Source: Nitrospirota bacterium | GTDB taxonomy: Bacteria > Nitrospirota > Thermodesulfovibrionia > Thermodesulfovibrionales > JdFR-86 | Length of the DNA stretch: 54,331 nucleotides | Direction of reading: 5' to 3' | Assembly: GCA_037386965.1 (NCBI GenBank) | Contig: JARRLN010000025.1 | Coordinates: forward strand, 1-54,331 | The notes under the pieces: model-generated | What the model was told of the DNA's origin: nothing | Databases searched by the model: none | What the model saw: the letters and a program-made list of their open reading frames with translations, nothing else | Shown: positions 1 to 54,331 of the stretch, one piece after another | Layout: the number at the start of each line of letters is the position of its first letter | Position numbering within the stretch: position 1 is the stretch's first letter | Program-made: the position numbers and the translations under genes

Positions 1-182
1 CGCCCGAGCGTCCAGTCAAGAAGGTCCCGGCGGCGGAGGGCACCGTAAAGAGCCTCGGTGAGGAAGGCCCTGTCCCGGAGAGCCAGCCCCCGGGCGAGGG
101 CGTCCCGGACCTCCCGGGGCTTCTCCCCGTAAGTGAGCACCCGGGTGAGGGCCTCCGAGGCGCGTTTCCGGACCGAGGACAT
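1..182 (-). CDS. rsmB: 16S rRNA m5C methyltransferase RsmB-like, N-terminal fragment
   Basis: The reverse strand from an ATG at 182 reads open to the window edge (60 codons). The peptide has a helical NusB-like pattern: RKRASEALTRVL, then RDRAFLTEALYGALRRRDLLDW. This matches the N-terminal NusB-like domain of RsmB/Sun, where the RNA-binding domain precedes the SAM-dependent methyltransferase that modifies C967 of 16S rRNA. The catalytic domain lies outside the window and cannot be checked. A stand-alone NusB is less likely, because the ALYGALRRR(x)LDW segment is closer to RsmB/Sun, but it is not excluded. Confidence 0.6.
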   Translation of the reverse strand, partial: MSSVRKRASEALTRVLTYGEKPREVRDALARGLALRDRAFLTEALYGALRRRDLLDWTLG

Positions 183-340
183 GCCCGATTATACAGGCGG
201 CCCGCGCGCGGCGGCAAAGCAGGCATCGGCCCGCGGCGATAAAGCGGCGGGCATGACGAGCATCATATTTTTTCTCCCGGACACTTTTTAAAATGAAATC
301 AAACGAACCCGAATACCGGCCCCTTAACAAGGAGGGAAAA

Positions 341-805
341 ATGGAAAAGAACAACACCCATCAGGAAGAATGCCCCTCGTGCGCGACCCTGGGCGCTGCC
401 ATCGCCAGGGAGGCCCCGCGGGAGGACCGGGTGCTTCCGCACTGGCCCGTGCAGATACGGCTCATCGGCACGGTGGCGCCGTTTCTTCAGAACGCGGACC
501 TCATGGTGGCCGCCGACTGCACGGCCTTCGCCGTGAGGGACTTCCAGGGGCTCCGGGGGGACCGAAAGCTCCTCATCGGCTGCCCCAAGCTGGACAACCC
601 CCAGCAGTACGTGGAGAAGTTCACCGAGATACTCCGGAACATTCCCATCAAGAGCCTCACCGTCCTGAGGATGGAAGTACCCTGCTGCGGCGGCATGACG
701 GGCATCCTCACCGAGGCCGTCAGGCGCTCGGGTGTGGAGATACCCCTCAGGGAAGTCGTCATCGGCGTCAAGGGCGACGTGCTGGGAGAGCGCGAGCTGC
801 GGTAA
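341..805 (+). CDS. Conserved protein related to the C-terminal part of ferredoxin-type proteins
   Basis: The 154-aa product is cytoplasmic with no signal peptide. The start is the ATG at 341, preceded by a strong AAGGAGGG; the frame is open to 293 but upstream codons lack an SD. The body has the pattern LPHWPVQIRLI, NADLMVAADC, IGCPKLDN and EVPCCGGM, which I associate with a family often fused to an N-terminal 4Fe-4S ferredoxin domain. Here only an ECPSC pair precedes it and no CxxCxxCxxxCP ferredoxin motif is present. Six cysteines remain (ECPSC, ADC, GCP, PCC) and could bind metal or a cluster. Function is unknown; a redox role is inference. A weak TAAAAT -10 lies at 289-294. Confidence 0.75.
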   Translation: MEKNNTHQEECPSCATLGAAIAREAPREDRVLPHWPVQIRLIGTVAPFLQNADLMVAADCTAFAVRDFQGLRGDRKLLIGCPKLDNPQQYVEKFTEILRNIPIKSLTVLRMEVPCCGGMTGILTEAVRRSGVEIPLREVVIGVKGDVLGERELR

Positions 806-876
806 CCGGGAAGGCCGGGGCATGAGGAGGCGCTTCGAGGACCGCGAGCCTTCCCGCCGTTATCCGGAGTTCCGGG

Positions 877-882
877 TATAAT
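877..882 (+). promoter_or_regulatory. -10 box TATAAT just before the MOSC gene
   Basis: A perfect TATAAT ends 6 nt before the ATG at 889. No good -35 is visible 16-18 nt upstream. A transcript starting 6-8 nt after this box would begin at or next to the start codon. Confidence 0.5.
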
Positions 883-888
883 GGAGCC

Positions 889-1533
889 ATGGTCATCGTC
901 TCGCTGAATATCGGCCTTCCCCGGAGGGAAATCTTCGGAGGCAAGGAGCTTATCACCGGCATTTGCAAGAGGCCCGTTCAAGGCCCCGTGCTCGTCAGGA
1001 GGACGGGCCTTGAGGGAGACGGCGTGGGAGACAGAAAGAACCACGGCGGCGCGGACAAGGCCGTCTGCGTCTACAGCCTGGAGCACTATCCCTTCTGGGA
1101 AAAGGAGCTTTCGACCACCCTGCCCCCGGCGGCCTTCGGGGAAAACTTGACGGTACGGGGCCTCCGGGAGGAGGACATACGTATCGGAGACGTTCTCCGG
1201 GCCGGGAGCGCCCTTTTCGAGGTAAGCCAGCCCCGGCAGCCGTGCAAGACCCTGGCCGCCCGGCTGGGAAGGGCGGACCTGCCGAAAATGATGACCGCAG
1301 CCGGCAGGACCGGCTTTTACATGCGCGTCCTGGAGGAAGGCACCGTAAGTCCGGGGGACGAGCTTCGCCTCGTCCGGGAGGATCCCCTCGGGGTCACCGT
1401 GGCCTTTGCCAACCGCATTCATTACCATGAAAGAGACAACCTGAAAGGAATCGAGCGCGTTCTGGCCGTGCCCGCCCTCTCCGGGGCCTGGCGGGATACC
1501 TTCCGGAAGATGAAGGAAAAGCTCCTCTCCTGA
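889..1533 (+). CDS. MOSC domain-containing protein (YiiM type)
   Basis: This 214-aa protein has the MOSC signature KNHGGADKAVCVYS near residues 45-60 and SQPRQPCKTLAARLG near residues 113-127, as in YiiM. MOSC proteins use a conserved Cys (here in QPCKT) and bind molybdenum cofactor or carry sulfur; YiiM reduces N-hydroxylated compounds in E. coli. The substrate here is unknown. TATAAT sits at 877-882, only 6 nt before the ATG, with no SD, so the message may be leaderless. Length fits the family. No molybdenum-cofactor genes are adjacent. Confidence 0.85.
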   Translation: MVIVSLNIGLPRREIFGGKELITGICKRPVQGPVLVRRTGLEGDGVGDRKNHGGADKAVCVYSLEHYPFWEKELSTTLPPAAFGENLTVRGLREEDIRIGDVLRAGSALFEVSQPRQPCKTLAARLGRADLPKMMTAAGRTGFYMRVLEEGTVSPGDELRLVREDPLGVTVAFANRIHYHERDNLKGIERVLAVPALSGAWRDTFRKMKEKLLS

Positions 1534-1784
1534 GAGCCATCCGCCCGCCCCGGGCGCTCCCCACCCGCCTCACAGCTTGACACCCGTCGGGCGGCATGAT
1601 AACTGAAAGGTAAGAATTTCAGCGTCTTTTTGGCCCCGGCGACGAAGCCCGACCGAAAGCGGGCGGGGCCGGCACGGAGGCGTTCTGAAGAGAAGTGCAG
1701 CCTTCATCGGAGAGGCGCCCGGGCCTTACCCGCCCTTTCACTTTCGGGCGGCGAGCATCGGCCCGGCAGGGCGTAAGAGGAGAG

Positions 1785-3632
1785 ATGGCAGGGAAAGGCA
1801 TCCGGGCAGGGAAAGCCCGAAACGGCTCTCCCGGACCCCGGAGACGGCTTTCCACCGGGGTGCTCCGGCGCGGACTCTGCGAGGCCTTCCTCGTGACGGC
1901 GCTTCTTCTGGGCCTGGCGGGGCATGCCCGCGCACAGGAGCTCCGGGTGGAGGTGACGGTGGAAGGGGTGGAGGGAGCACTCAAGAAAAACGTGCTTGCG
2001 CACTTGGAAATCGAGCGGGAGAAGGACAACCCCCGCCTTACCCCGGCCATCATCAGGCAGATGCACCGGGATGCACCGGAGCAGGTCAGGCGGGCCCTGG
2101 AGCCCTTCGGATATTACAGCCCCGAGGTGAAAGCCGAGCTTCGCCGGGAGAAGGAAGGCCTCTGGCGGGCCCGCTATCTCATCGACCCCGGCAAGCCCGT
2201 GCGGGTGCGGACCATTGACATCGCAATCACGGGCGAAGGGGCCGGAGAGACGTATTTCAGGCACTTCAGGGCGACACCCCCGTTCAAGGCCGGGGACGTG
2301 TTCACGGACCCCGCCTACCGGAAGGCGAAGCGCGACCTCGAGGAAATCGCCCGCCGGTACGGATACTTCGATGCGAAGATGACCGTGCATCGGGTGAAGG
2401 TGTACCCCGGGGAATACAGGGCCGATATTACCATTCATTTCGATACGGGGCCGCGGTACAGGTTCGGGGAGGTGACCTTCAAGCAGAACATCCTGAAAGA
2501 CGGCTTCCTCAGGCGTTTCGTCACGTTCGCCGAAGGCCAGCCCTACGACCAGAGGAAGGTCTTCGACCTGCAGGACGCCTTGAGCAACAGCGGCTACTTC
2601 AGCCTGGTGGAGATACGGCGGCATCCCGGGGAGGGCCCGGACCTGGAGGTCCCCCTGGAGGTCGTCCTGCACCCCGGCAAGCGCAACAAGTACGGCTTCG
2701 GGCTGGGCTACGGGACGGACACGGGTCCGCGGGGGACCCTGCGGTACGAAAACACGCGGGTCAACAGATGGGGACACCGCCTGAGGGCGGAGCTGAAGCT
2801 CTCGGCCGTGCGCAACGAGTTCACCACGGCCTACATCATCCCCATGCGGAACCCCCGCACGGACCACCTCGACTTCACGGCGGCCTATCGCCGGGAGAAT
2901 CCCGAGACGAGCAAGTACGAGACCCTGCTCGGGGGGACGAGCTTTACGCACATGCGGCGGGGCTGGTTCGAGACCTTCTACCTGAACCTCCATTACGAGG
3001 ACTTCGAGGTGGCGGGGGAATCCGAGCAGAGCTTCCTCGTCCTCCCCGGGGTCACCTGGACCCGCAGGAAGGCGGAGGACAGGAGAGCCGGGGTCTCCGG
3101 CCCTTACGCGGCCTCGGGCTACAGGGTGTTTCTCGACCTCAAGGGGACGAGCGAGTACCTGGGCTCCGACCTGGCGTTTGCGCAGGCCACGGCCCGGGGG
3201 AAACTCGTCTACGGGCTGGACTCCTTCGGGCAGGTTATCCTGCGCGCGGAGGCCGGAAGCACGGCGGTAAGCGACTTCGCCGAGCTTCCCGCCTCGCTCA
3301 GGTTCTTCGCCGGCGGCGACCAGAGCATCCGGGGCTTCGCGTACAAGTCCCTGGGGCCGCGGAACGAGGCGGGGGAGGTGGTCGGGGGAAAGCATCTCCT
3401 GGTGGGGAGCTTCGAGTACGACCAGAGGGTCTACAAGGCATGGAGCGTTGCCGCCTTCGTGGATGCCGGCAACGCCTTCAACGCCTTCAGCGGCGAGAAG
3501 GTCAACGTGGGCGTGGGAGGCGGCATACGATGGATATCCCCGGTGGGCCCCCTGCGCCTGGACCTGGCCAACGCCGTCAGTGAGCCGGGCAACCCCTGGC
3601 GCGTCCACGTGAGCGTGGGGCCGGAGCTGTGA
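1785..3632 (+). CDS. tamA: Omp85/TamA-like outer membrane assembly protein
   Basis: The product starts with a basic N-region and a hydrophobic segment ending AGHARA, a signal peptide. POTRA-like repeats follow (about residues 35-290; RVEVTVEGVEGALKKNVLAHL, then PVRVRTIDIAITG and RYRFGEVTF), then a 16-strand-type barrel with the Omp85 motif FFAGGDQSIRGFAYKSLGP near residues 505-523. It ends in a hydrophobic C-terminal strand, VHVSVGPEL. In the Tam system TamA sits in the outer membrane and works with TamB to insert outer-membrane proteins and move lipids. The next gene is a tamB homologue overlapping by 4 nt (GTGA). The ATG at 1785 has AGGAG close upstream; a GTG near 1857 or an upstream codon at 1695 are alternatives. 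Confidence 0.88.
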   Translation: MAGKGIRAGKARNGSPGPRRRLSTGVLRRGLCEAFLVTALLLGLAGHARAQELRVEVTVEGVEGALKKNVLAHLEIEREKDNPRLTPAIIRQMHRDAPEQVRRALEPFGYYSPEVKAELRREKEGLWRARYLIDPGKPVRVRTIDIAITGEGAGETYFRHFRATPPFKAGDVFTDPAYRKAKRDLEEIARRYGYFDAKMTVHRVKVYPGEYRADITIHFDTGPRYRFGEVTFKQNILKDGFLRRFVTFAEGQPYDQRKVFDLQDALSNSGYFSLVEIRRHPGEGPDLEVPLEVVLHPGKRNKYGFGLGYGTDTGPRGTLRYENTRVNRWGHRLRAELKLSAVRNEFTTAYIIPMRNPRTDHLDFTAAYRRENPETSKYETLLGGTSFTHMRRGWFETFYLNLHYEDFEVAGESEQSFLVLPGVTWTRRKAEDRRAGVSGPYAASGYRVFLDLKGTSEYLGSDLAFAQATARGKLVYGLDSFGQVILRAEAGSTAVSDFAELPASLRFFAGGDQSIRGFAYKSLGPRNEAGEVVGGKHLLVGSFEYDQRVYKAWSVAAFVDAGNAFNAFSGEKVNVGVGGGIRWISPVGPLRLDLANAVSEPGNPWRVHVSVGPEL

Positions 3633-6600
3633 GGCGCGCCCTCCGCATCACGTGCCTGACCCTCCTGGGCCTCCTGGTGCTCCTTCTGGGCGCCCTCTGG
3701 TATGCGGTCTCCACGGAGCGCGCTCTCACGTGGGCCTACGGAGAGCTTCAGGCGCGGGTGCCGGGGGAGCTTCGGGTGCAAAGCCTGAAGGGCACGCTCA
3801 AGGGGCCCATCAAGGTCTCCGGCCTCCGGTACGGTTCCCCCACCATGAACATGCGCCTTGAGAGCCTGTCCCTGGACTGGAACCTCTGGTCCCTTCTCTT
3901 TCTTACCTTGCACGTAGAGAACGTGCAGGCCCGGGGCCTCCATGTGGAGCTTGCAGGGAAGGAGGCCCCCGGGAAGCCCTCCGCCCTTCCCGCCCTAAGG
4001 CTTCCCCTGGCGGTAAGTGTTTCGGACCTCCGCGTTACCGACGTGAGCATCCTCCGGCCCGGGGGGCGCGAGCCCCTCGTCGTCAGGGAGTTTTATCTGA
4101 AGGCCAAACTTGGCCGGAAGCTCACGATAAAGGACCTCCGCCTCAAGGCGCCGCTTCTGGACGCCCGCGTGCGGGGCTCCCTTACGCCTTCGGGGGACTA
4201 TCCCCTGGACCTCACGCTCCACTGGACCGCCAGGCCGCCGGGATACGCCGAGGCATCCGGGAGCGGCACCCTGAAGGGCAGCGTCACGGACATGGACATC
4301 GCGCAGCGGTTGACCGCGCCCTTTGAGGGCAGCGTGCAGGCCACGGTGCGGGACGCCCTCACAAGGCTCCGGTGGGAAGGCACCGTCTCGATGGAGGGCC
4401 TGGACCCGAAGGCGGTAAACCCCCGGTGGCCCGAGGAGCACATATCCGGGGACGTGCGGGGCAGCGGCACCCTCGCGTCCTTTTCCCTCTCGGGCGCTCT
4501 CAGGGCGAGGGAGGCGGTGCAGGGCCGGGACGTGACGGCGGACTTCGCCCTGAAACGCGAGGACGGCCTCTGGTCCATCAAAAAGCTCACCGCCCTCTTT
4601 CCGGGGCTGCAAACGCGGGTGCAGGTGCACGGGGAAGTCCTCACCCACCCCGTGCGCGCCGACCTCACCGGGTCCTGGCGCTCGCTGGCATGGCCCCCGG
4701 GGGCGGAACGGCCCCTTATCGCAAGTCCTTCCGGGACGCTCGTTTTCATCGGAGAGCCCGACGCCTACAGCTTCGAGTTTCACGGGGACCTCTCCGGGAA
4801 GGACATTCCCCGGGGACAATGGGACCTCACCGGAAAGGGAAACGCATCGGGAGTGGAGGTCTCCGCCCTCAAGGCCCGGGTGCTGGACGGAGTGGTCACG
4901 GGAAGCGGGCGCTTTGGGTGGAAACCCGCTACCACGTGGAAGGCCTCCCTTTCCGCGAAGGGCGTGAATCCCGAGGGGCTGGCCGAGCAGTGGAAGGGAA
5001 AGCTCGCCGTGGCGGTGGAGACCACCGGCACCCTGGGGAAGGAAGGCCGGAGCATGGCCTTCGACCTAAAGAAGGCCAGCGGCACGCTCAGGGGATATCC
5101 CCTGAGGGCCTCGGGACGCCTGGAGGTGAAGGGAGACAGCTATTCCCTGTCCCGGCTCACGCTGCGCTCGGGCCTGGCCCGGCTTACCGCATCCGGCGGG
5201 CTCGATGAGAGCTGGAACATGCACTGGGAGATGGACGCACAGGAGCTCAAGGCGCTTCTCCCCGGGGCGGCCGGCTCCTTGAGCGGGAAGGGGCGGCTCC
5301 GCGGCCCCCGGAGGAAGCCCATCGTGCAGGCCACCCTCAAGGGCACGGAGGTGAGGTACGGGGAGTACCGGGCACAGAGCCTGAGCGCAAAGCTTACCCT
5401 GGACCTCACAAGTACGGGGGAATCGAAGGTTGACGTGGATGCTCAAGGGCTTACGCTGAGGGAGACGAAGCTTCAGAGGCTGGCTGTGAGGGGGTCCGGG
5501 ACCATCGCCTCCCACCGGTTCGACGCGGATATGACGGCGAAGGACGCCGCGCTGAGCCTCTCCGCCAAAGGCGGCTACCAGAAGGGCTCCTGGCGGGGCA
5601 CGCTTGGGAAGGCAGAGCTTGTCTCCCCGGAGTTCGGCACATGGAATCTCGAAAGCCCCGCCGCCCTGGCCGTCTCCTCCGGGGCCGTGCAGGCGGAGGT
5701 GTCCTGCTGGGCAAGCAAGAAGGCCCGGGCCTGCGCCGGGGGCTCCTGGAAAAAAGAACGGGGATGGCGGGGAAAGGCGTCCCTGGAGGCCCTGCCCGTG
5801 GGCCTCCTGGGGCCTTTTCTTCCGGAAAAGACGGCCCTCACCGGCACGCTGGGAGGACGCGCGGACCTGGCTGGAGGCCCGGGCAGGCCCACGACCGGCT
5901 CCTTCTCCTTCACCATGAGGGACGGGTCTTTCTCCTACGCCATGGAAGAGCAGTCCCTGGGGTTTCCCCTGCCCAAGGCCGAGGTGCAGGGCACCCTGAC
6001 GGAGAAGGCCGCGAGCGCCCGGTGGGACATCTCCCTGGGCAAGGATGGGACCCTGTCCGGAAAGGTCTCCCTTCCGCCCCTGGAAGGGACCACCATCCCG
6101 GACGGCCCCCTTAAGGGGACGCTTCGGGCGGAGCTTCGGGAGCTGGGCTTCCTCGGCATCCTCACCACGAAGGTCAGGGACGTGGAGGGCGCCCTCACGG
6201 CGGACCTTGCGCTATCGGGCAGGACGAAGAACCCCGAGGTCTCCGGAACGCTCCGCGTAACCGGCGCAAAGGCGGCTATCCCGCCCCTGGGCATCACCCT
6301 CAGCAAAATCGACCTTACCGCCACGATGAAGGGCGATAACGTCATCAGCTTCGAAGGGGGTGCGGCCTCGGGCGAGGGCACGGTGGAGATAAAAGGGAGC
6401 CTCGAAGCGCCGCCCGGAAAGCCCCTCTCCCTCCAGGTGGAACTGACGGGGAAGCAATTCGAGGCCATCAGGGTGCCGGAGGCCCGCATTCTCATCTCCC
6501 CGGACATGGAGATACGGCTCAAGGGCAAGACCATACGCCTTGAGGGAAAGCTCGCCATCCCCGAGGCCGACATCAAGCCCCGGGACCTCTCGGGTGCCGT

Positions 6601-7372
6601 GGAGCCCTCCCCCGACGTCGTGGTGGTGCGGAAGGCAGGGCGGCCAGGGAAGAGGGCGCAGCAGTGGAAGCTCTTCGCGGAGGTCACCGTCGTCCTCGGG
6701 GACAAGGTGCACTTCGAGGCCTTCGGCCTCGAGGCATCCCTGGCGGGGAGCCTCGCCGTGGTGGACCAGCCGGGGAAGGCGACCACGGGCCAGGGGGAGC
6801 TGACCATCGTGGAGGGCCATTACCGGGCCTACGGCCAGGACCTCACCATCAAGGACGGGCGGATAATCTTCGTCGGGGGGCCCGTGGACAACCCCCGCCT
6901 GGACATACGGGCCGTCCGGCAGGTAAAGGACGTGACGGCCGGAATCCAGGTGACCGGAAACCTCCGCTCTCCCCGCCTGACCGTCTTCTCCGACCCGCCC
7001 ATGGAGGAGGCCGACGCCCTGTCCTACGTCCTTTTCGGCCGCCCCCTGCGGGGCATTTCAAGCTCCGAGGGCCGGCAGCTCTACGGCGCGGCCACTTCGG
7101 CGGCCCTGGCCGGGGGAGAGGTCATCGCAGAGCGCGTGGGGCATCTCTTCGGGATACAGGAAGTGGAGATAGAGTCGGGGCAGACCCGGGAGCAGGCCAC
7201 CCTGTTTCTGGGGAGGTACCTCTCCCCGAGCCTCTACGTCAGCTACGGAGTGGGCATCTTCGAGCCCATCAACGTCTTCCGCATGCGGTACATGCTGACC
7301 GGGAACTGGTCGCTGCAGGCCGAAAGCGGCACGGAGAGCGGGGTGGACCTCTTCTACAACATCGAGCGATAG
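3629..7372 (+). CDS. tamB: Translocation and assembly module protein TamB (DUF490)
   Basis: This 1,247-aa protein starts with an N-terminal membrane anchor (CLTLLGLLVLLLGALWYAV). A very long stretch of amphipathic beta repeats follows (RVQSLKGTLKGPIKVSGL, and many 'LxGxLxxxG' units), typical of the lipid-conduit groove of AsmA/TamB proteins. The last ~350 residues match the conserved DUF490 block (GQGELTIVEGHYRAYGQDL, DNPRLDIRAVR, EADALSYVLFGRPL). TamB spans the periplasm and acts with TamA. The start is a GTG that overlaps the tamA stop, so the two genes are probably translationally coupled. Length agrees with TamB of proteobacteria (~1,250 aa). Confidence 0.92.
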   Translation: MRRALRITCLTLLGLLVLLLGALWYAVSTERALTWAYGELQARVPGELRVQSLKGTLKGPIKVSGLRYGSPTMNMRLESLSLDWNLWSLLFLTLHVENVQARGLHVELAGKEAPGKPSALPALRLPLAVSVSDLRVTDVSILRPGGREPLVVREFYLKAKLGRKLTIKDLRLKAPLLDARVRGSLTPSGDYPLDLTLHWTARPPGYAEASGSGTLKGSVTDMDIAQRLTAPFEGSVQATVRDALTRLRWEGTVSMEGLDPKAVNPRWPEEHISGDVRGSGTLASFSLSGALRAREAVQGRDVTADFALKREDGLWSIKKLTALFPGLQTRVQVHGEVLTHPVRADLTGSWRSLAWPPGAERPLIASPSGTLVFIGEPDAYSFEFHGDLSGKDIPRGQWDLTGKGNASGVEVSALKARVLDGVVTGSGRFGWKPATTWKASLSAKGVNPEGLAEQWKGKLAVAVETTGTLGKEGRSMAFDLKKASGTLRGYPLRASGRLEVKGDSYSLSRLTLRSGLARLTASGGLDESWNMHWEMDAQELKALLPGAAGSLSGKGRLRGPRRKPIVQATLKGTEVRYGEYRAQSLSAKLTLDLTSTGESKVDVDAQGLTLRETKLQRLAVRGSGTIASHRFDADMTAKDAALSLSAKGGYQKGSWRGTLGKAELVSPEFGTWNLESPAALAVSSGAVQAEVSCWASKKARACAGGSWKKERGWRGKASLEALPVGLLGPFLPEKTALTGTLGGRADLAGGPGRPTTGSFSFTMRDGSFSYAMEEQSLGFPLPKAEVQGTLTEKAASARWDISLGKDGTLSGKVSLPPLEGTTIPDGPLKGTLRAELRELGFLGILTTKVRDVEGALTADLALSGRTKNPEVSGTLRVTGAKAAIPPLGITLSKIDLTATMKGDNVISFEGGAASGEGTVEIKGSLEAPPGKPLSLQVELTGKQFEAIRVPEARILISPDMEIRLKGKTIRLEGKLAIPEADIKPRDLSGAVEPSPDVVVVRKAGRPGKRAQQWKLFAEVTVVLGDKVHFEAFGLEASLAGSLAVVDQPGKATTGQGELTIVEGHYRAYGQDLTIKDGRIIFVGGPVDNPRLDIRAVRQVKDVTAGIQVTGNLRSPRLTVFSDPPMEEADALSYVLFGRPLRGISSSEGRQLYGAATSAALAGGEVIAERVGHLFGIQEVEIESGQTREQATLFLGRYLSPSLYVSYGVGIFEPINVFRMRYMLTGNWSLQAESGTESGVDLFYNIER

Positions 7373-7375
7373 CCC

Positions 7376-8743
7376 ATGGAGGCATTGGACAGAGGGGCGG
7401 CCGCCATCGAGCGGCTCATCTGGGAGACACGGAAGGAGGACCTGGACAGGCCCCGGGCCGTGCTCCTGACTCTGGTGCGCTATGCCTGCGTCGTGGGCAG
7501 GACCGTCCGGGAGAGGCAGCTTACCCTGAGGGCCATGAGCCTGGTCTACACGACGCTACTCTCCCTGGTCCCTTTGCTGGCCGTGAGCTTCTCGGTGCTC
7601 AAGGCCTTCGGCGTGCACAACAGGATAGAGCCCCTGCTTTACCGGTTCCTCGCCCCCCTCGGCCCGAAGGCGGGGGAGATAACCGACAGGGTCGTGGAGT
7701 TCGTCTCCAGGGTCAACGCCGGGGTGCTGGGCTCCCTGGGGCTCGTCATGTTCGTCTACACGGTCATCTCCCTTCTGCAAAAGGTGGAGACGACCTTCAA
7801 CGAGCTCTGGCGCGTGCAGGCCCCGCGGAGCTTCGCCCGAAGGTTCAGCGATTACATGAGCGTCATCCTCGTGGGGCCGGTCCTCGTCTTTGCGGCCCTG
7901 GGCCTGACGGCCTCGGTGATGAGCGCGGAGTTCATCCAGAGCCTCCTGGCCTTCGAGCCCCTGGGCAGGGTGGTCCGCTTCCTCGCGCGGCTCCTGCCCT
8001 ACCTCATGGTCTCGGGGGCCTTTACCTTTCTTTACTCCTTCCTCCCCAACAGGAAGGTGAAACTCTCCTCCGCCCTGGTCGGCGGGGTGGTGGCCGGGGT
8101 CTTGTGGGAGACGGCGGGATGGGGGTTTGCGGCCTTCATCGTGACCTCCACCAAGTACACGGCAATATACTCGGGCTTTGCCATCCTGATTTTCTTCATG
8201 ATATGGCTTTATGTAAGCTGGCTCATCCTCATCGTGGGGGCGGTCATCTCCTTCTACCACCAGCATCCCCGGTACGTGGCCAGAAAAAGGCCGAAGGACC
8301 TCTTGAACACCCGGCTCCTGGAGAGGGCGGCCCTTCTGGTGATGTTCCTCGTGGCGCTCCGTTTCGCCCGGGACCGGGACCCGTGGAGCATGGACGAACT
8401 GGTGGACGAAACGGGCCTCCCCATCGAGGCCGTGCAGGCGGTGGTGGAAACCCTGGAGCACCGGAGGCTGCTTCAGAGGACGGGAGAGGACCTGGACGCC
8501 CTCCTCCCCGGGCGCTCCCTGGACACCATAGCCCTTACGGACATCCTGGAGGCCCTCCGTCCGGAGGGCGGCGGGGAGGAGCAGGGCGTCGCCGTCAGGG
8601 AGGTGCAGCACGTGATGAAAGGGCTCGACAGGGCGGTGAGAAGCGCCCTCGGAAAAGAGACCCTGAGAGACATGGTCCTGGCCTACAAGGGAGAGACCCT
8701 TCCCGGAGACGAAAAGGCTCCGCCGTCCGGGGAAGGCACCTAG
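7376..8743 (+). CDS. YihY/BrkB family inner membrane protein
   Basis: The ATG at 7376 is 3 nt after the tamB stop, so it belongs to the tamAB transcription unit. The 455-aa product has the YihY/UPF0761 pattern: LVYTTLLSLVPLLAVSFSVLKAFG, then NELWRV, several transmembrane helices, and the conserved GGVVAGVLWETAGWGFAAFI. It was once called RNase BN, but that activity belongs to ElaC/RNase Z. Residues ~320-455 form a soluble extension that looks like a winged-helix module (MDELVDETGLPIEAVQAVVETLEHRRLLQR). Function is unknown; linkage to tamAB suggests an envelope or lipid role (inference). Confidence 0.88.
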   Translation: MEALDRGAAAIERLIWETRKEDLDRPRAVLLTLVRYACVVGRTVRERQLTLRAMSLVYTTLLSLVPLLAVSFSVLKAFGVHNRIEPLLYRFLAPLGPKAGEITDRVVEFVSRVNAGVLGSLGLVMFVYTVISLLQKVETTFNELWRVQAPRSFARRFSDYMSVILVGPVLVFAALGLTASVMSAEFIQSLLAFEPLGRVVRFLARLLPYLMVSGAFTFLYSFLPNRKVKLSSALVGGVVAGVLWETAGWGFAAFIVTSTKYTAIYSGFAILIFFMIWLYVSWLILIVGAVISFYHQHPRYVARKRPKDLLNTRLLERAALLVMFLVALRFARDRDPWSMDELVDETGLPIEAVQAVVETLEHRRLLQRTGEDLDALLPGRSLDTIALTDILEALRPEGGGEEQGVAVREVQHVMKGLDRAVRSALGKETLRDMVLAYKGETLPGDEKAPPSGEGT

Positions 8744-8813
8744 AGCGGCGGAAGAAAGGGCAGAGGTGCCTTTGGAAAAAAAGGGGGGACTGGTCCCCCG
8801 GTGCCTCTCAGTC

Positions 8814-8843
8814 TTGTTATACGTTTGAGGGCGGGGATATAAT
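8814..8843 (+). promoter_or_regulatory. Promoter of pheT (TTGTTA-18-TATAAT)
   Basis: TTGTTA at 8814-8819 and TATAAT at 8838-8843 are separated by 18 nt. The -10 box ends 8 nt before the pheT ATG, so the transcript would have almost no leader and no SD is present. Confidence 0.65.
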
Positions 8844-8851
8844 AGTCGCCT

Positions 8852-10900
8852 ATGCTCGTTCCTTTTTCATGGCTTCGGGAAATGGTGGACGTGCGCATGC
8901 CCGTCCACAGGGTCTCGCACACCCTGACCATGGCAGGCCTGGAGGTGGAGGGCCTCACGGAGGTCGCAGGAGACCATGTCCTGGAGATAAACGTCACCCC
9001 CAACAGGCCCGACTGCCTGAGCGTGCTGGGCATAGCCCGGGAGCTTGCCGCCCTCACGGGCAAGCAGGTGAAGATGCCCCCCTTCTCCATCGCGGAGGAG
9101 GCGGCCACCGGGTTCAGGGTGGAGATACTGGATGCCGCGCTCTGCCCCCGATACGCCGGGCGGGTGATACGCGGGGTCGCGCCCGGGGAGTCCCCGGCCT
9201 GGATGCGGGAGCGCCTGGAGATGTGCGGCATCCGTGCCATCAATACCGTGGTGGACGTGACCAACTATGTGCTTTTGGAGCTGGGCCATCCGCTGCACGC
9301 CTTCGACCTGGGCACCCTGGCGGGAGGAATGATACGGGTGGGAACCGCAGGGCGGGGACGGAGCATACGGACCCTGGACGGCATGGAGCGCGAGCTTCCG
9401 GAGGACGCCCTGCTTATCTGGGACGCCGAGAGGCCGGTTGCCGTGGCCGGGATTATGGGAGGCGCGGAGACGGAAGTGACCGGAGGGACGACGGACGTCT
9501 TCATGGAAAGCGCCTGCTTCGACCCCCTGTCGGTACGGAGGACCTCCCGGCGGCTGGGCCTCGGAACGGAGGCGGCCTACCGCTTCGAGCGGGGGACGGA
9601 CCGGGAGATGCTCCTCACCGCCCTGGACAGGGCCTCGGCCCTGGTGGCCGAGCTTTCGGGCGGGCGCATCGAGCGGGCCGTGGACGAGTATCCCGTGCCC
9701 TTTACGCCCGTTTCCATCACCTTTTCGCCGGAGAAGGCGGGCAGGGTGCTGGGCACCGAGATAGGGCGGGAAGAGATGACCCGCATCCTGGAGAGCCTCT
9801 CCATGAAAGTCACCGCCGAAGCGGGCGCCCTCAGGGTCCTGACCCCGCCGCATCGCCACGACCTGGCCTCCGACGCCGACATCATCGAGGAAGTGGCCCG
9901 CGTGCACGGCTATGAGAACATCGCCACCGAACTCCCCAAAGCCGAGGTCACGGCCCGCGTCGCCTCGCCCGGACGCAGGGTGGCCTTCACGGTCAAGGAA
10001 GTGCTCCGGAAGGAGGGCTACCACGAGGCCGTAAACTTCAGCTTCATGGACCCGGCGTACCTGGACATCCTGAGCCTCCCGGCCGGGGACAGGCGGCGGA
10101 AGACCGTGGAGCTGAGAAACCCGCTCACCAGGGAGGACAGCGCCATGCGAACCATGCTCCTGCCCTCGCTGCTTGAGAACTTCGTCCTGAACCACGCCCG
10201 GGGGGCCGCCGAGATGCGCGTCTTTGAGGCAGCCAGGGTCTTCACGCGGACCTTCGAGGAGCTTCCGGCGGAGCACCTGCATGCCGGGGGCCTTTCCTAC
10301 GTGGAACGGACGCCCTCCCTTTATCCGGAGACGGCGGAGGAGTTCTTCGTGGTCAAGGGCACGGTGCAGTCCGTCTTCGACCGCATGAGGGTCACGGGCT
10401 ACGCTTTCCTGCCCTCGGGGGAGCCCTTCCTTCACCCGGGGAAGTCGGCCGACCTTGCCGTCGGCGGCAGGAGGATGGGCTTCGTGGGGGAGGTGTCCCC
10501 CCAGGTCCTGGAGAAGCTCGACGTCAAGCCCCGGGCGCCCGTCTACGTCTTCGACCTGAACCTCGACAGGCTGTTGACGCTGCTGCCGGAGCGCGTGACC
10601 TATGAGCCCCTGCCCAAGTTTCCCCCCATCGAGCGGGACGTGGCCGTGCTTCTGGGCGAAGAGGTGCAGGCGGCCGACGTGGTTGCCGTCATCCGGGCCT
10701 TCCCCTCGGAGTTCATCGAGGACGTCGGCGTCTTTGACGTCTACAGGGGAAAGGGCGTGCCGGAGGGGATGAAGTCGCTGGGGCTGGGCATACGGTACCG
10801 CTCGAAGGAGCGCACCCTCACGGACGAGGAAGTCGACAGCCTGCACAAAAGCCTGGTGGAGCACCTCCTCAGGGAAACCGGCGGGCACCTGCGCGGCTGA
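8852..10900 (+). CDS. pheT: Phenylalanyl-tRNA synthetase beta subunit, short form without EMAP-like domain
   Basis: This 682-aa protein is PheT. It has the N-terminal PFSWLREMVDV...TMAGLEVEGL, the TPNRPDCLSVLGIAREL motif, the B3/B4 editing domain (residues ~90-290, including NYVLLELGHPLHAFD), the B5 domain (~295-370), the inactive core and a C-terminal FDX-ACB anticodon-binding domain (LPKFPPIERDVAVLL). Typical bacterial PheT is ~790-800 aa. Here residue ~40 (TEVAGDH) runs straight into VLEINVTPNRPD, so the ~110-residue EMAP/OB tRNA-binding domain normally between these motifs is absent with the frame intact. No pheS is adjacent; the partner must lie elsewhere. It forms the alpha2-beta2 enzyme that charges and edits tRNA-Phe. 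Confidence 0.93.
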   Translation: MLVPFSWLREMVDVRMPVHRVSHTLTMAGLEVEGLTEVAGDHVLEINVTPNRPDCLSVLGIARELAALTGKQVKMPPFSIAEEAATGFRVEILDAALCPRYAGRVIRGVAPGESPAWMRERLEMCGIRAINTVVDVTNYVLLELGHPLHAFDLGTLAGGMIRVGTAGRGRSIRTLDGMERELPEDALLIWDAERPVAVAGIMGGAETEVTGGTTDVFMESACFDPLSVRRTSRRLGLGTEAAYRFERGTDREMLLTALDRASALVAELSGGRIERAVDEYPVPFTPVSITFSPEKAGRVLGTEIGREEMTRILESLSMKVTAEAGALRVLTPPHRHDLASDADIIEEVARVHGYENIATELPKAEVTARVASPGRRVAFTVKEVLRKEGYHEAVNFSFMDPAYLDILSLPAGDRRRKTVELRNPLTREDSAMRTMLLPSLLENFVLNHARGAAEMRVFEAARVFTRTFEELPAEHLHAGGLSYVERTPSLYPETAEEFFVVKGTVQSVFDRMRVTGYAFLPSGEPFLHPGKSADLAVGGRRMGFVGEVSPQVLEKLDVKPRAPVYVFDLNLDRLLTLLPERVTYEPLPKFPPIERDVAVLLGEEVQAADVVAVIRAFPSEFIEDVGVFDVYRGKGVPEGMKSLGLGIRYRSKERTLTDEEVDSLHKSLVEHLLRETGGHLRG

Positions 10901-10990
10901 GGGCTTCCCCGCACCCCTCCGGCGGCCTCTTCTCTTGGCGTCCACCGTAACGCCGAGGCGGAGAGCTTCGCGGGCCGGGCTCCGGGACGG

Positions 10991-11399
10991 CTACCTCTTC
11001 TCCGCGCTGTCCAGAAGGACGGTGACCGGGCCGTCGTTGGTGAGGGCCACGTGCATGTGAGCGGCAAACCGTCCCCGGCACACCCGGACGCCCTCTCTGC
11101 CCAGGGCCTCCACGAACTCCCGGAACATCGCCTCCGCCCGGGCGGGCTCCTCCGCGGCGGTGAACGAGGGGCGGTTCCCCCGCCGGAGGTCCGCCGCAAG
11201 GGTGAACTGGCTTACCGCCAGCACTTCGCCCCCAACGTCCCTGACCGAGAGGTTCATCTTCCCCCCGGCGTCCTCGAAGATGCGGAGGTTTGCGACCTTC
11301 CGGACCAGCCAGTCCGCGTCCTCCGGGCCGTCGGGAGGCAACCCGCTCCTCCCCCACCCGTACCGATGCCTCCGAGACCCGCTGGATGAGCGCCCGCAT
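10991..11399 (-). pseudogene. dtd: D-aminoacyl-tRNA deacylase, frameshifted by an internal deletion
   Basis: Two reverse frames together spell Dtd. From the ATG at 11399 the frame reads [21 protein letters not shown] second frame then gives [28 protein letters not shown], the catalytic SQFTLAAD and the C-terminal [13 protein letters not shown]. The usual segment between them (E. coli GEIGAGLLVLLGVEKDD) is missing. The span is 409 nt where ~450 is expected, so about 41 nt were lost and the frame changed near 11335-11345. Dtd removes D-amino acids from mischarged tRNA. As given, no intact protein can be made. It is either a pseudogene or an assembly error. Confidence 0.85.
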
Positions 11400-11522
11400 G
11401 CGGGCATGGTACCGGAAAGCGCGGCTTCCTGTAAACAGGACAAAGACATGGAAGTGCCGTCCTCGCCGCTCAGGGCTCGTTGAGAGGTTCTTTCACATGA
11501 AGGGGGGCTTCGCCCGAGTGGG

Positions 11523-11972
11523 CTACGCCTTGCGGCGCGAGCGGGCTTTCTTTCCGGAGGCGCCGGCCTTGCCCTTCGCGCGCCACCTGTCTTTCTCTTC
11601 CCTCAGGTAGTCCCTGAGCTCGAAGGGTGTCCTGAACATGACGTCGTACCAGTCGTCGTACCGCTCGCAGTAGGGAGGGAGGTGCTTCCTGCAGGTATCG
11701 AAGCGGTCGTCGTAGATGGTGCAGAGGTTGTCCTTCCCCAGGTACTGGCACACGCCCTTGACGATGAGGTGCCAGCGCCGGTTGCGGATGTACACGCCCA
11801 CGGTGTCGTAGTTCAGGTGCCACATGAGGTCGTCTATCTCCTTGCGGGTCCGGGGCTTGAGGATGGTGATGGAGAGGTCGTGGCAGCACAGGGCGGGGCA
11901 GTCGCTGCAGTCCTTGAGGGTGGTCTTCTTCCTCTTCCTCTCTTTTTTTATGGTGCTCAGTTTCTTGTTCAT
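11523..11972 (-). CDS. YkgJ-family cysteine cluster protein
   Basis: The 149-aa product has a basic N-terminus, then the YkgJ-type pattern CSDCPALCC (CxxCxxxCC) near residues 20-28 and a second set [23 protein letters not shown], ending in a lysine/arginine-rich tail. Family members bind Zn or an Fe-S cluster; their function is mostly unknown. The start is the ATG at 11972, giving [17 protein letters not shown] on this strand lies at 11986-11991, 13 nt upstream. It is divergent from the gene at 12062. Confidence 0.8.
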
Positions 11973-12061
11973 GGGCGGAAACAATATTATAAGGCATAAG
12001 GGGCCGGCCCCGCCAGGGTGCAACCGGCCACGGGAAAAAGTCTCCTCTGTTATGATGGGGT

Positions 12062-12880
12062 ATGCCGCGGAGCGAGCGTGAAGCACTGAGAAGAGAAGTG
12101 GAGGAACTGAGGGCGGCGCCCTCCCGGGACCTCCTCTCCCAGCTCAGGGTGCGGGGCTTCCGGGTGCATTCCATGCAGCCCGGCGGCGACCTTCTCATAC
12201 CCGCCCCCGAACACACCGGGGAGTTTTACGACCTCATGAAGAAATACTCCTTCAGGCTCTTCCTGAGGGAGGTCATCAAGCGCCAGGGGGCCTTCGGCCG
12301 CCGGGACGTCACCCGGTACGCAAACGCCCGGGTGACCGGCGAGTACATAGACGCCCTCCTCGATATGGGGCTTGCCCGCAGGGAGGGCAGGCACGGTTTC
12401 CGGCTTCTCCGCGAGGTCAGCAGCTTCGGCGACACGCTGGAATGGTTCATGGCCGAGGTGATGAAGCGCGAGTTCCTCACCCAGGCCTTCTGGGGCGTGA
12501 AGTTCAAGGGTAAACAGGTGGGCGGGGACTACGACCTTCTGGCCCGGGTGGACTGCTCGCTCCTTTACATGGAGGTGAAGTCCTCCCCGCCCAAGCAGGT
12601 GCAGGACGCCGAGGTGGCGGCCTTCCTTGACAGGGTGGAGGACCTGGCGCCCCTGCTCTCGGTGTTCTTCATGGACACCGAGCTGAGGATGAAGGACAAA
12701 ATCGTCTCCATGTTCGAAGAGGAGCTGGCCCGGCGCTCCCCGGGTGAGCCCCCGCCCGTCCTGCGCATGGAGAAAGAGCTCTTTCGCGCCGGGGAGGATA
12801 TTTTTATAATAAATGCCAAGGACAGCATCGTCGCCAACCTGGAGAAAGTGCTCTCCTGGCGGCTGAGGAGGAAGACGTGA
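12062..12880 (+). CDS. Conserved protein with PD-(D/E)XK nuclease-like motif
   Basis: This 272-aa soluble protein has no signal peptide. Residues ~150-178 contain GKQVGGDYDLLARVDCSLLYMEVKSSPP. An acidic residue (D156 or D158) followed after one strand by E171-V-K173 is the core of PD-(D/E)XK restriction-like folds. The N-terminal ~120 residues are helical, with a winged-helix-like stretch at FGRRDVTRYANARVTGEYIDALLDMGLA. It may be a nuclease or a degenerate relative; substrate unknown. TATGAT ends 5 nt before the ATG (12051-12056), another leaderless-type start. Its stop overlaps the next gene by GTGA. Confidence 0.72.
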   Translation: MPRSEREALRREVEELRAAPSRDLLSQLRVRGFRVHSMQPGGDLLIPAPEHTGEFYDLMKKYSFRLFLREVIKRQGAFGRRDVTRYANARVTGEYIDALLDMGLARREGRHGFRLLREVSSFGDTLEWFMAEVMKREFLTQAFWGVKFKGKQVGGDYDLLARVDCSLLYMEVKSSPPKQVQDAEVAAFLDRVEDLAPLLSVFFMDTELRMKDKIVSMFEEELARRSPGEPPPVLRMEKELFRAGEDIFIINAKDSIVANLEKVLSWRLRRKT

Positions 12881-13050
12881 CGGAAAAGACCAATATATGC
12901 GTCATCTGCGCCTGGCGGGCGGGATGCCAGAAGAAATTCTCCCTTTCGGGAAAGGATGCCCGCTGCGCGGACTTCACCGAGGACGTCTCGCTCAGGAAGA
13001 AAACCCCTCCGCCCGAAAAACAGCGGGAAGAGGACGAGAAGGAGCGGTAA
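12877..13050 (+). CDS. Small CxxC cysteine protein (57 aa)
   Basis: A GTG at 12877 overlaps the stop of the nuclease-like gene by 4 nt, so translation is probably coupled. The 57-aa product has CVICAWRAGC (C8, C11, C17) and C30 (ARCADF) in its first half and a charged tail rich in K, E and R. Four cysteines in this spacing suggest a zinc or Fe-S site. I have the impression that short 'CxxCAWRxxC...C' proteins are common in Geobacter- and Nitrospirota-like genomes, but they have no known function. Its 3' end overlaps the conventional ATG of the next gene in another frame. Confidence 0.7.
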   Translation: MTEKTNICVICAWRAGCQKKFSLSGKDARCADFTEDVSLRKKTPPPEKQREEDEKER

Positions 13051-14293
13051 CATCCTCCGGGCCTTCCTGTATAGCGTTTTCTGGGTCCTCGTCATGGTCG
13101 CGGGCTACCTGTACCTTCAGGGATGGTGGGACCGCGCACCGGCCACGGAAGAGGCGGAAGTAACGGCGTCCGCCTCCCCTGTGCGCCCCGCGCCTGCCGC
13201 CGGGGAGCCTTCCGCGGAGGCCACCCTCGCCCGGGCTTCGGCGCCCGCCCTCCCCAAGGAGCAGCCCGGCATGCGGGTGGAGCCCGAAAGCCTCTCCCCG
13301 GTCATCCGGGAGGCCCAGGAGAAGCTCGAGGCGGGGGATTACGAGGAGGCGCTCAGCCTGATGAAGGGCCTTCTGCCGGGGGACAGGCGAGCCCTGGCGG
13401 GGGTGGGCCTGGTCTACTACAAGATGGGGGAATATCCGCTGGCCATCGAGTACCTGGAGCAGTCGCTCGAGGAAGGGGTAAACGAGTTCCTCTCGTTGAA
13501 GTTCCTGGCCTTCGCCCATTACAGGCAGGAGGAGCTCTCCCGGAGCCTCAAGCGGACCGAGGAGGCCCTGGCCCTCCAGCCGGACCGGGAGCTGGCGGAC
13601 CTCAAGGAGAAGCTCAAGCGTGAGCTCCGCGCCCGGGGCTCCTCCCACGTGGCGGAGCAGTCGCTTCATTTCAAGGTGGTCTTCGACGGCTACAAGCACG
13701 GCGCGATAAGCCGCACCGTCCTGGACATCCTGGAGGACGCCTACAGGGACCTGGGCCAGAAGATGGACTATTTCCCTTCCCGCACGGTCACGGTGGTGCT
13801 TTACACCGAGAAGAACTTCTTCGACGTCACCCTGCTTCCGGCCTGGACGGCGGGGGCCTTCGACGGGAAGATCCGCCTCCCCGTAAAGGGCGTCGAGCAG
13901 GAGGCCCCCGGCAAGCTCCGCCAGGTCCTGTACCACGAGTACGTCCACGCCATGCTCTACGACATGGCTCCCGGCCGCCTGCCCCACTGGCTCAATGAGG
14001 GGCTGGCCGAGTACCTGGTGCCCCGGGGCCTCGCAAAGACCGGACAGGTGCTGCCGCTCCGCTCGCTCACGGACAGCTTCCCCGTGGGAAACCAGAGGAC
14101 CATGATGCTGGCTTACAGCGAAAGCTACTCGGCCGTGGCCCATCTGGCCGATGCCTACGGGCTCTGGAAGGTCAAGGAGCTCATCCTGGCCCTGGGCAGG
14201 GGAGAGGACCTGGACAGCGCTTTCCAGTCGGCCTTCTACCTGGGCTACGAGGATTTCCTCCGGGACTGGGGAAAGGAAGGCTCGACGGGCTGA
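12956..14293 (+). CDS. TPR-containing membrane-anchored gluzincin (peptidase MA-like)
   Basis: The ORF has a single membrane segment (LRAFLYSVFWVLVMVAGYLYL), a Pro/Ala-rich linker, TPR-like helices (EAQEKLEAGDYEEALSLMKG; YPLAIEYLEQSLEEG) and a metallopeptidase domain with HEYVH followed by WLNEGLAEY (HExxH...E, zinc ligands). This fits the peptidase MA-like family. The active site would face the periplasm. The only conventional start is the ATG at 12956, which overlaps the small CxxC gene by 95 nt and puts 32 basic residues before the membrane segment. An in-frame ATC at 13052, with AAGGAG 7 nt upstream, would start exactly at the membrane segment. The start is therefore unresolved. Confidence 0.8.
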   Translation: MPAARTSPRTSRSGRKPLRPKNSGKRTRRSGNILRAFLYSVFWVLVMVAGYLYLQGWWDRAPATEEAEVTASASPVRPAPAAGEPSAEATLARASAPALPKEQPGMRVEPESLSPVIREAQEKLEAGDYEEALSLMKGLLPGDRRALAGVGLVYYKMGEYPLAIEYLEQSLEEGVNEFLSLKFLAFAHYRQEELSRSLKRTEEALALQPDRELADLKEKLKRELRARGSSHVAEQSLHFKVVFDGYKHGAISRTVLDILEDAYRDLGQKMDYFPSRTVTVVLYTEKNFFDVTLLPAWTAGAFDGKIRLPVKGVEQEAPGKLRQVLYHEYVHAMLYDMAPGRLPHWLNEGLAEYLVPRGLAKTGQVLPLRSLTDSFPVGNQRTMMLAYSESYSAVAHLADAYGLWKVKELILALGRGEDLDSAFQSAFYLGYEDFLRDWGKEGSTG

Positions 14294-14622
14294 GGGCGGC
14301 TCTTCCGGGTATCAGGCGGAGGCGGCGTTGCGCCTGGCCAGCTCCGGTTCTCTCGCCGTCCCTTCTCGAACCCCACCGAACGTCCCGCCTTTGTCTCCCT
14401 GACCTTCGACCGTCATGCCTGCGTCCTTGCTTTGCGTTCAGTGTGGCGATGAATTGTCTGTCATTCAGGGCTTGACCCGGCACCCGGTTTTTTCGCCCGC
14501 GGTCCCGGCCTTCGCGGCAATGCCTGTTTGTCGGCGTTTGGATTCGGAGATATAATGCGGAAAGCACGACGTGGTTCACATGCCGATGCCGCAATCAAGA
14601 TGAAAGAAACAGGAGGTCCGAC
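14294..14622. other. Intergenic region with a promoter and a diverged repeat
   Basis: No credible gene is seen. The region holds the promoter of the SDR gene (14528-14556) and a 38-nt segment (14556-14593) that is 79% identical to 37961-37998. Base composition is less GC-biased than in the flanking gene upstream. Confidence 0.5.
14528..14556 (+). promoter_or_regulatory. Promoter of SDR gene (TTGTCG-17-TATAAT)
   Basis: TTGTCG at 14528-14533 and a perfect TATAAT at 14551-14556 have optimal 17-nt spacing. The gene start at 14623 is preceded by AGGAGG, so this one has a normal ~60-nt leader. Confidence 0.7.
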
Positions 14623-15354
14623 ATGAACAGGCTGACGGGAAAGACCGCGCTTGTAACCGGCGCAAGCCGCGGCATAGGGCGTGCGGTGGCGCTTGCGCTG
14701 GCCGGGGAAGGAGCCGGTGTTGCCGTGAATTACAGGGCGAGGGAACAGGAGGCTCTCAAGACCTGTGAAGAAATAAGGAAACTCGGGAGCCGCGCGGCGG
14801 CTGTCCAGGCCGATGTTTCCATTTCAGCCGACGTTTCCCGGATGGTCGAAACGGTGCAAAAGGAGCTTGGCCCGGCCGACGTCCTCGTAAACAATGCCGG
14901 AACGGCAGGCCGCCAGCCCATCGATGACATCGCCGAATCCGACTGGGACGAAGTGCTTGCCGTAAACCTCACGTCCGCCTTCCTGGTAACCAGGGCGGTT
15001 CTGCCGGGGATGCGGGCCCGCGGGTGGGGACGCATAATAAACATATCATCGGTCGCAGCCCAGATAGGCGGGGTGGTCGGCCCTCATTACGCCGCCTCGA
15101 AAGCCGGCGTCATAGGGCTTGCGCATTACTACGCCTCGCATTTCGCAAAGGAGGGGGTCACCGTCAATGCCATAGCGCCCGGCCCCGTAAGCACGGAGAT
15201 GGTCGCGGCGCTCAGGCACCTCACCCCGGACACCGTTCCGGTGGGCCGTTTCGGCGCGGCGGAGGAAATAGCAGCGGTTGCCGTAATGCTTGCCTGTAAC
15301 GGCTATATCACGGGGCAGACCATAAACGTAAACGGCGGCAGGTATTTCAGTTGA
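14623..15354 (+). CDS. SDR family oxidoreductase, 3-oxoacyl-ACP reductase-like
   Basis: This 243-aa protein is a classical short-chain dehydrogenase: TGASRGIGRAVALAL (cofactor-binding TGxxxGxG, residues ~11-25), NNAGTAG, the catalytic Ser in INISSVAAQ, YAASK (catalytic Tyr and Lys) and the C-terminal ITGQTINVNGG typical of FabG-type enzymes. It would reduce a beta-keto substrate with NAD(P)H. It stands alone, away from other fab genes, so it may serve a specialised lipid or secondary pathway rather than housekeeping FabG. Codon use is less GC-skewed than neighbours, similar to the PaaK-like gene at 36567, and the two loci share a short repeat. The start is set by AGGAGG 6 nt upstream. Confidence 0.85.
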   Translation: MNRLTGKTALVTGASRGIGRAVALALAGEGAGVAVNYRAREQEALKTCEEIRKLGSRAAAVQADVSISADVSRMVETVQKELGPADVLVNNAGTAGRQPIDDIAESDWDEVLAVNLTSAFLVTRAVLPGMRARGWGRIINISSVAAQIGGVVGPHYAASKAGVIGLAHYYASHFAKEGVTVNAIAPGPVSTEMVAALRHLTPDTVPVGRFGAAEEIAAVAVMLACNGYITGQTINVNGGRYFS

Positions 15355-15451
15355 ATCGGGACAGCGCTGGCGCTTTAAGGCGCCCCTTGCCGCTTCTCTT
15401 TTCCGGCGTAAGCGGCATTAACCATTACATTTTTGTGTGGTAGGATGTCTT

Positions 15452-16549
15452 ATGGCGCGGGAGCTGACCATCGTCTCGGGCGGCATCCTCTTTTACAGGC
15501 TCTTCGACGTGGCCTGGGAGATAGACCTCAAGGGGCTTGACGAGAAGCTCCGGGAATCCCGCCGCCTGAGCATCGAGCGGAAGCTCTTCAGCAAGGCCTT
15601 CGAGTTCGCCAACCCTCCCGTGTCCATCCGGCTTTCCAACCTCACGGCCACCCTGGACGGGCGAACCATGGAGGCCCACGCGTACGCCAAGTTCTACGAC
15701 TACGGCGTGGTGAGCGTCATCCTGGACTTCCCGGCCCGGGGGATGAGCATGGGGGAGTACGCCTCCCTGGCCCTGCACCTCAGGCACAAGCAGCCCCTGG
15801 AGGAGTATTTCCGCACGGAGCTGCGCCGCCTGGTGGAGGACCTGAAGGACGCCATGGAGGCCGTGAAGATAAGCCCCCTGGAGGAGGACTACACCGTCTA
15901 CCACCTGCGGGCCCTGGAGCCCGCCCTCACGGCGGAGGAGCTTCTGGCGGGCATCGACCTGGGGGAGCTGATGCTCGCCGAGGAGGGGGAGCTGCCTCCG
16001 GGAAGGGCGCGAATCGAGGAGCTTCTCGCCTCACGGTACTCGTACTCCGACCGGGACCTGGTCCTCATCAACTGGGACAACGCCCTTCTTCTGGAGCCCT
16101 CGGCCAGCATGGACATCCCCGACCTTCTGGAGTTCGCCCACGCCCAGCTCCTTGAGCTCAGGGTCTACGACCAGATACTGAACAAGGAGCTCGACGCCAT
16201 CTACGCCAGCATCAGCCCCGGCGTGCGCATCCCCTTCTGGGGCATCAAGCGCTACGAGGAGCTGGCGGCCCGGGTGACCCGCATCATCGCCGAGCTTACC
16301 GAGATTACCGAGAAGGTGGACAACTCCCTGAAGGTGACCGAGGACGTCTACTACGCCCGCATCTACGCGGCGGCGGTGAGCCTCTTCAAGGTGGGGCAGT
16401 GGGAGGACGACATACGGCGCAAGATAGCCCTGGCCTCCCGCGTCTATGACATGCTTTACCGCGAGATTGCCAACCGCCGGACGGAGGCCCTGGAGGTGGT
16501 CATCGTCCTGCTCATCGCGCTGGAAATCGTCCTTTTCTTCTTCGACTGA
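15452..16549 (+). CDS. RMD1/DUF155-type protein, C-terminally membrane-anchored
   Basis: The 365-aa product has the DUF155 pattern in its second half: SYSDRDLVLINWDNALLLEP, DIPDLLEFAHAQLLELRVYD, then ELTEITEKVDNSLKVTEDVYYARIY, and a single C-terminal hydrophobic anchor (VVIVLLIALEIVLFFF). Yeast RMD1 relatives are poorly understood; bacterial ones have no firm role. It lacks a signal peptide, so the bulk is cytosolic and tail-anchored. The ATG at 15452 is preferred; a GTG at 15437 is possible. TAGGAT at 15441-15446, with TTAACC 17 nt further up, puts the -10 box 5 nt from the ATG. Confidence 0.75.
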   Translation: MARELTIVSGGILFYRLFDVAWEIDLKGLDEKLRESRRLSIERKLFSKAFEFANPPVSIRLSNLTATLDGRTMEAHAYAKFYDYGVVSVILDFPARGMSMGEYASLALHLRHKQPLEEYFRTELRRLVEDLKDAMEAVKISPLEEDYTVYHLRALEPALTAEELLAGIDLGELMLAEEGELPPGRARIEELLASRYSYSDRDLVLINWDNALLLEPSASMDIPDLLEFAHAQLLELRVYDQILNKELDAIYASISPGVRIPFWGIKRYEELAARVTRIIAELTEITEKVDNSLKVTEDVYYARIYAAAVSLFKVGQWEDDIRRKIALASRVYDMLYREIANRRTEALEVVIVLLIALEIVLFFFD

Positions 16550-16692
16550 GGGGGCGCAAAAGCGGCCCCCCCGAGTGACGTAAATTGTCACAAGCCGCCG
16601 TGCCGGGTTCCTCAAGAGGGGGCAGCCGGAAATATTTTCGGCCATATTTTCTGCTTAATCAAGACCTTAGGTTCCATAAGAAAACTTTATCA

Positions 16693-16722
16693 TTGACACA
16701 TTTTCACTTTATGAATTATAAT
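16693..16722 (+). promoter_or_regulatory. Consensus promoter of the thiamine operon
   Basis: TTGACA (16693-16698) and TATAAT (16717-16722), separated by 18 nt, match the sigma-70 consensus in all 12 positions. The aptamer starts about 10 nt later, so the mRNA begins just before the riboswitch. Confidence 0.9.
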
Positions 16723-16731
16723 TTGAATTGC

Positions 16732-16820
16732 CCTGGGGGAGGCACCGAAATGCCTGAGAGTCTCCAGTTAGGAGAGACCCCTGAACCTGATACGGGTCAT
16801 GCCGGCGTAGGAAAGGGTAC
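16732..16820 (+). promoter_or_regulatory. TPP riboswitch (THI element)
   Basis: The segment carries the diagnostic blocks of the thiamine pyrophosphate aptamer: GGGG near the 5' end, TGCCTGAGAG, then GACCCCTGAACCTGATACGG, and ATGCCGGCGTAGGAAAGG at the 3' end. It lies between a consensus promoter and thiG-thiE-thiC, the expected place for TPP feedback control. No clear terminator hairpin follows, so control is probably at translation, but the expression platform is unusually short because a thiS remnant begins only ~30 nt later. Confidence 0.95.
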
Positions 16821-16848
16821 TTTGGGTGGGAAGAAACCGTGTCTAGGT

Positions 16849-16917
16849 TACGTACGGGCGTGCGGCCTCAAAGAGGGAGACAGCGTTGAGCTCGTCAATT
16901 TCGTCGGCGGAGGATAG
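16849..16917 (+). pseudogene. thiS: thiS 3' remnant (sulfur carrier C-terminus)
   Basis: The frame ending at TAG 16915-16917 encodes [17 protein letters not shown], the C-terminal signature of ThiS, whose terminal Gly-Gly is thiocarboxylated to donate sulfur to ThiG. Upstream in the same frame only ~6 more residues look ThiS-like before the sequence becomes riboswitch. Intact ThiS is ~66 aa, so about two thirds of the gene is missing and no start with an SD fits. An intact ThiS would have to be encoded elsewhere. The remnant lies directly before thiG, the usual thiSG order. Confidence 0.75.
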
Positions 16918-16924
16918 GGCCCGG

Positions 16925-17695
16925 GTGGGAGACAAGCTGGTCATCCGGGGCATCGAGTTCGCCTCGCGCCTCTGGGTGGGGACGGGCAAGTACCGCGACT
17001 TCGAGGAGACGGCCCGGGCCCTGGAGGCCTCGGGCACCGACGTGGTGACCGTCTCGGTGCGCAGGGTGAACATCACCGACAGAAAGTCGGCGAACCTCCT
17101 GGACTACGTCGACCCGAAGAAGTACAAGATACTGCCCAACACGGCCGGCTGCTACACCGTCGAGGACGCCCTCCGGTACGCGCGCCTGGGCCGCGAGGCC
17201 GGGGTCTCGGACCTGGTCAAGCTCGAGGTCATCGGGGACGAAAAGACCCTTTTCCCCGACGTCTGCGGCCTTCTCAAGGCCACCGAGGAGCTGGCCAAGG
17301 AGGGGTTTATCGTGCTGCCCTACTCCTCGGACGACCCCATCACGGCACGGAGGCTCATGGATGCCGGGGCCGCGGCGGTCATGCCCCTGGGAGCGCCCAT
17401 CGGGTCGGGACTGGGGATAAGAAACCCGTACAACATAAAGATAATTCTGGAGACCGTGGACGCCCCTCTCATCGTGGATGCGGGCGTGGGGACGGCCTCC
17501 GATGCAGCGCAGGCCATGGAGCTGGGGTGCGACGCCGTGCTCATCAATTCCGGCATCGCAGGGGCAAAGGACCCCATAGCCATGGCCGAGGCCATGAAGC
17601 ACGCCGTCATGGCGGGGAGACTCGCGTATCGAGCGGGGAGGATTCCAAAAAAACTGTACGCCACCGCAAGCAGTCCGTTAGAGGGGATGTTATGA
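16925..17695 (+). CDS. thiG: Thiazole synthase ThiG
   Basis: ThiG makes the thiazole phosphate ring of thiamine from DXP, dehydroglycine and ThiS-thiocarboxylate. The GTG at 16925 gives 256 aa beginning [22 protein letters not shown], the normal family start; GGAGG lies 11 nt upstream. A TTG at 16886 with AGAGGGAG is the alternative, but its extra residues are only the shadow of the thiS frame. Conserved blocks include [30 protein letters not shown] with the Schiff-base Lys, and [29 protein letters not shown]. First intact gene of the operon, it overlaps thiE by ATGA. Confidence 0.95.
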
Positions 17696-18366
17696 TTGCG
17701 ACCGAGACGAAGAGGGAAAAAGAAAAGAGAACCATGCATTATCAGCCGCTGGAGCTTGATTTCAACCTGTACCTGGTAACCGACCGCGCGGTCCTCGGGG
17801 ACAGGGACATGCTGAGGGCCGTCGAGGACGCCCTGAAGGGCGGGGTGCGGGCCGTGCAGCTGAGGGAGAAGACCATGGGCACCCGGGAGCTCCTCCGGCT
17901 GGCCTACGAGATGCGGGAGCTGACCCTGAAGCACGACGCCCGCCTGTTCATCAACGACCGCGTGGACATCGCCGTGGCCGTGGACGCCGACGGCGTGCAC
18001 CTGGGGCAAAGGAGCATTCCGCCTTACGCCGTGCGCCGGTTCGCCGGCCGGCTCATCATAGGAGTCTCCGCCCACAGCCTCGCCGAGGCCCGCAAGGCGG
18101 AGGCCGACGGGGCCGACTTCATCACCCTGGGGCCCGTCTTCCACACGCCCTCCAAGGCGAAGTACGGAGAGCCCCTGGGGCTCGGGACGCTGAAGGAGGT
18201 CGTCGAGGACGTCTCCGTCCCCGTCTTTGCCATCGGGGGCATCGGCCCCGAGAACCTCAAGGAGGTCCTGGATGCGGGCGCGCACGGCGTGGCCCTCATC
18301 TCGGGCATCCTGGGAGCAAAGGACATCAAGGGCGCCACACTGAAGTTCTTCCGGCTGTTGAAATGA
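17692..18366 (+). CDS. thiE: Thiamine-phosphate synthase ThiE
   Basis: ThiE joins HMP-PP and thiazole phosphate to give thiamine phosphate. The 224-aa product has the TIM-barrel motifs [63 protein letters not shown] and VFAIGGI. The ATG at 17692 overlaps the thiG stop (ATGA) and adds ~20 charged residues before [12 protein letters not shown]; an internal ATG (MHYQPLEL) is an alternative start. It overlaps thiC by 4 nt. Confidence 0.94.
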
Positions 18367-19655
18367 CGCGCATCGAACTGGCAGCGAGGGGAGACCTCAC
18401 CGACGAGGTCCGGGCCGCGGCCGTCTCCGAAGGAGTTTCTCCGGAAGCGCTCGCCCGGGACCTCGCCGGGGGATTCTCGGTCATCCCCCGAAACGCCGCG
18501 AGGCCCATCGCCCCCCTTGCCATCGGCAGGGGCCTCCGCACCAAGGTCAACGCCAACATGGGCACCTCCCGGGACAGGATTTCCATCGAGGAGGAAAAGG
18601 AGAAGCTCCGGGTGGCCCTCAAGCACGGGGCCGACGCCGTGATGGAGCTTTCCACCGGCGGGCCCCTCAGGGAGATGCGGGAGCACATCCTCCGGGAATG
18701 CCCCGTGCCGGTGGGAACCGTGCCCATCTACGAGGCCGTTCTCCGCGTGGTGGAGCACAAGGGAAAGATAGCGGCCCTGACGGCGGATGACCTCTTCCGG
18801 GTCATAGAGGAACACGGGGAGATGGGCGTGGACTTCATCACCGTGCACGCGGGCCTGACGCTTCATGCCGTGGAGCGGCTCAAGGAACAGGGCCGCGTCC
18901 TGGACATCGTGAGCCGGGGAGGGGCCTTCCTGCTTGAGTGGATGGTCTATAACGAGCGCGAAAACCCCCTGTACGCGGAGTACGACCGCCTCCTCGAGAT
19001 AGCCCGCCGCTTCGACATGACCCTCAGCCTGGGCGACGGGCTGAGGCCGGGATGCCTGGCAGACGCCACCGACCGCGCCCAGGTGGAGGAACTGCTCACC
19101 CTGGGGGAGCTCAGGGACAGGGCCCTCGGGGCGGGGGTGCAGGTCATCATAGAGGGGCCGGGCCACGTGCCCCTGCACCAGGTGGAGCTGAACATGAAGC
19201 TCCAGAAGGAACTCTGCGGGGGCGCACCTTTCTATGTGCTCGGCCCCCTGGTGACGGACGTGGCCATGGGGTACGACCACATCGCCGCCGCCATCGGCGG
19301 CGCCCTGGCGGCCGCCGCAGGGGCGGACTTCCTCTGCTACGTCACCCCCGCCGAGCACGTGCGCCTGCCCGGCGTCGAGGACGTGCGCGAGGGGGTCATC
19401 GCCTCCAAGATAGCCGCCCACGCCGCCGACCTGGCCAAGGGCGTCCCCTCGGCCCTCCAGAAGGACAGGCGGATGGCCCGGGCCCGGAAGGCCCTGGACT
19501 GGGAGGAACAGATAGCCCTGAGCTTCGACCCCGAGAGGGTGAGGCGGTGGCGCGAGCAGGTTCCGCCCGCCCTGAGCGAGGTCTGCAGCATGTGCGGGGA
19601 GTTCTGCGCCATCCGCACCGTGGAGCGGGCCCTGAAAAAGAAAGCCTCCCCGTGA
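18363..19655 (+). CDS. thiC: Phosphomethylpyrimidine synthase ThiC
   Basis: ThiC is the radical-SAM enzyme that converts AIR to HMP phosphate. The 430-aa product is the short bacterial form. It shows NANMGTSRDR, LSTGGPLREMREHIL, TVPIYEAV, DFITVHAGLT, SLGDGLRPGC, EGPGHVPLHQVELNMKLQKELC and, at the C-terminus, CSMCGEFCAIR, the CxxCx4C motif for the 4Fe-4S cluster. Start ATGA overlaps thiE. It completes the operon's supply of the pyrimidine half; thiD, thiF and thiH are not in the window. Confidence 0.96.
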   Translation: MTRIELAARGDLTDEVRAAAVSEGVSPEALARDLAGGFSVIPRNAARPIAPLAIGRGLRTKVNANMGTSRDRISIEEEKEKLRVALKHGADAVMELSTGGPLREMREHILRECPVPVGTVPIYEAVLRVVEHKGKIAALTADDLFRVIEEHGEMGVDFITVHAGLTLHAVERLKEQGRVLDIVSRGGAFLLEWMVYNERENPLYAEYDRLLEIARRFDMTLSLGDGLRPGCLADATDRAQVEELLTLGELRDRALGAGVQVIIEGPGHVPLHQVELNMKLQKELCGGAPFYVLGPLVTDVAMGYDHIAAAIGGALAAAAGADFLCYVTPAEHVRLPGVEDVREGVIASKIAAHAADLAKGVPSALQKDRRMARARKALDWEEQIALSFDPERVRRWREQVPPALSEVCSMCGEFCAIRTVERALKKKASP

Positions 19656-19999
19656 CCGCGGCCAGGGCCATCCTCGTCCTGGCCGTCCTGGCCGGAGCCG
19701 GCCTGGCCGCCTATTTCCTCCTGCGTCCCCTACCCGACGGAGAGGCCGTCTTCAAGAAGCAGGGCTGCGTGCGGTGCCACCATATCCACGGCGTGGGGGA
19801 AGGCCCCGTCTCGCTCAACGGCGTCACCAAGAGGCGCTCGGACACGTGGATAAGGCAGCAAATCGAGGACGCCCGCATCCATAACTCCACAAGCGGCATG
19901 CCCAGCTTCGGGTACCTCCCGAGGGCAAAGATAAAAGCCCTGGTGCGGTTCCTCCACAAGCAGGGTCAACAGTCCGCCGCGCACTCCCCCTCTCCGTAG
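19652..19999 (+). CDS. Small membrane-anchored c-type cytochrome
   Basis: A GTG at 19652 overlaps the thiC stop (GTGA). The 115-aa product begins with an uncleaved hydrophobic segment (AILVLAVLAGAGLAAYFLL), then has CVRCH (C39, C42, H43), the covalent heme c site, and GMPSFGYL with Met83 as the likely sixth ligand. This is a class I cytochrome c, periplasmic and tethered. Its place at the end of the thi operon looks fortuitous. It depends on the ccm system encoded at 38-45 kb. Its 3' end overlaps the convergent HD gene by 34 nt. Confidence 0.85.
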   Translation: MTAARAILVLAVLAGAGLAAYFLLRPLPDGEAVFKKQGCVRCHHIHGVGEGPVSLNGVTKRRSDTWIRQQIEDARIHNSTSGMPSFGYLPRAKIKALVRFLHKQGQQSAAHSPSP

Positions 20000-20535
20000 C
20001 CGAAGAAGCACAGCCACCGGTCGAAGACGGCCAGCTTCTCACCCCCGTAGCGGGCTATGGAGGCCCGTACCACCTCCAGGGGCTTCTCCCTGGCGGACCC
20101 GCCGTCCTTGGAAAAGAACTTGTCGGCAAAACAGACGATTTTCTCCTCGAGGCTCACCGGGAGCATGTCCCTCTCAGGAAGGGGCAACCCGCTCCTCCGT
20201 ACGTCCTCCGCCGAGAGCCCCACGCCCACGTGCCTCTCTGCTACGAGGGCATGGCGGGGAAGGCCCTCCCGCTCTAGGAGCTCCCTGCCCAGAACACCGT
20301 GCACGACGTAGGGCCGCTCCCCGCGGCAGCCCAGCAGCGGGGCCCGGGTCCAGAGGATGCCCACGTCATGAAGGAGAGCGGCCTCACGGAGGAAGTCCAG
20401 GTCGGGCCCCAGATGCGCCACGTGCCGGGCCACGGCGAGGGCCTTGGCCGCGACGGCCTCCGAATGGTCAACCAGGAGGCGGCGGGCCCGGGGCGAGGAG
20501 CGGTAGTATTTCGCGATGATGGCCGTGGGGTCCAT
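19966..20535 (-). CDS. HD-domain phosphohydrolase-like protein
   Basis: The 189-aa product from the ATG at 20535 (MDPTAIIAKYY) has H24, then H56-D57 in AALLHDVGI and a later AERHVGVGL with His, which is the HD-domain metal set. A downstream Asp in KIVCFADKFFSKDG completes it. Small HD proteins hydrolyse nucleotides or phosphoesters; I cannot name the substrate. TACAAT on this strand (20542-20547) is 6 nt before the start. The frame is open to 20571, but that start has no support. Confidence 0.82.
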   Translation of the reverse strand: MDPTAIIAKYYRSSPRARRLLVDHSEAVAAKALAVARHVAHLGPDLDFLREAALLHDVGILWTRAPLLGCRGERPYVVHGVLGRELLEREGLPRHALVAERHVGVGLSAEDVRRSGLPLPERDMLPVSLEEKIVCFADKFFSKDGGSAREKPLEVVRASIARYGGEKLAVFDRWLCFFGYGEGECAADC

Positions 20536-20582
20536 CCGGTTATTGTACCGGAGGGGAGTCGGGACAATCACCCGGCGCTCTA

Positions 20583-20790
20583 GAACCTATCTCAAAATCG
20601 CTTCCGGCTCAGCCCCGAAAAGTCTTGTGACTTTTCGGGGACCCCTGGCCGAAAGAGGCCCAAATGACGGCATACGGCGTCTTGAAGGAAAAATCGTCCT
20701 CAACGCAGCGCTGCTGCGCCTCCGGGCGATTTCCCCTTCCCTCCTTGTCTGCCGCCATTTTCGCTTCGAAATCAATTTTGAGACAGGCTC
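20583..20790. mobile_element. MITE-like element with 24-26 bp terminal inverted repeats
   Basis: The left end reads GAACCTATCTCAAAAT and the right end, reversed, GAGCCTGTCTCAAAATT. Over 26 positions counted from the flanking TA, 21 match. A TA dinucleotide borders each end (20581-20582 and 20791-20792), consistent with a TA target duplication. The interior encodes no protein and holds a perfect 12-bp hairpin (20613-20640, loop TTGT). Size (~208 bp), TIRs and lack of genes fit a non-autonomous miniature element. The right edge lies exactly at the stop codon of the MEMO gene. Confidence 0.75.
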
Positions 20791-21593
20791 TACTTGACCA
20801 GAACCCCCGCGTATCCCACCACGCTTGCGTAGTCCCCCGTGACCTCGGCGCTGGTGGCATAGCGGACCAGCTCCGCCCCGGTGGCCCCCAGGGCCCGGGA
20901 GGCCGCCAGCATGACCACCGTCGGCATGTAGCCGCACATGGAGATGTTCTCCCGCCGGACCACCTCGTAGAGGCCCTCGGCGTCCAGCTCCAGGATACGC
21001 TCGATGGCCAGGCGGTCCCGGGCGCGGGCCACGTCCTCCGGGAGAAAATGGCTCATGTCCGAGCTGGCCGCCACGGTCACCGGATACCCCGCCCCCGCTA
21101 TGGCCCGCGCAATGCCCTCCCCCATCTGCAAAAGCTCGGCCAGGCCGGCAACCATGATGGCGATGGGGACGATACTGGCTTCCGGGGCGAAGTGCGCCAC
21201 GAAGGGGAGCTGCACCTCCAGGGAATGTTCAAAGGCATGGGCCTCGCTGTCGGGACGCACCAGGGGGACCTCCCGGGAGATGGACCGGGCCAGGGCGGTG
21301 TTGACGGCCAGAAGGCCGGTGGGTACCTCCCACTCCCCCTCGTCCATCATGGCCACCGGAAGGCCCATCCCCGTGTGGTTGGGGCCCAGGAGAACGAAGC
21401 TCCGGGGGAACTTGATGCGGCTGTAGACCGACCCGGCCACCGCTCCGGAGTACATGAGCCCGGCGTGCGGGGCCAGGAGGCCCTTGACCGCCTCCCGGGG
21501 CGCGTCGGCCTCAACGAGGGAGGCCACCTGCTTCCGAAGCCTCTCCCTGTCGCGCTCATAGAATTGCCCTGCAACCGCCGGCACCCGTCTCAT
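20790..21593 (-). CDS. AmmeMemoRadiSam system protein B (MEMO1 family)
   Basis: This 267-aa protein starts MRRVPAVAGQFYERDRERLRKQV and contains GLLAPHAGLMYSGAVAGSVYSRI, VLLGPNHTG, EHSLEVQLPF, SDMSHFL and a C-terminal VVGYAGVLVK, all MEMO-family motifs. MEMO relatives resemble extradiol dioxygenases and often occur with AMMECR1 and a radical-SAM protein, neither of which is here. Its TAG stop is formed at the edge of the MITE-like element, so the insertion may have set or slightly changed the C-terminus. Confidence 0.88.
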   Translation of the reverse strand: MRRVPAVAGQFYERDRERLRKQVASLVEADAPREAVKGLLAPHAGLMYSGAVAGSVYSRIKFPRSFVLLGPNHTGMGLPVAMMDEGEWEVPTGLLAVNTALARSISREVPLVRPDSEAHAFEHSLEVQLPFVAHFAPEASIVPIAIMVAGLAELLQMGEGIARAIAGAGYPVTVAASSDMSHFLPEDVARARDRLAIERILELDAEGLYEVVRRENISMCGYMPTVVMLAASRALGATGAELVRYATSAEVTGDYASVVGYAGVLVK

Positions 21594-21830
21594 GCTCCAT
21601 TATTTCATGAACGCCAAGTGGGTGTAAAGACTACTGTGCGTTTTCGCACAGGGCAACAATGCCCTTTTCAGGGCGTCCGCTCTTAAAAATACTGGAAAGA
21701 AGCTGTGTTAGCGGAAGAAAGGACGCTTGGCGGCCGGAAAAAGAGATAATCGCTCTATATCAGAGAAAAAGGTCTCTAGCCGAAGAGGCGCCGGCCTCAA
21801 CAAAAAAGGCGCTGGCGCCCACTGGTGCCC
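21594..21830. other. Intergenic region with two hairpins
   Basis: Contains a perfect 7-bp hairpin with TTTT loop (21634-21651) and the dnaB terminator (21802-21819). No gene is seen. It is less GC-rich than the flanking genes. Confidence 0.5.
21802..21819 (-). terminator. Rho-independent terminator after dnaB
   Basis: On the minus strand GGCGCCAGCGCC is followed by TTTTTT, 12 nt after the dnaB stop. Stem of 4-5 bp; simple but well placed. Confidence 0.65.
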
Positions 21831-23210
21831 TTAGAAGGGCTCGGAGACCTCCACGGGCTCCTCGTCCGGGTAGTAGCCGTGGGCCGCGCTCTCGAACCGG
21901 GTGCAGTAGTCCAGGTAATGGAGGTGCACGGTGCCGGTGGGGCCGTTGCGCTGCTTGGCGATGATGACCTCGGCCTTTCCTTGCTTCTCCCGGTTGTTGT
22001 GGTCGTAGACCTCCTCGCGGTACAGGAACAGAATCACGTCGGCGTCCTGCTCGATGGCGCCCGACTCCCTCAGGTCCGCCAGGGTCGGGTGCTTGTCCAC
22101 CCGGAGCTCCACGCCCCGGTTCAGCTGGCTCAGGGCCACCACGGGGACGTCCAGCTCCTTGGCCAGGGCCTTCAGCGAGCGTGAGATGTCGCTTATCTCC
22201 TGCTCCCGCCGCTCGAAGCTCGCCCGGCCCCGCATGAGCTGCAGGTAGTCCACCACCACCAGGCTCAGCCCGTGCTCCATCTTCAGCCTCCGGGCCTTGG
22301 CCCGCATCTCCAGGACGTTGATGGCGGAGCTGTCGTCTATGAAGATGGGGGCCTCGGTCAGGCGGCCCGCCGCGGCGGTGAGCTTGCGCCATTCGGCCTT
22401 CTCGATGTGCCCCTTGCGCACCCTGTTGCTGTCCACCTTGCCCTCGGAGCAGAGCATCCGGAGGACGAGCTGCCGGGTGGACATCTCCAGAGAGAAGATG
22501 GCCACCGGCTCCTTGAGGTCCACGGCCACGTGCTGTGCCAGGTTCAGGCTGAGGGCGGTCTTTCCCATGGAGGGCCGTCCCCCCACGACGATGAGGTCCC
22601 CCCTCTGAAACCCCGTGGTCTTCTCGTCCAGGTCCAGAAAGCCCGAGGGCACCCCGGTGATGGCCTCCTTGCGGGCGTACAGCTCCTCTATCATGGTGAA
22701 GCTGTCCTTCACGGCGTCCCTGAGGACGGCGAAGCTGCCCCGGTTGCGGTTCTCCGAGATGTCGAAGACGCTCTTCTCGGCGAAGTCCAGAAGCTCCTCG
22801 GCATCCCCCGCCTCCTCGTATATGCGGCTTGCGATGTCGGTGCTGGAGCGCAGGAGCGAGCGCAGAAGCGCCTTTTCCCGGACGATCTTGGAGTGATAGC
22901 GGATGTTCGCCGCGGTGGGGATGGCCGAGGCTATCTCGGCCAGGTAGGTGGCCCCGCCCACGCCCTCGAGCTCTTTCTTCCTCAGGAGGAGGTCCGACAG
23001 GGTCACCAGGTCGATGGCCTCCCCCCTGTCGAAGAGCTCCAGTATGGCCCCGAAAATCCTGCGGTGGCTCTCCCGGTAGAAGTCCTCTTCCCTGAGGATT
23101 TCCAGGCACTTCAGGAGCGCGCCGTTTTCAAGCAGAATGGCCCCCAGCACGGACTGCTCCGCCTCCAGGTTCTGGGGCGGGAGACGGTCAAACGGGGGGC
23201 CGGAGCTCAC
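21831..23210 (-). CDS. dnaB: Replicative DNA helicase DnaB
   Basis: The 459-aa product has the N-terminal DnaB domain (PPQNLEAEQSVLGAIL) and a RecA-like motor with Walker A GGRPSMGKTALSLN (~residue 210), ATPase motif FSLEMSTRQLVLRML, Walker B LVVVDYLQLMRG and the sensor/arginine region VVALSQLNRGVE. It unwinds DNA at the replication fork as a hexamer. Start GTG at 23210 overlaps the rplI stop (GTGA), the usual rplI-dnaB pairing. No intein is present. Confidence 0.97.
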   Translation of the reverse strand: MSSGPPFDRLPPQNLEAEQSVLGAILLENGALLKCLEILREEDFYRESHRRIFGAILELFDRGEAIDLVTLSDLLLRKKELEGVGGATYLAEIASAIPTAANIRYHSKIVREKALLRSLLRSSTDIASRIYEEAGDAEELLDFAEKSVFDISENRNRGSFAVLRDAVKDSFTMIEELYARKEAITGVPSGFLDLDEKTTGFQRGDLIVVGGRPSMGKTALSLNLAQHVAVDLKEPVAIFSLEMSTRQLVLRMLCSEGKVDSNRVRKGHIEKAEWRKLTAAAGRLTEAPIFIDDSSAINVLEMRAKARRLKMEHGLSLVVVDYLQLMRGRASFERREQEISDISRSLKALAKELDVPVVALSQLNRGVELRVDKHPTLADLRESGAIEQDADVILFLYREEVYDHNNREKQGKAEVIIAKQRNGPTGTVHLHYLDYCTRFESAAHGYYPDEEPVEVSEPF

Positions 23211-23662
23211 TGGCTCTCGGACTCGGCGACCACCTCGACGGTCACCGTGGCCGTCACGTCGGGGGCGACCTTCACGGGCACCTGGTAGGTGCCCAGTTTC
23301 TTGATGGGCTCCTCGAGCTGCACCTTGCGGCGGTCCACGGCGTAGCCCTTCTCCTCAAGGGCCTGGGCCACGTCCTTGGCCGTGACGGAGCCGAAGAGCT
23401 TCTCCTCCTCGCCGGCCTTTGCCTGAAACCTGAGCGTGACCTCCGACACCCTTGCCGCCAGGTCCTCGGCCTCCAGGAGCAGCTTTCTCGCGCGCTCCTG
23501 GATGATGCGCTTCTCGTGCTCCAGGGCCTTGACGTTCTTCTTCGAGGCCTCCAGGGCGAAGCCCTTGGGGATGAGGTAGTTGCGGGCATAGCCGGGCCTC
23601 ACCTTCACCACCTCGCCCATTCTGCCCAGGTTCTCCACGTTCTCCTTTAAAATGACGTCCAT
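23207..23662 (-). CDS. rplI: 50S ribosomal protein bL9
   Basis: The 151-aa product is full-length bL9: MDVILKENVENLGRMGEVVKVRPGYARNYLIPKGFAL (N domain), a long connecting helix (VKALEHEKRIIQER) and a C domain ending VEVVAESESQ. The ATG at 23662 has GGAGA upstream. In many bacteria it follows rpsF and rpsR; here it has its own promoter instead and leads only into dnaB. Confidence 0.96.
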   Translation of the reverse strand: MDVILKENVENLGRMGEVVKVRPGYARNYLIPKGFALEASKKNVKALEHEKRIIQERARKLLLEAEDLAARVSEVTLRFQAKAGEEEKLFGSVTAKDVAQALEEKGYAVDRRKVQLEEPIKKLGTYQVPVKVAPDVTATVTVEVVAESESQ

Positions 23663-23702
23663 GGAGGAGTCTCCTTTCCGGGATTACGGGTGTAAGGTGA
23701 TT

Positions 23703-23732
23703 AGTATAGTGATTTCCGGCCTCCCTTTGCAA
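23703..23732 (-). promoter_or_regulatory. Promoter of rplI-dnaB (TTGCAA-18-TATACT)
   Basis: On the minus strand TTGCAA (23727-23732) and TATACT (23703-23708) are 18 nt apart, ~40 nt before the rplI ATG. This explains expression without rpsF/rpsR upstream. Confidence 0.65.
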
Positions 23733-24175
23733 GGAGCCGGTGCTGGGATACCACCGCCCCGCACCCGCTTTTTCTCTTGATTTACCGGGGCTTCCCCGCG
23801 CGCCAAGCCTTTGCGGTCACGCGAAAAAGCGCAAAGCCGCCGAGCGGAATCCTTCGACTGCATCAAAACCGTTTTGGTTATCGACTTCTGGAGTAATGAT
23901 GGAAGAGGGTAAGGGAGCCGGAAGCTTGCTCCATTGTCTTGGGCGGATAAAAAACCCCGCCCCTTATTCAATCAATAATGGATAAACAACGACCGGGACA
24001 ATCGCGTTGCCCCTCAACGAAAACGAGAACCTGAATGCATAAGGTATGGCCCCTCGGGCGCATTCGTCTCGTTTCCTTGCCTTGCAAAAAGAGAAACTCA
24101 TCCTGCGGTTTAAGCATGCCTCAGGATTATGCCCGGGCAGGCCCGCCGATTGCGCCAGCGCCTCCGGCGCTCATC
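23733..24175. other. Intergenic region without recognised genes
   Basis: No convincing ORF. A GGGCGG...CCCCGCCC inverted repeat near 23941-23962 could be a weak hairpin. The rest shows no known motif to me. Confidence 0.4.
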
Positions 24176-24343
24176 TCATTGTCCGCCCTGGCCGTTGTCC
24201 TGGTCTGCGGCATGTTGGCCTGCGGCACCCACGGTATCCGAATTGTTCGTGCCCGAAGCATAGTCCCCGCTTCCGCACGCGGCCAGTGTAGAAAAGGCGA
24301 CCAGCATGAGTAACATGATGAGAGCCTTGAGTCGTTCTTTCAT
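24176..24343 (-). CDS. Small lipoprotein (55 aa)
   Basis: The ATG at 24343 follows GGGGGAATACC. The peptide MKERLKALIMLLMLVAF then STLAAC has a basic start, hydrophobic core and the lipobox LAAC (Cys23). The mature part is short, Gly/Asn/Asp/Gln-rich (GSGDYASGTNNSDT...), and ends at TGA 24176. It resembles entericidin-like small lipoproteins in size, but no specific family is recognised. The signal sequence is too good to be chance, though expression is unproven. Codon use is AT-richer than in neighbours. Confidence 0.7.
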   Translation of the reverse strand: MKERLKALIMLLMLVAFSTLAACGSGDYASGTNNSDTVGAAGQHAADQDNGQGGQ

Positions 24344-24752
24344 GGTATTCCCCCTTCACCGCCTGAATTTCCCAGCTCCATGAAAAAGGGCAAGGCCTGC
24401 CGGGGGCCATCCTCCGGCAGTCCGGCCAAGCTAGAGCACCCGCCGCCTCCCGCCCCAGCCTTACGGTTGGTTTTGGATGCCGAACAATAAATCACCACCG
24501 ATTCAGCTGCTAATATAGAAGCAAGTTTCATGCGCAAGGTTCCAAGCGCCTTGATTTTAAAGAGGTTTTATTCGGAAGAAAAGTAATCCTGTAAAAACCA
24601 TCGACAGAAAGTATCGGCGGATTTTACACTGATGATGAACGGCGTCCTCTCGGCATGCCTGCCACTTCTTATCCTCCCGCCAAATAAATCTAGCTTGGAT
24701 AGTTTTTTAATGATAAAGTATGACAATGGGAACAGCGGACAAGGGGTGGCGC
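24344..24752. other. Long leader/intergenic region with structured RNA potential
   Basis: On the minus strand, upstream of the small lipoprotein, a GTAA-capped stem (24455-24470, CCAACC/GGCTGG) is followed by a 7-bp inverted repeat CTGCCGG/CCGGCAG (24397-24420). The pattern recalls a degenerate GEMM leader but lacks its GCAAAGCC block. The right part (24540-24700) is AT-rich and holds the promoter of the ferritin-like gene. Confidence 0.4.
24695..24724 (+). promoter_or_regulatory. Putative promoter TTGGAT-18-TATGAC
   Basis: TTGGAT (24695-24700) and TATGAC (24719-24724) at 18-nt spacing precede the ferritin-like gene. The -10 overlaps the ATG at 24720, which argues for the downstream start at 24753. 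Confidence 0.45.
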
Positions 24753-25220
24753 ATGGACAGCGATCTGCCGGAACGCCTGGAAACGTGGATTTCCATCGAG
24801 CTGGGCATCGCCGGCATATACCACGCCTTCAGCCGGATGTTCGCCGAGGCGGAGGGCTTCTGGGCTGACTTGGCCCGCCAGGAGGAAAACCACGCCACCA
24901 TCCTGATCGTGGGGAAAAGGTACATCCAGGGGGGACAGCTTCCCCAGGGCATGGTCCCCGCATCCCTTCCCCACATGAAGAGCACCCTCCAGCTCATCGA
25001 GGCGTTCAGGAAAGAAATCGCAGTTGGCAGAGTTTCGCCGGAAAGGGCGCAACAGATGGGCCTGGCCCTCGAAGAGACCATCGAGGAGGGCTACCTCCTG
25101 GAGGTGATGACCGGGAAAACCGACTCGGAGATAATCTCCCGGTTGCAGAGGCTGCTTCTGGACACCAGGTCGCACGTCCTGAGGATACGAACCTTCGTGG
25201 AAAAAGGAGGATATCCCTAG
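24753..25220 (+). CDS. Ferritin-like (rubrerythrin-type) diiron protein
   Basis: The 155-aa product is a four-helix bundle: ETWISIELGIAGIYHAFSRMF with Glu, ARQEENHATILIVGKR with ExxH-like ligands, then ALEETIEEGYLLEV and LLLDTRSHVLRIRTFV with the second Glu/His set. This matches ferritin-like proteins that bind two irons and handle peroxide or iron, but no rubredoxin domain is attached. The start at 24753 has AAGGGG 6 nt upstream; an in-frame ATG at 24720 lies within the -10 box. Confidence 0.75.
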   Translation: MDSDLPERLETWISIELGIAGIYHAFSRMFAEAEGFWADLARQEENHATILIVGKRYIQGGQLPQGMVPASLPHMKSTLQLIEAFRKEIAVGRVSPERAQQMGLALEETIEEGYLLEVMTGKTDSEIISRLQRLLLDTRSHVLRIRTFVEKGGYP

Positions 25221-25260
25221 CCGCCGCGCAAGACGGGCGCCTCCGGCGGGAAGGTTCCGC

Positions 25261-25578
25261 TCAGGCCTTCTTCTGTCCCTTCTCCCCCGCCAGCATATGG
25301 AGCCTGGCGGTAAAGACGAAGTTTACGCCCTCCTCGGCCACCACCCGGCGGTAGAAGGCGCATTCCTGGCAGGCGTGGAGCTTCTGGGCGAAGGTGCCCT
25401 GCACCTCTCCCTGGCAGAGGGTTCCGGCCACTGCCCAGCAGGCCCGGCCCGCGTTGCATCCGCCGTGCACGCCGTCATACCGGGCATCCACCGCGGCGGG
25501 GCAGACCCTTTGCCCTCCGTTTCGCGCGCCGCCGGGCTCCCGCCCGCATTTCATCTCTTCCCAGCAGTTCTTCTTCAT
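25261..25578 (-). CDS. Two-CW domain-containing cysteine-rich protein
   Basis: The 105-aa product starts MKKNCWEEMKCGREPGG and carries CPAAVDARYDG, CNAGRACWAVAGTLCQG and CQECAFYRRV. The repeated Cys-Trp pairs (NCWE, ACWA) with following cysteines match the small 'two-CW' family found in anaerobes. Metal binding is likely; function is unknown. The frame is open to 25647, but the ATG at 25578 gives the typical N-terminus. Confidence 0.8.
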   Translation of the reverse strand: MKKNCWEEMKCGREPGGARNGGQRVCPAAVDARYDGVHGGCNAGRACWAVAGTLCQGEVQGTFAQKLHACQECAFYRRVVAEEGVNFVFTARLHMLAGEKGQKKA

Positions 25579-25657
25579 GAAAAGCATCGGCACCAGGTTG
25601 CCGACGCCGGACATTATAAGCACCGTGCCCGCCCGTGTCAAACCCACCAGACTCTCT

Positions 25658-26437
25658 CTAACGCCGGAGCAGGTCCTTCAATGCCTCTCCGGTTCCCTCG
25701 GACGCCCCTTCTCCGAGCTCCTTTCCGGCCCGCTCCTGGAGCATTTTCTTGACGTCCTCAGCGGACTTCCCCAGGTATGTCCCGGCCCCCGCCCGGATGG
25801 CGGCTTGGGCGGCGCGGGCTGCCAGGGGCCGGAGCACCTGCACGGCTATCTGCGTGGGGGAGGCCCCGCCCTCCCCGCCCACGTCGGTCAGGCGAACCGA
25901 GGGGAGCTCGGCCCTGTACGTCTTGCCCGGCCGGGCCGCAACCCTGAGGTCCACCCGCCCCTTCTCCGCCACCAGCTCCCGGATAAGGATGTTCTTTCCC
26001 CCGCCCCTCTCGGCCGGGGCCTCCTCCCCGGCCTGGTTCTCCAGGTGCTTGCGGATGACGTCTATGTTGGCCCGGCCCGCCTCGTTAATCTCATAGATGA
26101 CGCGGGGCGCGGTGACGTGCACCCGGTTCAGGACAATGGTGCCGGTGGTGACCGACTTGGGCACCACGCCCACGGTGATGCTCCCCGCCCGAAAGGCGCT
26201 GTTCCCGGAGAACCCCTCGGGGTTTCCCACGGTGAAGCCGCTCAGCGTCGCCTCCCCCTTTTTCAGCTCGACGTGCACCGATTCCACGCGCACCGCCGTG
26301 CCCGTGGCCCGCGAGCCGTAGCGCTCGATGGCCAGCTTCACGATGGCGTCGACGTTGGACAGGGTTACGTAGACGGCCGCCCCGGCGATGGCCAGGACCA
26401 CGACAAAGGCAATGGCTATCTTCGTCCTCTTCCTCAT
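25658..26437 (-). CDS. AsmA-like membrane-anchored protein
   Basis: The ATG at 26437 follows GGAGGGGG. The 259-aa product has one N-terminal membrane segment (IAIAFVVVLAIAGAAVYVTL) and a periplasmic beta-rich body: VKLAIERYGSRATGTAVRVESVHVEL, ATLSGFTVGNPEGF and TIVLNRVHVTAPRVIYE, as in short AsmA-like proteins. The C-terminus is helical. AsmA relatives affect outer-membrane lipid homeostasis; this one is short (E. coli AsmA is ~617 aa). Confidence 0.78.
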   Translation of the reverse strand: MRKRTKIAIAFVVVLAIAGAAVYVTLSNVDAIVKLAIERYGSRATGTAVRVESVHVELKKGEATLSGFTVGNPEGFSGNSAFRAGSITVGVVPKSVTTGTIVLNRVHVTAPRVIYEINEAGRANIDVIRKHLENQAGEEAPAERGGGKNILIRELVAEKGRVDLRVAARPGKTYRAELPSVRLTDVGGEGGASPTQIAVQVLRPLAARAAQAAIRAGAGTYLGKSAEDVKKMLQERAGKELGEGASEGTGEALKDLLRR

Positions 26438-26516
26438 CTCCCCCTCCTCAGTGCCCCGATTTTCCCTGCATGGTAACACCTTCCCCTCGCGGAAGGCCAG
26501 GGTGTGAGCCCGCCGC

Positions 26517-26544
26517 TTTACAATTCCCGGCGATTCAATATAAT
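26517..26544 (+). promoter_or_regulatory. Promoter TTTACA-16-TATAAT
   Basis: TTTACA (26517-26522) and TATAAT (26539-26544) precede the PA2779-type gene, which then has AGGAGG before its ATG. Confidence 0.65.
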
Positions 26545-26582
26545 ATGGATACCAATTTTTCAGCCGGAAAAGGAGGAAAAGC

Positions 26583-26963
26583 ATGTTCAGAAAATGGGTC
26601 TCATGGTATATGATTGCCTCCATGCTCCTTTTGGCCGTCGTGCCCCGGGTGGAGGGGGCGCTGAGCCCGTCGGAGGTCATCAAACTGAGCAAGGCCGAGC
26701 GGGCGCAGGACATGGCCACGGTCCGCTCCATCCTGGAGAACAAGCTGGTCTCCCAGCGCCTTTCCGACCTGGGCTACAGCGCCGAGGAGGCGCAGGCCCG
26801 CCTGGGACAGCTCTCCGACGCCCAGCTTCACTCCCTGGCCCAGAAGCTCGACGACCTCAACCCCGGCGGAGACGCCCTGGGCGTCATCGTCGTCCTTCTG
26901 GTCATCGCCATTCTGGTGGTGCTCTTCCTCAAGCTTTACAACAGACAGGTCGTCATACGATAG
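26583..26963 (+). CDS. PA2779 family protein
   Basis: This 126-aa protein has a signal peptide (WYMIASMLLLAVVPRVEG), a helical domain LSPSEVIKLSKAERAQDMATVRSILENKLVSQRLSDLGYSAEE with the 'LGxSxEExxxRL' pattern, and a C-terminal membrane segment (LGVIVVLLVIAILVVLFL). It matches the PA2779 family, always seen beside a PA2778-type peptidase, as here. Function unknown. AGGAGG upstream fixes the start. Confidence 0.85.
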   Translation: MFRKWVSWYMIASMLLLAVVPRVEGALSPSEVIKLSKAERAQDMATVRSILENKLVSQRLSDLGYSAEEAQARLGQLSDAQLHSLAQKLDDLNPGGDALGVIVVLLVIAILVVLFLKLYNRQVVIR

Positions 26964-26981
26964 CCCGCGGGTTGAGACAAA

Positions 26982-27012
26982 GGGCCGCCTCCCCCGGCGG
27001 GGGAGGCGGCCC
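26982..27012. other. Perfect 14-bp hairpin between PA2779- and PA2778-type genes
   Basis: GGGCCGCCTCCCCC and its reverse complement flank a GGC loop. No T tract follows, so it may be a stability or attenuation element rather than an intrinsic terminator. Confidence 0.6.
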
Positions 27013-27027
27013 CGCCCGTCAGTTCCC

Positions 27028-27573
27028 ATGAAAACAAGAATCGCCTTTTCCCTTGTCCTGCCTCTTCTCCTCTGGGGCTGCGCCCTGGGGGGCGGCGAGA
27101 GGACGTCCATTCCCGAGGGCGCAACGGTGCTCAAAGGTGTGCCTGTCTATGCCCAGGAAGCCCACCAGTGCGGCCCCGCCGCCCTGGCCATGGTCCTCGG
27201 TTACTGGCAGGGACCCGACGGCCCGGCCATCACCCCGGAGGACGTGGCCCCCGCCGTTTACAGCAAAAACGCCCGGGGCACCCTGGGACTGGACCTGGAG
27301 CTTTACGCCCGGCGCAAGGGCTATCGGGTGGGCCGCCCCGAGGGGAGCCTCGAGGCCCTCAAAAGGAGCCTGGACGAGGGCGTGCCCCCCATCATCATGG
27401 TGGACTACGGCACGTGGGTCTACAAGGTCTACCACTTCATGGTCGTCACCGGCTATCATAAGGACGGGCTGGTGGTGCAGGCGGGAAAGGACCGGCCCGA
27501 GTTCATCAAGACGGACTCTTTGTTGAGGATATGGCGGAAGACCGGAAACTGGATGCTCACCATACGCCCCTGA
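27028..27573 (+). CDS. PA2778 family C39-like cysteine peptidase (lipoprotein)
   Basis: The 181-aa product has a lipobox LLWGC (Cys18) and a C39-like papain fold: QCGPAALAMVLGYW with nucleophile C48, and VYHFMVVTGYHKDGLVV with catalytic H136 followed by a strand. It would be an outer- or inner-membrane-tethered protease in the periplasm. PA2778 of Pseudomonas has a C-terminal TPR region in the same chain; here that part is a separate overlapping gene. Substrate unknown. Confidence 0.85.
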   Translation: MKTRIAFSLVLPLLLWGCALGGGERTSIPEGATVLKGVPVYAQEAHQCGPAALAMVLGYWQGPDGPAITPEDVAPAVYSKNARGTLGLDLELYARRKGYRVGRPEGSLEALKRSLDEGVPPIIMVDYGTWVYKVYHFMVVTGYHKDGLVVQAGKDRPEFIKTDSLLRIWRKTGNWMLTIRP

Positions 27574-28046
27574 GGCGCGGGAAAGACCGCCCGTGGCTCC
27601 TTCCCGTGCTGGCGCTCCTCATGCTGGCCCTCGCCGGATGCGGCCTGCCCCACATCGTGGTCCTCAACGACCCCCTGAGCCCCGAGGAGCACATCAACCT
27701 GGGGGTGGCCTATGAGAAGGACGGCGAGTACGAGCAGGCGCTCAAGCAGTACGAGGCCGCCAAGGGCGACCTGCCCATCGCCCATCTGTACATGGGTAAC
27801 GTCCTGTTTCTTCAGGGGCGGTACGGGAAGGCGGAGAAAAACTACCGGGAGGCCATCGAGAAAACGGACGACCCCCGGGCCTATAACAACCTGGCATGGC
27901 TCTTCTTTACCCGGGGCGAGCGGCTCGACGAGGCCCGCACGCTGGCCCGCGAGGCCCTGGCACGCGAGCCGGACTCGGAGCAGTTTCGGGACACCCTGGA
28001 GCAGATAGAAGGGAAAGTGGCCCCCCGGGGCGAGGGCTCTCAGTAG
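27531..28046 (+). CDS. TPR-repeat lipoprotein
   Basis: The ATG at 27531 lies 43 nt inside the peptidase gene in another frame. The 171-aa product has a basic leader, a hydrophobic stretch ending LALAGC (lipobox) and TPRs: PEEHINLGVAYEKDGEYEQALKQYEAA, AHLYMGNVLFLQGRYGKAEKNYREAI and RAYNNLAWLFFTRGERLDEARTLA. The overlap and co-orientation suggest that it works with the peptidase as a docking subunit (inference). Confidence 0.82.
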   Translation: MAEDRKLDAHHTPLRRGKDRPWLLPVLALLMLALAGCGLPHIVVLNDPLSPEEHINLGVAYEKDGEYEQALKQYEAAKGDLPIAHLYMGNVLFLQGRYGKAEKNYREAIEKTDDPRAYNNLAWLFFTRGERLDEARTLAREALAREPDSEQFRDTLEQIEGKVAPRGEGSQ

Positions 28047-28753
28047 TAGCGCTTCTGCCGGGAGATCTTCCCGATAATCCAGCCTACCAGCAGGACGCCG
28101 CCGCCGGCCAGGAACCACTTTATCATGCCGTTTCGCATGAGGCGCTCGTTTTCGGCCTGCAGCGTGGAGCTCGTCGTGTTCAGCCGCTCGTTCTCGGCCT
28201 TCAGCAGGTCGCGCTCCTGGACAATCTGGGTGACGTTCTTGGACTGCTCGGCCAGCGTCTCGTACTTCTCCGTCATCTCCTTGAGCTGGTGGGCCGTGTC
28301 CTGGGCCGACTGTGCGGCCTCGCTCATCTGGCTGGAAAGGTCCCGGGCCTCGCTCCTGTAAGAGCGCCTGGCGTCCTGCAGGTCGCTCTTCAGCTTGTCG
28401 CGCTCCTGCTGGAGCCCCTCCACGGTGTCCTTGAGCTTCCCGACCTTCGACTTCAGGGCGTCGATAATGAAGGTCTTCGGTGTCTCCGACACGATGTACT
28501 GCCCGTGCACCCAGCCTTCCTTGCCGTCCTTGGTGCGGACCTTGAGGAACTCCCCGTCCTTCTCCAGCACCTCCACGGGGGTGGCGGTCGGGAGGTACTT
28601 GATAATGCGATAGTCGTTGCCCTGCCCGGCCCGCATGGTGATGATGAGCTTGTCCGAGACGTACCGCGTGTCGGCCCGGGCCGGAGCGGCGGCCACGGCG
28701 CCGATAAAGAGGATAAGCAGCAGAAAAACCGCGTATTTTGCGTGCGTTCTCAT
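28040..28753 (-). CDS. TIGR04211-type SH3/coiled-coil membrane protein
   Basis: The 237-aa product has a signal peptide (FLLLILFIGAVAAAPARA), an SH3b domain (RYVSDKLIITMRAGQGNDYRIIKYLPTATPVEVL, then GWVHGQYI), a long coiled coil (~residues 95-205) and a C-terminal membrane anchor followed by KRYY. This architecture equals the YgiM/TIGR04211 family. The SH3b domain probably contacts peptidoglycan. It overlaps the convergent TPR gene by 7 nt. TATACT with TTGAAG lies ~40 nt upstream on this strand. Confidence 0.85.
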   Translation of the reverse strand: MRTHAKYAVFLLLILFIGAVAAAPARADTRYVSDKLIITMRAGQGNDYRIIKYLPTATPVEVLEKDGEFLKVRTKDGKEGWVHGQYIVSETPKTFIIDALKSKVGKLKDTVEGLQQERDKLKSDLQDARRSYRSEARDLSSQMSEAAQSAQDTAHQLKEMTEKYETLAEQSKNVTQIVQERDLLKAENERLNTTSSTLQAENERLMRNGMIKWFLAGGGVLLVGWIIGKISRQKRYY

Positions 28754-29245
28754 CGGTGCCCTCCCTCTTCGAGGAGTAAATCAATGGGTAGTATAACACA
28801 GGGGCCGGGGCGGGCTTCAAAGGGGGGCGCAGGTATAGGGAATCGAATCTGTTAAAGGCTTCATCCAGTCACTTGCATTTCCTCACCCCTCCTTCCTCTT
28901 CTATTCGGTGCTTTCACCAAGGTAGTTGGTTATTTCACCAGGTTTTTACGGGTTAATCATAAGTAAAGTGTTTGGCTTAACCGATGCAAGGCAAGGAAAG
29001 CCCTTGCAGATATCCTTTAGCTATACTGTGCTTTACAAAAAGCAGCGGAGTAGGAATAGCAATTGCATGTCTGAATTGAAACTATTGAAGAATCGATCTC
29101 GCTCGCGGAGGACCTGTGGTTGCCATTAATCAGAAAATGTAGTCGTTGCGGACTTCAGGAAGATAGTGAGAAGTGAGAGAGGTCAACTCACCTGTCAACT
29201 GTAACCAAAATGTAACTACAGCGGACTAGCGAAAAAGATAGGTGG
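28754..29245. other. AT-richer intergenic region, start of an accessory stretch
   Basis: GC content drops clearly here. Only short ORFs occur; the longest (28926-29129) has no SD and no recognised domain. Looks like decayed or foreign DNA. Confidence 0.45.
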
Positions 29246-29434
29246 ATGAAGAACATAGACATGGCTCGTGATGTTATTGGAATTTTTAGTCTTTTGCTGA
29301 TCATCTTCTCTGCGGAGGTTGCTTTCGTGGCCCATGCTTGGGGCTCACCAGTAAAGCCGTGGGTTCTTCTGGCAGTTATGTGGACATGCGTGTCAGTGGT
29401 GGTACTAAGTGGCTACCAATGGAAGAAGAAATAG
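29246..29434 (+). CDS. Small predicted membrane protein (62 aa)
   Basis: The ORF from ATG 29246 encodes two hydrophobic segments (IGIFSLLLIIFSAEVAFVA and WVLLAVMWTCVSVVVLSGY) and a KKK tail, a plausible two-helix inner-membrane protein. The SD (AGGTGG) touches the ATG, which is poor. No family is recognised. It lies in AT-rich DNA, so it may be a recent acquisition or a chance ORF. Confidence 0.4.
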   Translation: MKNIDMARDVIGIFSLLLIIFSAEVAFVAHAWGSPVKPWVLLAVMWTCVSVVVLSGYQWKKK

Positions 29435-29715
29435 GGAGGGGCGGATGAAGCGTACAGGTATCGCCCTCATCTGGCAGAAGGGGAAGGCGGGTCCCCAATG
29501 GCGGCAAGGATACCGCCTATTACTGTTATAACGGCGGCTGTAGCGTATACAGTATCCACAACATTTCCTCGGAGCATCCGCAACGAGACTGACCGCGGCT
29601 CTCAGGATTTTCAATCGTAATCTACAAGCTTCCTCTCAATTAATCAATGCCACTAACAGGAGGATAATGACGAAAAAGACTCGTGCTGTTTCGAGTGTCT
29701 TTCGAAAAGCGGCGG
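29435..29715. other. Non-coding AT-richer stretch
   Basis: No supported gene. It lies between the small membrane ORF and the 3' end of the GH43 gene. Confidence 0.4.
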
Positions 29716-30726
29716 TTACTTTGTGGTAGGATGTGGGTGGGCCGGTTGTCTCTGCACTGCCGAACAACGAGGAGCAGGCCGGGGGGTTGCCCGGGTAGCC
29801 TTCCCGTGGAGAATGCCCTCCCCGTCGAACCAGATAGGGTCGATACAGATTATCCTGTTCCATCCCTTTGTTTCATCCTTCTGTTGGTGATAAACCAGCC
29901 AGAGTTTCCCCGCCTGGTCTTGTATAACACTTGCATGTCCGGGACCGAAAATGCCGTTGCCTTTATGGATGATCGGATTTCCACGGTATTTAGTATATGG
30001 GCCTAGTGGATGTGCTGCTGTTGCGTACCCGATGGCATAATCTTCAGAATCAGCGCTGCCTCCGGAATAGAGGAGGTAATAGACGCCATGATGCTTGATC
30101 ATCCATGGGGCTTCGATCACCGGCACATCGTTCATTTCCCATGCTTCGGACGGGGCGATAACCTGAACTGGTAGCCCTTTTTTCGTTATAGGCGATTCCA
30201 TGGGCTGGACAAATATCGCGAACTCCGGGTACCGGGCATAATACAGGAAGTATGAACCATCGCCGTCGCGGAACATATGGGCATCTATCCCGTGGCTAAT
30301 CAGAGTCCCGCTGTCCTTGAACACCCCGTCAGGACGGTCTGCTGAAGCAACACCGATCCTGCCATTGACTGTGTAATACAGGTAGAACAGGCCGTTATCT
30401 TTACTGAAGAAGACATCAGGAGCCCAGAGGCCGGGCTCCGCGCTCCGAAACACCTTCGGCCCCTTGGTCCAGTGAACCAGGTCGCTTGATATATAGACAT
30501 CATAGCTATGATTGTCCCCGGTTGGGTACAGATAATATTTGCCCTCGTGGTAAATAACTGCCGGATCTCCTATGCCGAGCGTACCGACATATGGCGCGGA
30601 ATTCGGTCCCTTGATTGCATACGTCTCAACAAGGACGGGGTTAGAATAGGTCGCGTCACATTCCGCACGCAGAGCGGTTGGGAACAACAGCGTGAGCATC
30701 ACCACGATCTTCGTCATACTGCTCAT
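29716..30726 (-). CDS. Secreted glycoside hydrolase family 43 protein
   Basis: The 336-aa product has a signal peptide (KIVVMLTLLFPTALRA) and a five-bladed propeller typical of GH43: GIGDPAVIYHEGKYYLY with the general base D54, LWAPDVFF, DAHMFRDGDGSYFLYY with the modulating Asp, and PVIEAPWMIKHHGVYYLLYS with the acid Glu. It would cleave arabino- or xylo-oligosaccharides outside the cytoplasm. After GKATRATPRPAP the last ~18 residues look like read-through into flanking DNA. Composition is AT-richer than the genome and no sugar-utilisation genes are near, so horizontal acquisition is likely. TATAAT lies 5 nt before the ATG. Confidence 0.83.
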   Translation of the reverse strand: MSSMTKIVVMLTLLFPTALRAECDATYSNPVLVETYAIKGPNSAPYVGTLGIGDPAVIYHEGKYYLYPTGDNHSYDVYISSDLVHWTKGPKVFRSAEPGLWAPDVFFSKDNGLFYLYYTVNGRIGVASADRPDGVFKDSGTLISHGIDAHMFRDGDGSYFLYYARYPEFAIFVQPMESPITKKGLPVQVIAPSEAWEMNDVPVIEAPWMIKHHGVYYLLYSGGSADSEDYAIGYATAAHPLGPYTKYRGNPIIHKGNGIFGPGHASVIQDQAGKLWLVYHQQKDETKGWNRIICIDPIWFDGEGILHGKATRATPRPAPRCSAVQRQPAHPHPTTK

Positions 30727-30731
30727 GAAGT

Positions 30732-30737
30732 ATTATA
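30732..30737 (-). promoter_or_regulatory. -10 box TATAAT of the GH43 gene
   Basis: A perfect TATAAT on the minus strand ends 5 nt before the ATG at 30726, with no SD between them; leaderless start likely. Confidence 0.5.
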
Positions 30738-30910
30738 GCGCGACGTTCTGCTCGCCAAGAACCAGTCCATGGACTGCCAAGGCTTAGGGCGTTGCAGACC
30801 TGAGAGAAGTTCTCATCTGCTGATAACGCAGAAATATATTTATTTCTGGTAGTAACCTCACACGTGAGGTACGAGAGTTTGACGCTCAGTTACAGGAAGA
30901 GCGCCCCCAC

Positions 30911-31030
30911 CCGTCTTCCCCGCACCGCCTCTCCGTATCCGGCGGCCTTTGTGCCCGCCGCCGCATCCTGTATAATCACTTTAGATATGCATGCTTGTGA
31001 GAGCTTTGCCCCATGCTTTCCCTTCGGTAG
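30911..31030 (+). repeat. Direct repeat, copy A (promoter-bearing)
   Basis: Matches 31991-32110 at an exact 1,080-bp offset. Within 30918-31030, 108 of 113 positions are identical. It carries the TATAAT promoter and the first codons of the leader ORF that precede the ABC cassette in copy B. Confidence 0.9.
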
Positions 31031-31182
31031 CCCCCTTTGCACCCCGAAGGGGCCATATTTTCCATCTTTCCGGAGGGTGTGTCGCCGCACACCCTGTCCC
31101 GCCGCAAATAAGTTAAAATACCGTGGACAAGGCAGGAAGGCTGAAACGGCCCGGTCTGCGGCCCCAAACTGTGAGGCATGGA

Positions 31183-31943
31183 CAATGACCTTGCGAGAGC
31201 AATTCGAAAAAACCGGCAACTGGTTTTTCAGATGGCGGAGTTATTTGCCCTTTATTCTCTTCCCGGTCCTGCTCCTTGCCTTGCGGCAATCGGAATTCTT
31301 GGAGCGAATCGTGGGCGATTTCGGAGAGGATCTTTTTGAGGGGTTGGCATTGGCGATAGCCTTTACTGGGCTTGCCGTCCGATGCATTGTGGTCGGCTGC
31401 GCCCCCAGGGGAACCTCGGGAAGGAATACGAAAGGACAGCAAGCCGCAAGCCTCAACACGACCGGAATGTATTCGATTGTAAGGCACCCTCTTTATCTCG
31501 GGAACTTCCTTATCTTCCTGGGGATGGCGCTGTTTACTGAGGTATACTGGTTTATTCTCGTCTCCGTACTTGCCTTCTGGCTGTACTACGAGAGGATAAT
31601 GTTCGCGGAAGAGAAATTCCTGCAAGAAACATTCGGTGATGAATTCCTGGACTGGGCCGGCAAGACACCGGCCTTCGTGCCGAAATTCAGGAATTGGCAG
31701 CGGCCCGCGCTGCCGTTTTCCTTCAGGAACGTACTGAAGCGCGAATACTCCGGCTTCTTCGTGATAGTTGCATCGTTTACCTTTATCGAGTTGGCCGGAG
31801 AAATGTTCGTGGTCGAGGTTCCAAAGGAAAACGCATTTGAAGATTTGTTCTGGCCGATATTTTTCTTCGTCGGCTTGGTCATATATATGTCGCTGAGGAC
31901 CTTGAAGAGGAAGACCACACTTTTGGATGTTGATGGCAGATAG
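31183..31943 (+). CDS. Isoprenylcysteine methyltransferase-family membrane enzyme (possibly LmtA-like)
   Basis: From ATG 31183 (MTLREQFEKTGNWFFRWRSYLPF) the 253-aa product has several membrane helices and the ICMT/PEMT SAM-binding signature TTGMYSIVRHPLYLGNFLIFLGMAL, with YYERIMFAEEKFLQETFGDEF downstream. The N-terminal 'EKxGNWxFxxRSYLP' reminds me of lipid A Kdo2 1-phosphate methyltransferase LmtA; this assignment is tentative. The frame is open upstream through the leader ORF of repeat A, so a longer protein is formally possible. The gene lies between two direct repeats and is AT-richer than its neighbours, suggesting insertion. Confidence 0.7.
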
Positions 31944-31990
31944 GTCCTGCCCGTCGAGCGCATTCGTCCTTAGATGTCCTCCTCTCCGCA

Positions 31991-32110
31991 TCGCCTCCCC
32001 CGCACCGCCTCTCCGTATCCGGCGGCCTTTGTGCCCGCCGCCGCATCCTGTATAATCACTTTAGATATGCGTGCTTATGAGAGCTTTGCCGCATGCCTCC
32101 CCTTCGGTAG
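31991..32110 (+). repeat. Direct repeat, copy B (native promoter of the ABC cassette)
   Basis: Second copy of 30911-31030. It includes TTGTGC (32029-32034), 16 nt, TATAAT (32051-32056), and the start of a 22-codon leader ORF joined to the ABC ATPase gene. Confidence 0.9.
32029..32056 (+). promoter_or_regulatory. Promoter TTGTGC-16-TATAAT
   Basis: Well-formed promoter within repeat B; an identical box set occurs in repeat A (30949-30976). Confidence 0.65.
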
Positions 32111-32136
32111 CGCTGTGGCTCTGGCGGTCGGGTAAT
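32068..32136 (+). CDS. 22-aa leader ORF coupled to the ABC transporter
   Basis: ATG 32068, 11 nt after the -10 box, opens [22 protein letters not shown] and stops at TAA 32134-32136. The stop overlaps the ATPase start as TAATG, a classic coupling junction. The same ORF start occurs in repeat A (MHACESFAPCFPFGS) but runs on. No function beyond a possible leader or coupling role. Confidence 0.45.
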
Positions 32137-32866
32137 GGCGCCGGAGGCCGCAGGGGCCCGGGACGGCGTCGTCTTCAGGACCGAGGGCCTTACCAAGGTG
32201 TACGAGATGGGCGAGGTGAAGGTCCAGGCCCTGAGGGGGGTGGACCTGGAGCTTTTCTCAGGCGAGCTGGATGTCCTGCTCGGGCCCTCCGGGAGCGGCA
32301 AGTCCACGCTCCTGAACATCCTGGGCGGCCTGGACACCGCCACATCGGGCAGGGTCACTTATCGCGGCACGGACCTCACCGAGGCCACCGAGAAGGAGCT
32401 CACCGAGTACCGCCGCTTTCACGTGGGCTTCGTGTTTCAGTTCTATAATCTCATACCGAGCCTGACCGCCCTGGAGAACGTGGCCGTGGTGACCGAGATA
32501 GCCCCGTCCCCCATGAGGCCCGAGGACGCCCTCGGGCTGGTGGGGCTGGGCGACAGGCTCACCCACTTTCCCTCGCAGCTGTCCGGCGGACAGCAGCAGA
32601 GGGTGGCCATCGCTCGGGCCATAGCCAAGAACCCGGCCGTCCTCCTGTGCGACGAGCCCACCGGGGCCCTGGACTCAAAGACCGGAGTCGTCGTCCTGGA
32701 GGCCCTGGAGCGGGCCAACAGGGAGCTGGGCACCACCACGGCGGTCATCACCCACAACGCCGACATCGCCGGCATGGCCGACCGGGTGATTCACCTGAGC
32801 GACGGGCTCATAGCCGAGGTGCGGCGCAACGAGCAAAGGAAGCCTCCCCGGGAGATACACTGGTAG
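32135..32866 (+). CDS. ABC transporter ATP-binding protein (MacB/LolD-like)
   Basis: The 243-aa ATPase has Walker [11 protein letters not shown]-loop [16 protein letters not shown], signature [14 protein letters not shown], Walker [13 protein letters not shown] and H-loop [11 protein letters not shown]. The sequence is of the LolD/MacB/DevA class that pairs with FtsX-type permeases. The permease and an adaptor follow directly, so the three form an efflux or lipoprotein-type export unit. The start is coupled to the leader ORF. Confidence 0.9.
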
Positions 32867-32872
32867 AGGGCC

Positions 32873-35236
32873 ATGCGGGCGCTGAACAGAAAACTCTTCA
32901 GGGACCTCTGGGGCATGAGGGCGCAGGCCCTGGCGATAGCCCTGGTGATGGCAAGCGGGGTGGCCACCTACATAATGTCCGCGAGCACCCTGGATTCCCT
33001 CAGGCTCACCCGCTCGACCTTCTATCGCGAGTACCGTTTCGCCGATGTCTTCGCCTCCCTCAAGCGCGCCCCCCGGAGCCTGGAGGCGCGCATACGGGAA
33101 ATCCCGGGTGTCCAGAGGGTCGAGACCCGGGTGGCCGCCGACGTGCGGCTTGAGGTCGAAGGCTTTGCCGACCCGGTCACCGGGAGGCTGGTCTCGGTGC
33201 CGGAGGGCGGGCAGCCCGTCCTGAACGCCCTTTACATCAGGCGCGGCAGGTACATAGAGCCGGGGAAGGAAGACGAGGTGCTGGTCAACGAGGCCTTTGC
33301 CGACGCCCACGGCTTGGGCCCCGGGGACAGCCTGGAGGCGGTCATAAACGGCAGGCGGAAGAAGCTCCACATCGTGGGGGTGGCCCTTTCCCCGGAGTTC
33401 ATCTACCAGCTCAGCCCCGGGTCCGTGTTCCCCGACTTCAAGCGCTACGGGGTCATGTGGATGGGCCGGAAATCCCTGGCCGCGGCCTACGACATGGAAG
33501 GGGCCTTCAACGACGTGGTCCTCACCATCTCGGCGCGGGCGCGGCTCTACGACGTCATCGACCGGCTCGACTCCGTGCTCAATCGCTACGGGGGCCTCGG
33601 GGCCTACGGCAGGGAATACCAGACCTCGCACCGGTACCTCTCGGAGGAGTTCAGGCAGCTCACGCAGATGGCCGCCGTTTTCCCCGCCATATTCCTCGGC
33701 GTGGCGGCCTTCCTTCTGAACATAGTGCTCAGCAGGCTCATAAGCACCCAGAGGGAGCAGATAGCCGTGCTCAAGGCCTTCGGCTACAAGAACCTGGACG
33801 TCGGCCTTCATTACGGGGCCATGGTGATGCTGATGGCGGCCCTGGGGGTCACGGGCGGCATCGCGGCGGGCGTGTGGCTTGGAAAGGGCCTGAGCGGCAT
33901 ATACATGGACTACTACCGCTTCCCCTATCTACGCTACGAGCTTCGCCTGCCGGTGGCCGCGGCAGCCGCGCTCATAAGCTCGGCCGCCGCCCTCCTGGGG
34001 ACCGCCTTTGCGGTACGGAGGGCCGCCGTCCTGCCCCCCGCCCAGGCCATGAGGCCCGAGCCCCCCGAACGCTACAGGGAATCCATTGTCGAGCGGATGG
34101 GGCTCCGGCGCCTGATATCCCAGCCCGCAAAGATGATAGCGCGGCACCTGGAGCGGCGGCCGGCAAAGACGGTCCTCTCCATCATAGGCATCGCCTTCGC
34201 CTGTGCCATAATGATGGTGGGCAGCCTCTTCCGGGACGCGGTGAGCTTCATGGCCCAGGTGCATTTCGACCGCATCCAGCGGCAGGACCTGACGGTGAGC
34301 TTCGTCGAGCCCACCTCGAGAAAGGCCCTGTACGAGCTTCAGGCCCTCCGGGGCGTCGAGTACGGCGAGCCCTTCCGCTCGGTGCCGGCCAGGCTGAGAT
34401 TCGAGCACCGCTCCTACCGCACCTCCGTGCAGGGGTTCGAGCCCGGCGGCACCCTGCACCGGCTCCTGGACCGCAGCCTCGAGCCCTTCGAGCTTCCGCC
34501 CCGGGGAATCCTGCTCACGGAGCACCTGGGCAAGATACTGGGCGTGAGCCCCGGAGAGGACCTCACCGTGGAGGCCCTGGAAGGGAGCCGGCCCGTGCGG
34601 CAGGTCCCGGTGGCCGGGTTCGTGCGCGAGTACGTGGGCGTATCGGGCTACATGAGGCTTTCGGAGCTGAACCTCCTGATGCGCGAGGGGGACGCCATAT
34701 CCGGGGCGTATCTGGCCGCGGACTCCCGGTATCAGCCGGAGATTTACGCCGAGCTGCACGGGATGCCCCGCGTGGCGGGCACCGTGGTGAGGGAGAGCGC
34801 CATAGAGAACTTCTACACCACCATGGACCGGCAGGTGCTCATCTTCGCCTTCTTCAACACCCTGCTGGCCTCCACCATCGCCTTCGGCGTGGTGTACAAC
34901 AGCGCGAGGATAGCGCTTTCGGAGCGGAGCCGGGAGCTTGCCAGCCTGCGCGTGCTGGGTTTCACGCGGGGGGAGATTTCCTATATACTTCTGGGCGAGC
35001 TCGGCCTGTTGACCCTGGTCGCCATACCCCTGGGCTTCGTCATAGGGCAGGGGCTCTGCGCGATAATGATAGCGAGAATGCAGACGGACCTGTTCCGGGT
35101 CCCCCTGGTGCTGGAGCCGCGCACCTACGCGTTCTCGGCGGCGGTGGTGCTGGTGTCGGCGGCCGTCTCGGGGCTCATCGTGAGGCGCAAGCTCGACCGG
35201 CTGGACCTGGTGGCGGTGCTCAAGACAAGGGAGTAG
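32873..35236 (+). CDS. ABC transporter permease with two FtsX domains
   Basis: This 787-aa membrane protein has an N-terminal helix (QALAIALVMASGVATYIM), a large periplasmic domain, an FtsX core (MAAVFPAIFLGVAAFLLNIVLSRLI...LLGTAFAVRRAAV), a second periplasmic domain, and a second FtsX core (FAFFNTLLASTIAFGVVYNSARIALSERSRELASLRVLGFTRGE). The duplicated FtsX layout is that of long YvrN/DevC-type 'predicted permeases', not MacB itself, which has one. It starts 6 nt after the ATPase stop. Confidence 0.9.
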   Translation: MRALNRKLFRDLWGMRAQALAIALVMASGVATYIMSASTLDSLRLTRSTFYREYRFADVFASLKRAPRSLEARIREIPGVQRVETRVAADVRLEVEGFADPVTGRLVSVPEGGQPVLNALYIRRGRYIEPGKEDEVLVNEAFADAHGLGPGDSLEAVINGRRKKLHIVGVALSPEFIYQLSPGSVFPDFKRYGVMWMGRKSLAAAYDMEGAFNDVVLTISARARLYDVIDRLDSVLNRYGGLGAYGREYQTSHRYLSEEFRQLTQMAAVFPAIFLGVAAFLLNIVLSRLISTQREQIAVLKAFGYKNLDVGLHYGAMVMLMAALGVTGGIAAGVWLGKGLSGIYMDYYRFPYLRYELRLPVAAAAALISSAAALLGTAFAVRRAAVLPPAQAMRPEPPERYRESIVERMGLRRLISQPAKMIARHLERRPAKTVLSIIGIAFACAIMMVGSLFRDAVSFMAQVHFDRIQRQDLTVSFVEPTSRKALYELQALRGVEYGEPFRSVPARLRFEHRSYRTSVQGFEPGGTLHRLLDRSLEPFELPPRGILLTEHLGKILGVSPGEDLTVEALEGSRPVRQVPVAGFVREYVGVSGYMRLSELNLLMREGDAISGAYLAADSRYQPEIYAELHGMPRVAGTVVRESAIENFYTTMDRQVLIFAFFNTLLASTIAFGVVYNSARIALSERSRELASLRVLGFTRGEISYILLGELGLLTLVAIPLGFVIGQGLCAIMIARMQTDLFRVPLVLEPRTYAFSAAVVLVSAAVSGLIVRRKLDRLDLVAVLKTRE

Positions 35237-35241
35237 GCGCG

Positions 35242-36438
35242 GTGAAGTGGTGGCGGAAGATATGGATACTGGCCGTTCTGGCCGCGGTGGTGGGGGCGGT
35301 CATATACGGGTTCATGCCCGGGCCGGTGTCCGTGGACACCGCGACGGCCGTGCGCGGGCCCCTCAGGGTGGCCATCGAGGAGGAGGGCAGGACCAGGGTC
35401 AAGGACCGTTTCGTCATCTCCGCCCCCGTGGCGGGCTTTGCCGCGCGCATCGAGCTCGAGGCCGGGGACGCCGTTGCCAAGGGCGCCGTGGTCGCCATGC
35501 TTGAGCCCCTGAGGGCCCAGGCCCTGGACCCCAGAACCAGGGCGGAGGCGGAGGCCAGGCTCTCCGCCGCCCAGGCCGACCTCAGGGCCGCCGGGGAAAG
35601 GGTGGACTCGGCAAAGGCGGACGCGGAGTACGCCGCCTCGGAGCTCGGGCGCACGAAGGCCCTCCATGAAAAGGGCTTCGCCTCGAAAGACGACCTGGAA
35701 AGTGCCCAGGCCTCCGCCCGCCGCACGGCAGCCGAGCTGCGCTCGGCCCAGTTCAACGCAAAGGTGGCGGCCTTCAAGGTCCAGGAGGCCCGGAGCGCCC
35801 TCCGGTACGCGGCGGCAGAAAATAGAGGTGCAAGGCACCGCCGGGTATCCGTCCGCACGCCCGTGGAAGGCCGGGTGCTCAAGGTGTATCACAAGAGCGA
35901 GGGCGTTGTGCCGGGGGGAGCGGAGCTCATCGAGGTGGGCGACCCCGCCGCCCTGGAGGTGGAGGTGGACCTGCTCTCGCGCGACTCGGTGCGCGTGGGG
36001 CCGGGCACGCGGGTGCTGTTGGAGCGGTGGGGAGGCGCACCCGCCCTCGAAGGACGGGTGCGCGTGGTGGAGCCCCAGGCCTTCACGAAGGTCTCCGCCC
36101 TGGGCGTCGAGGAGCAGCGCGTGCACGTCATATCGGACATCGTCTCCCCCCGCGACATGTGGGAGCGCCTGGGCGACGGCTACCGGGTGGACGCGAGCTT
36201 CGTCGTATGGGAGGGGGAGGACGTGCTTCAGGTGCCGACGAGCGCCCTTTTCCGCCACGGGGAGGGCTGGGCGGTCTTCGTCGTGGAAAGAGGCAAGGCC
36301 CGCCTGAGGGCCGTCGAGGCCGGCCACCGGAGCGGCCTTCGGGCCGAGATACTTTCGGGCCTCAAAAAAGGAGAGACCGTCATCACCCACCCCGACAGGT
36401 CCGTGGAAGACGGCACCAGGGTGAAAAAGAGGTCGTGA
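35242..36438 (+). CDS. Periplasmic adaptor (HlyD/MacA family)
   Basis: GTG 35242 follows the permease stop by 5 nt. The 398-aa product has an N-terminal anchor (IWILAVLAAVVGAVIYGF), a lipoyl-like half motif (APVAGFAARIELEAGDAVAKGAVVAML), an alanine-rich coiled-coil hairpin (~residues 95-190), the second half motif (RTPVEGRVLKVYHKSEGVV) and a beta-barrel domain (LLSRDSVRVGPGTRVLLERWGG). It links the inner-membrane permease to an outer-membrane channel, which is not encoded here. Confidence 0.9.
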   Translation: MKWWRKIWILAVLAAVVGAVIYGFMPGPVSVDTATAVRGPLRVAIEEEGRTRVKDRFVISAPVAGFAARIELEAGDAVAKGAVVAMLEPLRAQALDPRTRAEAEARLSAAQADLRAAGERVDSAKADAEYAASELGRTKALHEKGFASKDDLESAQASARRTAAELRSAQFNAKVAAFKVQEARSALRYAAAENRGARHRRVSVRTPVEGRVLKVYHKSEGVVPGGAELIEVGDPAALEVEVDLLSRDSVRVGPGTRVLLERWGGAPALEGRVRVVEPQAFTKVSALGVEEQRVHVISDIVSPRDMWERLGDGYRVDASFVVWEGEDVLQVPTSALFRHGEGWAVFVVERGKARLRAVEAGHRSGLRAEILSGLKKGETVITHPDRSVEDGTRVKKRS

Positions 36439-36442
36439 CCCC

Positions 36443-36480
36443 GGAGCGGCGAAAGCCGCCGCCTCCGAAGGCGCCGCTCC
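36443..36480. other. Inverted repeat after the export cassette
   Basis: GGAGCGGCG (36443-36451) and CGCCGCTCC (36472-36480) can pair. No T tract follows; possibly an mRNA end-stabilising hairpin. Confidence 0.45.
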
Positions 36481-36566
36481 GTCAGGCGTACGGGACAGCC
36501 GCATCCGCGCGGAACATGAGGCGCCCTTTGCTCGACGGCACGCGTGGGAGGCAAAAAGGGCAGCAC

Positions 36567-37979
36567 ATGAGAACCGGATACGCGTTTAAGAGGCTTCAGG
36601 ACGCGGCACGGGCCTTTTTTATTCAGAGGAAGCTCGACGCACACGAAAGATGGACCCGGGAAGAGCTCCTGAGGTATCAGCGTGAGCGGCTTTCCCTGCT
36701 GGTCGCGCACGCGGCCCGGCACTCCCCCTTCTACCGGGAACTCTACGGGAACATAAGGACGAACAGGGGAATCCTCATCGAGGACCTGCCGATAATCGAC
36801 AAGTCGGCCATGATGGATAATTTCGACCGGTTCGTAACGGACCCCCGTCTGAAACTCTCCGAGCTCCAGGCCCACGTCGGCCGGCTCACCCGCGACGAGT
36901 ACTACCGGGGAGAATATCGCGTCACCACGACAAGCGGAAGCTCGGGGATGAAAGGAGTGTTCGTTTTCGACAGGAAGGAGTGGAGCACCGCCCTTGCCGG
37001 TCTCATACGGTGCGGCTCGTACATGAGAGTGAGCCCGAGCCTCCTTCACCGCTGGAAAATATCCACCATCGCGGCGGACAGCCCGGCACACGTAACCGAC
37101 CGGATGTCGGAAAGCACCGATGTCGGCCTCACCAGGGCGCAACGCCTTTCGGCGACATCCGGCATCGGGGACCTCGCCGGGGCATTGAATGCGTTTCAGC
37201 CGGAACTCCTGGGCGCCTACCCTTCCATTGCAGCGCTCCTTGCCGAAGAGCAGCGCGAAGGACGCCTGGATATCCACCCCCGGGTGGTTGCGACGTTCGC
37301 CGAGATGCGCACGGGAGACATGCAGAGAAAGATTCAAGAGAGCTGGGGCGTCGTCCCGTTCAACGCGTACGGCATGACGGAGGCGGGGATAGCGGTGGGC
37401 GTCGATTGCTCCCTGCATCGGGGAATGCACGTTTTCGAAGACCTTGTCATCCTCGAGGTCGTGGACGAACGGAACAACGCCGTTTCCGACGGCTCGCCGG
37501 GCCACAAGCTCCTGGTCACGAACCTTTTCAACTTCACACAGCCGATTATCCGTTATGAGGTCTCCGACATGCTCACCATGTCGCGGGCGCCTTGTCCGTG
37601 CGGCAGGCCCTTCCGGCTCATAGCCGCCGTAGAGGGGCGAAGCGACGACATCGTGTATCTTCGGGGAGCGGGAGGCGGGGACGTGCCAGTGCATCCGAAC
37701 CACTTCCACGACATACTGGAAACCCTCGAAGAGATAAAACAGTACCAGGTCGTCCACGAAGAGAAGGGGATTACCATCAGCGCGGTCCTCAGGCCGGGGA
37801 CATCCGGCGAAGAGACGGCCAACAGGATCAAGGAGCGGCTCAGGGCCGCGCTGGAATCCCTCGGCGCCCTGTGTCCGGACATCCATGTCCGCTTCGTGGA
37901 CGGGATTCCGAGAGACGCACGGCAGATGGGAAAACTGAAACTCGTACGGTCAAATATTTCTGTGGAAAGCATGACATAG
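36567..37979 (+). CDS. Phenylacetate-CoA ligase (PaaK)-like adenylate-forming enzyme
   Basis: The 470-aa product resembles PaaK/CapK-type proteins: LVAHAARHSPFYRELYG, the P-loop-like TTTSGSSGMKGVFVFDRKEW, AYPSIAALLAEEQ, FNAYGMTEAGIAVGVDC (A5-like motif), EVVDERNNAV, NFTQPIIRYEVSDM and CPCGRPFRLI...GRSDDIVYL. Such enzymes activate aromatic or other carboxylates with ATP; substrate unknown. ATG 36567 has AAGGG upstream. Its 3' end shares a 38-nt repeat with the promoter region of the SDR gene, and both genes have a less GC-skewed codon use. Confidence 0.83.
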   Translation: MRTGYAFKRLQDAARAFFIQRKLDAHERWTREELLRYQRERLSLLVAHAARHSPFYRELYGNIRTNRGILIEDLPIIDKSAMMDNFDRFVTDPRLKLSELQAHVGRLTRDEYYRGEYRVTTTSGSSGMKGVFVFDRKEWSTALAGLIRCGSYMRVSPSLLHRWKISTIAADSPAHVTDRMSESTDVGLTRAQRLSATSGIGDLAGALNAFQPELLGAYPSIAALLAEEQREGRLDIHPRVVATFAEMRTGDMQRKIQESWGVVPFNAYGMTEAGIAVGVDCSLHRGMHVFEDLVILEVVDERNNAVSDGSPGHKLLVTNLFNFTQPIIRYEVSDMLTMSRAPCPCGRPFRLIAAVEGRSDDIVYLRGAGGGDVPVHPNHFHDILETLEEIKQYQVVHEEKGITISAVLRPGTSGEETANRIKERLRAALESLGALCPDIHVRFVDGIPRDARQMGKLKLVRSNISVESMT

Positions 37980-38090
37980 TTCACACGCCGACATCGCACG
38001 CCCCGTCCCTCCTTGGCCCGGAGGAGAATTGTGCATACGCCGTAGAGGTCCTCTCCCGGGAAACCCCCGGCCGCTGCTTCATATTTTGTT

Positions 38091-38096
38091 CATAAT
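38091..38096 (+). promoter_or_regulatory. -10 box CATAAT of the ccm operon
   Basis: CATAAT in an AT-rich stretch ends 8 nt before the first ccm ATG (38105). No clear -35 or SD. Confidence 0.4.
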
Positions 38097-38104
38097 TTTT
38101 TTCT

Positions 38105-38665
38105 ATGATTTCATTAACGAAGCTATCGCTCTTGTTCGGGGTGGGAAAGGAATTGTATAAACAGGCAGTCGGGAAAGCGGTCCCTCTCTTCATGGCATGC
38201 GGGCTTTTTCTCTTCGTTCTTTCCACGGCGGCCTTCGCCCAGGCACCGTCCGACGTCCCGCTCATGAAACTGGAGGAGGTCACCGACCTCCTCATGAGCC
38301 CCGGCTGCAATTACACCTACACGCTCACCCTCTGCCCCTCCGCCGAGGCGGCACAGATGCGCGAGATAGTCAAGGACAGGCTCCGGCAGGGCCAGAGCAA
38401 GGAAGAGATACTGGCCTATTTTGAGGCCGTTTACGGCCCCAAGGTACTGGCCCAGCCGGCCAAGCGGGGTTTTTTCTCCATGGCCTGGTGGTTCCCCTAT
38501 TTCATTCTGGCCGACGTCTTCGCCGTGGCCGCGGTCGTCATCCTCCTCTGGAGAAAGAGGGCGCGGGAGGACGAAGGGGCCGGAGGGGAGGACGCGGGCA
38601 CGGCCCTCGGGGAGGACGAAGAGGCTTTCTTCGAAGAAGAGGTGCGCAGGTTCAAGGAGGAGTGA
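38105..38665 (+). CDS. ccmH: CcmH-type cytochrome c maturation protein, atypical cysteine motif
   Basis: The 186-aa product has a signal/anchor (LFMACGLFLFVLSTAAFA), a short helical domain MSPGCNYTYTLTLCPSAEAAQMREIVKDRLRQGQSKEEILAYFEAVYGPKVLAQP, and a C-terminal membrane helix with an acidic tail. The 'RxGxSxEEIxxxFxxxYGxxVLxxP' block is diagnostic for CcmH. The canonical CPxC redox pair is replaced by C68 and C77 with eight residues between. It should reduce or present apocytochrome cysteines, but its chemistry may differ. First gene of the ccm operon. Confidence 0.83.
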   Translation: MISLTKLSLLFGVGKELYKQAVGKAVPLFMACGLFLFVLSTAAFAQAPSDVPLMKLEEVTDLLMSPGCNYTYTLTLCPSAEAAQMREIVKDRLRQGQSKEEILAYFEAVYGPKVLAQPAKRGFFSMAWWFPYFILADVFAVAAVVILLWRKRAREDEGAGGEDAGTALGEDEEAFFEEEVRRFKEE

Positions 38666-38708
38666 GCGCCAGGGGAGCGCCCGCACACTGAGAGGGGAAG
38701 GCAGCGAG

Positions 38709-39284
38709 ATGAAAAAGGCCATAAAGATACTGGTGCTTCTGCCCGTCGTCATCCTGGCCGGGGTCCTGGTGCTGGGCGCCCTGGGAGGGGGCGAGAAGAC
38801 GCGGAAGCGGCAGGCGCGGCCTTCCATCGGAGAGCCCGCGCGGGACTTCACCTATCCCGGCCTCGACGGCAGGGACGTGAGCCTCTCGGACTATTACGGC
38901 ACGAAGGTGGTCTTCGTCAATATCTGGGCCACCTGGTGCACCGAGTGCAAGAAGGAGCTTCCCACGGTCCAGGCCCTGTACGAGAGGTTCCGGGGAGAGG
39001 ACTTCGAGGTCCTGGCCGTCAGCATCGACGCCCTGGGCGAGAAGGCCGTGGCGCCCTTCATGAAGGAGATGGGCCTGACCTTCCCCGCCCTGCTCGATAC
39101 CGCCGGGTCCGTGCAGCTTCTCTACGGGACGACGGGCGTGCCGGAGTCCTTCATCATAGACAAGAAAGGGCGGGTCGCCTTCGTGGAGATAGGGGCCGGG
39201 GACTGGAGAGAGCCGGAAAAGCAGGCCCTCGTGCGGAGCCTCGTCTCCGAGACGTCCGGGACCGCCCGCGCGGAGGCCAGATGA
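38709..39284 (+). CDS. TlpA/ResA/CcmG-like thioredoxin
   Basis: The 191-aa product has an N-terminal anchor (ILVLLPVVILAGVLVLGAL), then a thioredoxin fold: ARDFTYPGLDGRDVSLSDYYG, VFVNIWATWCTECKKELP with active-site C77 and C80, and TTGVPESFIIDKKGRVAF with the cis-Pro. It is tethered in the periplasm and delivers reducing power to apocytochromes or CcmH, the CcmG role. It overlaps ccmE by ATGA. Confidence 0.9.
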   Translation: MKKAIKILVLLPVVILAGVLVLGALGGGEKTRKRQARPSIGEPARDFTYPGLDGRDVSLSDYYGTKVVFVNIWATWCTECKKELPTVQALYERFRGEDFEVLAVSIDALGEKAVAPFMKEMGLTFPALLDTAGSVQLLYGTTGVPESFIIDKKGRVAFVEIGAGDWREPEKQALVRSLVSETSGTARAEAR

Positions 39285-39691
39285 GGGGAAAAACCAAGGT
39301 CCTGGTGGTCTCCGTCCTGCTCTTGGCGTCCTTCGGCTACCTTGTCTTCATAGGCATGCGCGAGGGAAGCATGTTCTATCTCGAGGTCTCGGAGTTCCGG
39401 GCGCAGGCCGAGCATCTGGACGGACGGAAAGTGCGCGTCAACGGCGAAGTGGTGCAGGGCTCGGTGGCCTACGACCCCGAGACCCTGAGGCTGGCCTTCA
39501 CCCTCAAGGACCCCAAGGGGCCGGAGAGGCTGAACGTCCTGTACAGGGGAGCCCCGCCGGACCTGATGCAAAAGGACGGGGTGACCCTGGTTGCCGAGGG
39601 GGCCTTTGACCGGAAGCGGGACCTCTTCGTCTCCAGGAGGCTTCTGGTGAAGTGCCCCTCGAAGTACGAGAAGAAGGAGGGGGCGTCATGA
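39281..39691 (+). CDS. ccmE: Heme chaperone CcmE, CxxxY variant
   Basis: The 136-aa product has an N-terminal anchor and the CcmE OB-fold: MFYLEVSEFRAQAEHLDGRKVRVNGEVVQGSV and LVAEGAFDRKRDLFVSRRLLVKCPSKYEKK. The heme-attachment site, HxxxY in E. coli (H130), is C125-P-S-K-Y129 here. Such CxxxY CcmE proteins are known from archaea and sulfate reducers, where Cys binds heme covalently. It carries heme from CcmC to CcmF. Confidence 0.93.
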   Translation: MRGKTKVLVVSVLLLASFGYLVFIGMREGSMFYLEVSEFRAQAEHLDGRKVRVNGEVVQGSVAYDPETLRLAFTLKDPKGPERLNVLYRGAPPDLMQKDGVTLVAEGAFDRKRDLFVSRRLLVKCPSKYEKKEGAS

Positions 39692-41694
39692 CCCAGGCGG
39701 GCAGCCTTTCCCTTCTGTTCTCCCTGTTTCTTTCCGTGCTGGTCTTCGCCGGGCTCTTCCTGGGCCTGAGGAGGAAGGACGGCCGGTTCGTCGAGGCCTC
39801 CTACCGGGCGGCCGACGGCGTTTTCTTCTTCATGAGCGTCGCCGTGGGGGCCCTCCTCTACGCGTTTCTGACCGACGACTTCAGGGTGGCTTACGTGGCG
39901 GGGTACTCCGAGCGGGCGCTCCCTCTTTTCTACAAGATAACGGGGCTCTGGGCGGGACAGAACGGCTCGCTCCTCTTCTGGGGGTGGCTCATCGCCCTTT
40001 TCACCTTTATCCTGGTGAGGAAGAACGAAGGGAAGCCCGGCTCGCGCTTTCTCCCCTACGTCCTTATCTTTCTGAACCTCACCGTCCTGTTTTTCCTGGT
40101 GCTCGTGAACTTCGTCACCCCCCCGTTCGAGCTGGCCGCGCGGGTGCCCGCAGACGGCAACGGCCTGAACCCGCTTCTTCAAAACCCGGGGATGGTCTTT
40201 CACCCACCCACGCTCTACCTGGGCTACGTGGGCTTCACGGTGCCCTTCTCCTTTGCCATGGCGGCCCTGGCGATGGGCGAGCTCGGCGACTGGTGGATAA
40301 AGAAGACCCGGGCCTGGACCCTGTTTTCCTGGCTCTTCCTCACCCTGGGCATCGTCTTCGGGGGCTGGTGGGCCTACAGGGAGCTGGGCTGGGGCGGGGT
40401 GTGGGGATGGGACCCCGTGGAGAACTCCTCCCTTCTTCCCTGGTTCACCTCCACGGCGTTTCTCCATTCCGTCATGGTTCAGGAAAGGCGGGGGATGCTC
40501 AAGGTCTGGAACCTGGTCCTCATCATCCTGACCTACCTCTTGAGCATCTTCGGCGCCTTCGTCACCCGAAGCGGCATCATCCAATCGGTGCACGCCTTCG
40601 GGCAGTCCGGGGTGGGCTACGTGTTTCTGGCCTTCCTCGCCCTCGTGGGCGTCCTGGGCGTCTATCTCGTCGCCACCCGGTACGGCAAGCTCAAGGAGAA
40701 CAACCCGAAGCTCGAATCGGTCGTCTCCAGGGAAAGCTCCTTCCTCTATAACAACCTCATCCTGATCGGCCTTTGCTTCGCCACGCTCTGGGGCACCGTC
40801 TTCCCCCTGGTCTCGGAGGCCGTCAAGGGCGTGAAAATCTCGGTGGGCCCGCCGTTTTTCAATACGGTGAACTCCCCCATGTTCCTCCTGCTCCTTCTGC
40901 TCATGGGCCTCTGCCCCCTGCTGGGGTGGCGAGGGACATCCGTCAGGGGAACCCTCAAAAACCTGCTCATCCCTTCCGTACCCATGGCCCTTTCACTGCC
41001 CCTTCTCTACCGGGTTGGCGTAAGGAGCGCCATGCCCCTGTTTTTCTACGCCTTCTCGCTCTTCGTCGTCGTCAGCCTCGCCAGGGAGTTTTATATCGGC
41101 ACCCGGGCGCGGGTGAAGAACGCCGGGGAGAAATGGCTCCGGGCCTTCGTCACGCTCCTGGGCAGAAACCGGAGACGGTACGGGGGGTACCTCGTGCACG
41201 CCGGCATCGTGCTCATGGCCCTGGGGCTTGCGAGCTACGGGTATTACCAGTACAAGGAGGAGTTCACGCTCTCGCCGGGCCAGGAGGCGTCGGTGAAGGA
41301 GTTTAACCTGAGGTACGTCGGGCTGACCTCGGAGCGGGAGAGGAACTACGAAGGCGTGAGCGCCCTGGTGGAGGTCTACCGCGACGGTACGCTCCAGAGG
41401 GTGCTCCGGCCCGAGAAGCGCTTTTACCAAAACGGCGAGCCCACCACCGAGGTGGCCATCATGCAGGGCCCGGAGAAGGACCTCTACCTCATCCTGAGCG
41501 GATGGACCCCCGAGAGGAGCATCAGCATGACCGTGGTGGTCAACCCGCTTCTCTCCTGGGTGTGGACGGGCACGGGCGTGGCGGTCCTGGGGGTGGTGTG
41601 GGCGATGCTTCCGGGCGCAAGGAGGGAGGAGGAGACGGTGGACGCCATGGTCGCGGAGTATCTTCTCCGGTTTCAAAGGAGCGCGGGCGCATGA
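39688..41694 (+). CDS. ccmF: Cytochrome c heme lyase subunit CcmF
   Basis: The 668-aa multi-spanning protein has the CcmF blocks KITGLWAGQNGSLLFWGW, HPPTLYLGYVGFTVPFSFA, the WWD domain WGGVWGWDPVENSSLLPW, TSTAFLHSVMVQERRGML and FVTRSGIIQSVHAF. It ligates heme to apocytochrome CxxCH motifs. The ATG at 39688 overlaps the ccmE stop (ATGA). Length is normal. Confidence 0.97.
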   Translation: MTQAGSLSLLFSLFLSVLVFAGLFLGLRRKDGRFVEASYRAADGVFFFMSVAVGALLYAFLTDDFRVAYVAGYSERALPLFYKITGLWAGQNGSLLFWGWLIALFTFILVRKNEGKPGSRFLPYVLIFLNLTVLFFLVLVNFVTPPFELAARVPADGNGLNPLLQNPGMVFHPPTLYLGYVGFTVPFSFAMAALAMGELGDWWIKKTRAWTLFSWLFLTLGIVFGGWWAYRELGWGGVWGWDPVENSSLLPWFTSTAFLHSVMVQERRGMLKVWNLVLIILTYLLSIFGAFVTRSGIIQSVHAFGQSGVGYVFLAFLALVGVLGVYLVATRYGKLKENNPKLESVVSRESSFLYNNLILIGLCFATLWGTVFPLVSEAVKGVKISVGPPFFNTVNSPMFLLLLLLMGLCPLLGWRGTSVRGTLKNLLIPSVPMALSLPLLYRVGVRSAMPLFFYAFSLFVVVSLAREFYIGTRARVKNAGEKWLRAFVTLLGRNRRRYGGYLVHAGIVLMALGLASYGYYQYKEEFTLSPGQEASVKEFNLRYVGLTSERERNYEGVSALVEVYRDGTLQRVLRPEKRFYQNGEPTTEVAIMQGPEKDLYLILSGWTPERSISMTVVVNPLLSWVWTGTGVAVLGVVWAMLPGARREEETVDAMVAEYLLRFQRSAGA

Positions 41695-42059
41695 CCCTTG
41701 TGTTGCTGATAATGGCGGGGCTGGCCCTGGCGGCCTTCGCCTATGTTCTGCTGCCGCTTTTTCAGGAGAAGGCCTGGCCCTTCGCCGAGGGGCATGAGGC
41801 GGGCGAGCTCAGAAGGACGCGCAGGCAGGCCCTCTGGGCCATAGCGGACGTGGATGACGAGTACCAGATGGGCAAGCTCTCGGAGCAAGACCACGCGGCC
41901 CTGCGGGCCGCCCTCAAGAAGGAGGCCCTTCCCGTCCTGAAACGGGAGCGGCATCTCATGGGCGAGGCCCGGAGGCTCGACGGCAAGGGCCTCGAACGCG
42001 GCCTCAAGGAAGACCTTCTGAGAGAGGTGGTGCGGATTTGCGGCACGCGGGATTCCTGA
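41691..42059 (+). CDS. CcmI-like short protein
   Basis: The 122-aa product starts with a membrane helix (VLLIMAGLALAAFAYVLLPLF) followed by a charged helix with the CcmI-like ALWAIADVDDEYQMGKLSEQDHAALRAALKKEAL. CcmI normally has two helices plus a TPR domain that binds apocytochrome; here only the first module exists. It overlaps ccmF by ATGA and the next gene by 22 nt. Confidence 0.7.
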   Translation: MTLVLLIMAGLALAAFAYVLLPLFQEKAWPFAEGHEAGELRRTRRQALWAIADVDDEYQMGKLSEQDHAALRAALKKEALPVLKRERHLMGEARRLDGKGLERGLKEDLLREVVRICGTRDS

Positions 42060-43150
42060 TAGGGGCATTACTTTTTCTCCTCGTGGGGATGGCCGATGCC
42101 GCCCGGGTCACGGTCGAGGTGACAAACGGCACCTCCGGCGAGCCCATGGCCTCCCACCCCCTGAGCCTGTCGGTGGGCTCCCTCACGGCCCGGGGAGACT
42201 TCGAGGCGAGGGAGAGCCGCACCGTGAAGACCGACGACGGGGGCGTCTACAGCGGAAGCCTGGACGTTGCGCCGGGCGAAGAGCTGAGGGCCCGGGCCGT
42301 GCACCGGGGGATTTCCTACTCGGCCATGGCCGAGGCGAGCGGGAATAAAGACCTGGCCCTCAGCCTTCCGGTCTACGAGATCACGGACCACAGGGAGGGG
42401 GTCTCCGTAGAGGAGCGCTCCATGTACGTGGTGCCCAAGGGCGAGAGGTTCGTGCAGGTGTACGAGACCCTGACGGTGGTGAACCGGGGCACGAAGACCT
42501 ACGTAGGCAAATGGAGCGACGACCTGAGCGCAACCCAGGTGCTCTTCATCCCCATGCCGAAGTACTACATGCTGACCTCGCTCGAGGGCATCCCCCAGGG
42601 GAAGGCACTCACCGCCGAGAAGGGCATCGTTACACTCAAGGAGCTCAAGCCCGGCACCCACCGGATAGCCCTCGGCTACTTCGTCCAAAGCGACACGGGC
42701 CGCTTCGACCTTTCGCTCCTGAGCGCCCCCGGCGCCCCCGAGACACGGTCCCTCGTGCTCGCCTTCTCCGAGGAGAAGGGGTGGAACCTCAAGGCGGGCG
42801 GCCTCACCAGGACGGGCCTCAGCGAGGCGGGGGGAAGGGCCTTCAGGGTCTACAAGGGGAGCCCGGGGAGCGCGGCGCACATCACGCTCTACGGGCCGTC
42901 CTACGTGAACACGGCGGGCATCTGGTCCCTCTCGGTGGGGCTTCTTTTCCTGGCGAGCCTTGCCGGGGTCGTGCTTCTCAGGGAGCCCGGCCGGCGGTGG
43001 TCCCTCAGGCGGGAGAGGCGGCGCCTGGAGGCCCTTCTCGAGAGGTTCGACGAGGAAGCCCGGGAGGGCGAGGTCCGCAGGTACTACCATCCCTTTGCCC
43101 AGGTGCTGAGGGAGAGGCTCAGGGAGATAGAACAGAGGTACGGCGCATGA
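42038..43150 (+). CDS. Ccm-operon-embedded exported protein of unknown function
   Basis: A TTG at 42038 with AGAGGTGG upstream starts LRHAGFLIGALLFLLVGMADA, a signal peptide. The 370-aa product has a carboxypeptidase-regulatory-like beta domain (RVTVEVTNGTSGEPMASHPLSLSVGSL), a second beta region (EERSMYVVPKGERFVQVYETLTVVNRGTKTY) and a C-terminal membrane helix followed by a basic cytoplasmic helix (~residues 320-370). It lies between ccmI and ccmA with overlaps on both sides, so it is co-translated with the heme machinery. No named family is recognised. Confidence 0.78.
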   Translation: MRHAGFLIGALLFLLVGMADAARVTVEVTNGTSGEPMASHPLSLSVGSLTARGDFEARESRTVKTDDGGVYSGSLDVAPGEELRARAVHRGISYSAMAEASGNKDLALSLPVYEITDHREGVSVEERSMYVVPKGERFVQVYETLTVVNRGTKTYVGKWSDDLSATQVLFIPMPKYYMLTSLEGIPQGKALTAEKGIVTLKELKPGTHRIALGYFVQSDTGRFDLSLLSAPGAPETRSLVLAFSEEKGWNLKAGGLTRTGLSEAGGRAFRVYKGSPGSAAHITLYGPSYVNTAGIWSLSVGLLFLASLAGVVLLREPGRRWSLRRERRRLEALLERFDEEAREGEVRRYYHPFAQVLRERLREIEQRYGA

Positions 43151-43860
43151 GCCTTCTCGAGCTCAGGGGCATATCCAAGGAGTATCACGGCAAAAGGGCC
43201 TTGAAGGACGTGAGCCTCGACGTCCGGGAGGGGGAGCGCCTCGTCCTGTTCGGCCCCAACGGCGCTGGCAAGACCACCCTCATCAAGATAATGTCCGGCA
43301 TCATGGCCCCCGCGGCGGGAGAGATACTCTACCAGGGGGCTCCCCGGCGGGACGGCTCCCTCAAGCGGGACGTCTTTTTCCTCGGGCACCGGAACGCCCT
43401 TTACGAGAGCCTCACGGTGCGGGAGAACATCGATTTCATAAGAAGGCTCTTCAGCCCGGCGCTCAACGGCTCCGCTCCCTCCACGGACGAGCTGCTCAGG
43501 GAGCACGGCCTCTTGGAGAAAAGGGACGAGCCCGTCCGCGAGCTCTCCCAGGGGATGAAGAGGCGTGTGGCCATAGCCAAGGGCTTCCTCACGGGACAGA
43601 GGATATTCATTCTGGACGAGCCCTTCTCGGGGCTGGACCTCCGGTGGAGGCGGTCCGTGCAGGAGAAAATCGGGGAGCTGAAGGGCCGGGGAAAGTCCCT
43701 TGTCCTCTGCACCCACCTGGTGGAGGAGGGGCATGCCCTGGCCGACCGGGTGGCCTTCCTCGACCGGGGACGCCTCCTCCGCCTGGCGGCAAAGGAGGAC
43801 CTGGACGTCCCGGGCGTTCACGAGCTTTTCCGGAAGGCCGGGGGGGAGGCGCAGGGATGA
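43147..43860 (+). CDS. ccmA: Heme export ABC ATPase CcmA
   Basis: The 237-aa ATPase has Walker A FGPNGAGKTTLIK, signature LSQGMKRRVAIAKG, Walker B IFILDEPFSGLD and H-loop VLCTHLVEEG. With CcmB and CcmC it forms the complex that releases holo-CcmE. It is ATGA-coupled to the gene before and to ccmB after. Confidence 0.92.
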   Translation: MSLLELRGISKEYHGKRALKDVSLDVREGERLVLFGPNGAGKTTLIKIMSGIMAPAAGEILYQGAPRRDGSLKRDVFFLGHRNALYESLTVRENIDFIRRLFSPALNGSAPSTDELLREHGLLEKRDEPVRELSQGMKRRVAIAKGFLTGQRIFILDEPFSGLDLRWRRSVQEKIGELKGRGKSLVLCTHLVEEGHALADRVAFLDRGRLLRLAAKEDLDVPGVHELFRKAGGEAQG

Positions 43861-44537
43861 GCTTCGTGCGCGGCGCCATGGCCGTCATGGGAAAGGACCT
43901 TCGCCTGGAGCTGAGGGGCAAGGACTCCCTGAGCCTCATGTTCTTCCTGTCCCTTCTTTTCCTGGTCATATTCAACTTCGCCCTGGACATCGACAGGGAC
44001 AACGTCGCCGCCCTGGCGCCGGGCGTCCTCTGGGTCATCTTCGCCTTCTCGGGCATCCTGGGCATGGGGCGGACGAGCATGGCCGAGAGGGCCGAGGACG
44101 CCTTCCTGAGCGTGGTCTTCTCCCCGGCAAGCGAAGAGAGCTTCTACATGGGAAAGGTCCTGAGCAACCTGGTCTTCCTGCTCGTGGCCGAAGCGCTGAC
44201 CATGACGTGCTTTGCCGTCCTGTTCGATTACGAGAAGCTCCTGCTCTCCCTGCCGGGCCTCCTGCCCCCGCTGGTCCTGGGCACGCTGGGCTTTGCGCTG
44301 GTGGGAACGCTCTTCTCCTTTCTGACCACGACGTCACGGTACGGCGAGGTGCTTCTGCCTTTCCTGTTTCTGCCGGTGGTAAGCCCGGTGGTGCTGGGAG
44401 GGGTTTCCTCCATGACGGCGGTGCTTGAGGGGAGGCCCCTGGAGGAGGCCTGGCGGTGGATCGAGGTCATGGGGGTCTTCGACGTTCTTTATTTCTGCAT
44501 TGCGCTGCTTGTTTTCAAGCATATCATCGAGGAGTGA
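43857..44537 (+). CDS. ccmB: CcmB membrane subunit
   Basis: The 226-aa product has six hydrophobic segments and CcmB motifs: VMGKDLRLELRGKDSLSLMFFLSLLFLVIFNFAL, VLWVIFAFSGILGMGR and FLFLPVVSPVVLGG. It is the permease partner of CcmA. Start ATGA overlaps ccmA. Confidence 0.92.
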   Translation: MSFVRGAMAVMGKDLRLELRGKDSLSLMFFLSLLFLVIFNFALDIDRDNVAALAPGVLWVIFAFSGILGMGRTSMAERAEDAFLSVVFSPASEESFYMGKVLSNLVFLLVAEALTMTCFAVLFDYEKLLLSLPGLLPPLVLGTLGFALVGTLFSFLTTTSRYGEVLLPFLFLPVVSPVVLGGVSSMTAVLEGRPLEEAWRWIEVMGVFDVLYFCIALLVFKHIIEE

Positions 44538-44544
44538 AAACGTT

Positions 44545-45219
44545 ATGAGAACCGGAAAAATACAGGCAGTCCTCTTCGGGTTCCTGCTCTTTCTGCTGCC
44601 CCTGGACTTCTATCTCATCTTCGGGGTCGCCCCGACCGAGAGGATAATGGGGGACGTGCAGAGGATTTTCTACATACACGTTTCCCTGGCGGTGAGCGCC
44701 TACCTGGCCTTTGCGGGGGTGTTCGCCGCAAGCGTGCTGTTTCTCTGGAAGAAGGACCTCCTCTGGGACACCGTGGCCTCTTCGGCCGCGGAGGTGGGCG
44801 TGCTTTTCTCCACCCTGGTCCTTCTGACCGGCTCGCTCTGGGCGCGGCCCGTCTGGAACGTCTGGTGGGCCTGGGACCCCCGGCTGGTGAGCATGTTCAT
44901 CCTCTGGTTCATCTTCGTGGGGTACTTCCTCCTGAGAAGAAGCATATCCGACTGGCACCGGAGGGCGCGGTACGGGGCCGTCATCGGCATCATCGGGTTT
45001 CTGGACGTCCCCATCGTGCGCCTGGCCACCACGTGGTGGCGCTCGGTCCACCCGCGCCTGAAGGGCGAAGGCGGGGGCCTGGAGCCCACCATGCTCATGG
45101 TGATGCTCTTCAGCATGGCCACGTTTCTTCTTTTTACGGTCTTTCTGTTCCTGTTCCGCTATCGCATAGCCCGGAGCGAGAACAGGCTTCTCGTCATCTC
45201 GAAGAGAATGGAGGTCTGA
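44545..45219 (+). CDS. ccmC: Heme handling protein CcmC
   Basis: The 224-aa product has six helices and the WWD-type signature RPVWNVWWAWDPRLVSMFILW flanked by conserved His residues (FYIHVSLAVSAY and WWRSVHP). CcmC loads heme onto CcmE. The ATG at 44545 is 7 nt after the ccmB stop. Confidence 0.95.
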   Translation: MRTGKIQAVLFGFLLFLLPLDFYLIFGVAPTERIMGDVQRIFYIHVSLAVSAYLAFAGVFAASVLFLWKKDLLWDTVASSAAEVGVLFSTLVLLTGSLWARPVWNVWWAWDPRLVSMFILWFIFVGYFLLRRSISDWHRRARYGAVIGIIGFLDVPIVRLATTWWRSVHPRLKGEGGGLEPTMLMVMLFSMATFLLFTVFLFLFRYRIARSENRLLVISKRMEV

Positions 45220-45224
45220 GAACA

Positions 45225-45365
45225 ATGGAAAACGGGATTTTCCTCGCCGCCGCCTACACGGTGGTGTGGCTCGGCGTATCCACCTACGTCTACCTCAGCG
45301 TGCGCAAGCAAAAACGGGTGGAGCAGAAGATAGAGCTCCTGGAGGGCCGGCTTCCCGAGGAGTGA
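45225..45365 (+). CDS. ccmD: CcmD-like small membrane protein (46 aa)
   Basis: The peptide MENGIFLAAAYTVVWLGVSTYVYLSVRKQKRVEQKIELL has one membrane helix followed by a basic helix, the size and layout of CcmD, which stabilises CcmABC-CcmE. Its place directly after ccmC supports the call. Confidence 0.8.
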   Translation: MENGIFLAAAYTVVWLGVSTYVYLSVRKQKRVEQKIELLEGRLPEE

Positions 45366-45424
45366 CGCGGGGTTGAAGGCGGCGGAGGCCGAAGGTTCGA
45401 GACCCCGCGCCCGCGGCGGACGTC

Positions 45425-45453
45425 AAAGGGTTGCGGCGATGCCGCAACCCTTT
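45425..45453. terminator. Perfect 13-bp hairpin between ccm operon and trxB
   Basis: AAAGGGTTGCGGC and GCCGCAACCCTTT flank a GAT loop. The A/T ends give short U runs in both directions, so it can serve both convergent operons. Confidence 0.75.
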
Positions 45454-45496
45454 CTACGCGCCCTCCCGGTATGCGTCAGGATTTTCCCACCGGGAA

Positions 45497-46456
45497 TCAT
45501 CGACGCTGCTGCGCCCGCGCCTTGTCCTTATACCTCTCGATGTAGTGCGCGGCGGCCAGGGCGGCCACGCAGCCGTCGGCGGCGGCGACCACGATCTGGT
45601 TGGCGAACTTCGCCCTCACGTCCCCCGGGGCGAAGATGCCCGGCACGCTGGTCTGGCACATTTCGTCCGCCAGGATGAAACCCTTTTCGTTCGTGCGCAC
45701 CCCGGGGGGGACCAGCTCGCTGTTGGGCAGGTATCCGATGAAGATGAACACGCCGTCGGTGGCGACCTCTCTTTTCTCCCCCGTGACGGCGTCTTCAAGG
45801 GCGGCGGCCTTGACCACATGGCCGTCGCCCTTTATCTCCGTCACGGCCGTGTTCCAGAGTATTTCCATCTTCGGCTCGGACAAGAGGCGGTCCTGGAGAA
45901 TCCTGCTTGCCCGGAGCGCGTCCCGCCTGTGGACGAGGTACACCTTCTTGGCGATTTTGCAGAGGTAAAGCGCCTCCTCCACGGCCGTGTCGCCCCCGCC
46001 GACCACCACGGCGGTCTTGTCCTTGAAGAAGAGCCCGTCGCAGGTGGCGCAGTAGGAAACGCCGGTCCCCAGGTACTCGGCCTCTCCGGGGACGTGGAGC
46101 TTCTTCATGGTGCCGCCCACCGCCAGGATGAGGGCGATGCTCCGGAGCTGCCGGCCGCCGGTCAGCCCGACGGCGTGAAAGTCCGCGCCGGCGCGGATCG
46201 CGGTGACCTCCTCCTGAAGAATCTCCAGGTCGAAAGCCCGGGCATGGCGGACCATCCTCTCGGCCAGGTCGAACCCGGTGATGCCCTCCAGGCCCGGGTA
46301 GTTCTCCACGTCCTTGGCTATGGCAATCTGTCCGCCGAGGAGCCCCTTCTCGATAAGAACGGTGCCGAGCGCCGCCCTCCTGGCGTAAAGCCCGGCCGTG
46401 AGCCCCGCGGGGCCGCCGCCCACGATGATGACGTCGTAGAGCTCTCCGGTCTTCAT
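45497..46456 (-). CDS. trxB: Thioredoxin-disulfide reductase
   Basis: The 319-aa product from ATG 46456 (AGGTGG 5 nt upstream) has FAD-binding VIIVGGGPAGLTAGLYA, the redox-active CATCDG, NADPH-binding VVVGGGDTAVEEALYL and the C-terminal GIFAPGDVRAKFANQIVVAAADG. It reduces thioredoxin with NADPH in the cytosol. A GTG at 46465 is the alternative start. Confidence 0.94.
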   Translation of the reverse strand: MKTGELYDVIIVGGGPAGLTAGLYARRAALGTVLIEKGLLGGQIAIAKDVENYPGLEGITGFDLAERMVRHARAFDLEILQEEVTAIRAGADFHAVGLTGGRQLRSIALILAVGGTMKKLHVPGEAEYLGTGVSYCATCDGLFFKDKTAVVVGGGDTAVEEALYLCKIAKKVYLVHRRDALRASRILQDRLLSEPKMEILWNTAVTEIKGDGHVVKAAALEDAVTGEKREVATDGVFIFIGYLPNSELVPPGVRTNEKGFILADEMCQTSVPGIFAPGDVRAKFANQIVVAAADGCVAALAAAHYIERYKDKARAQQRR

Positions 46457-46532
46457 GGCAGCCACCTGTGAGATGCCGTTTCGAACATGCCGCTTCCGCA
46501 GACTCCCTCAAAGAAAGCCGAATCCATCCTTG

Positions 46533-46561
46533 ATTATACCGCGTCTTGCGTGAATGCCCAA
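46533..46561 (-). promoter_or_regulatory. Promoter of trxB (TTGGGC-17-TATAAT)
   Basis: On the minus strand TTGGGC (46556-46561) and TATAAT (46533-46538) are 17 nt apart, ~75 nt before trxB. Confidence 0.6.
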
Positions 46562-46653
46562 GAGCACAGGGGAGCGCCGCCGGGCGCCAGCGGACGCCGG
46601 CACCTTTTCTTTGGGTAACAGCGCCGCCGGTAATCGCCGGGACGGCGGGAGGG

Positions 46654-46953
46654 CTATGCCGCGCAGACCCAGCTCTTCAGGCGGCTTGAGGCGGTGATGC
46701 GTTCTTCGGCCGTAAACAGGTCGGCATACCGGGGGTCAAGGACGAGGGCCTCCAGAGTGGCGCCCATGCAGTTGCACCGGCCCAACTCCGCGGTGCCGAA
46801 GAGAAACCTGCCCGAGGAGAGAATCCTCTTTGCAGCTTCCACTCCCCCCCACTCCTCCACCATGCTGAGGAGGCGCGGCTCCCTGTAGCCGCACTTCACC
46901 CACACGTTCTCATAGAGGGCGACAAGGTCCTGCTCAAACTGTCTGCTCTTCAC
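46654..46953 (-). CDS. Conserved hypothetical protein (99 aa)
   Basis: GTG 46953 follows GGGGGAAC. The product is helical and has FEQDLVALYENVWVKCGYREPRLLSMVEEWGGVEAAKRIL, then TLEALVLDPRYADLFTAEERITASSRL. I recall similar small 'GGxEAAxxLL...LEALVLdpryxxLFTxeE' proteins in many bacteria, with no known function. No signal peptide. Confidence 0.7.
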   Translation of the reverse strand: MKSRQFEQDLVALYENVWVKCGYREPRLLSMVEEWGGVEAAKRILSSGRFLFGTAELGRCNCMGATLEALVLDPRYADLFTAEERITASSRLKSWVCAA

Positions 46954-47501
46954 GTTCCCCCGCTCTTTCCCCCTGACTTCAGAGCAAGAAGAGTTGCGCA
47001 ACAGATTGATTTTATGTCTCTTTTTGTGCGTTCTTTACAATTGCAGGAAAGGCTCGCCTGTGTCAAGGTCAATCTATAATTATGATATAGTCTGAAGTGT
47101 ATATGGAGGTGCAGCTCCCGGGCATAAATTAAGGCCGCCCCCCTCCGGGGGCGGCCATTCACCGGGACTTCCTTCTCACCAGTATCAGGTGCGGGTGGAG
47201 AGGTCGGAGCCGCCGTCGCCGAGAAGGCCGGCACGTTGCCCTCGATAAGTCTCCAGGGAACAGGAGGCGCTGCGTGAGCTGCCCGGTGATGTGCGCGGTG
47301 AAGAGGAAACCGGCCACGGGGCAAAGCTTCCCTCCGACGTCCAACTGCTCTGTCCAGCCGTCGCGTTTGCCACGTTCGCCTTCACGTTGTCGTTGATTGC
47401 CCGAATCGGCCCAACCCGGGGATGCTTCACTAAAACCTAGCACTCCCGCGGGAGGCTGTCACGTCGGTTTTTCTCCTACAGAAAGCGAGGGTGAGAAGCG
47501 C
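46954..47501. other. Intergenic region with a strong hairpin, possible decayed gene
   Basis: The left part (46990-47110) is AT-rich with TATAAT-like boxes. A perfect 10-bp hairpin GGCCGCCCCC/GGGGGCGGCC (47133-47156, loop CTCC) follows. The part at 47185-47430 has reverse-strand coding-like texture spread over several frames, but no family is recognised. Confidence 0.45.
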
Positions 47502-48410
47502 TCAGGAACCCTGGAAAGCCCTTCGGGCCCTGCCCCTCTTCAGGAAGGCGTAAAGAAGAAGGCCCAAGCTCTCCAGGGCGAGAACCCCGCTGAGGGCGTA
47601 GGTCACCGGCCCCGCCCCGACCGCGGTGAAGAGGGCCCATGAAATGATGCCGTTGATGGGGACGTTCAGCACCGAGGCGACCAGGAGGGCGTCGGGCTTC
47701 TGAAGGGGGGCCGGGCCTGCCTGGGGGAGGCTGCCCGGGTGCTGCACCTCGCCCGCCAGGAGCCGGGCTATGGCGAGGGCCCGCTCGATGCACGATTGCC
47801 AGTCTTGCGGGCGCGCCAGGTCATGGTCCTTCTGAACGAGGACGTGCTGCCCCCGGGCCTCGACGCGGAAGCCCCTGTTGGCTTCGAAGAACCGAAGGAC
47901 CTCCGGCCGGAAGATGCTCCGTATCCTGCCTTCCTCCCTTCCCCTGAGTTCATAAGCCCGGGAAAAGGCCGGCGCCCGGGGAAAGTCTATGTCCTCCCTG
48001 CCCAGTGCCTGCAGGAGTTTCCGGGATATGCCCTCGGGGGTGAGGCTCAGGACGGGGAAGTCCCACCGGGCGGAGCGGAGGGCGATGGCCGTGCGGTTAT
48101 TGCCCGAGGAGCCGTCGGGTTCCACCACGGTGAAAAGCACAACGTCCTCCTCACCGCCCCTGCCCCTGAAGATGCGGGAGACCGAGGGTTTCAGAAGCCC
48201 CAGGAAGGCGGGAAACCCCGCACCTTTCATATAGACGTAGAAATCCTTCCTCCTGAAGGGGGCAAGGCCGAGGTTCGCTGCGGCCTTCCGGTCCCGGTCG
48301 GCCGCCCTCTTGCGGGCCGCAAGGAAAAACACCGCCAGAAGCGCCGAGAGAAGGACCAGCAGCCCTGCCGTGCCGCCGGGAACCATGACTGCCAGGGCGT
48401 CAAGGGACAT
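47502..48410 (-). CDS. Hypothetical membrane protein
   Basis: ATG 48410 has GGAGG just upstream. The 302-aa product has an N-terminal helix (GGTAGLLVLLSALLAVFFLAA), a soluble mixed domain (~residues 40-220; KDFYVYMKGAGFPAFLGLLKPSV) and two C-terminal helices (LNVPINGIISWALFTAVG; VLALESLGLLLYAFL) with a basic tail. No family recognised. Its start overlaps the stop of the HEAGH protein gene by 11 nt, so the two are likely co-expressed. Confidence 0.7.
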   Translation of the reverse strand: MSLDALAVMVPGGTAGLLVLLSALLAVFFLAARKRAADRDRKAAANLGLAPFRRKDFYVYMKGAGFPAFLGLLKPSVSRIFRGRGGEEDVVLFTVVEPDGSSGNNRTAIALRSARWDFPVLSLTPEGISRKLLQALGREDIDFPRAPAFSRAYELRGREEGRIRSIFRPEVLRFFEANRGFRVEARGQHVLVQKDHDLARPQDWQSCIERALAIARLLAGEVQHPGSLPQAGPAPLQKPDALLVASVLNVPINGIISWALFTAVGAGPVTYALSGVLALESLGLLLYAFLKRGRARRAFQGS

Positions 48411-49215
48411 CCCGCCTCCATGCACTGTATTGTTTGACGAGAACGAAACCGCCCCAGAGGAGTGCTCCCGCCATGAGGCAGGCTCCCAGGACGTGGGCGA
48501 GGAGGGCCAGCAGATGGTCGTACCTCAGAAGCCCGAGATGTCCGAGGATGTACTGCCAGTCGTGGTAGTCCTGGACGTCGCGGCCCGTTACTCCTCCGAG
48601 GAGGACGAGATTGAGGGCACGGGCGTCGTTTATATAGGGGGCCAGGTCCATGAGGCTCTCCCCCGTCCACCAGAGGGCCGCCGAGGCGGCGAAGGCGTCC
48701 CGGGTCCTGAGGAGGAAGACCAGCAGACAGGCCACCGGCACGGCCACCTGCATGAGGCTCCCACCGAGCATCATCACGAACTGGCCCAGAAGAGAGAACA
48801 CCACGTGCCCTGCCTCGTGGAAGGGAAGGTTCACCAGGTGAAGGACACTTTCCCCGGCGGCGCTCTCCGAGAGGGGAGTGAGAATGAAGGCAAGGCCCCG
48901 GAGGAGAAGCACCGCATAAAGAAGGGAGCGTCCCAGGAGGGCGAATCCCCCTACATTCGGAGGCACGGCGAAAAGGAGCCTTGCCAGGCCCGCCTCATCG
49001 CCGGGCGCCGAACGGCCGGCCTCGCGGAACCCAGGCGGGGCCTCGACCGACAGAGCCGTCGCCGCTGGGACCGCTGTCCCCGCTGGGACCGTTGTCCCCG
49101 CCGGGACCGTTGCACCCTCGTTCAAGCGGGCGTAGTACTTCTCGTAGATGAGGCCGCAGCGGAGGCACTCCTCGTGCCCGTCGGGCTGGTCAAAGCCGCA
49201 CGTGGGACAGGTCAT
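48400..49215 (-). CDS. Zinc-ribbon membrane protein with HEAGH metallopeptidase-like motif
   Basis: From ATG 49215 the 271-aa product opens with a zinc ribbon CPTCGFDQPDGHEECLRCG. A low-complexity linker follows in which TVPAGT-type units repeat (DNA 49060-49115, ~18-nt period). The membrane part contains NLPFHEAGHVVFSLLGQFV, an HExxH motif as in M50 site-2 proteases, and ~6 helices, then NDARALNLVLLGG and DYHDWQYILGHLG. The second motif resembles the third metal ligand region (NxxPxxxLDG is not seen), so activity is uncertain. Confidence 0.72.
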   Translation of the reverse strand: MTCPTCGFDQPDGHEECLRCGLIYEKYYARLNEGATVPAGTTVPAGTAVPAATALSVEAPPGFREAGRSAPGDEAGLARLLFAVPPNVGGFALLGRSLLYAVLLLRGLAFILTPLSESAAGESVLHLVNLPFHEAGHVVFSLLGQFVMMLGGSLMQVAVPVACLLVFLLRTRDAFAASAALWWTGESLMDLAPYINDARALNLVLLGGVTGRDVQDYHDWQYILGHLGLLRYDHLLALLAHVLGACLMAGALLWGGFVLVKQYSAWRRDVP

Positions 49216-49433
49216 CTGCACAGGCGGGGAAGAAACCCCCGGGTTATCGTTCTTTGCCGATGCCTCATGCCGTTTGGAACAAAGCAACATCCTTGCCCGA
49301 TGCCCAAGCAAAAGGCCGTTTCGCTCAAGTGCCAGTAAAACAAGGAAAAAGCCTGGCCAACGGGGGCGGGGCGGAAACAAAATGTGTCGCCGATTACAAT
49401 TTCCGTCACCGGAAAAGGGGACCGGAGGGCGAG

Positions 49434-52217
49434 CTAAAGGGCGTGGGTCTTCTGCCTTGTCTCGAGCCAGCGCTCCAGGGCGCCCGCCTCCATGGGCTCG
49501 GCGATAACGAACCCCTGGCCGTAGCGGCACCGCAGGCGCTTGAACCTGGCCACCTGCTCCGGCTGCTCAAGGCCCTCCACGATGACGTCCAGCCGGAGGT
49601 TATGGGCCAGGAAGATGATGGACTTGACGATCTGCAGGTTCTCCTGGTTGCCGTTCATGTCCCGGACGAAGGAGCGGTCTATCTTCAGCGCGGTAATGGG
49701 GAAGCGGTGGATGTAGCTGAGCGAGGAGTACCCCGTGCCGAAGTCGTCTATGTGCACGCCCACGCCCATGTGCCTCAGGCGGTTGAGCATGGTGGCGGCG
49801 GACTCGGCGTTCTCCATGAGGACGCTCTCGGTGAGCTCCAGGGACAGGACCCGAGGGTCGAGACCCGTTTCGGCCAGGACGTCGGAGACAAGGTCCAGAA
49901 AGGAGGACTGGGAGAACTGCCTGCTTGAGATGTTCGCGCTGATGGACAGGGGCGGCTTCATGGGGAAGAGCTTCTGCCAGTGGGCCAACTGGCGGCAAGC
50001 TTCTCTCAGGACCCAGGCCCCGATGTCCATGATGAGGCCGGTCTCCTCGGCCAGGGGGATGAACTCCTGGGGCATGACGAGGCCGCGCTTGGGATGCTCC
50101 CACCGGAGCAGGGCCTCGAAACCTACGATGGTCTCGCTGGCGAGGTCCAGGACGGGCTGGTAGTGGAGGACGAACTCCCGGTTCTCCGTCGCCCGCCGGA
50201 GCTCGGTCTCCAGCGTCAGGTGGGCCATGGCGTCGGCGTGCATCCGGGTGTCGAATATCACGTGGCAGGCGCGGCCCCGGCCCTTGGCCCTGTACATGGC
50301 GATGTCGGCGTCCCGGAGGATGTCATCGGCCCGGGTGTAGCCCACGGAGCTGAAGGCGAGCCCGATGCTCGCGGTGACGAACACCTCGTGACTGCGCAGG
50401 GCGAAGGGCCGGGAGATCTCCTCCTGGATGCGGCCGGTTATGTTCAGGGCCTCCTCCTTGTCCTTGAGTTTTTCAAGGAGGATGGCGAACTCGTCCCCGC
50501 CGAAGCGGGCCACCGTGTCGCCCTGCCTCAGGCATCCCTGAAGCCGCTGGCTGACGGCCTCCAGGAGCTTGTCCCCCGCACTGTGCCCCAGGCTGTCGTT
50601 GATGACCTTGAAACGGTCCAGGTCAAGAAAGAGCACCGCAAAGAGGTCCGCGCTCCCCCGGAAGCCGCTCATGAGCCCATGCTCCAGGCGGTTGATGAAC
50701 AGGGCCCTGTTGGGAAGGCCGGTGAGCGTGTCGTGGAAGGCGTCGTGGACAAGCTGCTCCTCGGCCATCTTGCGCTCCGTGACGTCGGTCTGCGAGCCGG
50801 CTATCCGGACGGCCTCGCCCTGGCGGTCCCGCACCGCCAGGCCCCGGCTCAAGACCCACCGGTAGGTGGAGTCCCTGTGCAGGACGCGGTATTCGCACTC
50901 GAACTGGGTGGCCTTGCCCGCCAGGTGCGCCTCGAGCTTCGCCTCCAGGTGTTCCCTGTCCCGCGGATGCACCCGCCGGAACCACTCCTCGGGGCTGTCG
51001 CCAATGTCCTTCTCATCGAACCCGAGCATGGACTTCCACCGGGGGGAGTAGTACACGCGCATGCGGCGGAGGTCCCAGTCCCAGAGGCCTTCGTTTGCCC
51101 CCCGCGCCGCCAGGGCGTAGCGCTCGGCACTCTTTCTGAGCCCCTCTTCCGTCCGCTTCCGCTCCGTGACGTCCCGGAAGCACTGGATGACGTGGGTGAC
51201 CTCGCCCCCCTGGCCGATGACGGGGTAGTAGTAGATGTCCATCCAGCGCTCCGAGCCCTCCGGGTCCGCGATGCGGCGCTCCTCCCGGCAGGGGTCCTTG
51301 GAGCGGAAAGCCTTTTCCGCAACACAGCCCGGACAGACGCCGTCCCGGCCGTGGAGCACCCGATAGCAGGGCTTCCCGAGGAGCTCCCCCGCGGGCAAGC
51401 CCTTCAGGGCCGCGTAATCGGCGTTCAGCCGGGCAAAGACGAAGTTCCCGTCAAGGACGGACAGGGGGTCTCGGATGCCCGCAAGAAGGGAGGAGACGAA
51501 CCGCTCCGAGCGCGTGCGCCGGGCGAGCTTCTCCTCCATGCGGGAAAGGCTTTCCCCCAGGGCTTCCATCATGGCATCGAACTCCGCGGCCAGCTCATCC
51601 CGTCCGCCCCGGCCCGCGCCGTGGGGGAGGCCCTCCGGGAGCCTTCCGGAGGAAATCCTCCGGGTGGCCTCCCTGAGGAAATCCACCGGCCGGGCGAAGA
51701 CCATGCTCAGGCGCAGGGCGGCCAGCACGCCCAGAAGAAGACCCAGGGCCAGAGAGGCATGGATGAGGCTTCGAAGCGCCTCCGCCCTCCGCCCGTTCTG
51801 GGCGGAGAGCGCCTCCATCCGGGCCCGGGCGAGCCGGGAAACGTCCTCGAGCTCCGTAAGGAGCTTCTTCGCCGGCTCTCGGGGGAGCCCTTCTCCGTAC
51901 CGCGCGAACAATGCCTCGATGCCCGCAATCCTCTCCGAGACGGAAGGGGCGTGGTGGCAGCCGGAACAGTCCCGAACCCTCTCCTCGACGGATTCTGCGG
52001 TGAGAAGCCTTTTGTCTTCCGTCCGGACGCCGGCGGCGGCGAGCCCCGCCCGGTCCGGCGAGGTGGATGGAAGCAGGGCCCCCCTGAGGCCCTCCATATC
52101 GTGGAGCCGTGCGAGGCGGGAGAGCCGGAGGGTGTTATCGAGGGAGACCGCGGCCGTGACGGCCGCCAGGGCCAGAAGAAAGAGGGCCAGAAGGGGCAGG
52201 AGCAGTTTCCTGTTCAC
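49434..52217 (-). CDS. Heme-c-type sensor GGDEF-EAL protein with two PAS domains
   Basis: The 927-aa product has an N-terminal membrane helix, a periplasmic domain with CSGCHH (C84, C87, H88; heme c site), a second helix (~150-170), a HAMP-like linker, PAS1 (~240-360, with an extra GKPCYRVLHGRDGVCPGC cysteine set), PAS2 (~365-490), GGDEF (HDTLTGLPNR...RFGGDEF, with the I-site RQGD) and EAL (GFEALLRWEHP, DDFGTGYSSLSYI, KIDRSFV). Both catalytic motifs look intact, so it may make and degrade c-di-GMP. GTG start overlaps a 19-codon upstream ORF. A c-di-GMP-type aptamer and terminator precede it. Confidence 0.9.
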   Translation of the reverse strand: MNRKLLLPLLALFLLALAAVTAAVSLDNTLRLSRLARLHDMEGLRGALLPSTSPDRAGLAAAGVRTEDKRLLTAESVEERVRDCSGCHHAPSVSERIAGIEALFARYGEGLPREPAKKLLTELEDVSRLARARMEALSAQNGRRAEALRSLIHASLALGLLLGVLAALRLSMVFARPVDFLREATRRISSGRLPEGLPHGAGRGGRDELAAEFDAMMEALGESLSRMEEKLARRTRSERFVSSLLAGIRDPLSVLDGNFVFARLNADYAALKGLPAGELLGKPCYRVLHGRDGVCPGCVAEKAFRSKDPCREERRIADPEGSERWMDIYYYPVIGQGGEVTHVIQCFRDVTERKRTEEGLRKSAERYALAARGANEGLWDWDLRRMRVYYSPRWKSMLGFDEKDIGDSPEEWFRRVHPRDREHLEAKLEAHLAGKATQFECEYRVLHRDSTYRWVLSRGLAVRDRQGEAVRIAGSQTDVTERKMAEEQLVHDAFHDTLTGLPNRALFINRLEHGLMSGFRGSADLFAVLFLDLDRFKVINDSLGHSAGDKLLEAVSQRLQGCLRQGDTVARFGGDEFAILLEKLKDKEEALNITGRIQEEISRPFALRSHEVFVTASIGLAFSSVGYTRADDILRDADIAMYRAKGRGRACHVIFDTRMHADAMAHLTLETELRRATENREFVLHYQPVLDLASETIVGFEALLRWEHPKRGLVMPQEFIPLAEETGLIMDIGAWVLREACRQLAHWQKLFPMKPPLSISANISSRQFSQSSFLDLVSDVLAETGLDPRVLSLELTESVLMENAESAATMLNRLRHMGVGVHIDDFGTGYSSLSYIHRFPITALKIDRSFVRDMNGNQENLQIVKSIIFLAHNLRLDVIVEGLEQPEQVARFKRLRCRYGQGFVIAEPMEAGALERWLETRQKTHAL

Positions 52218-52273
52218 GGCAGAGGGTCCCGCCCAGGGGCCGGGGGCGCCGCCCCCGCTTTTTCTCTCCCCAT
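52214..52273 (-). CDS. 19-codon upstream ORF coupled to the GGDEF-EAL gene
   Basis: ATG 52273 with GGAGG 5 nt upstream opens MGREKAGAAPPAPGRDPLP and its TGA overlaps the GTG of the sensor gene (GTGA). The main gene has no other SD, so ribosomes probably enter here. A GC hairpin (GCGGGGGC/GCCCCCG) lies within it. Confidence 0.5.
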   Translation of the reverse strand: MGREKAGAAPPAPGRDPLP

Positions 52274-52283
52274 TACGTCCTCC

Positions 52284-52313
52284 AATAAGAAAGCCTACCC
52301 GAAAGGGATAGGC
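52284..52313 (-). terminator. Riboswitch terminator before the GGDEF-EAL gene
   Basis: On the minus strand GCCTATCCC, TTTC, GGGTAGGC form a stem followed by TTTCTTATT. It sits ~18 nt after the aptamer and before the ORF. Confidence 0.65.
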
Positions 52314-52330
52314 CGCTGGTTGCTACGCCG

Positions 52331-52421
52331 CCAATTCGACAGCCCCTCTATCCCGGCCGGTGGCCTTTAAGGACAGGTGGCTTTGCGCCCCCCGGTTACC
52401 CGGGGTTTACCCTTTCGTTGG
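52331..52421 (-). promoter_or_regulatory. c-di-GMP-I (GEMM)-like riboswitch aptamer
   Basis: Minus strand: P1 CCAA/TTGG, GAAAGGGTAAACC, a GTAA-capped stem CCGG/CCGG, GGCGCAAAGCCACCTGTCC, then GGATAGAGGGGCTGTCGAA. The GNRA-capped helix, GCAAAGCC block and GATAG...GCTG end follow the GEMM-I layout. It precedes a c-di-GMP enzyme gene, and a second copy occurs at 53831. Confidence 0.7.
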
Positions 52422-52555
52422 TCCGGCTTCCGTTGTTTCTCCTCCCATACTCAAGCACAGGCGTCTTGGAAAGTCAAGGATTCGGCTCATAGACGGCGGG
52501 ATTCTCCGGACATCGTTTTTCTCGCTGGATTTTTCCTATACAATGGACATAGAAA

Positions 52556-52575
52556 GGGGGCGCCCGGGCGCCCCC
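52556..52575. repeat. Perfect 20-bp palindrome in the leader of the LigD-type gene
   Basis: GGGGGCGCCC is followed directly by its reverse complement, 18 nt before the ATG at 52593 and next to the SD. It could be an operator or an RNA hairpin hiding the SD. Confidence 0.6.
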
Positions 52576-52592
52576 CGGGAGGAGGTTTCCAC

Positions 52593-53180
52593 ATGGCCCA
52601 AGAGGACAAGCTCAATCGATATCGGGAAAAGCGGGACTTTCAGAAGACCTCGGAGCCCAGGGGGAAGGCCCGCAAGGCGAAGAGAAAGGGGCCCCTCTTT
52701 GTCATCCAGAAGCACCGGGCGAGGCGCCTGCACTACGACTTCAGGCTGGAGGCGGGCGGGGTTCTCAAGTCCTGGGCCGTGCCCAAGGGCCCTTCCCTGG
52801 ACCCCGGCGAGAAGCGCCTGGCCGTCCCCACGGAGGACCATCCGCTTCAGTACGGGGACTTCGAAGGCACCATACCGGAGGGCGAGTACGGCGCCGGGAC
52901 GGTGATGGTCTGGGACACGGGGACATACCGGAACCTGAGGGAGGACGAGGGGGTCTCCATGCAGGAGGCCCTGGAGGCAGGGCACGCGGCCTTCTGGCTC
53001 CAAGGAAAAAAGCTCAGGGGAGGGTTCGCCCTGAACCGCACGCACTTCCGGGGCAAGGAGAACTGGCTCCTCGTGAAGATGAAGGACGAGGAGGCCGACC
53101 CCCGGCGGGACCCGGTGCGCACGGAGCCGGACAGCGCCCTGAGCGGCAGGAGCATGGAGGAGATAGAGGAGGAGGGCTGA
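52593..53180 (+). CDS. Stand-alone LigD-type 3'-phosphoesterase
   Basis: The 195-aa product matches the N-terminal PE domain of LigD: FVIQKHRARRLHYDFRLEAGGVLKSWAVPKGPSLDP with H41, H47 and D49, EDHPLQYGDFEGTIPEGEYGAGTVMVWD with H83, and a C-terminal WLLVKMKDEEAD. These enzymes trim 3'-phosphate or ribonucleotide ends in NHEJ repair. Neither Ku, ligase nor polymerase domains are nearby. GGAGG upstream fixes the start. A TACAAT -10 lies near 52540. Confidence 0.88.
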   Translation: MAQEDKLNRYREKRDFQKTSEPRGKARKAKRKGPLFVIQKHRARRLHYDFRLEAGGVLKSWAVPKGPSLDPGEKRLAVPTEDHPLQYGDFEGTIPEGEYGAGTVMVWDTGTYRNLREDEGVSMQEALEAGHAAFWLQGKKLRGGFALNRTHFRGKENWLLVKMKDEEADPRRDPVRTEPDSALSGRSMEEIEEEG

Positions 53181-53355
53181 CGCCCTTTCCCTCGGCCCCC
53201 CGGCGTCGACGAGAGCCCTTTCCCCGCGCCCGGGAAAACGTTCGGGGACGCCCTTTCGGCCGTCGCCGGGGTTCCTGGGGCTTTCTTCGCGCCCGCCCTC
53301 TTCTGTGACCCTGCGCACAGACGGGCGCGGGGGCGGCGGCTAAACTACAGGCGAG

Positions 53356-53790
53356 ATGGGCAAATCTCTGGGCAGAGTTCTGGCGGTGGTCCTTCTGGCC
53401 GGCATGCTTTCGGGCTGCACGACGGCCCTCACCTCCGCACGGATAGACATGAGAACGAAGGACGCCGGCGTCAGGGACGCCAACGTCACGAACGCCAGCG
53501 TCAGGGTGGCCTTCACCCGGAGGGACGTCAAGCTCATCCGCGCCTACTACCGGAAGAACCTGCCGCCGGGGCTGGCCAAGAAGAAAAGGCTTCCGCCGGG
53601 CCTTCAGAGGCAGGTGCAGAGAAACGGCACCCTGCCGCCGGGGCTGGCCGCGAGGAGCCTCCCCCGGGAGCTGGAGCGGAAGCTTTCGCCCATCCCGGAG
53701 AACTACGTGAGGCTGCGCGTGGGGATGGACATCGTGCTCATGGACACGAGGACGCGCGTGGTCCTGGACATCGTCAAGGACATAAGCTGA
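53356..53790 (+). CDS. Lipoprotein with LPPGL repeats
   Basis: The 144-aa product has a signal with lipobox LSGC (Cys21), then a short region with repeated VRDANVTNASVRV, three LPPGL units (NLPPGLAKKKRLPPGLQ...GTLPPGLAARSLP) and a C-terminal YVRLRVGMDIVLMDTRTRVVLDIV. Similar 'LPPGL' C-terminal domains occur in small exported proteins of unknown role. It is a periplasmic or outer-membrane lipoprotein. The SD is weak. Confidence 0.72.
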   Translation: MGKSLGRVLAVVLLAGMLSGCTTALTSARIDMRTKDAGVRDANVTNASVRVAFTRRDVKLIRAYYRKNLPPGLAKKKRLPPGLQRQVQRNGTLPPGLAARSLPRELERKLSPIPENYVRLRVGMDIVLMDTRTRVVLDIVKDIS

Positions 53791-53830
53791 GGAGAGGCCA
53801 TAGAGTAACGGAGAAGACGACATAAGGGCA

Positions 53831-53924
53831 CCACCGAAAGGGCAAAGCCAGGGGAACCCGCACAGCCGTCCTGGCGGCGCAAAGCCACCTGTCCCGCGGG
53901 GGGATAGAGGGGCTGTCGAAGTGG
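53831..53924 (+). promoter_or_regulatory. Second c-di-GMP-I (GEMM)-like riboswitch aptamer
   Basis: P1 CCAC/GTGG, GAAAGGGCAAAGCC, a CCAGG/CCTGG stem, GGCGCAAAGCCACCTGTCC and GGATAGAGGGGCTGTCGAA. The last two blocks are identical to the copy at 52331-52421, while the P1 and inner stems differ with compensating changes. Confidence 0.7.
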
Positions 53925-53936
53925 CAGTATGCACCG

Positions 53937-53964
53937 GGCCCACCCTTTCGGGGGTGGGCCTTTT
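53937..53964 (+). terminator. Riboswitch terminator
   Basis: GGCCCACCC, TTTCGG, GGGTGGGCC followed by TTTT, 12 nt after the aptamer. A 9-bp perfect stem. Confidence 0.8.
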
Positions 53965-54176
53965 GGTTGCGGGGCACCGGGGGTGAGGAAAAGAGCCCGG
54001 GGTGGGTTCCCTCCGGTGTCCAAGGGCCAGGACGGACAGCCCGTGCCCTCCGGGTGTCCGCCCTCGGGCCCCTGTCCGGCGCCGCGCCGGGGACCACAAC
54101 ATGCACGACGTGCCCCCTCCGGCGCCGGACAGTCCCTCCTTCCGTCCTCCCCCTGTCCTTTTCGGCCTAATGGCGA

Positions 54177-54182
54177 TATAAT
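54177..54182 (+). promoter_or_regulatory. -10 box TATAAT before the last gene
   Basis: Perfect TATAAT ending 9 nt before the ATG at 54192. It would give a second, riboswitch-independent transcript. Confidence 0.5.
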
Positions 54183-54191
54183 CTGAGAGCC

Positions 54192-54331
54192 ATGGTGAGC
54201 GCCGTCGAACTCGCCTCAGGGCTTCTCATCCTTGTCGGGGCCCTCATCCTCATCCTTTCCCTGGCCATGGGGGTGAGGCTTCTCCGATTGGTGCCCGGGG
54301 AGCTTCGCCCGAAGTGGCTCGCAGCTCTGTT
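54192..54331 (+). CDS. N-terminal fragment of a membrane protein
   Basis: The 46 codons seen encode MVSAVELASGLLILVGALILILSLAMGVRLLRLVPGELRPKW, one long N-terminal membrane helix and a basic amphipathic stretch that resembles the start of membrane-bound sensor kinases or cyclases. The rest is outside the window, so no function can be given. It lies downstream of a c-di-GMP-like aptamer. Confidence 0.55.
   Translation, partial: MVSAVELASGLLILVGALILILSLAMGVRLLRLVPGELRPKWLAAL

Follow-up and report, generated by a model that had tools for sequence, protein, structure and literature searches.

The window analyzed here, a stretch of 54,331 nucleotides, is the entire contig 25 of a draft genome (2.54 Mb in 137 contigs) of a Nitrospirota bacterium. 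It encodes a membrane sensor protein with GGDEF and EAL domains, whose closest full-length relatives are found in Nitrospirae/Thermodesulfovibrionia MAGs. The gene is preceded by a leader with a riboswitch aptamer (RS1), and a second aptamer (RS2) lies beyond it on the opposite strand. In positions of the window, the features are the following:

38936-45219, plus strand: ccm cluster (CcmE, CcmF, CcmA, CcmB, CcmC) for system I cytochrome c maturation, from domain matches
49434-52217, minus strand: sensor GGDEF-EAL protein of 927 residues with a GTG start, from the open reading frame and domain matches
49494-50204, minus strand: EAL domain with complete catalytic residues (E = 3.9e-75)
50271-50741, minus strand: GGDEF domain with RxxD I-site and NDSLGHSAGD (E = 1.6e-46)
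50796-51056, minus strand: PAS_3 domain, from Pfam
51153-51476, minus strand: PAS_4 domain with four conserved cysteines (C284, C295, C298, C310), from Pfam and the alignment
51723-52139, minus strand: periplasmic CxxCHH region and second transmembrane helix (residues 27-165), matching no Pfam family
51951-51968, minus strand: CSGCHH, a c-type heme motif in the sequence (residues 84-89)
52214-52273, minus strand: mini-ORF of 19 codons, MGREKAGAAPPAPGRDPLP, with the Shine-Dalgarno sequence TGGAGG and a stop codon that overlaps the GTG of the main gene
52292-52314, minus strand: intrinsic terminator hairpin GGCCTATCCCTTTCGGGTAGGCT with a T-rich tail, which recurs in relatives with the same type of pocket as RS1
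52300-52307, minus strand: CCCTTTCG, terminator 5' arm and loop, predicted by folding to be the 3' half of an antiterminator
52335-52421, minus strand: RS1, GEMM-I (c-di-GMP-I class) aptamer (Rfam RF01051, 58.0 bits, E = 8e-9), with P1 continuing to 52330
52410-52417, minus strand: CGAAAGGG, 5' strand of RS1 (J1/2, G20, G21), perfect complement of 52300-52307 and predicted 5' half of the antiterminator
53831-53920, plus strand: RS2, second GEMM-I aptamer with the same pocket bases as RS1 (RF01051, 48.2 bits), with P1 to 53924
53936-53961, plus strand: strong terminator after RS2, containing CCCTTTCGG, the complement of the 5' strand of RS2

The GGDEF-EAL protein was aligned with five orthologues (L006, L007, L065, L066, and L067) that are 44-49% identical to it. 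The six proteins share their start point, which makes the GTG start credible. The window protein and the five orthologues all have an intact GGDEF motif, an intact RxxD I-site (RQGD in the window protein), and the full set of EAL residues (E, N, E, DD, K, E, and Q), in agreement with the first-pass annotation, which had described all three sites as intact. At the position that distinguishes the cGAMP-making Hypr enzymes, where these have a serine (the Asp344 equivalent in the PleD/GacA alignment), the window enzyme and its orthologues carry an aspartate. For this reason, a canonical c-di-GMP enzyme is expected and, judging from its sequence, the protein should both make and degrade c-di-GMP. 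The four cysteines of the PAS_4 domain are invariant in the alignment and may form a metal or redox site. The mini-ORF is found between the terminator and the GGDEF-EAL gene, at a site that holds a phnD-like gene in relatives.

RS1 and RS2 both score above the curated cut-off of RF01051 (35 bits), which confirms the GEMM-like aptamer that had been proposed for this mRNA. In this class, the ligand is recognized by G20, A47, A48, and C92, and G14 pairs with C93 (PMC3764141). With the pocket positions assigned by alignment in Vc2 numbering, RS1 has G20 at 52411, A47 at 52384, and U92 at 52339. Neither RS1 nor RS2, therefore, matches the canonical GEMM-Ia pocket (G20/A47/C92), given the uracil at position 92, or the A20 that is the mark of the cGAMP-binding GEMM-Ib type, given that both carry G20. 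Most aptamers of the relatives have a G20/C92 pocket, A20 is seen in L002, L003, and G120, and the other two aptamers encoded by the genome of the window, on contigs 12 and 73, align as A20/C92. The variant labels of Rfam do not apply to RS1 and RS2: for the UAU variant (RF03168), the scores of 54.7 and 52.9 bits are below the cut-off of 65.9 and position 20 is G, while for the GGC variant (RF03167), the scores are also below the cut-off and the pocket bases differ (A47 instead of G). The change at position 92, RS2, and the 19-codon mini-ORF with its Shine-Dalgarno sequence were all absent from the first-pass annotation.

A search of the phylum with a model built on this type of pocket (G20/A47/U92, hereafter GAU) shows that it forms a coherent group of 24 sequences, which have J1/2, P3 (CCU/AGG), and the platform in common. 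Among these sequences, 15 of 27 base pairs are changed on both sides and 96% of the pair cells are formed, with none of 500 shuffles reaching as high a covariation, which supports the three-helix junction. A shortened J1/2 was ruled out as a mark of the group because ordinary relatives share it, and a permissive DNA motif for the aptamer was dropped because most of what it matched was unrelated, at a rate close to that of the controls. GAU riboswitches also precede genes for a PAS-GGDEF protein (G403), a candidate REC-HD-GYP protein (G374), and an HD-domain protein (G008). An apparent enrichment of c-di-GMP enzymes behind GAU riboswitches (7 of 25 versus 3 of 42, p = 0.03) was not upheld when the loci found through the enzyme itself were left out (p = 0.12).

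The terminator claimed for the leader corresponds to a terminator-like hairpin that lies downstream of RS1. In GAU leaders, the 5' arm of the terminator holds CCTTTTCG or CCCTTTCG, the complement of CGAAAAGG or CGAAAGGG in the aptamer, including G20 and G21. The minimum free energy fold of the ligand-free RS1 leader contains the antiterminator helix, with a pairing probability of 0.98-0.99 in the ligand-free intermediate. When an antiterminator was counted only if it had at least 8 bp and P > 0.5, it was present in the ligand-free intermediates of 15 of 19 GAU leaders, compared with 13 of 46 other relatives (Fisher p = 0.0003) and 13 of 380 shuffles. Since the 5' strand of the aptamer can pair with the 5' arm of the terminator, ligand binding would free the terminator, and the leader is thus predicted, from folding energies, to be an OFF-type switch.

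The pairing of a riboswitch with a GGDEF-EAL gene is found again in no fewer than five further genomes (G288, G017, G417, G120, and L067). In G288 (L165), a GAU riboswitch with a terminator and a counterpart of the mini-ORF, with 13 codons and an ATGA overlap, stands directly before the CxxCHH GGDEF-EAL orthologue. In L067 and G017, a GAU riboswitch lies ahead of phnD and the GGDEF-EAL gene, and in G417 and G120, the riboswitch is upstream of the orthologue by way of phnD. Within one genus, the same operon has G20/U92 in G017, G20/C92 in G417, and A20/C92 in G120, with proteins that are 72-87% identical, which indicates that the association of riboswitch and enzyme is conserved while the pocket changes. 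A GEMM-like match upstream in G191 proved false on checking.

The explanation that best accounts for these observations, to which we assign a probability of about 0.5, is that an OFF-type GEMM-I transcriptional riboswitch with a natural U92 pocket controls the gene of a heme-c sensor GGDEF-EAL protein. Without ligand, the 5' strand of the aptamer, with G20, would pair with the 5' arm of the terminator and the polymerase would read through; with a cyclic dinucleotide bound, this strand would be kept in the aptamer, the terminator would form, and the gene would be off. The product would be an inner-membrane sensor. Its periplasmic CxxCHH domain, a predicted four-helix bundle, should hold one c-type heme and probably stems from a family of sensors that operate beside a PhnD-like binding protein, and it is followed by two PAS domains and by GGDEF and EAL domains with intact catalytic residues. 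Of this picture, the sequence, the covariation, the recurrence, the pairing behind the predicted control of termination, and the domain residues are observed, and the heme, the ligand, the sign of control, and the net enzyme activity are inferred. Several observations weigh against this explanation. C92 pairs with one guanine of the ligand, with which U92 cannot form a Watson-Crick pair. The first base of J1/2 (A) can pair with U92 in all 24 GAU sequences, so that U92 might lengthen P1 without contacting the ligand. A simple scan found no promoter-like site, and no riboswitch was detectable upstream of the close orthologues L065, L066, and L006. The prediction of the OFF sign from folding and the cGAMP-synthase candidate described below also count on this side.

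The locus had been described in the first-pass annotation as a c-di-GMP feedback loop in which the enzyme is controlled by its own product. What stands of this claim is that a cyclic-dinucleotide riboswitch controls the GGDEF-EAL gene by its position, in a recurrent arrangement. The enzyme's own product as the ligand has only partial support, given U92, the G20/C92 and A20/C92 pockets at orthologous loci, and the presence of a cGAMP-synthase candidate in the genome. The balance tilts toward c-di-GMP, which is favored by the identity of the riboswitch family, the enzyme's own chemistry, and the further genes of c-di-GMP turnover that GAU riboswitches precede. Furthermore, in one genome (G344, 88% complete) that has a GAU riboswitch, a GacA-like protein was not found, which also favors c-di-GMP. 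If the ligand is c-di-GMP, the product of the enzyme feeds back on the enzyme's gene, in a loop that would be negative for a net cyclase, and positive and bistable for a net phosphodiesterase. Such feedback is more likely than cross-talk through cGAMP.

One alternative, tenable although behind c-di-GMP, is that the GAU aptamer reads 3',3'-cGAMP, with G20 taking the guanine and U92 pairing with the adenine, in a mirror image of GEMM-Ib (A20/C92). An enzyme of c-di-GMP would then be governed by a second messenger from another enzyme, that is, by cross-talk. It has been demonstrated that A20 sets the selectivity for cGAMP and that the A20G substitution restores c-di-GMP (PMC6456294), and an engineered G20A/C92U aptamer takes c-di-AMP (PMC9049102), indicating that U92 goes with adenine. 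The occurrence of all three pockets at the same locus of one genus is in line with this alternative. In addition, contig 9 encodes a GacA-like GGDEF protein with the motif NDTHGHLVGS, which has serine at the Hypr position. Among PDB entries, it best matches 6d9m, a response-receiver/GAF diguanylate-cyclase-family fusion, which we take to be the structure of the Hypr enzyme GacA. With this candidate cGAMP synthase in the genome, both c-di-GMP and cGAMP are possible ligands. A GHxxGS-type motif is present in 16 of 17 GAU genomes, but a Hypr-like pattern occurs in 125 of 227 genomes of the phylum and, being so common, makes the co-occurrence of GAU and Hypr-type GGDEF proteins weak and non-discriminating evidence on the ligand, and it was set aside. 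The G344 genome also argues against cGAMP, as do the two A20/C92 aptamers that are already present in the genome of the window.

It is somewhat less likely that U92 merely weakens the affinity, and that RS1 is an ordinary c-di-GMP sensor set for higher concentrations whose pocket drifts freely in relatives. As to the ligand, this is a sub-case of the preferred explanation, in which the base change has no role in specificity. G20 and C92 are reported to be less conserved than A47 (PMC9049102), and the pocket states swap at one locus between closely similar proteins. Nonetheless, the GAU type is coherent in J1/2, P3, and platform, and does not consist of scattered single changes. A further proposal, speculative and of fairly low probability, is that the GAU aptamers make up a third class of specificity on the GEMM-I scaffold, in which cGAMP is bound turned round (G on G20 and A on U92) and turns genes OFF, so that single-base changes would have moved the operon between c-di-GMP and cGAMP control. 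If true, a sensor with heme and a binding protein would be wired into both second-messenger networks.

With respect to the input of the sensor, the CSGCHH site that had been annotated as periplasmic is found between the two N-terminal transmembrane helices, and the two cysteines, the two histidines, and P91 are invariant across seven homologues. A c-type heme is predicted from this motif, given that the two elements of a c-type heme sensor, a periplasmic CxxCH and a maturation system, are both encoded. The ccm cluster is indeed present 4 kb away, but the claimed dependence on it is generic to all c-type heme proteins. Searches of the CxxCHH region against Pfam returned no family except HAMP in orthologues, and the profile of PF11845, the sCache_heme family (PMC12889525), had no matches in six homologues at E-values up to 5. 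A first structural model, computed for the window protein itself, was set aside for its low confidence (pLDDT 52). In the model of the L065 orthologue (pLDDT 68), the domain is entirely helical, a bundle of four helices in which CxxCHH sits at the turn that connects helices 2 and 3. LytSN in complex with XylFII, TorS in complex with TorT, NarQ, and Adeh_2942 are among its best structural matches. Matches of such bundles are unspecific, but these agree with a sensor that receives its input from a binding protein. Neither Cache nor cytochrome c' domains were among the 50 structural matches listed, which excludes neither.

By profile search, the CxxCHH domain occurs in 54 of 227 genomes of the phylum, and at 44 such loci histidine kinases and GGDEF-EAL proteins account for most of the outputs. 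In 26 of these 44 loci, the gene directly upstream, no more than about 60 nt away and often overlapping by 4 nt, encodes a PhnD-like protein (PF12974), with kinases and with GGDEF-EAL proteins alike. The genome of the window encodes on contig 15 a pair of PhnD and a CxxCHH-HAMP-GAF-kinase. That the domain usually occurs with a PhnD-like protein suggests a ligand delivered by a binding protein as a further input. For this reason, redox or gas sensing by the heme, as had been claimed, is plausible but incomplete. A tenable alternative, although less likely than not, is that sensing occurs chiefly through a PhnD-like protein in trans (e.g., the partner of the contig 15 kinase), with the heme setting redox poise or stability. 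Besides the frequency of the neighbor and the LytSN-XylFII and TorS-TorT matches of the model, this has precedents in AioX-AioS, where a binding protein feeds the sensor (PMC5908839), and in TtrS/ThsS, where a PhnD-like domain is fused (PMC5408782). The lack of specificity of the bundle matches argues against it, as does the window copy itself, which has no phnD neighbor and is short of about 19 residues of the domain.

Feedback as such would not be new, given that in C. difficile the transcription of c-di-GMP turnover genes responds to c-di-GMP (CD630_07570, PMC6200980). Within the literature examined, novelty appears to lie in the GAU group together with its platform, the locus with three pocket states, and the PhnD-paired CxxCHH sensor family. 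The G20/U92, G20/C92, and A20/C92 pockets on one operon of one genus offer a natural test series for the second-messenger specificity of riboswitches, and the modeled domain points to an uncatalogued c-heme four-helix sensor, common to kinases and c-di-GMP enzymes and mostly paired with PhnD. Among known systems, RS1 resembles c-di-GMP-I (GEMM-Ia, RF01051, Vc2 type of V. cholerae) in its covariance model score, its P1-P2-P3 architecture, G20, and A47, but differs at position 92, where U takes the place of C. It shares with the GEMM-Ib cGAMP riboswitches of Geobacter a one-base pocket change on the same scaffold and a genome that encodes a GacA-like candidate synthase, but the change is at 92 and not at 20, and the switch is predicted to be OFF by termination, whereas that of Geobacter is reported to be ON (PMC6456294). 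The c-di-GMP-I-UAU variant has U as the consensus at the position of C92, as RS1 does, and the UAU and GGC variants are clan matches; yet RS1 and RS2 fall below both cut-offs, having neither U at position 20 nor G at position 47. As in sCache_heme/Tll0287-like proteins (PF11845) and Geobacter GSU0582 and GSU0935, a periplasmic CXXCH sensor domain is joined to signaling modules, but the CxxCHH domain has no match to that profile and, in the model of an orthologue, appears all-helical rather than like an alpha/beta Cache fold. Finally, in AioX-AioS, TorT-TorS, XylFII-LytS, and TtrS/ThsS, a periplasmic binding protein of the PhnD or another type also feeds a sensor, whereas the sensor described here has CxxCHH, can have GGDEF-EAL as its output and, in the window, is encoded without a binding-protein gene.

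The leader of the GGDEF-EAL gene carries a short coding sequence next to its start, and the window holds several further elements:

52214-52273, minus strand: translationally coupled mini-ORF of 19 codons, downstream of the terminator and ahead of the GGDEF-EAL start
51153-51476, minus strand: PAS_4 domain with cysteines C284, C295, C298 and C310
53831-54331, plus strand: second GAU riboswitch and very strong terminator
52377-53180, plus strand: LigD_N, the 3'-phosphoesterase domain of DNA ligase D, as a stand-alone protein
16725-16830, plus strand: TPP riboswitch (63.6 bits)

A translationally coupled mini-ORF, of 13 codons, occupies the same position in the related genome G288 (locus L165). 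Short ORFs are also seen downstream of some other GAU leaders. The four PAS_4 cysteines are invariant across six orthologues and, judged from sequence, may form a metal or redox site.

At the contig end, the only plausible ORF start 3' of the second GAU riboswitch is at 54192 (MVSAVELASGLLILVGALILILSLAMGV...), and this plus-strand ORF continues past the contig end. The LigD_N gene is divergent from the first GAU riboswitch and probably starts near 52594. Downstream of the TPP riboswitch lie thiG (16886) and thiC (18363).

Other contigs of the same genome (G000) carry related elements:

Contig 15 (L250): overlapping genes for a PhnD-like protein and a CxxCHH-HAMP-GAF-histidine kinase
Contigs 12 and 73 (L002, L003): two more GEMM-I aptamers, with A20/C92 pockets
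Contig 9, 29816-31198 (L189): GAF-GGDEF protein, 461 aa

The usual gene arrangement of the CxxCHH family is found, as the contig 15 pair, in the genome of the window. A short secreted-protein gene lies downstream of the L002 aptamer. The GAF-GGDEF protein has serine at the Hypr position and is a candidate cGAMP synthase of this genome, its top PDB match being 6d9m.
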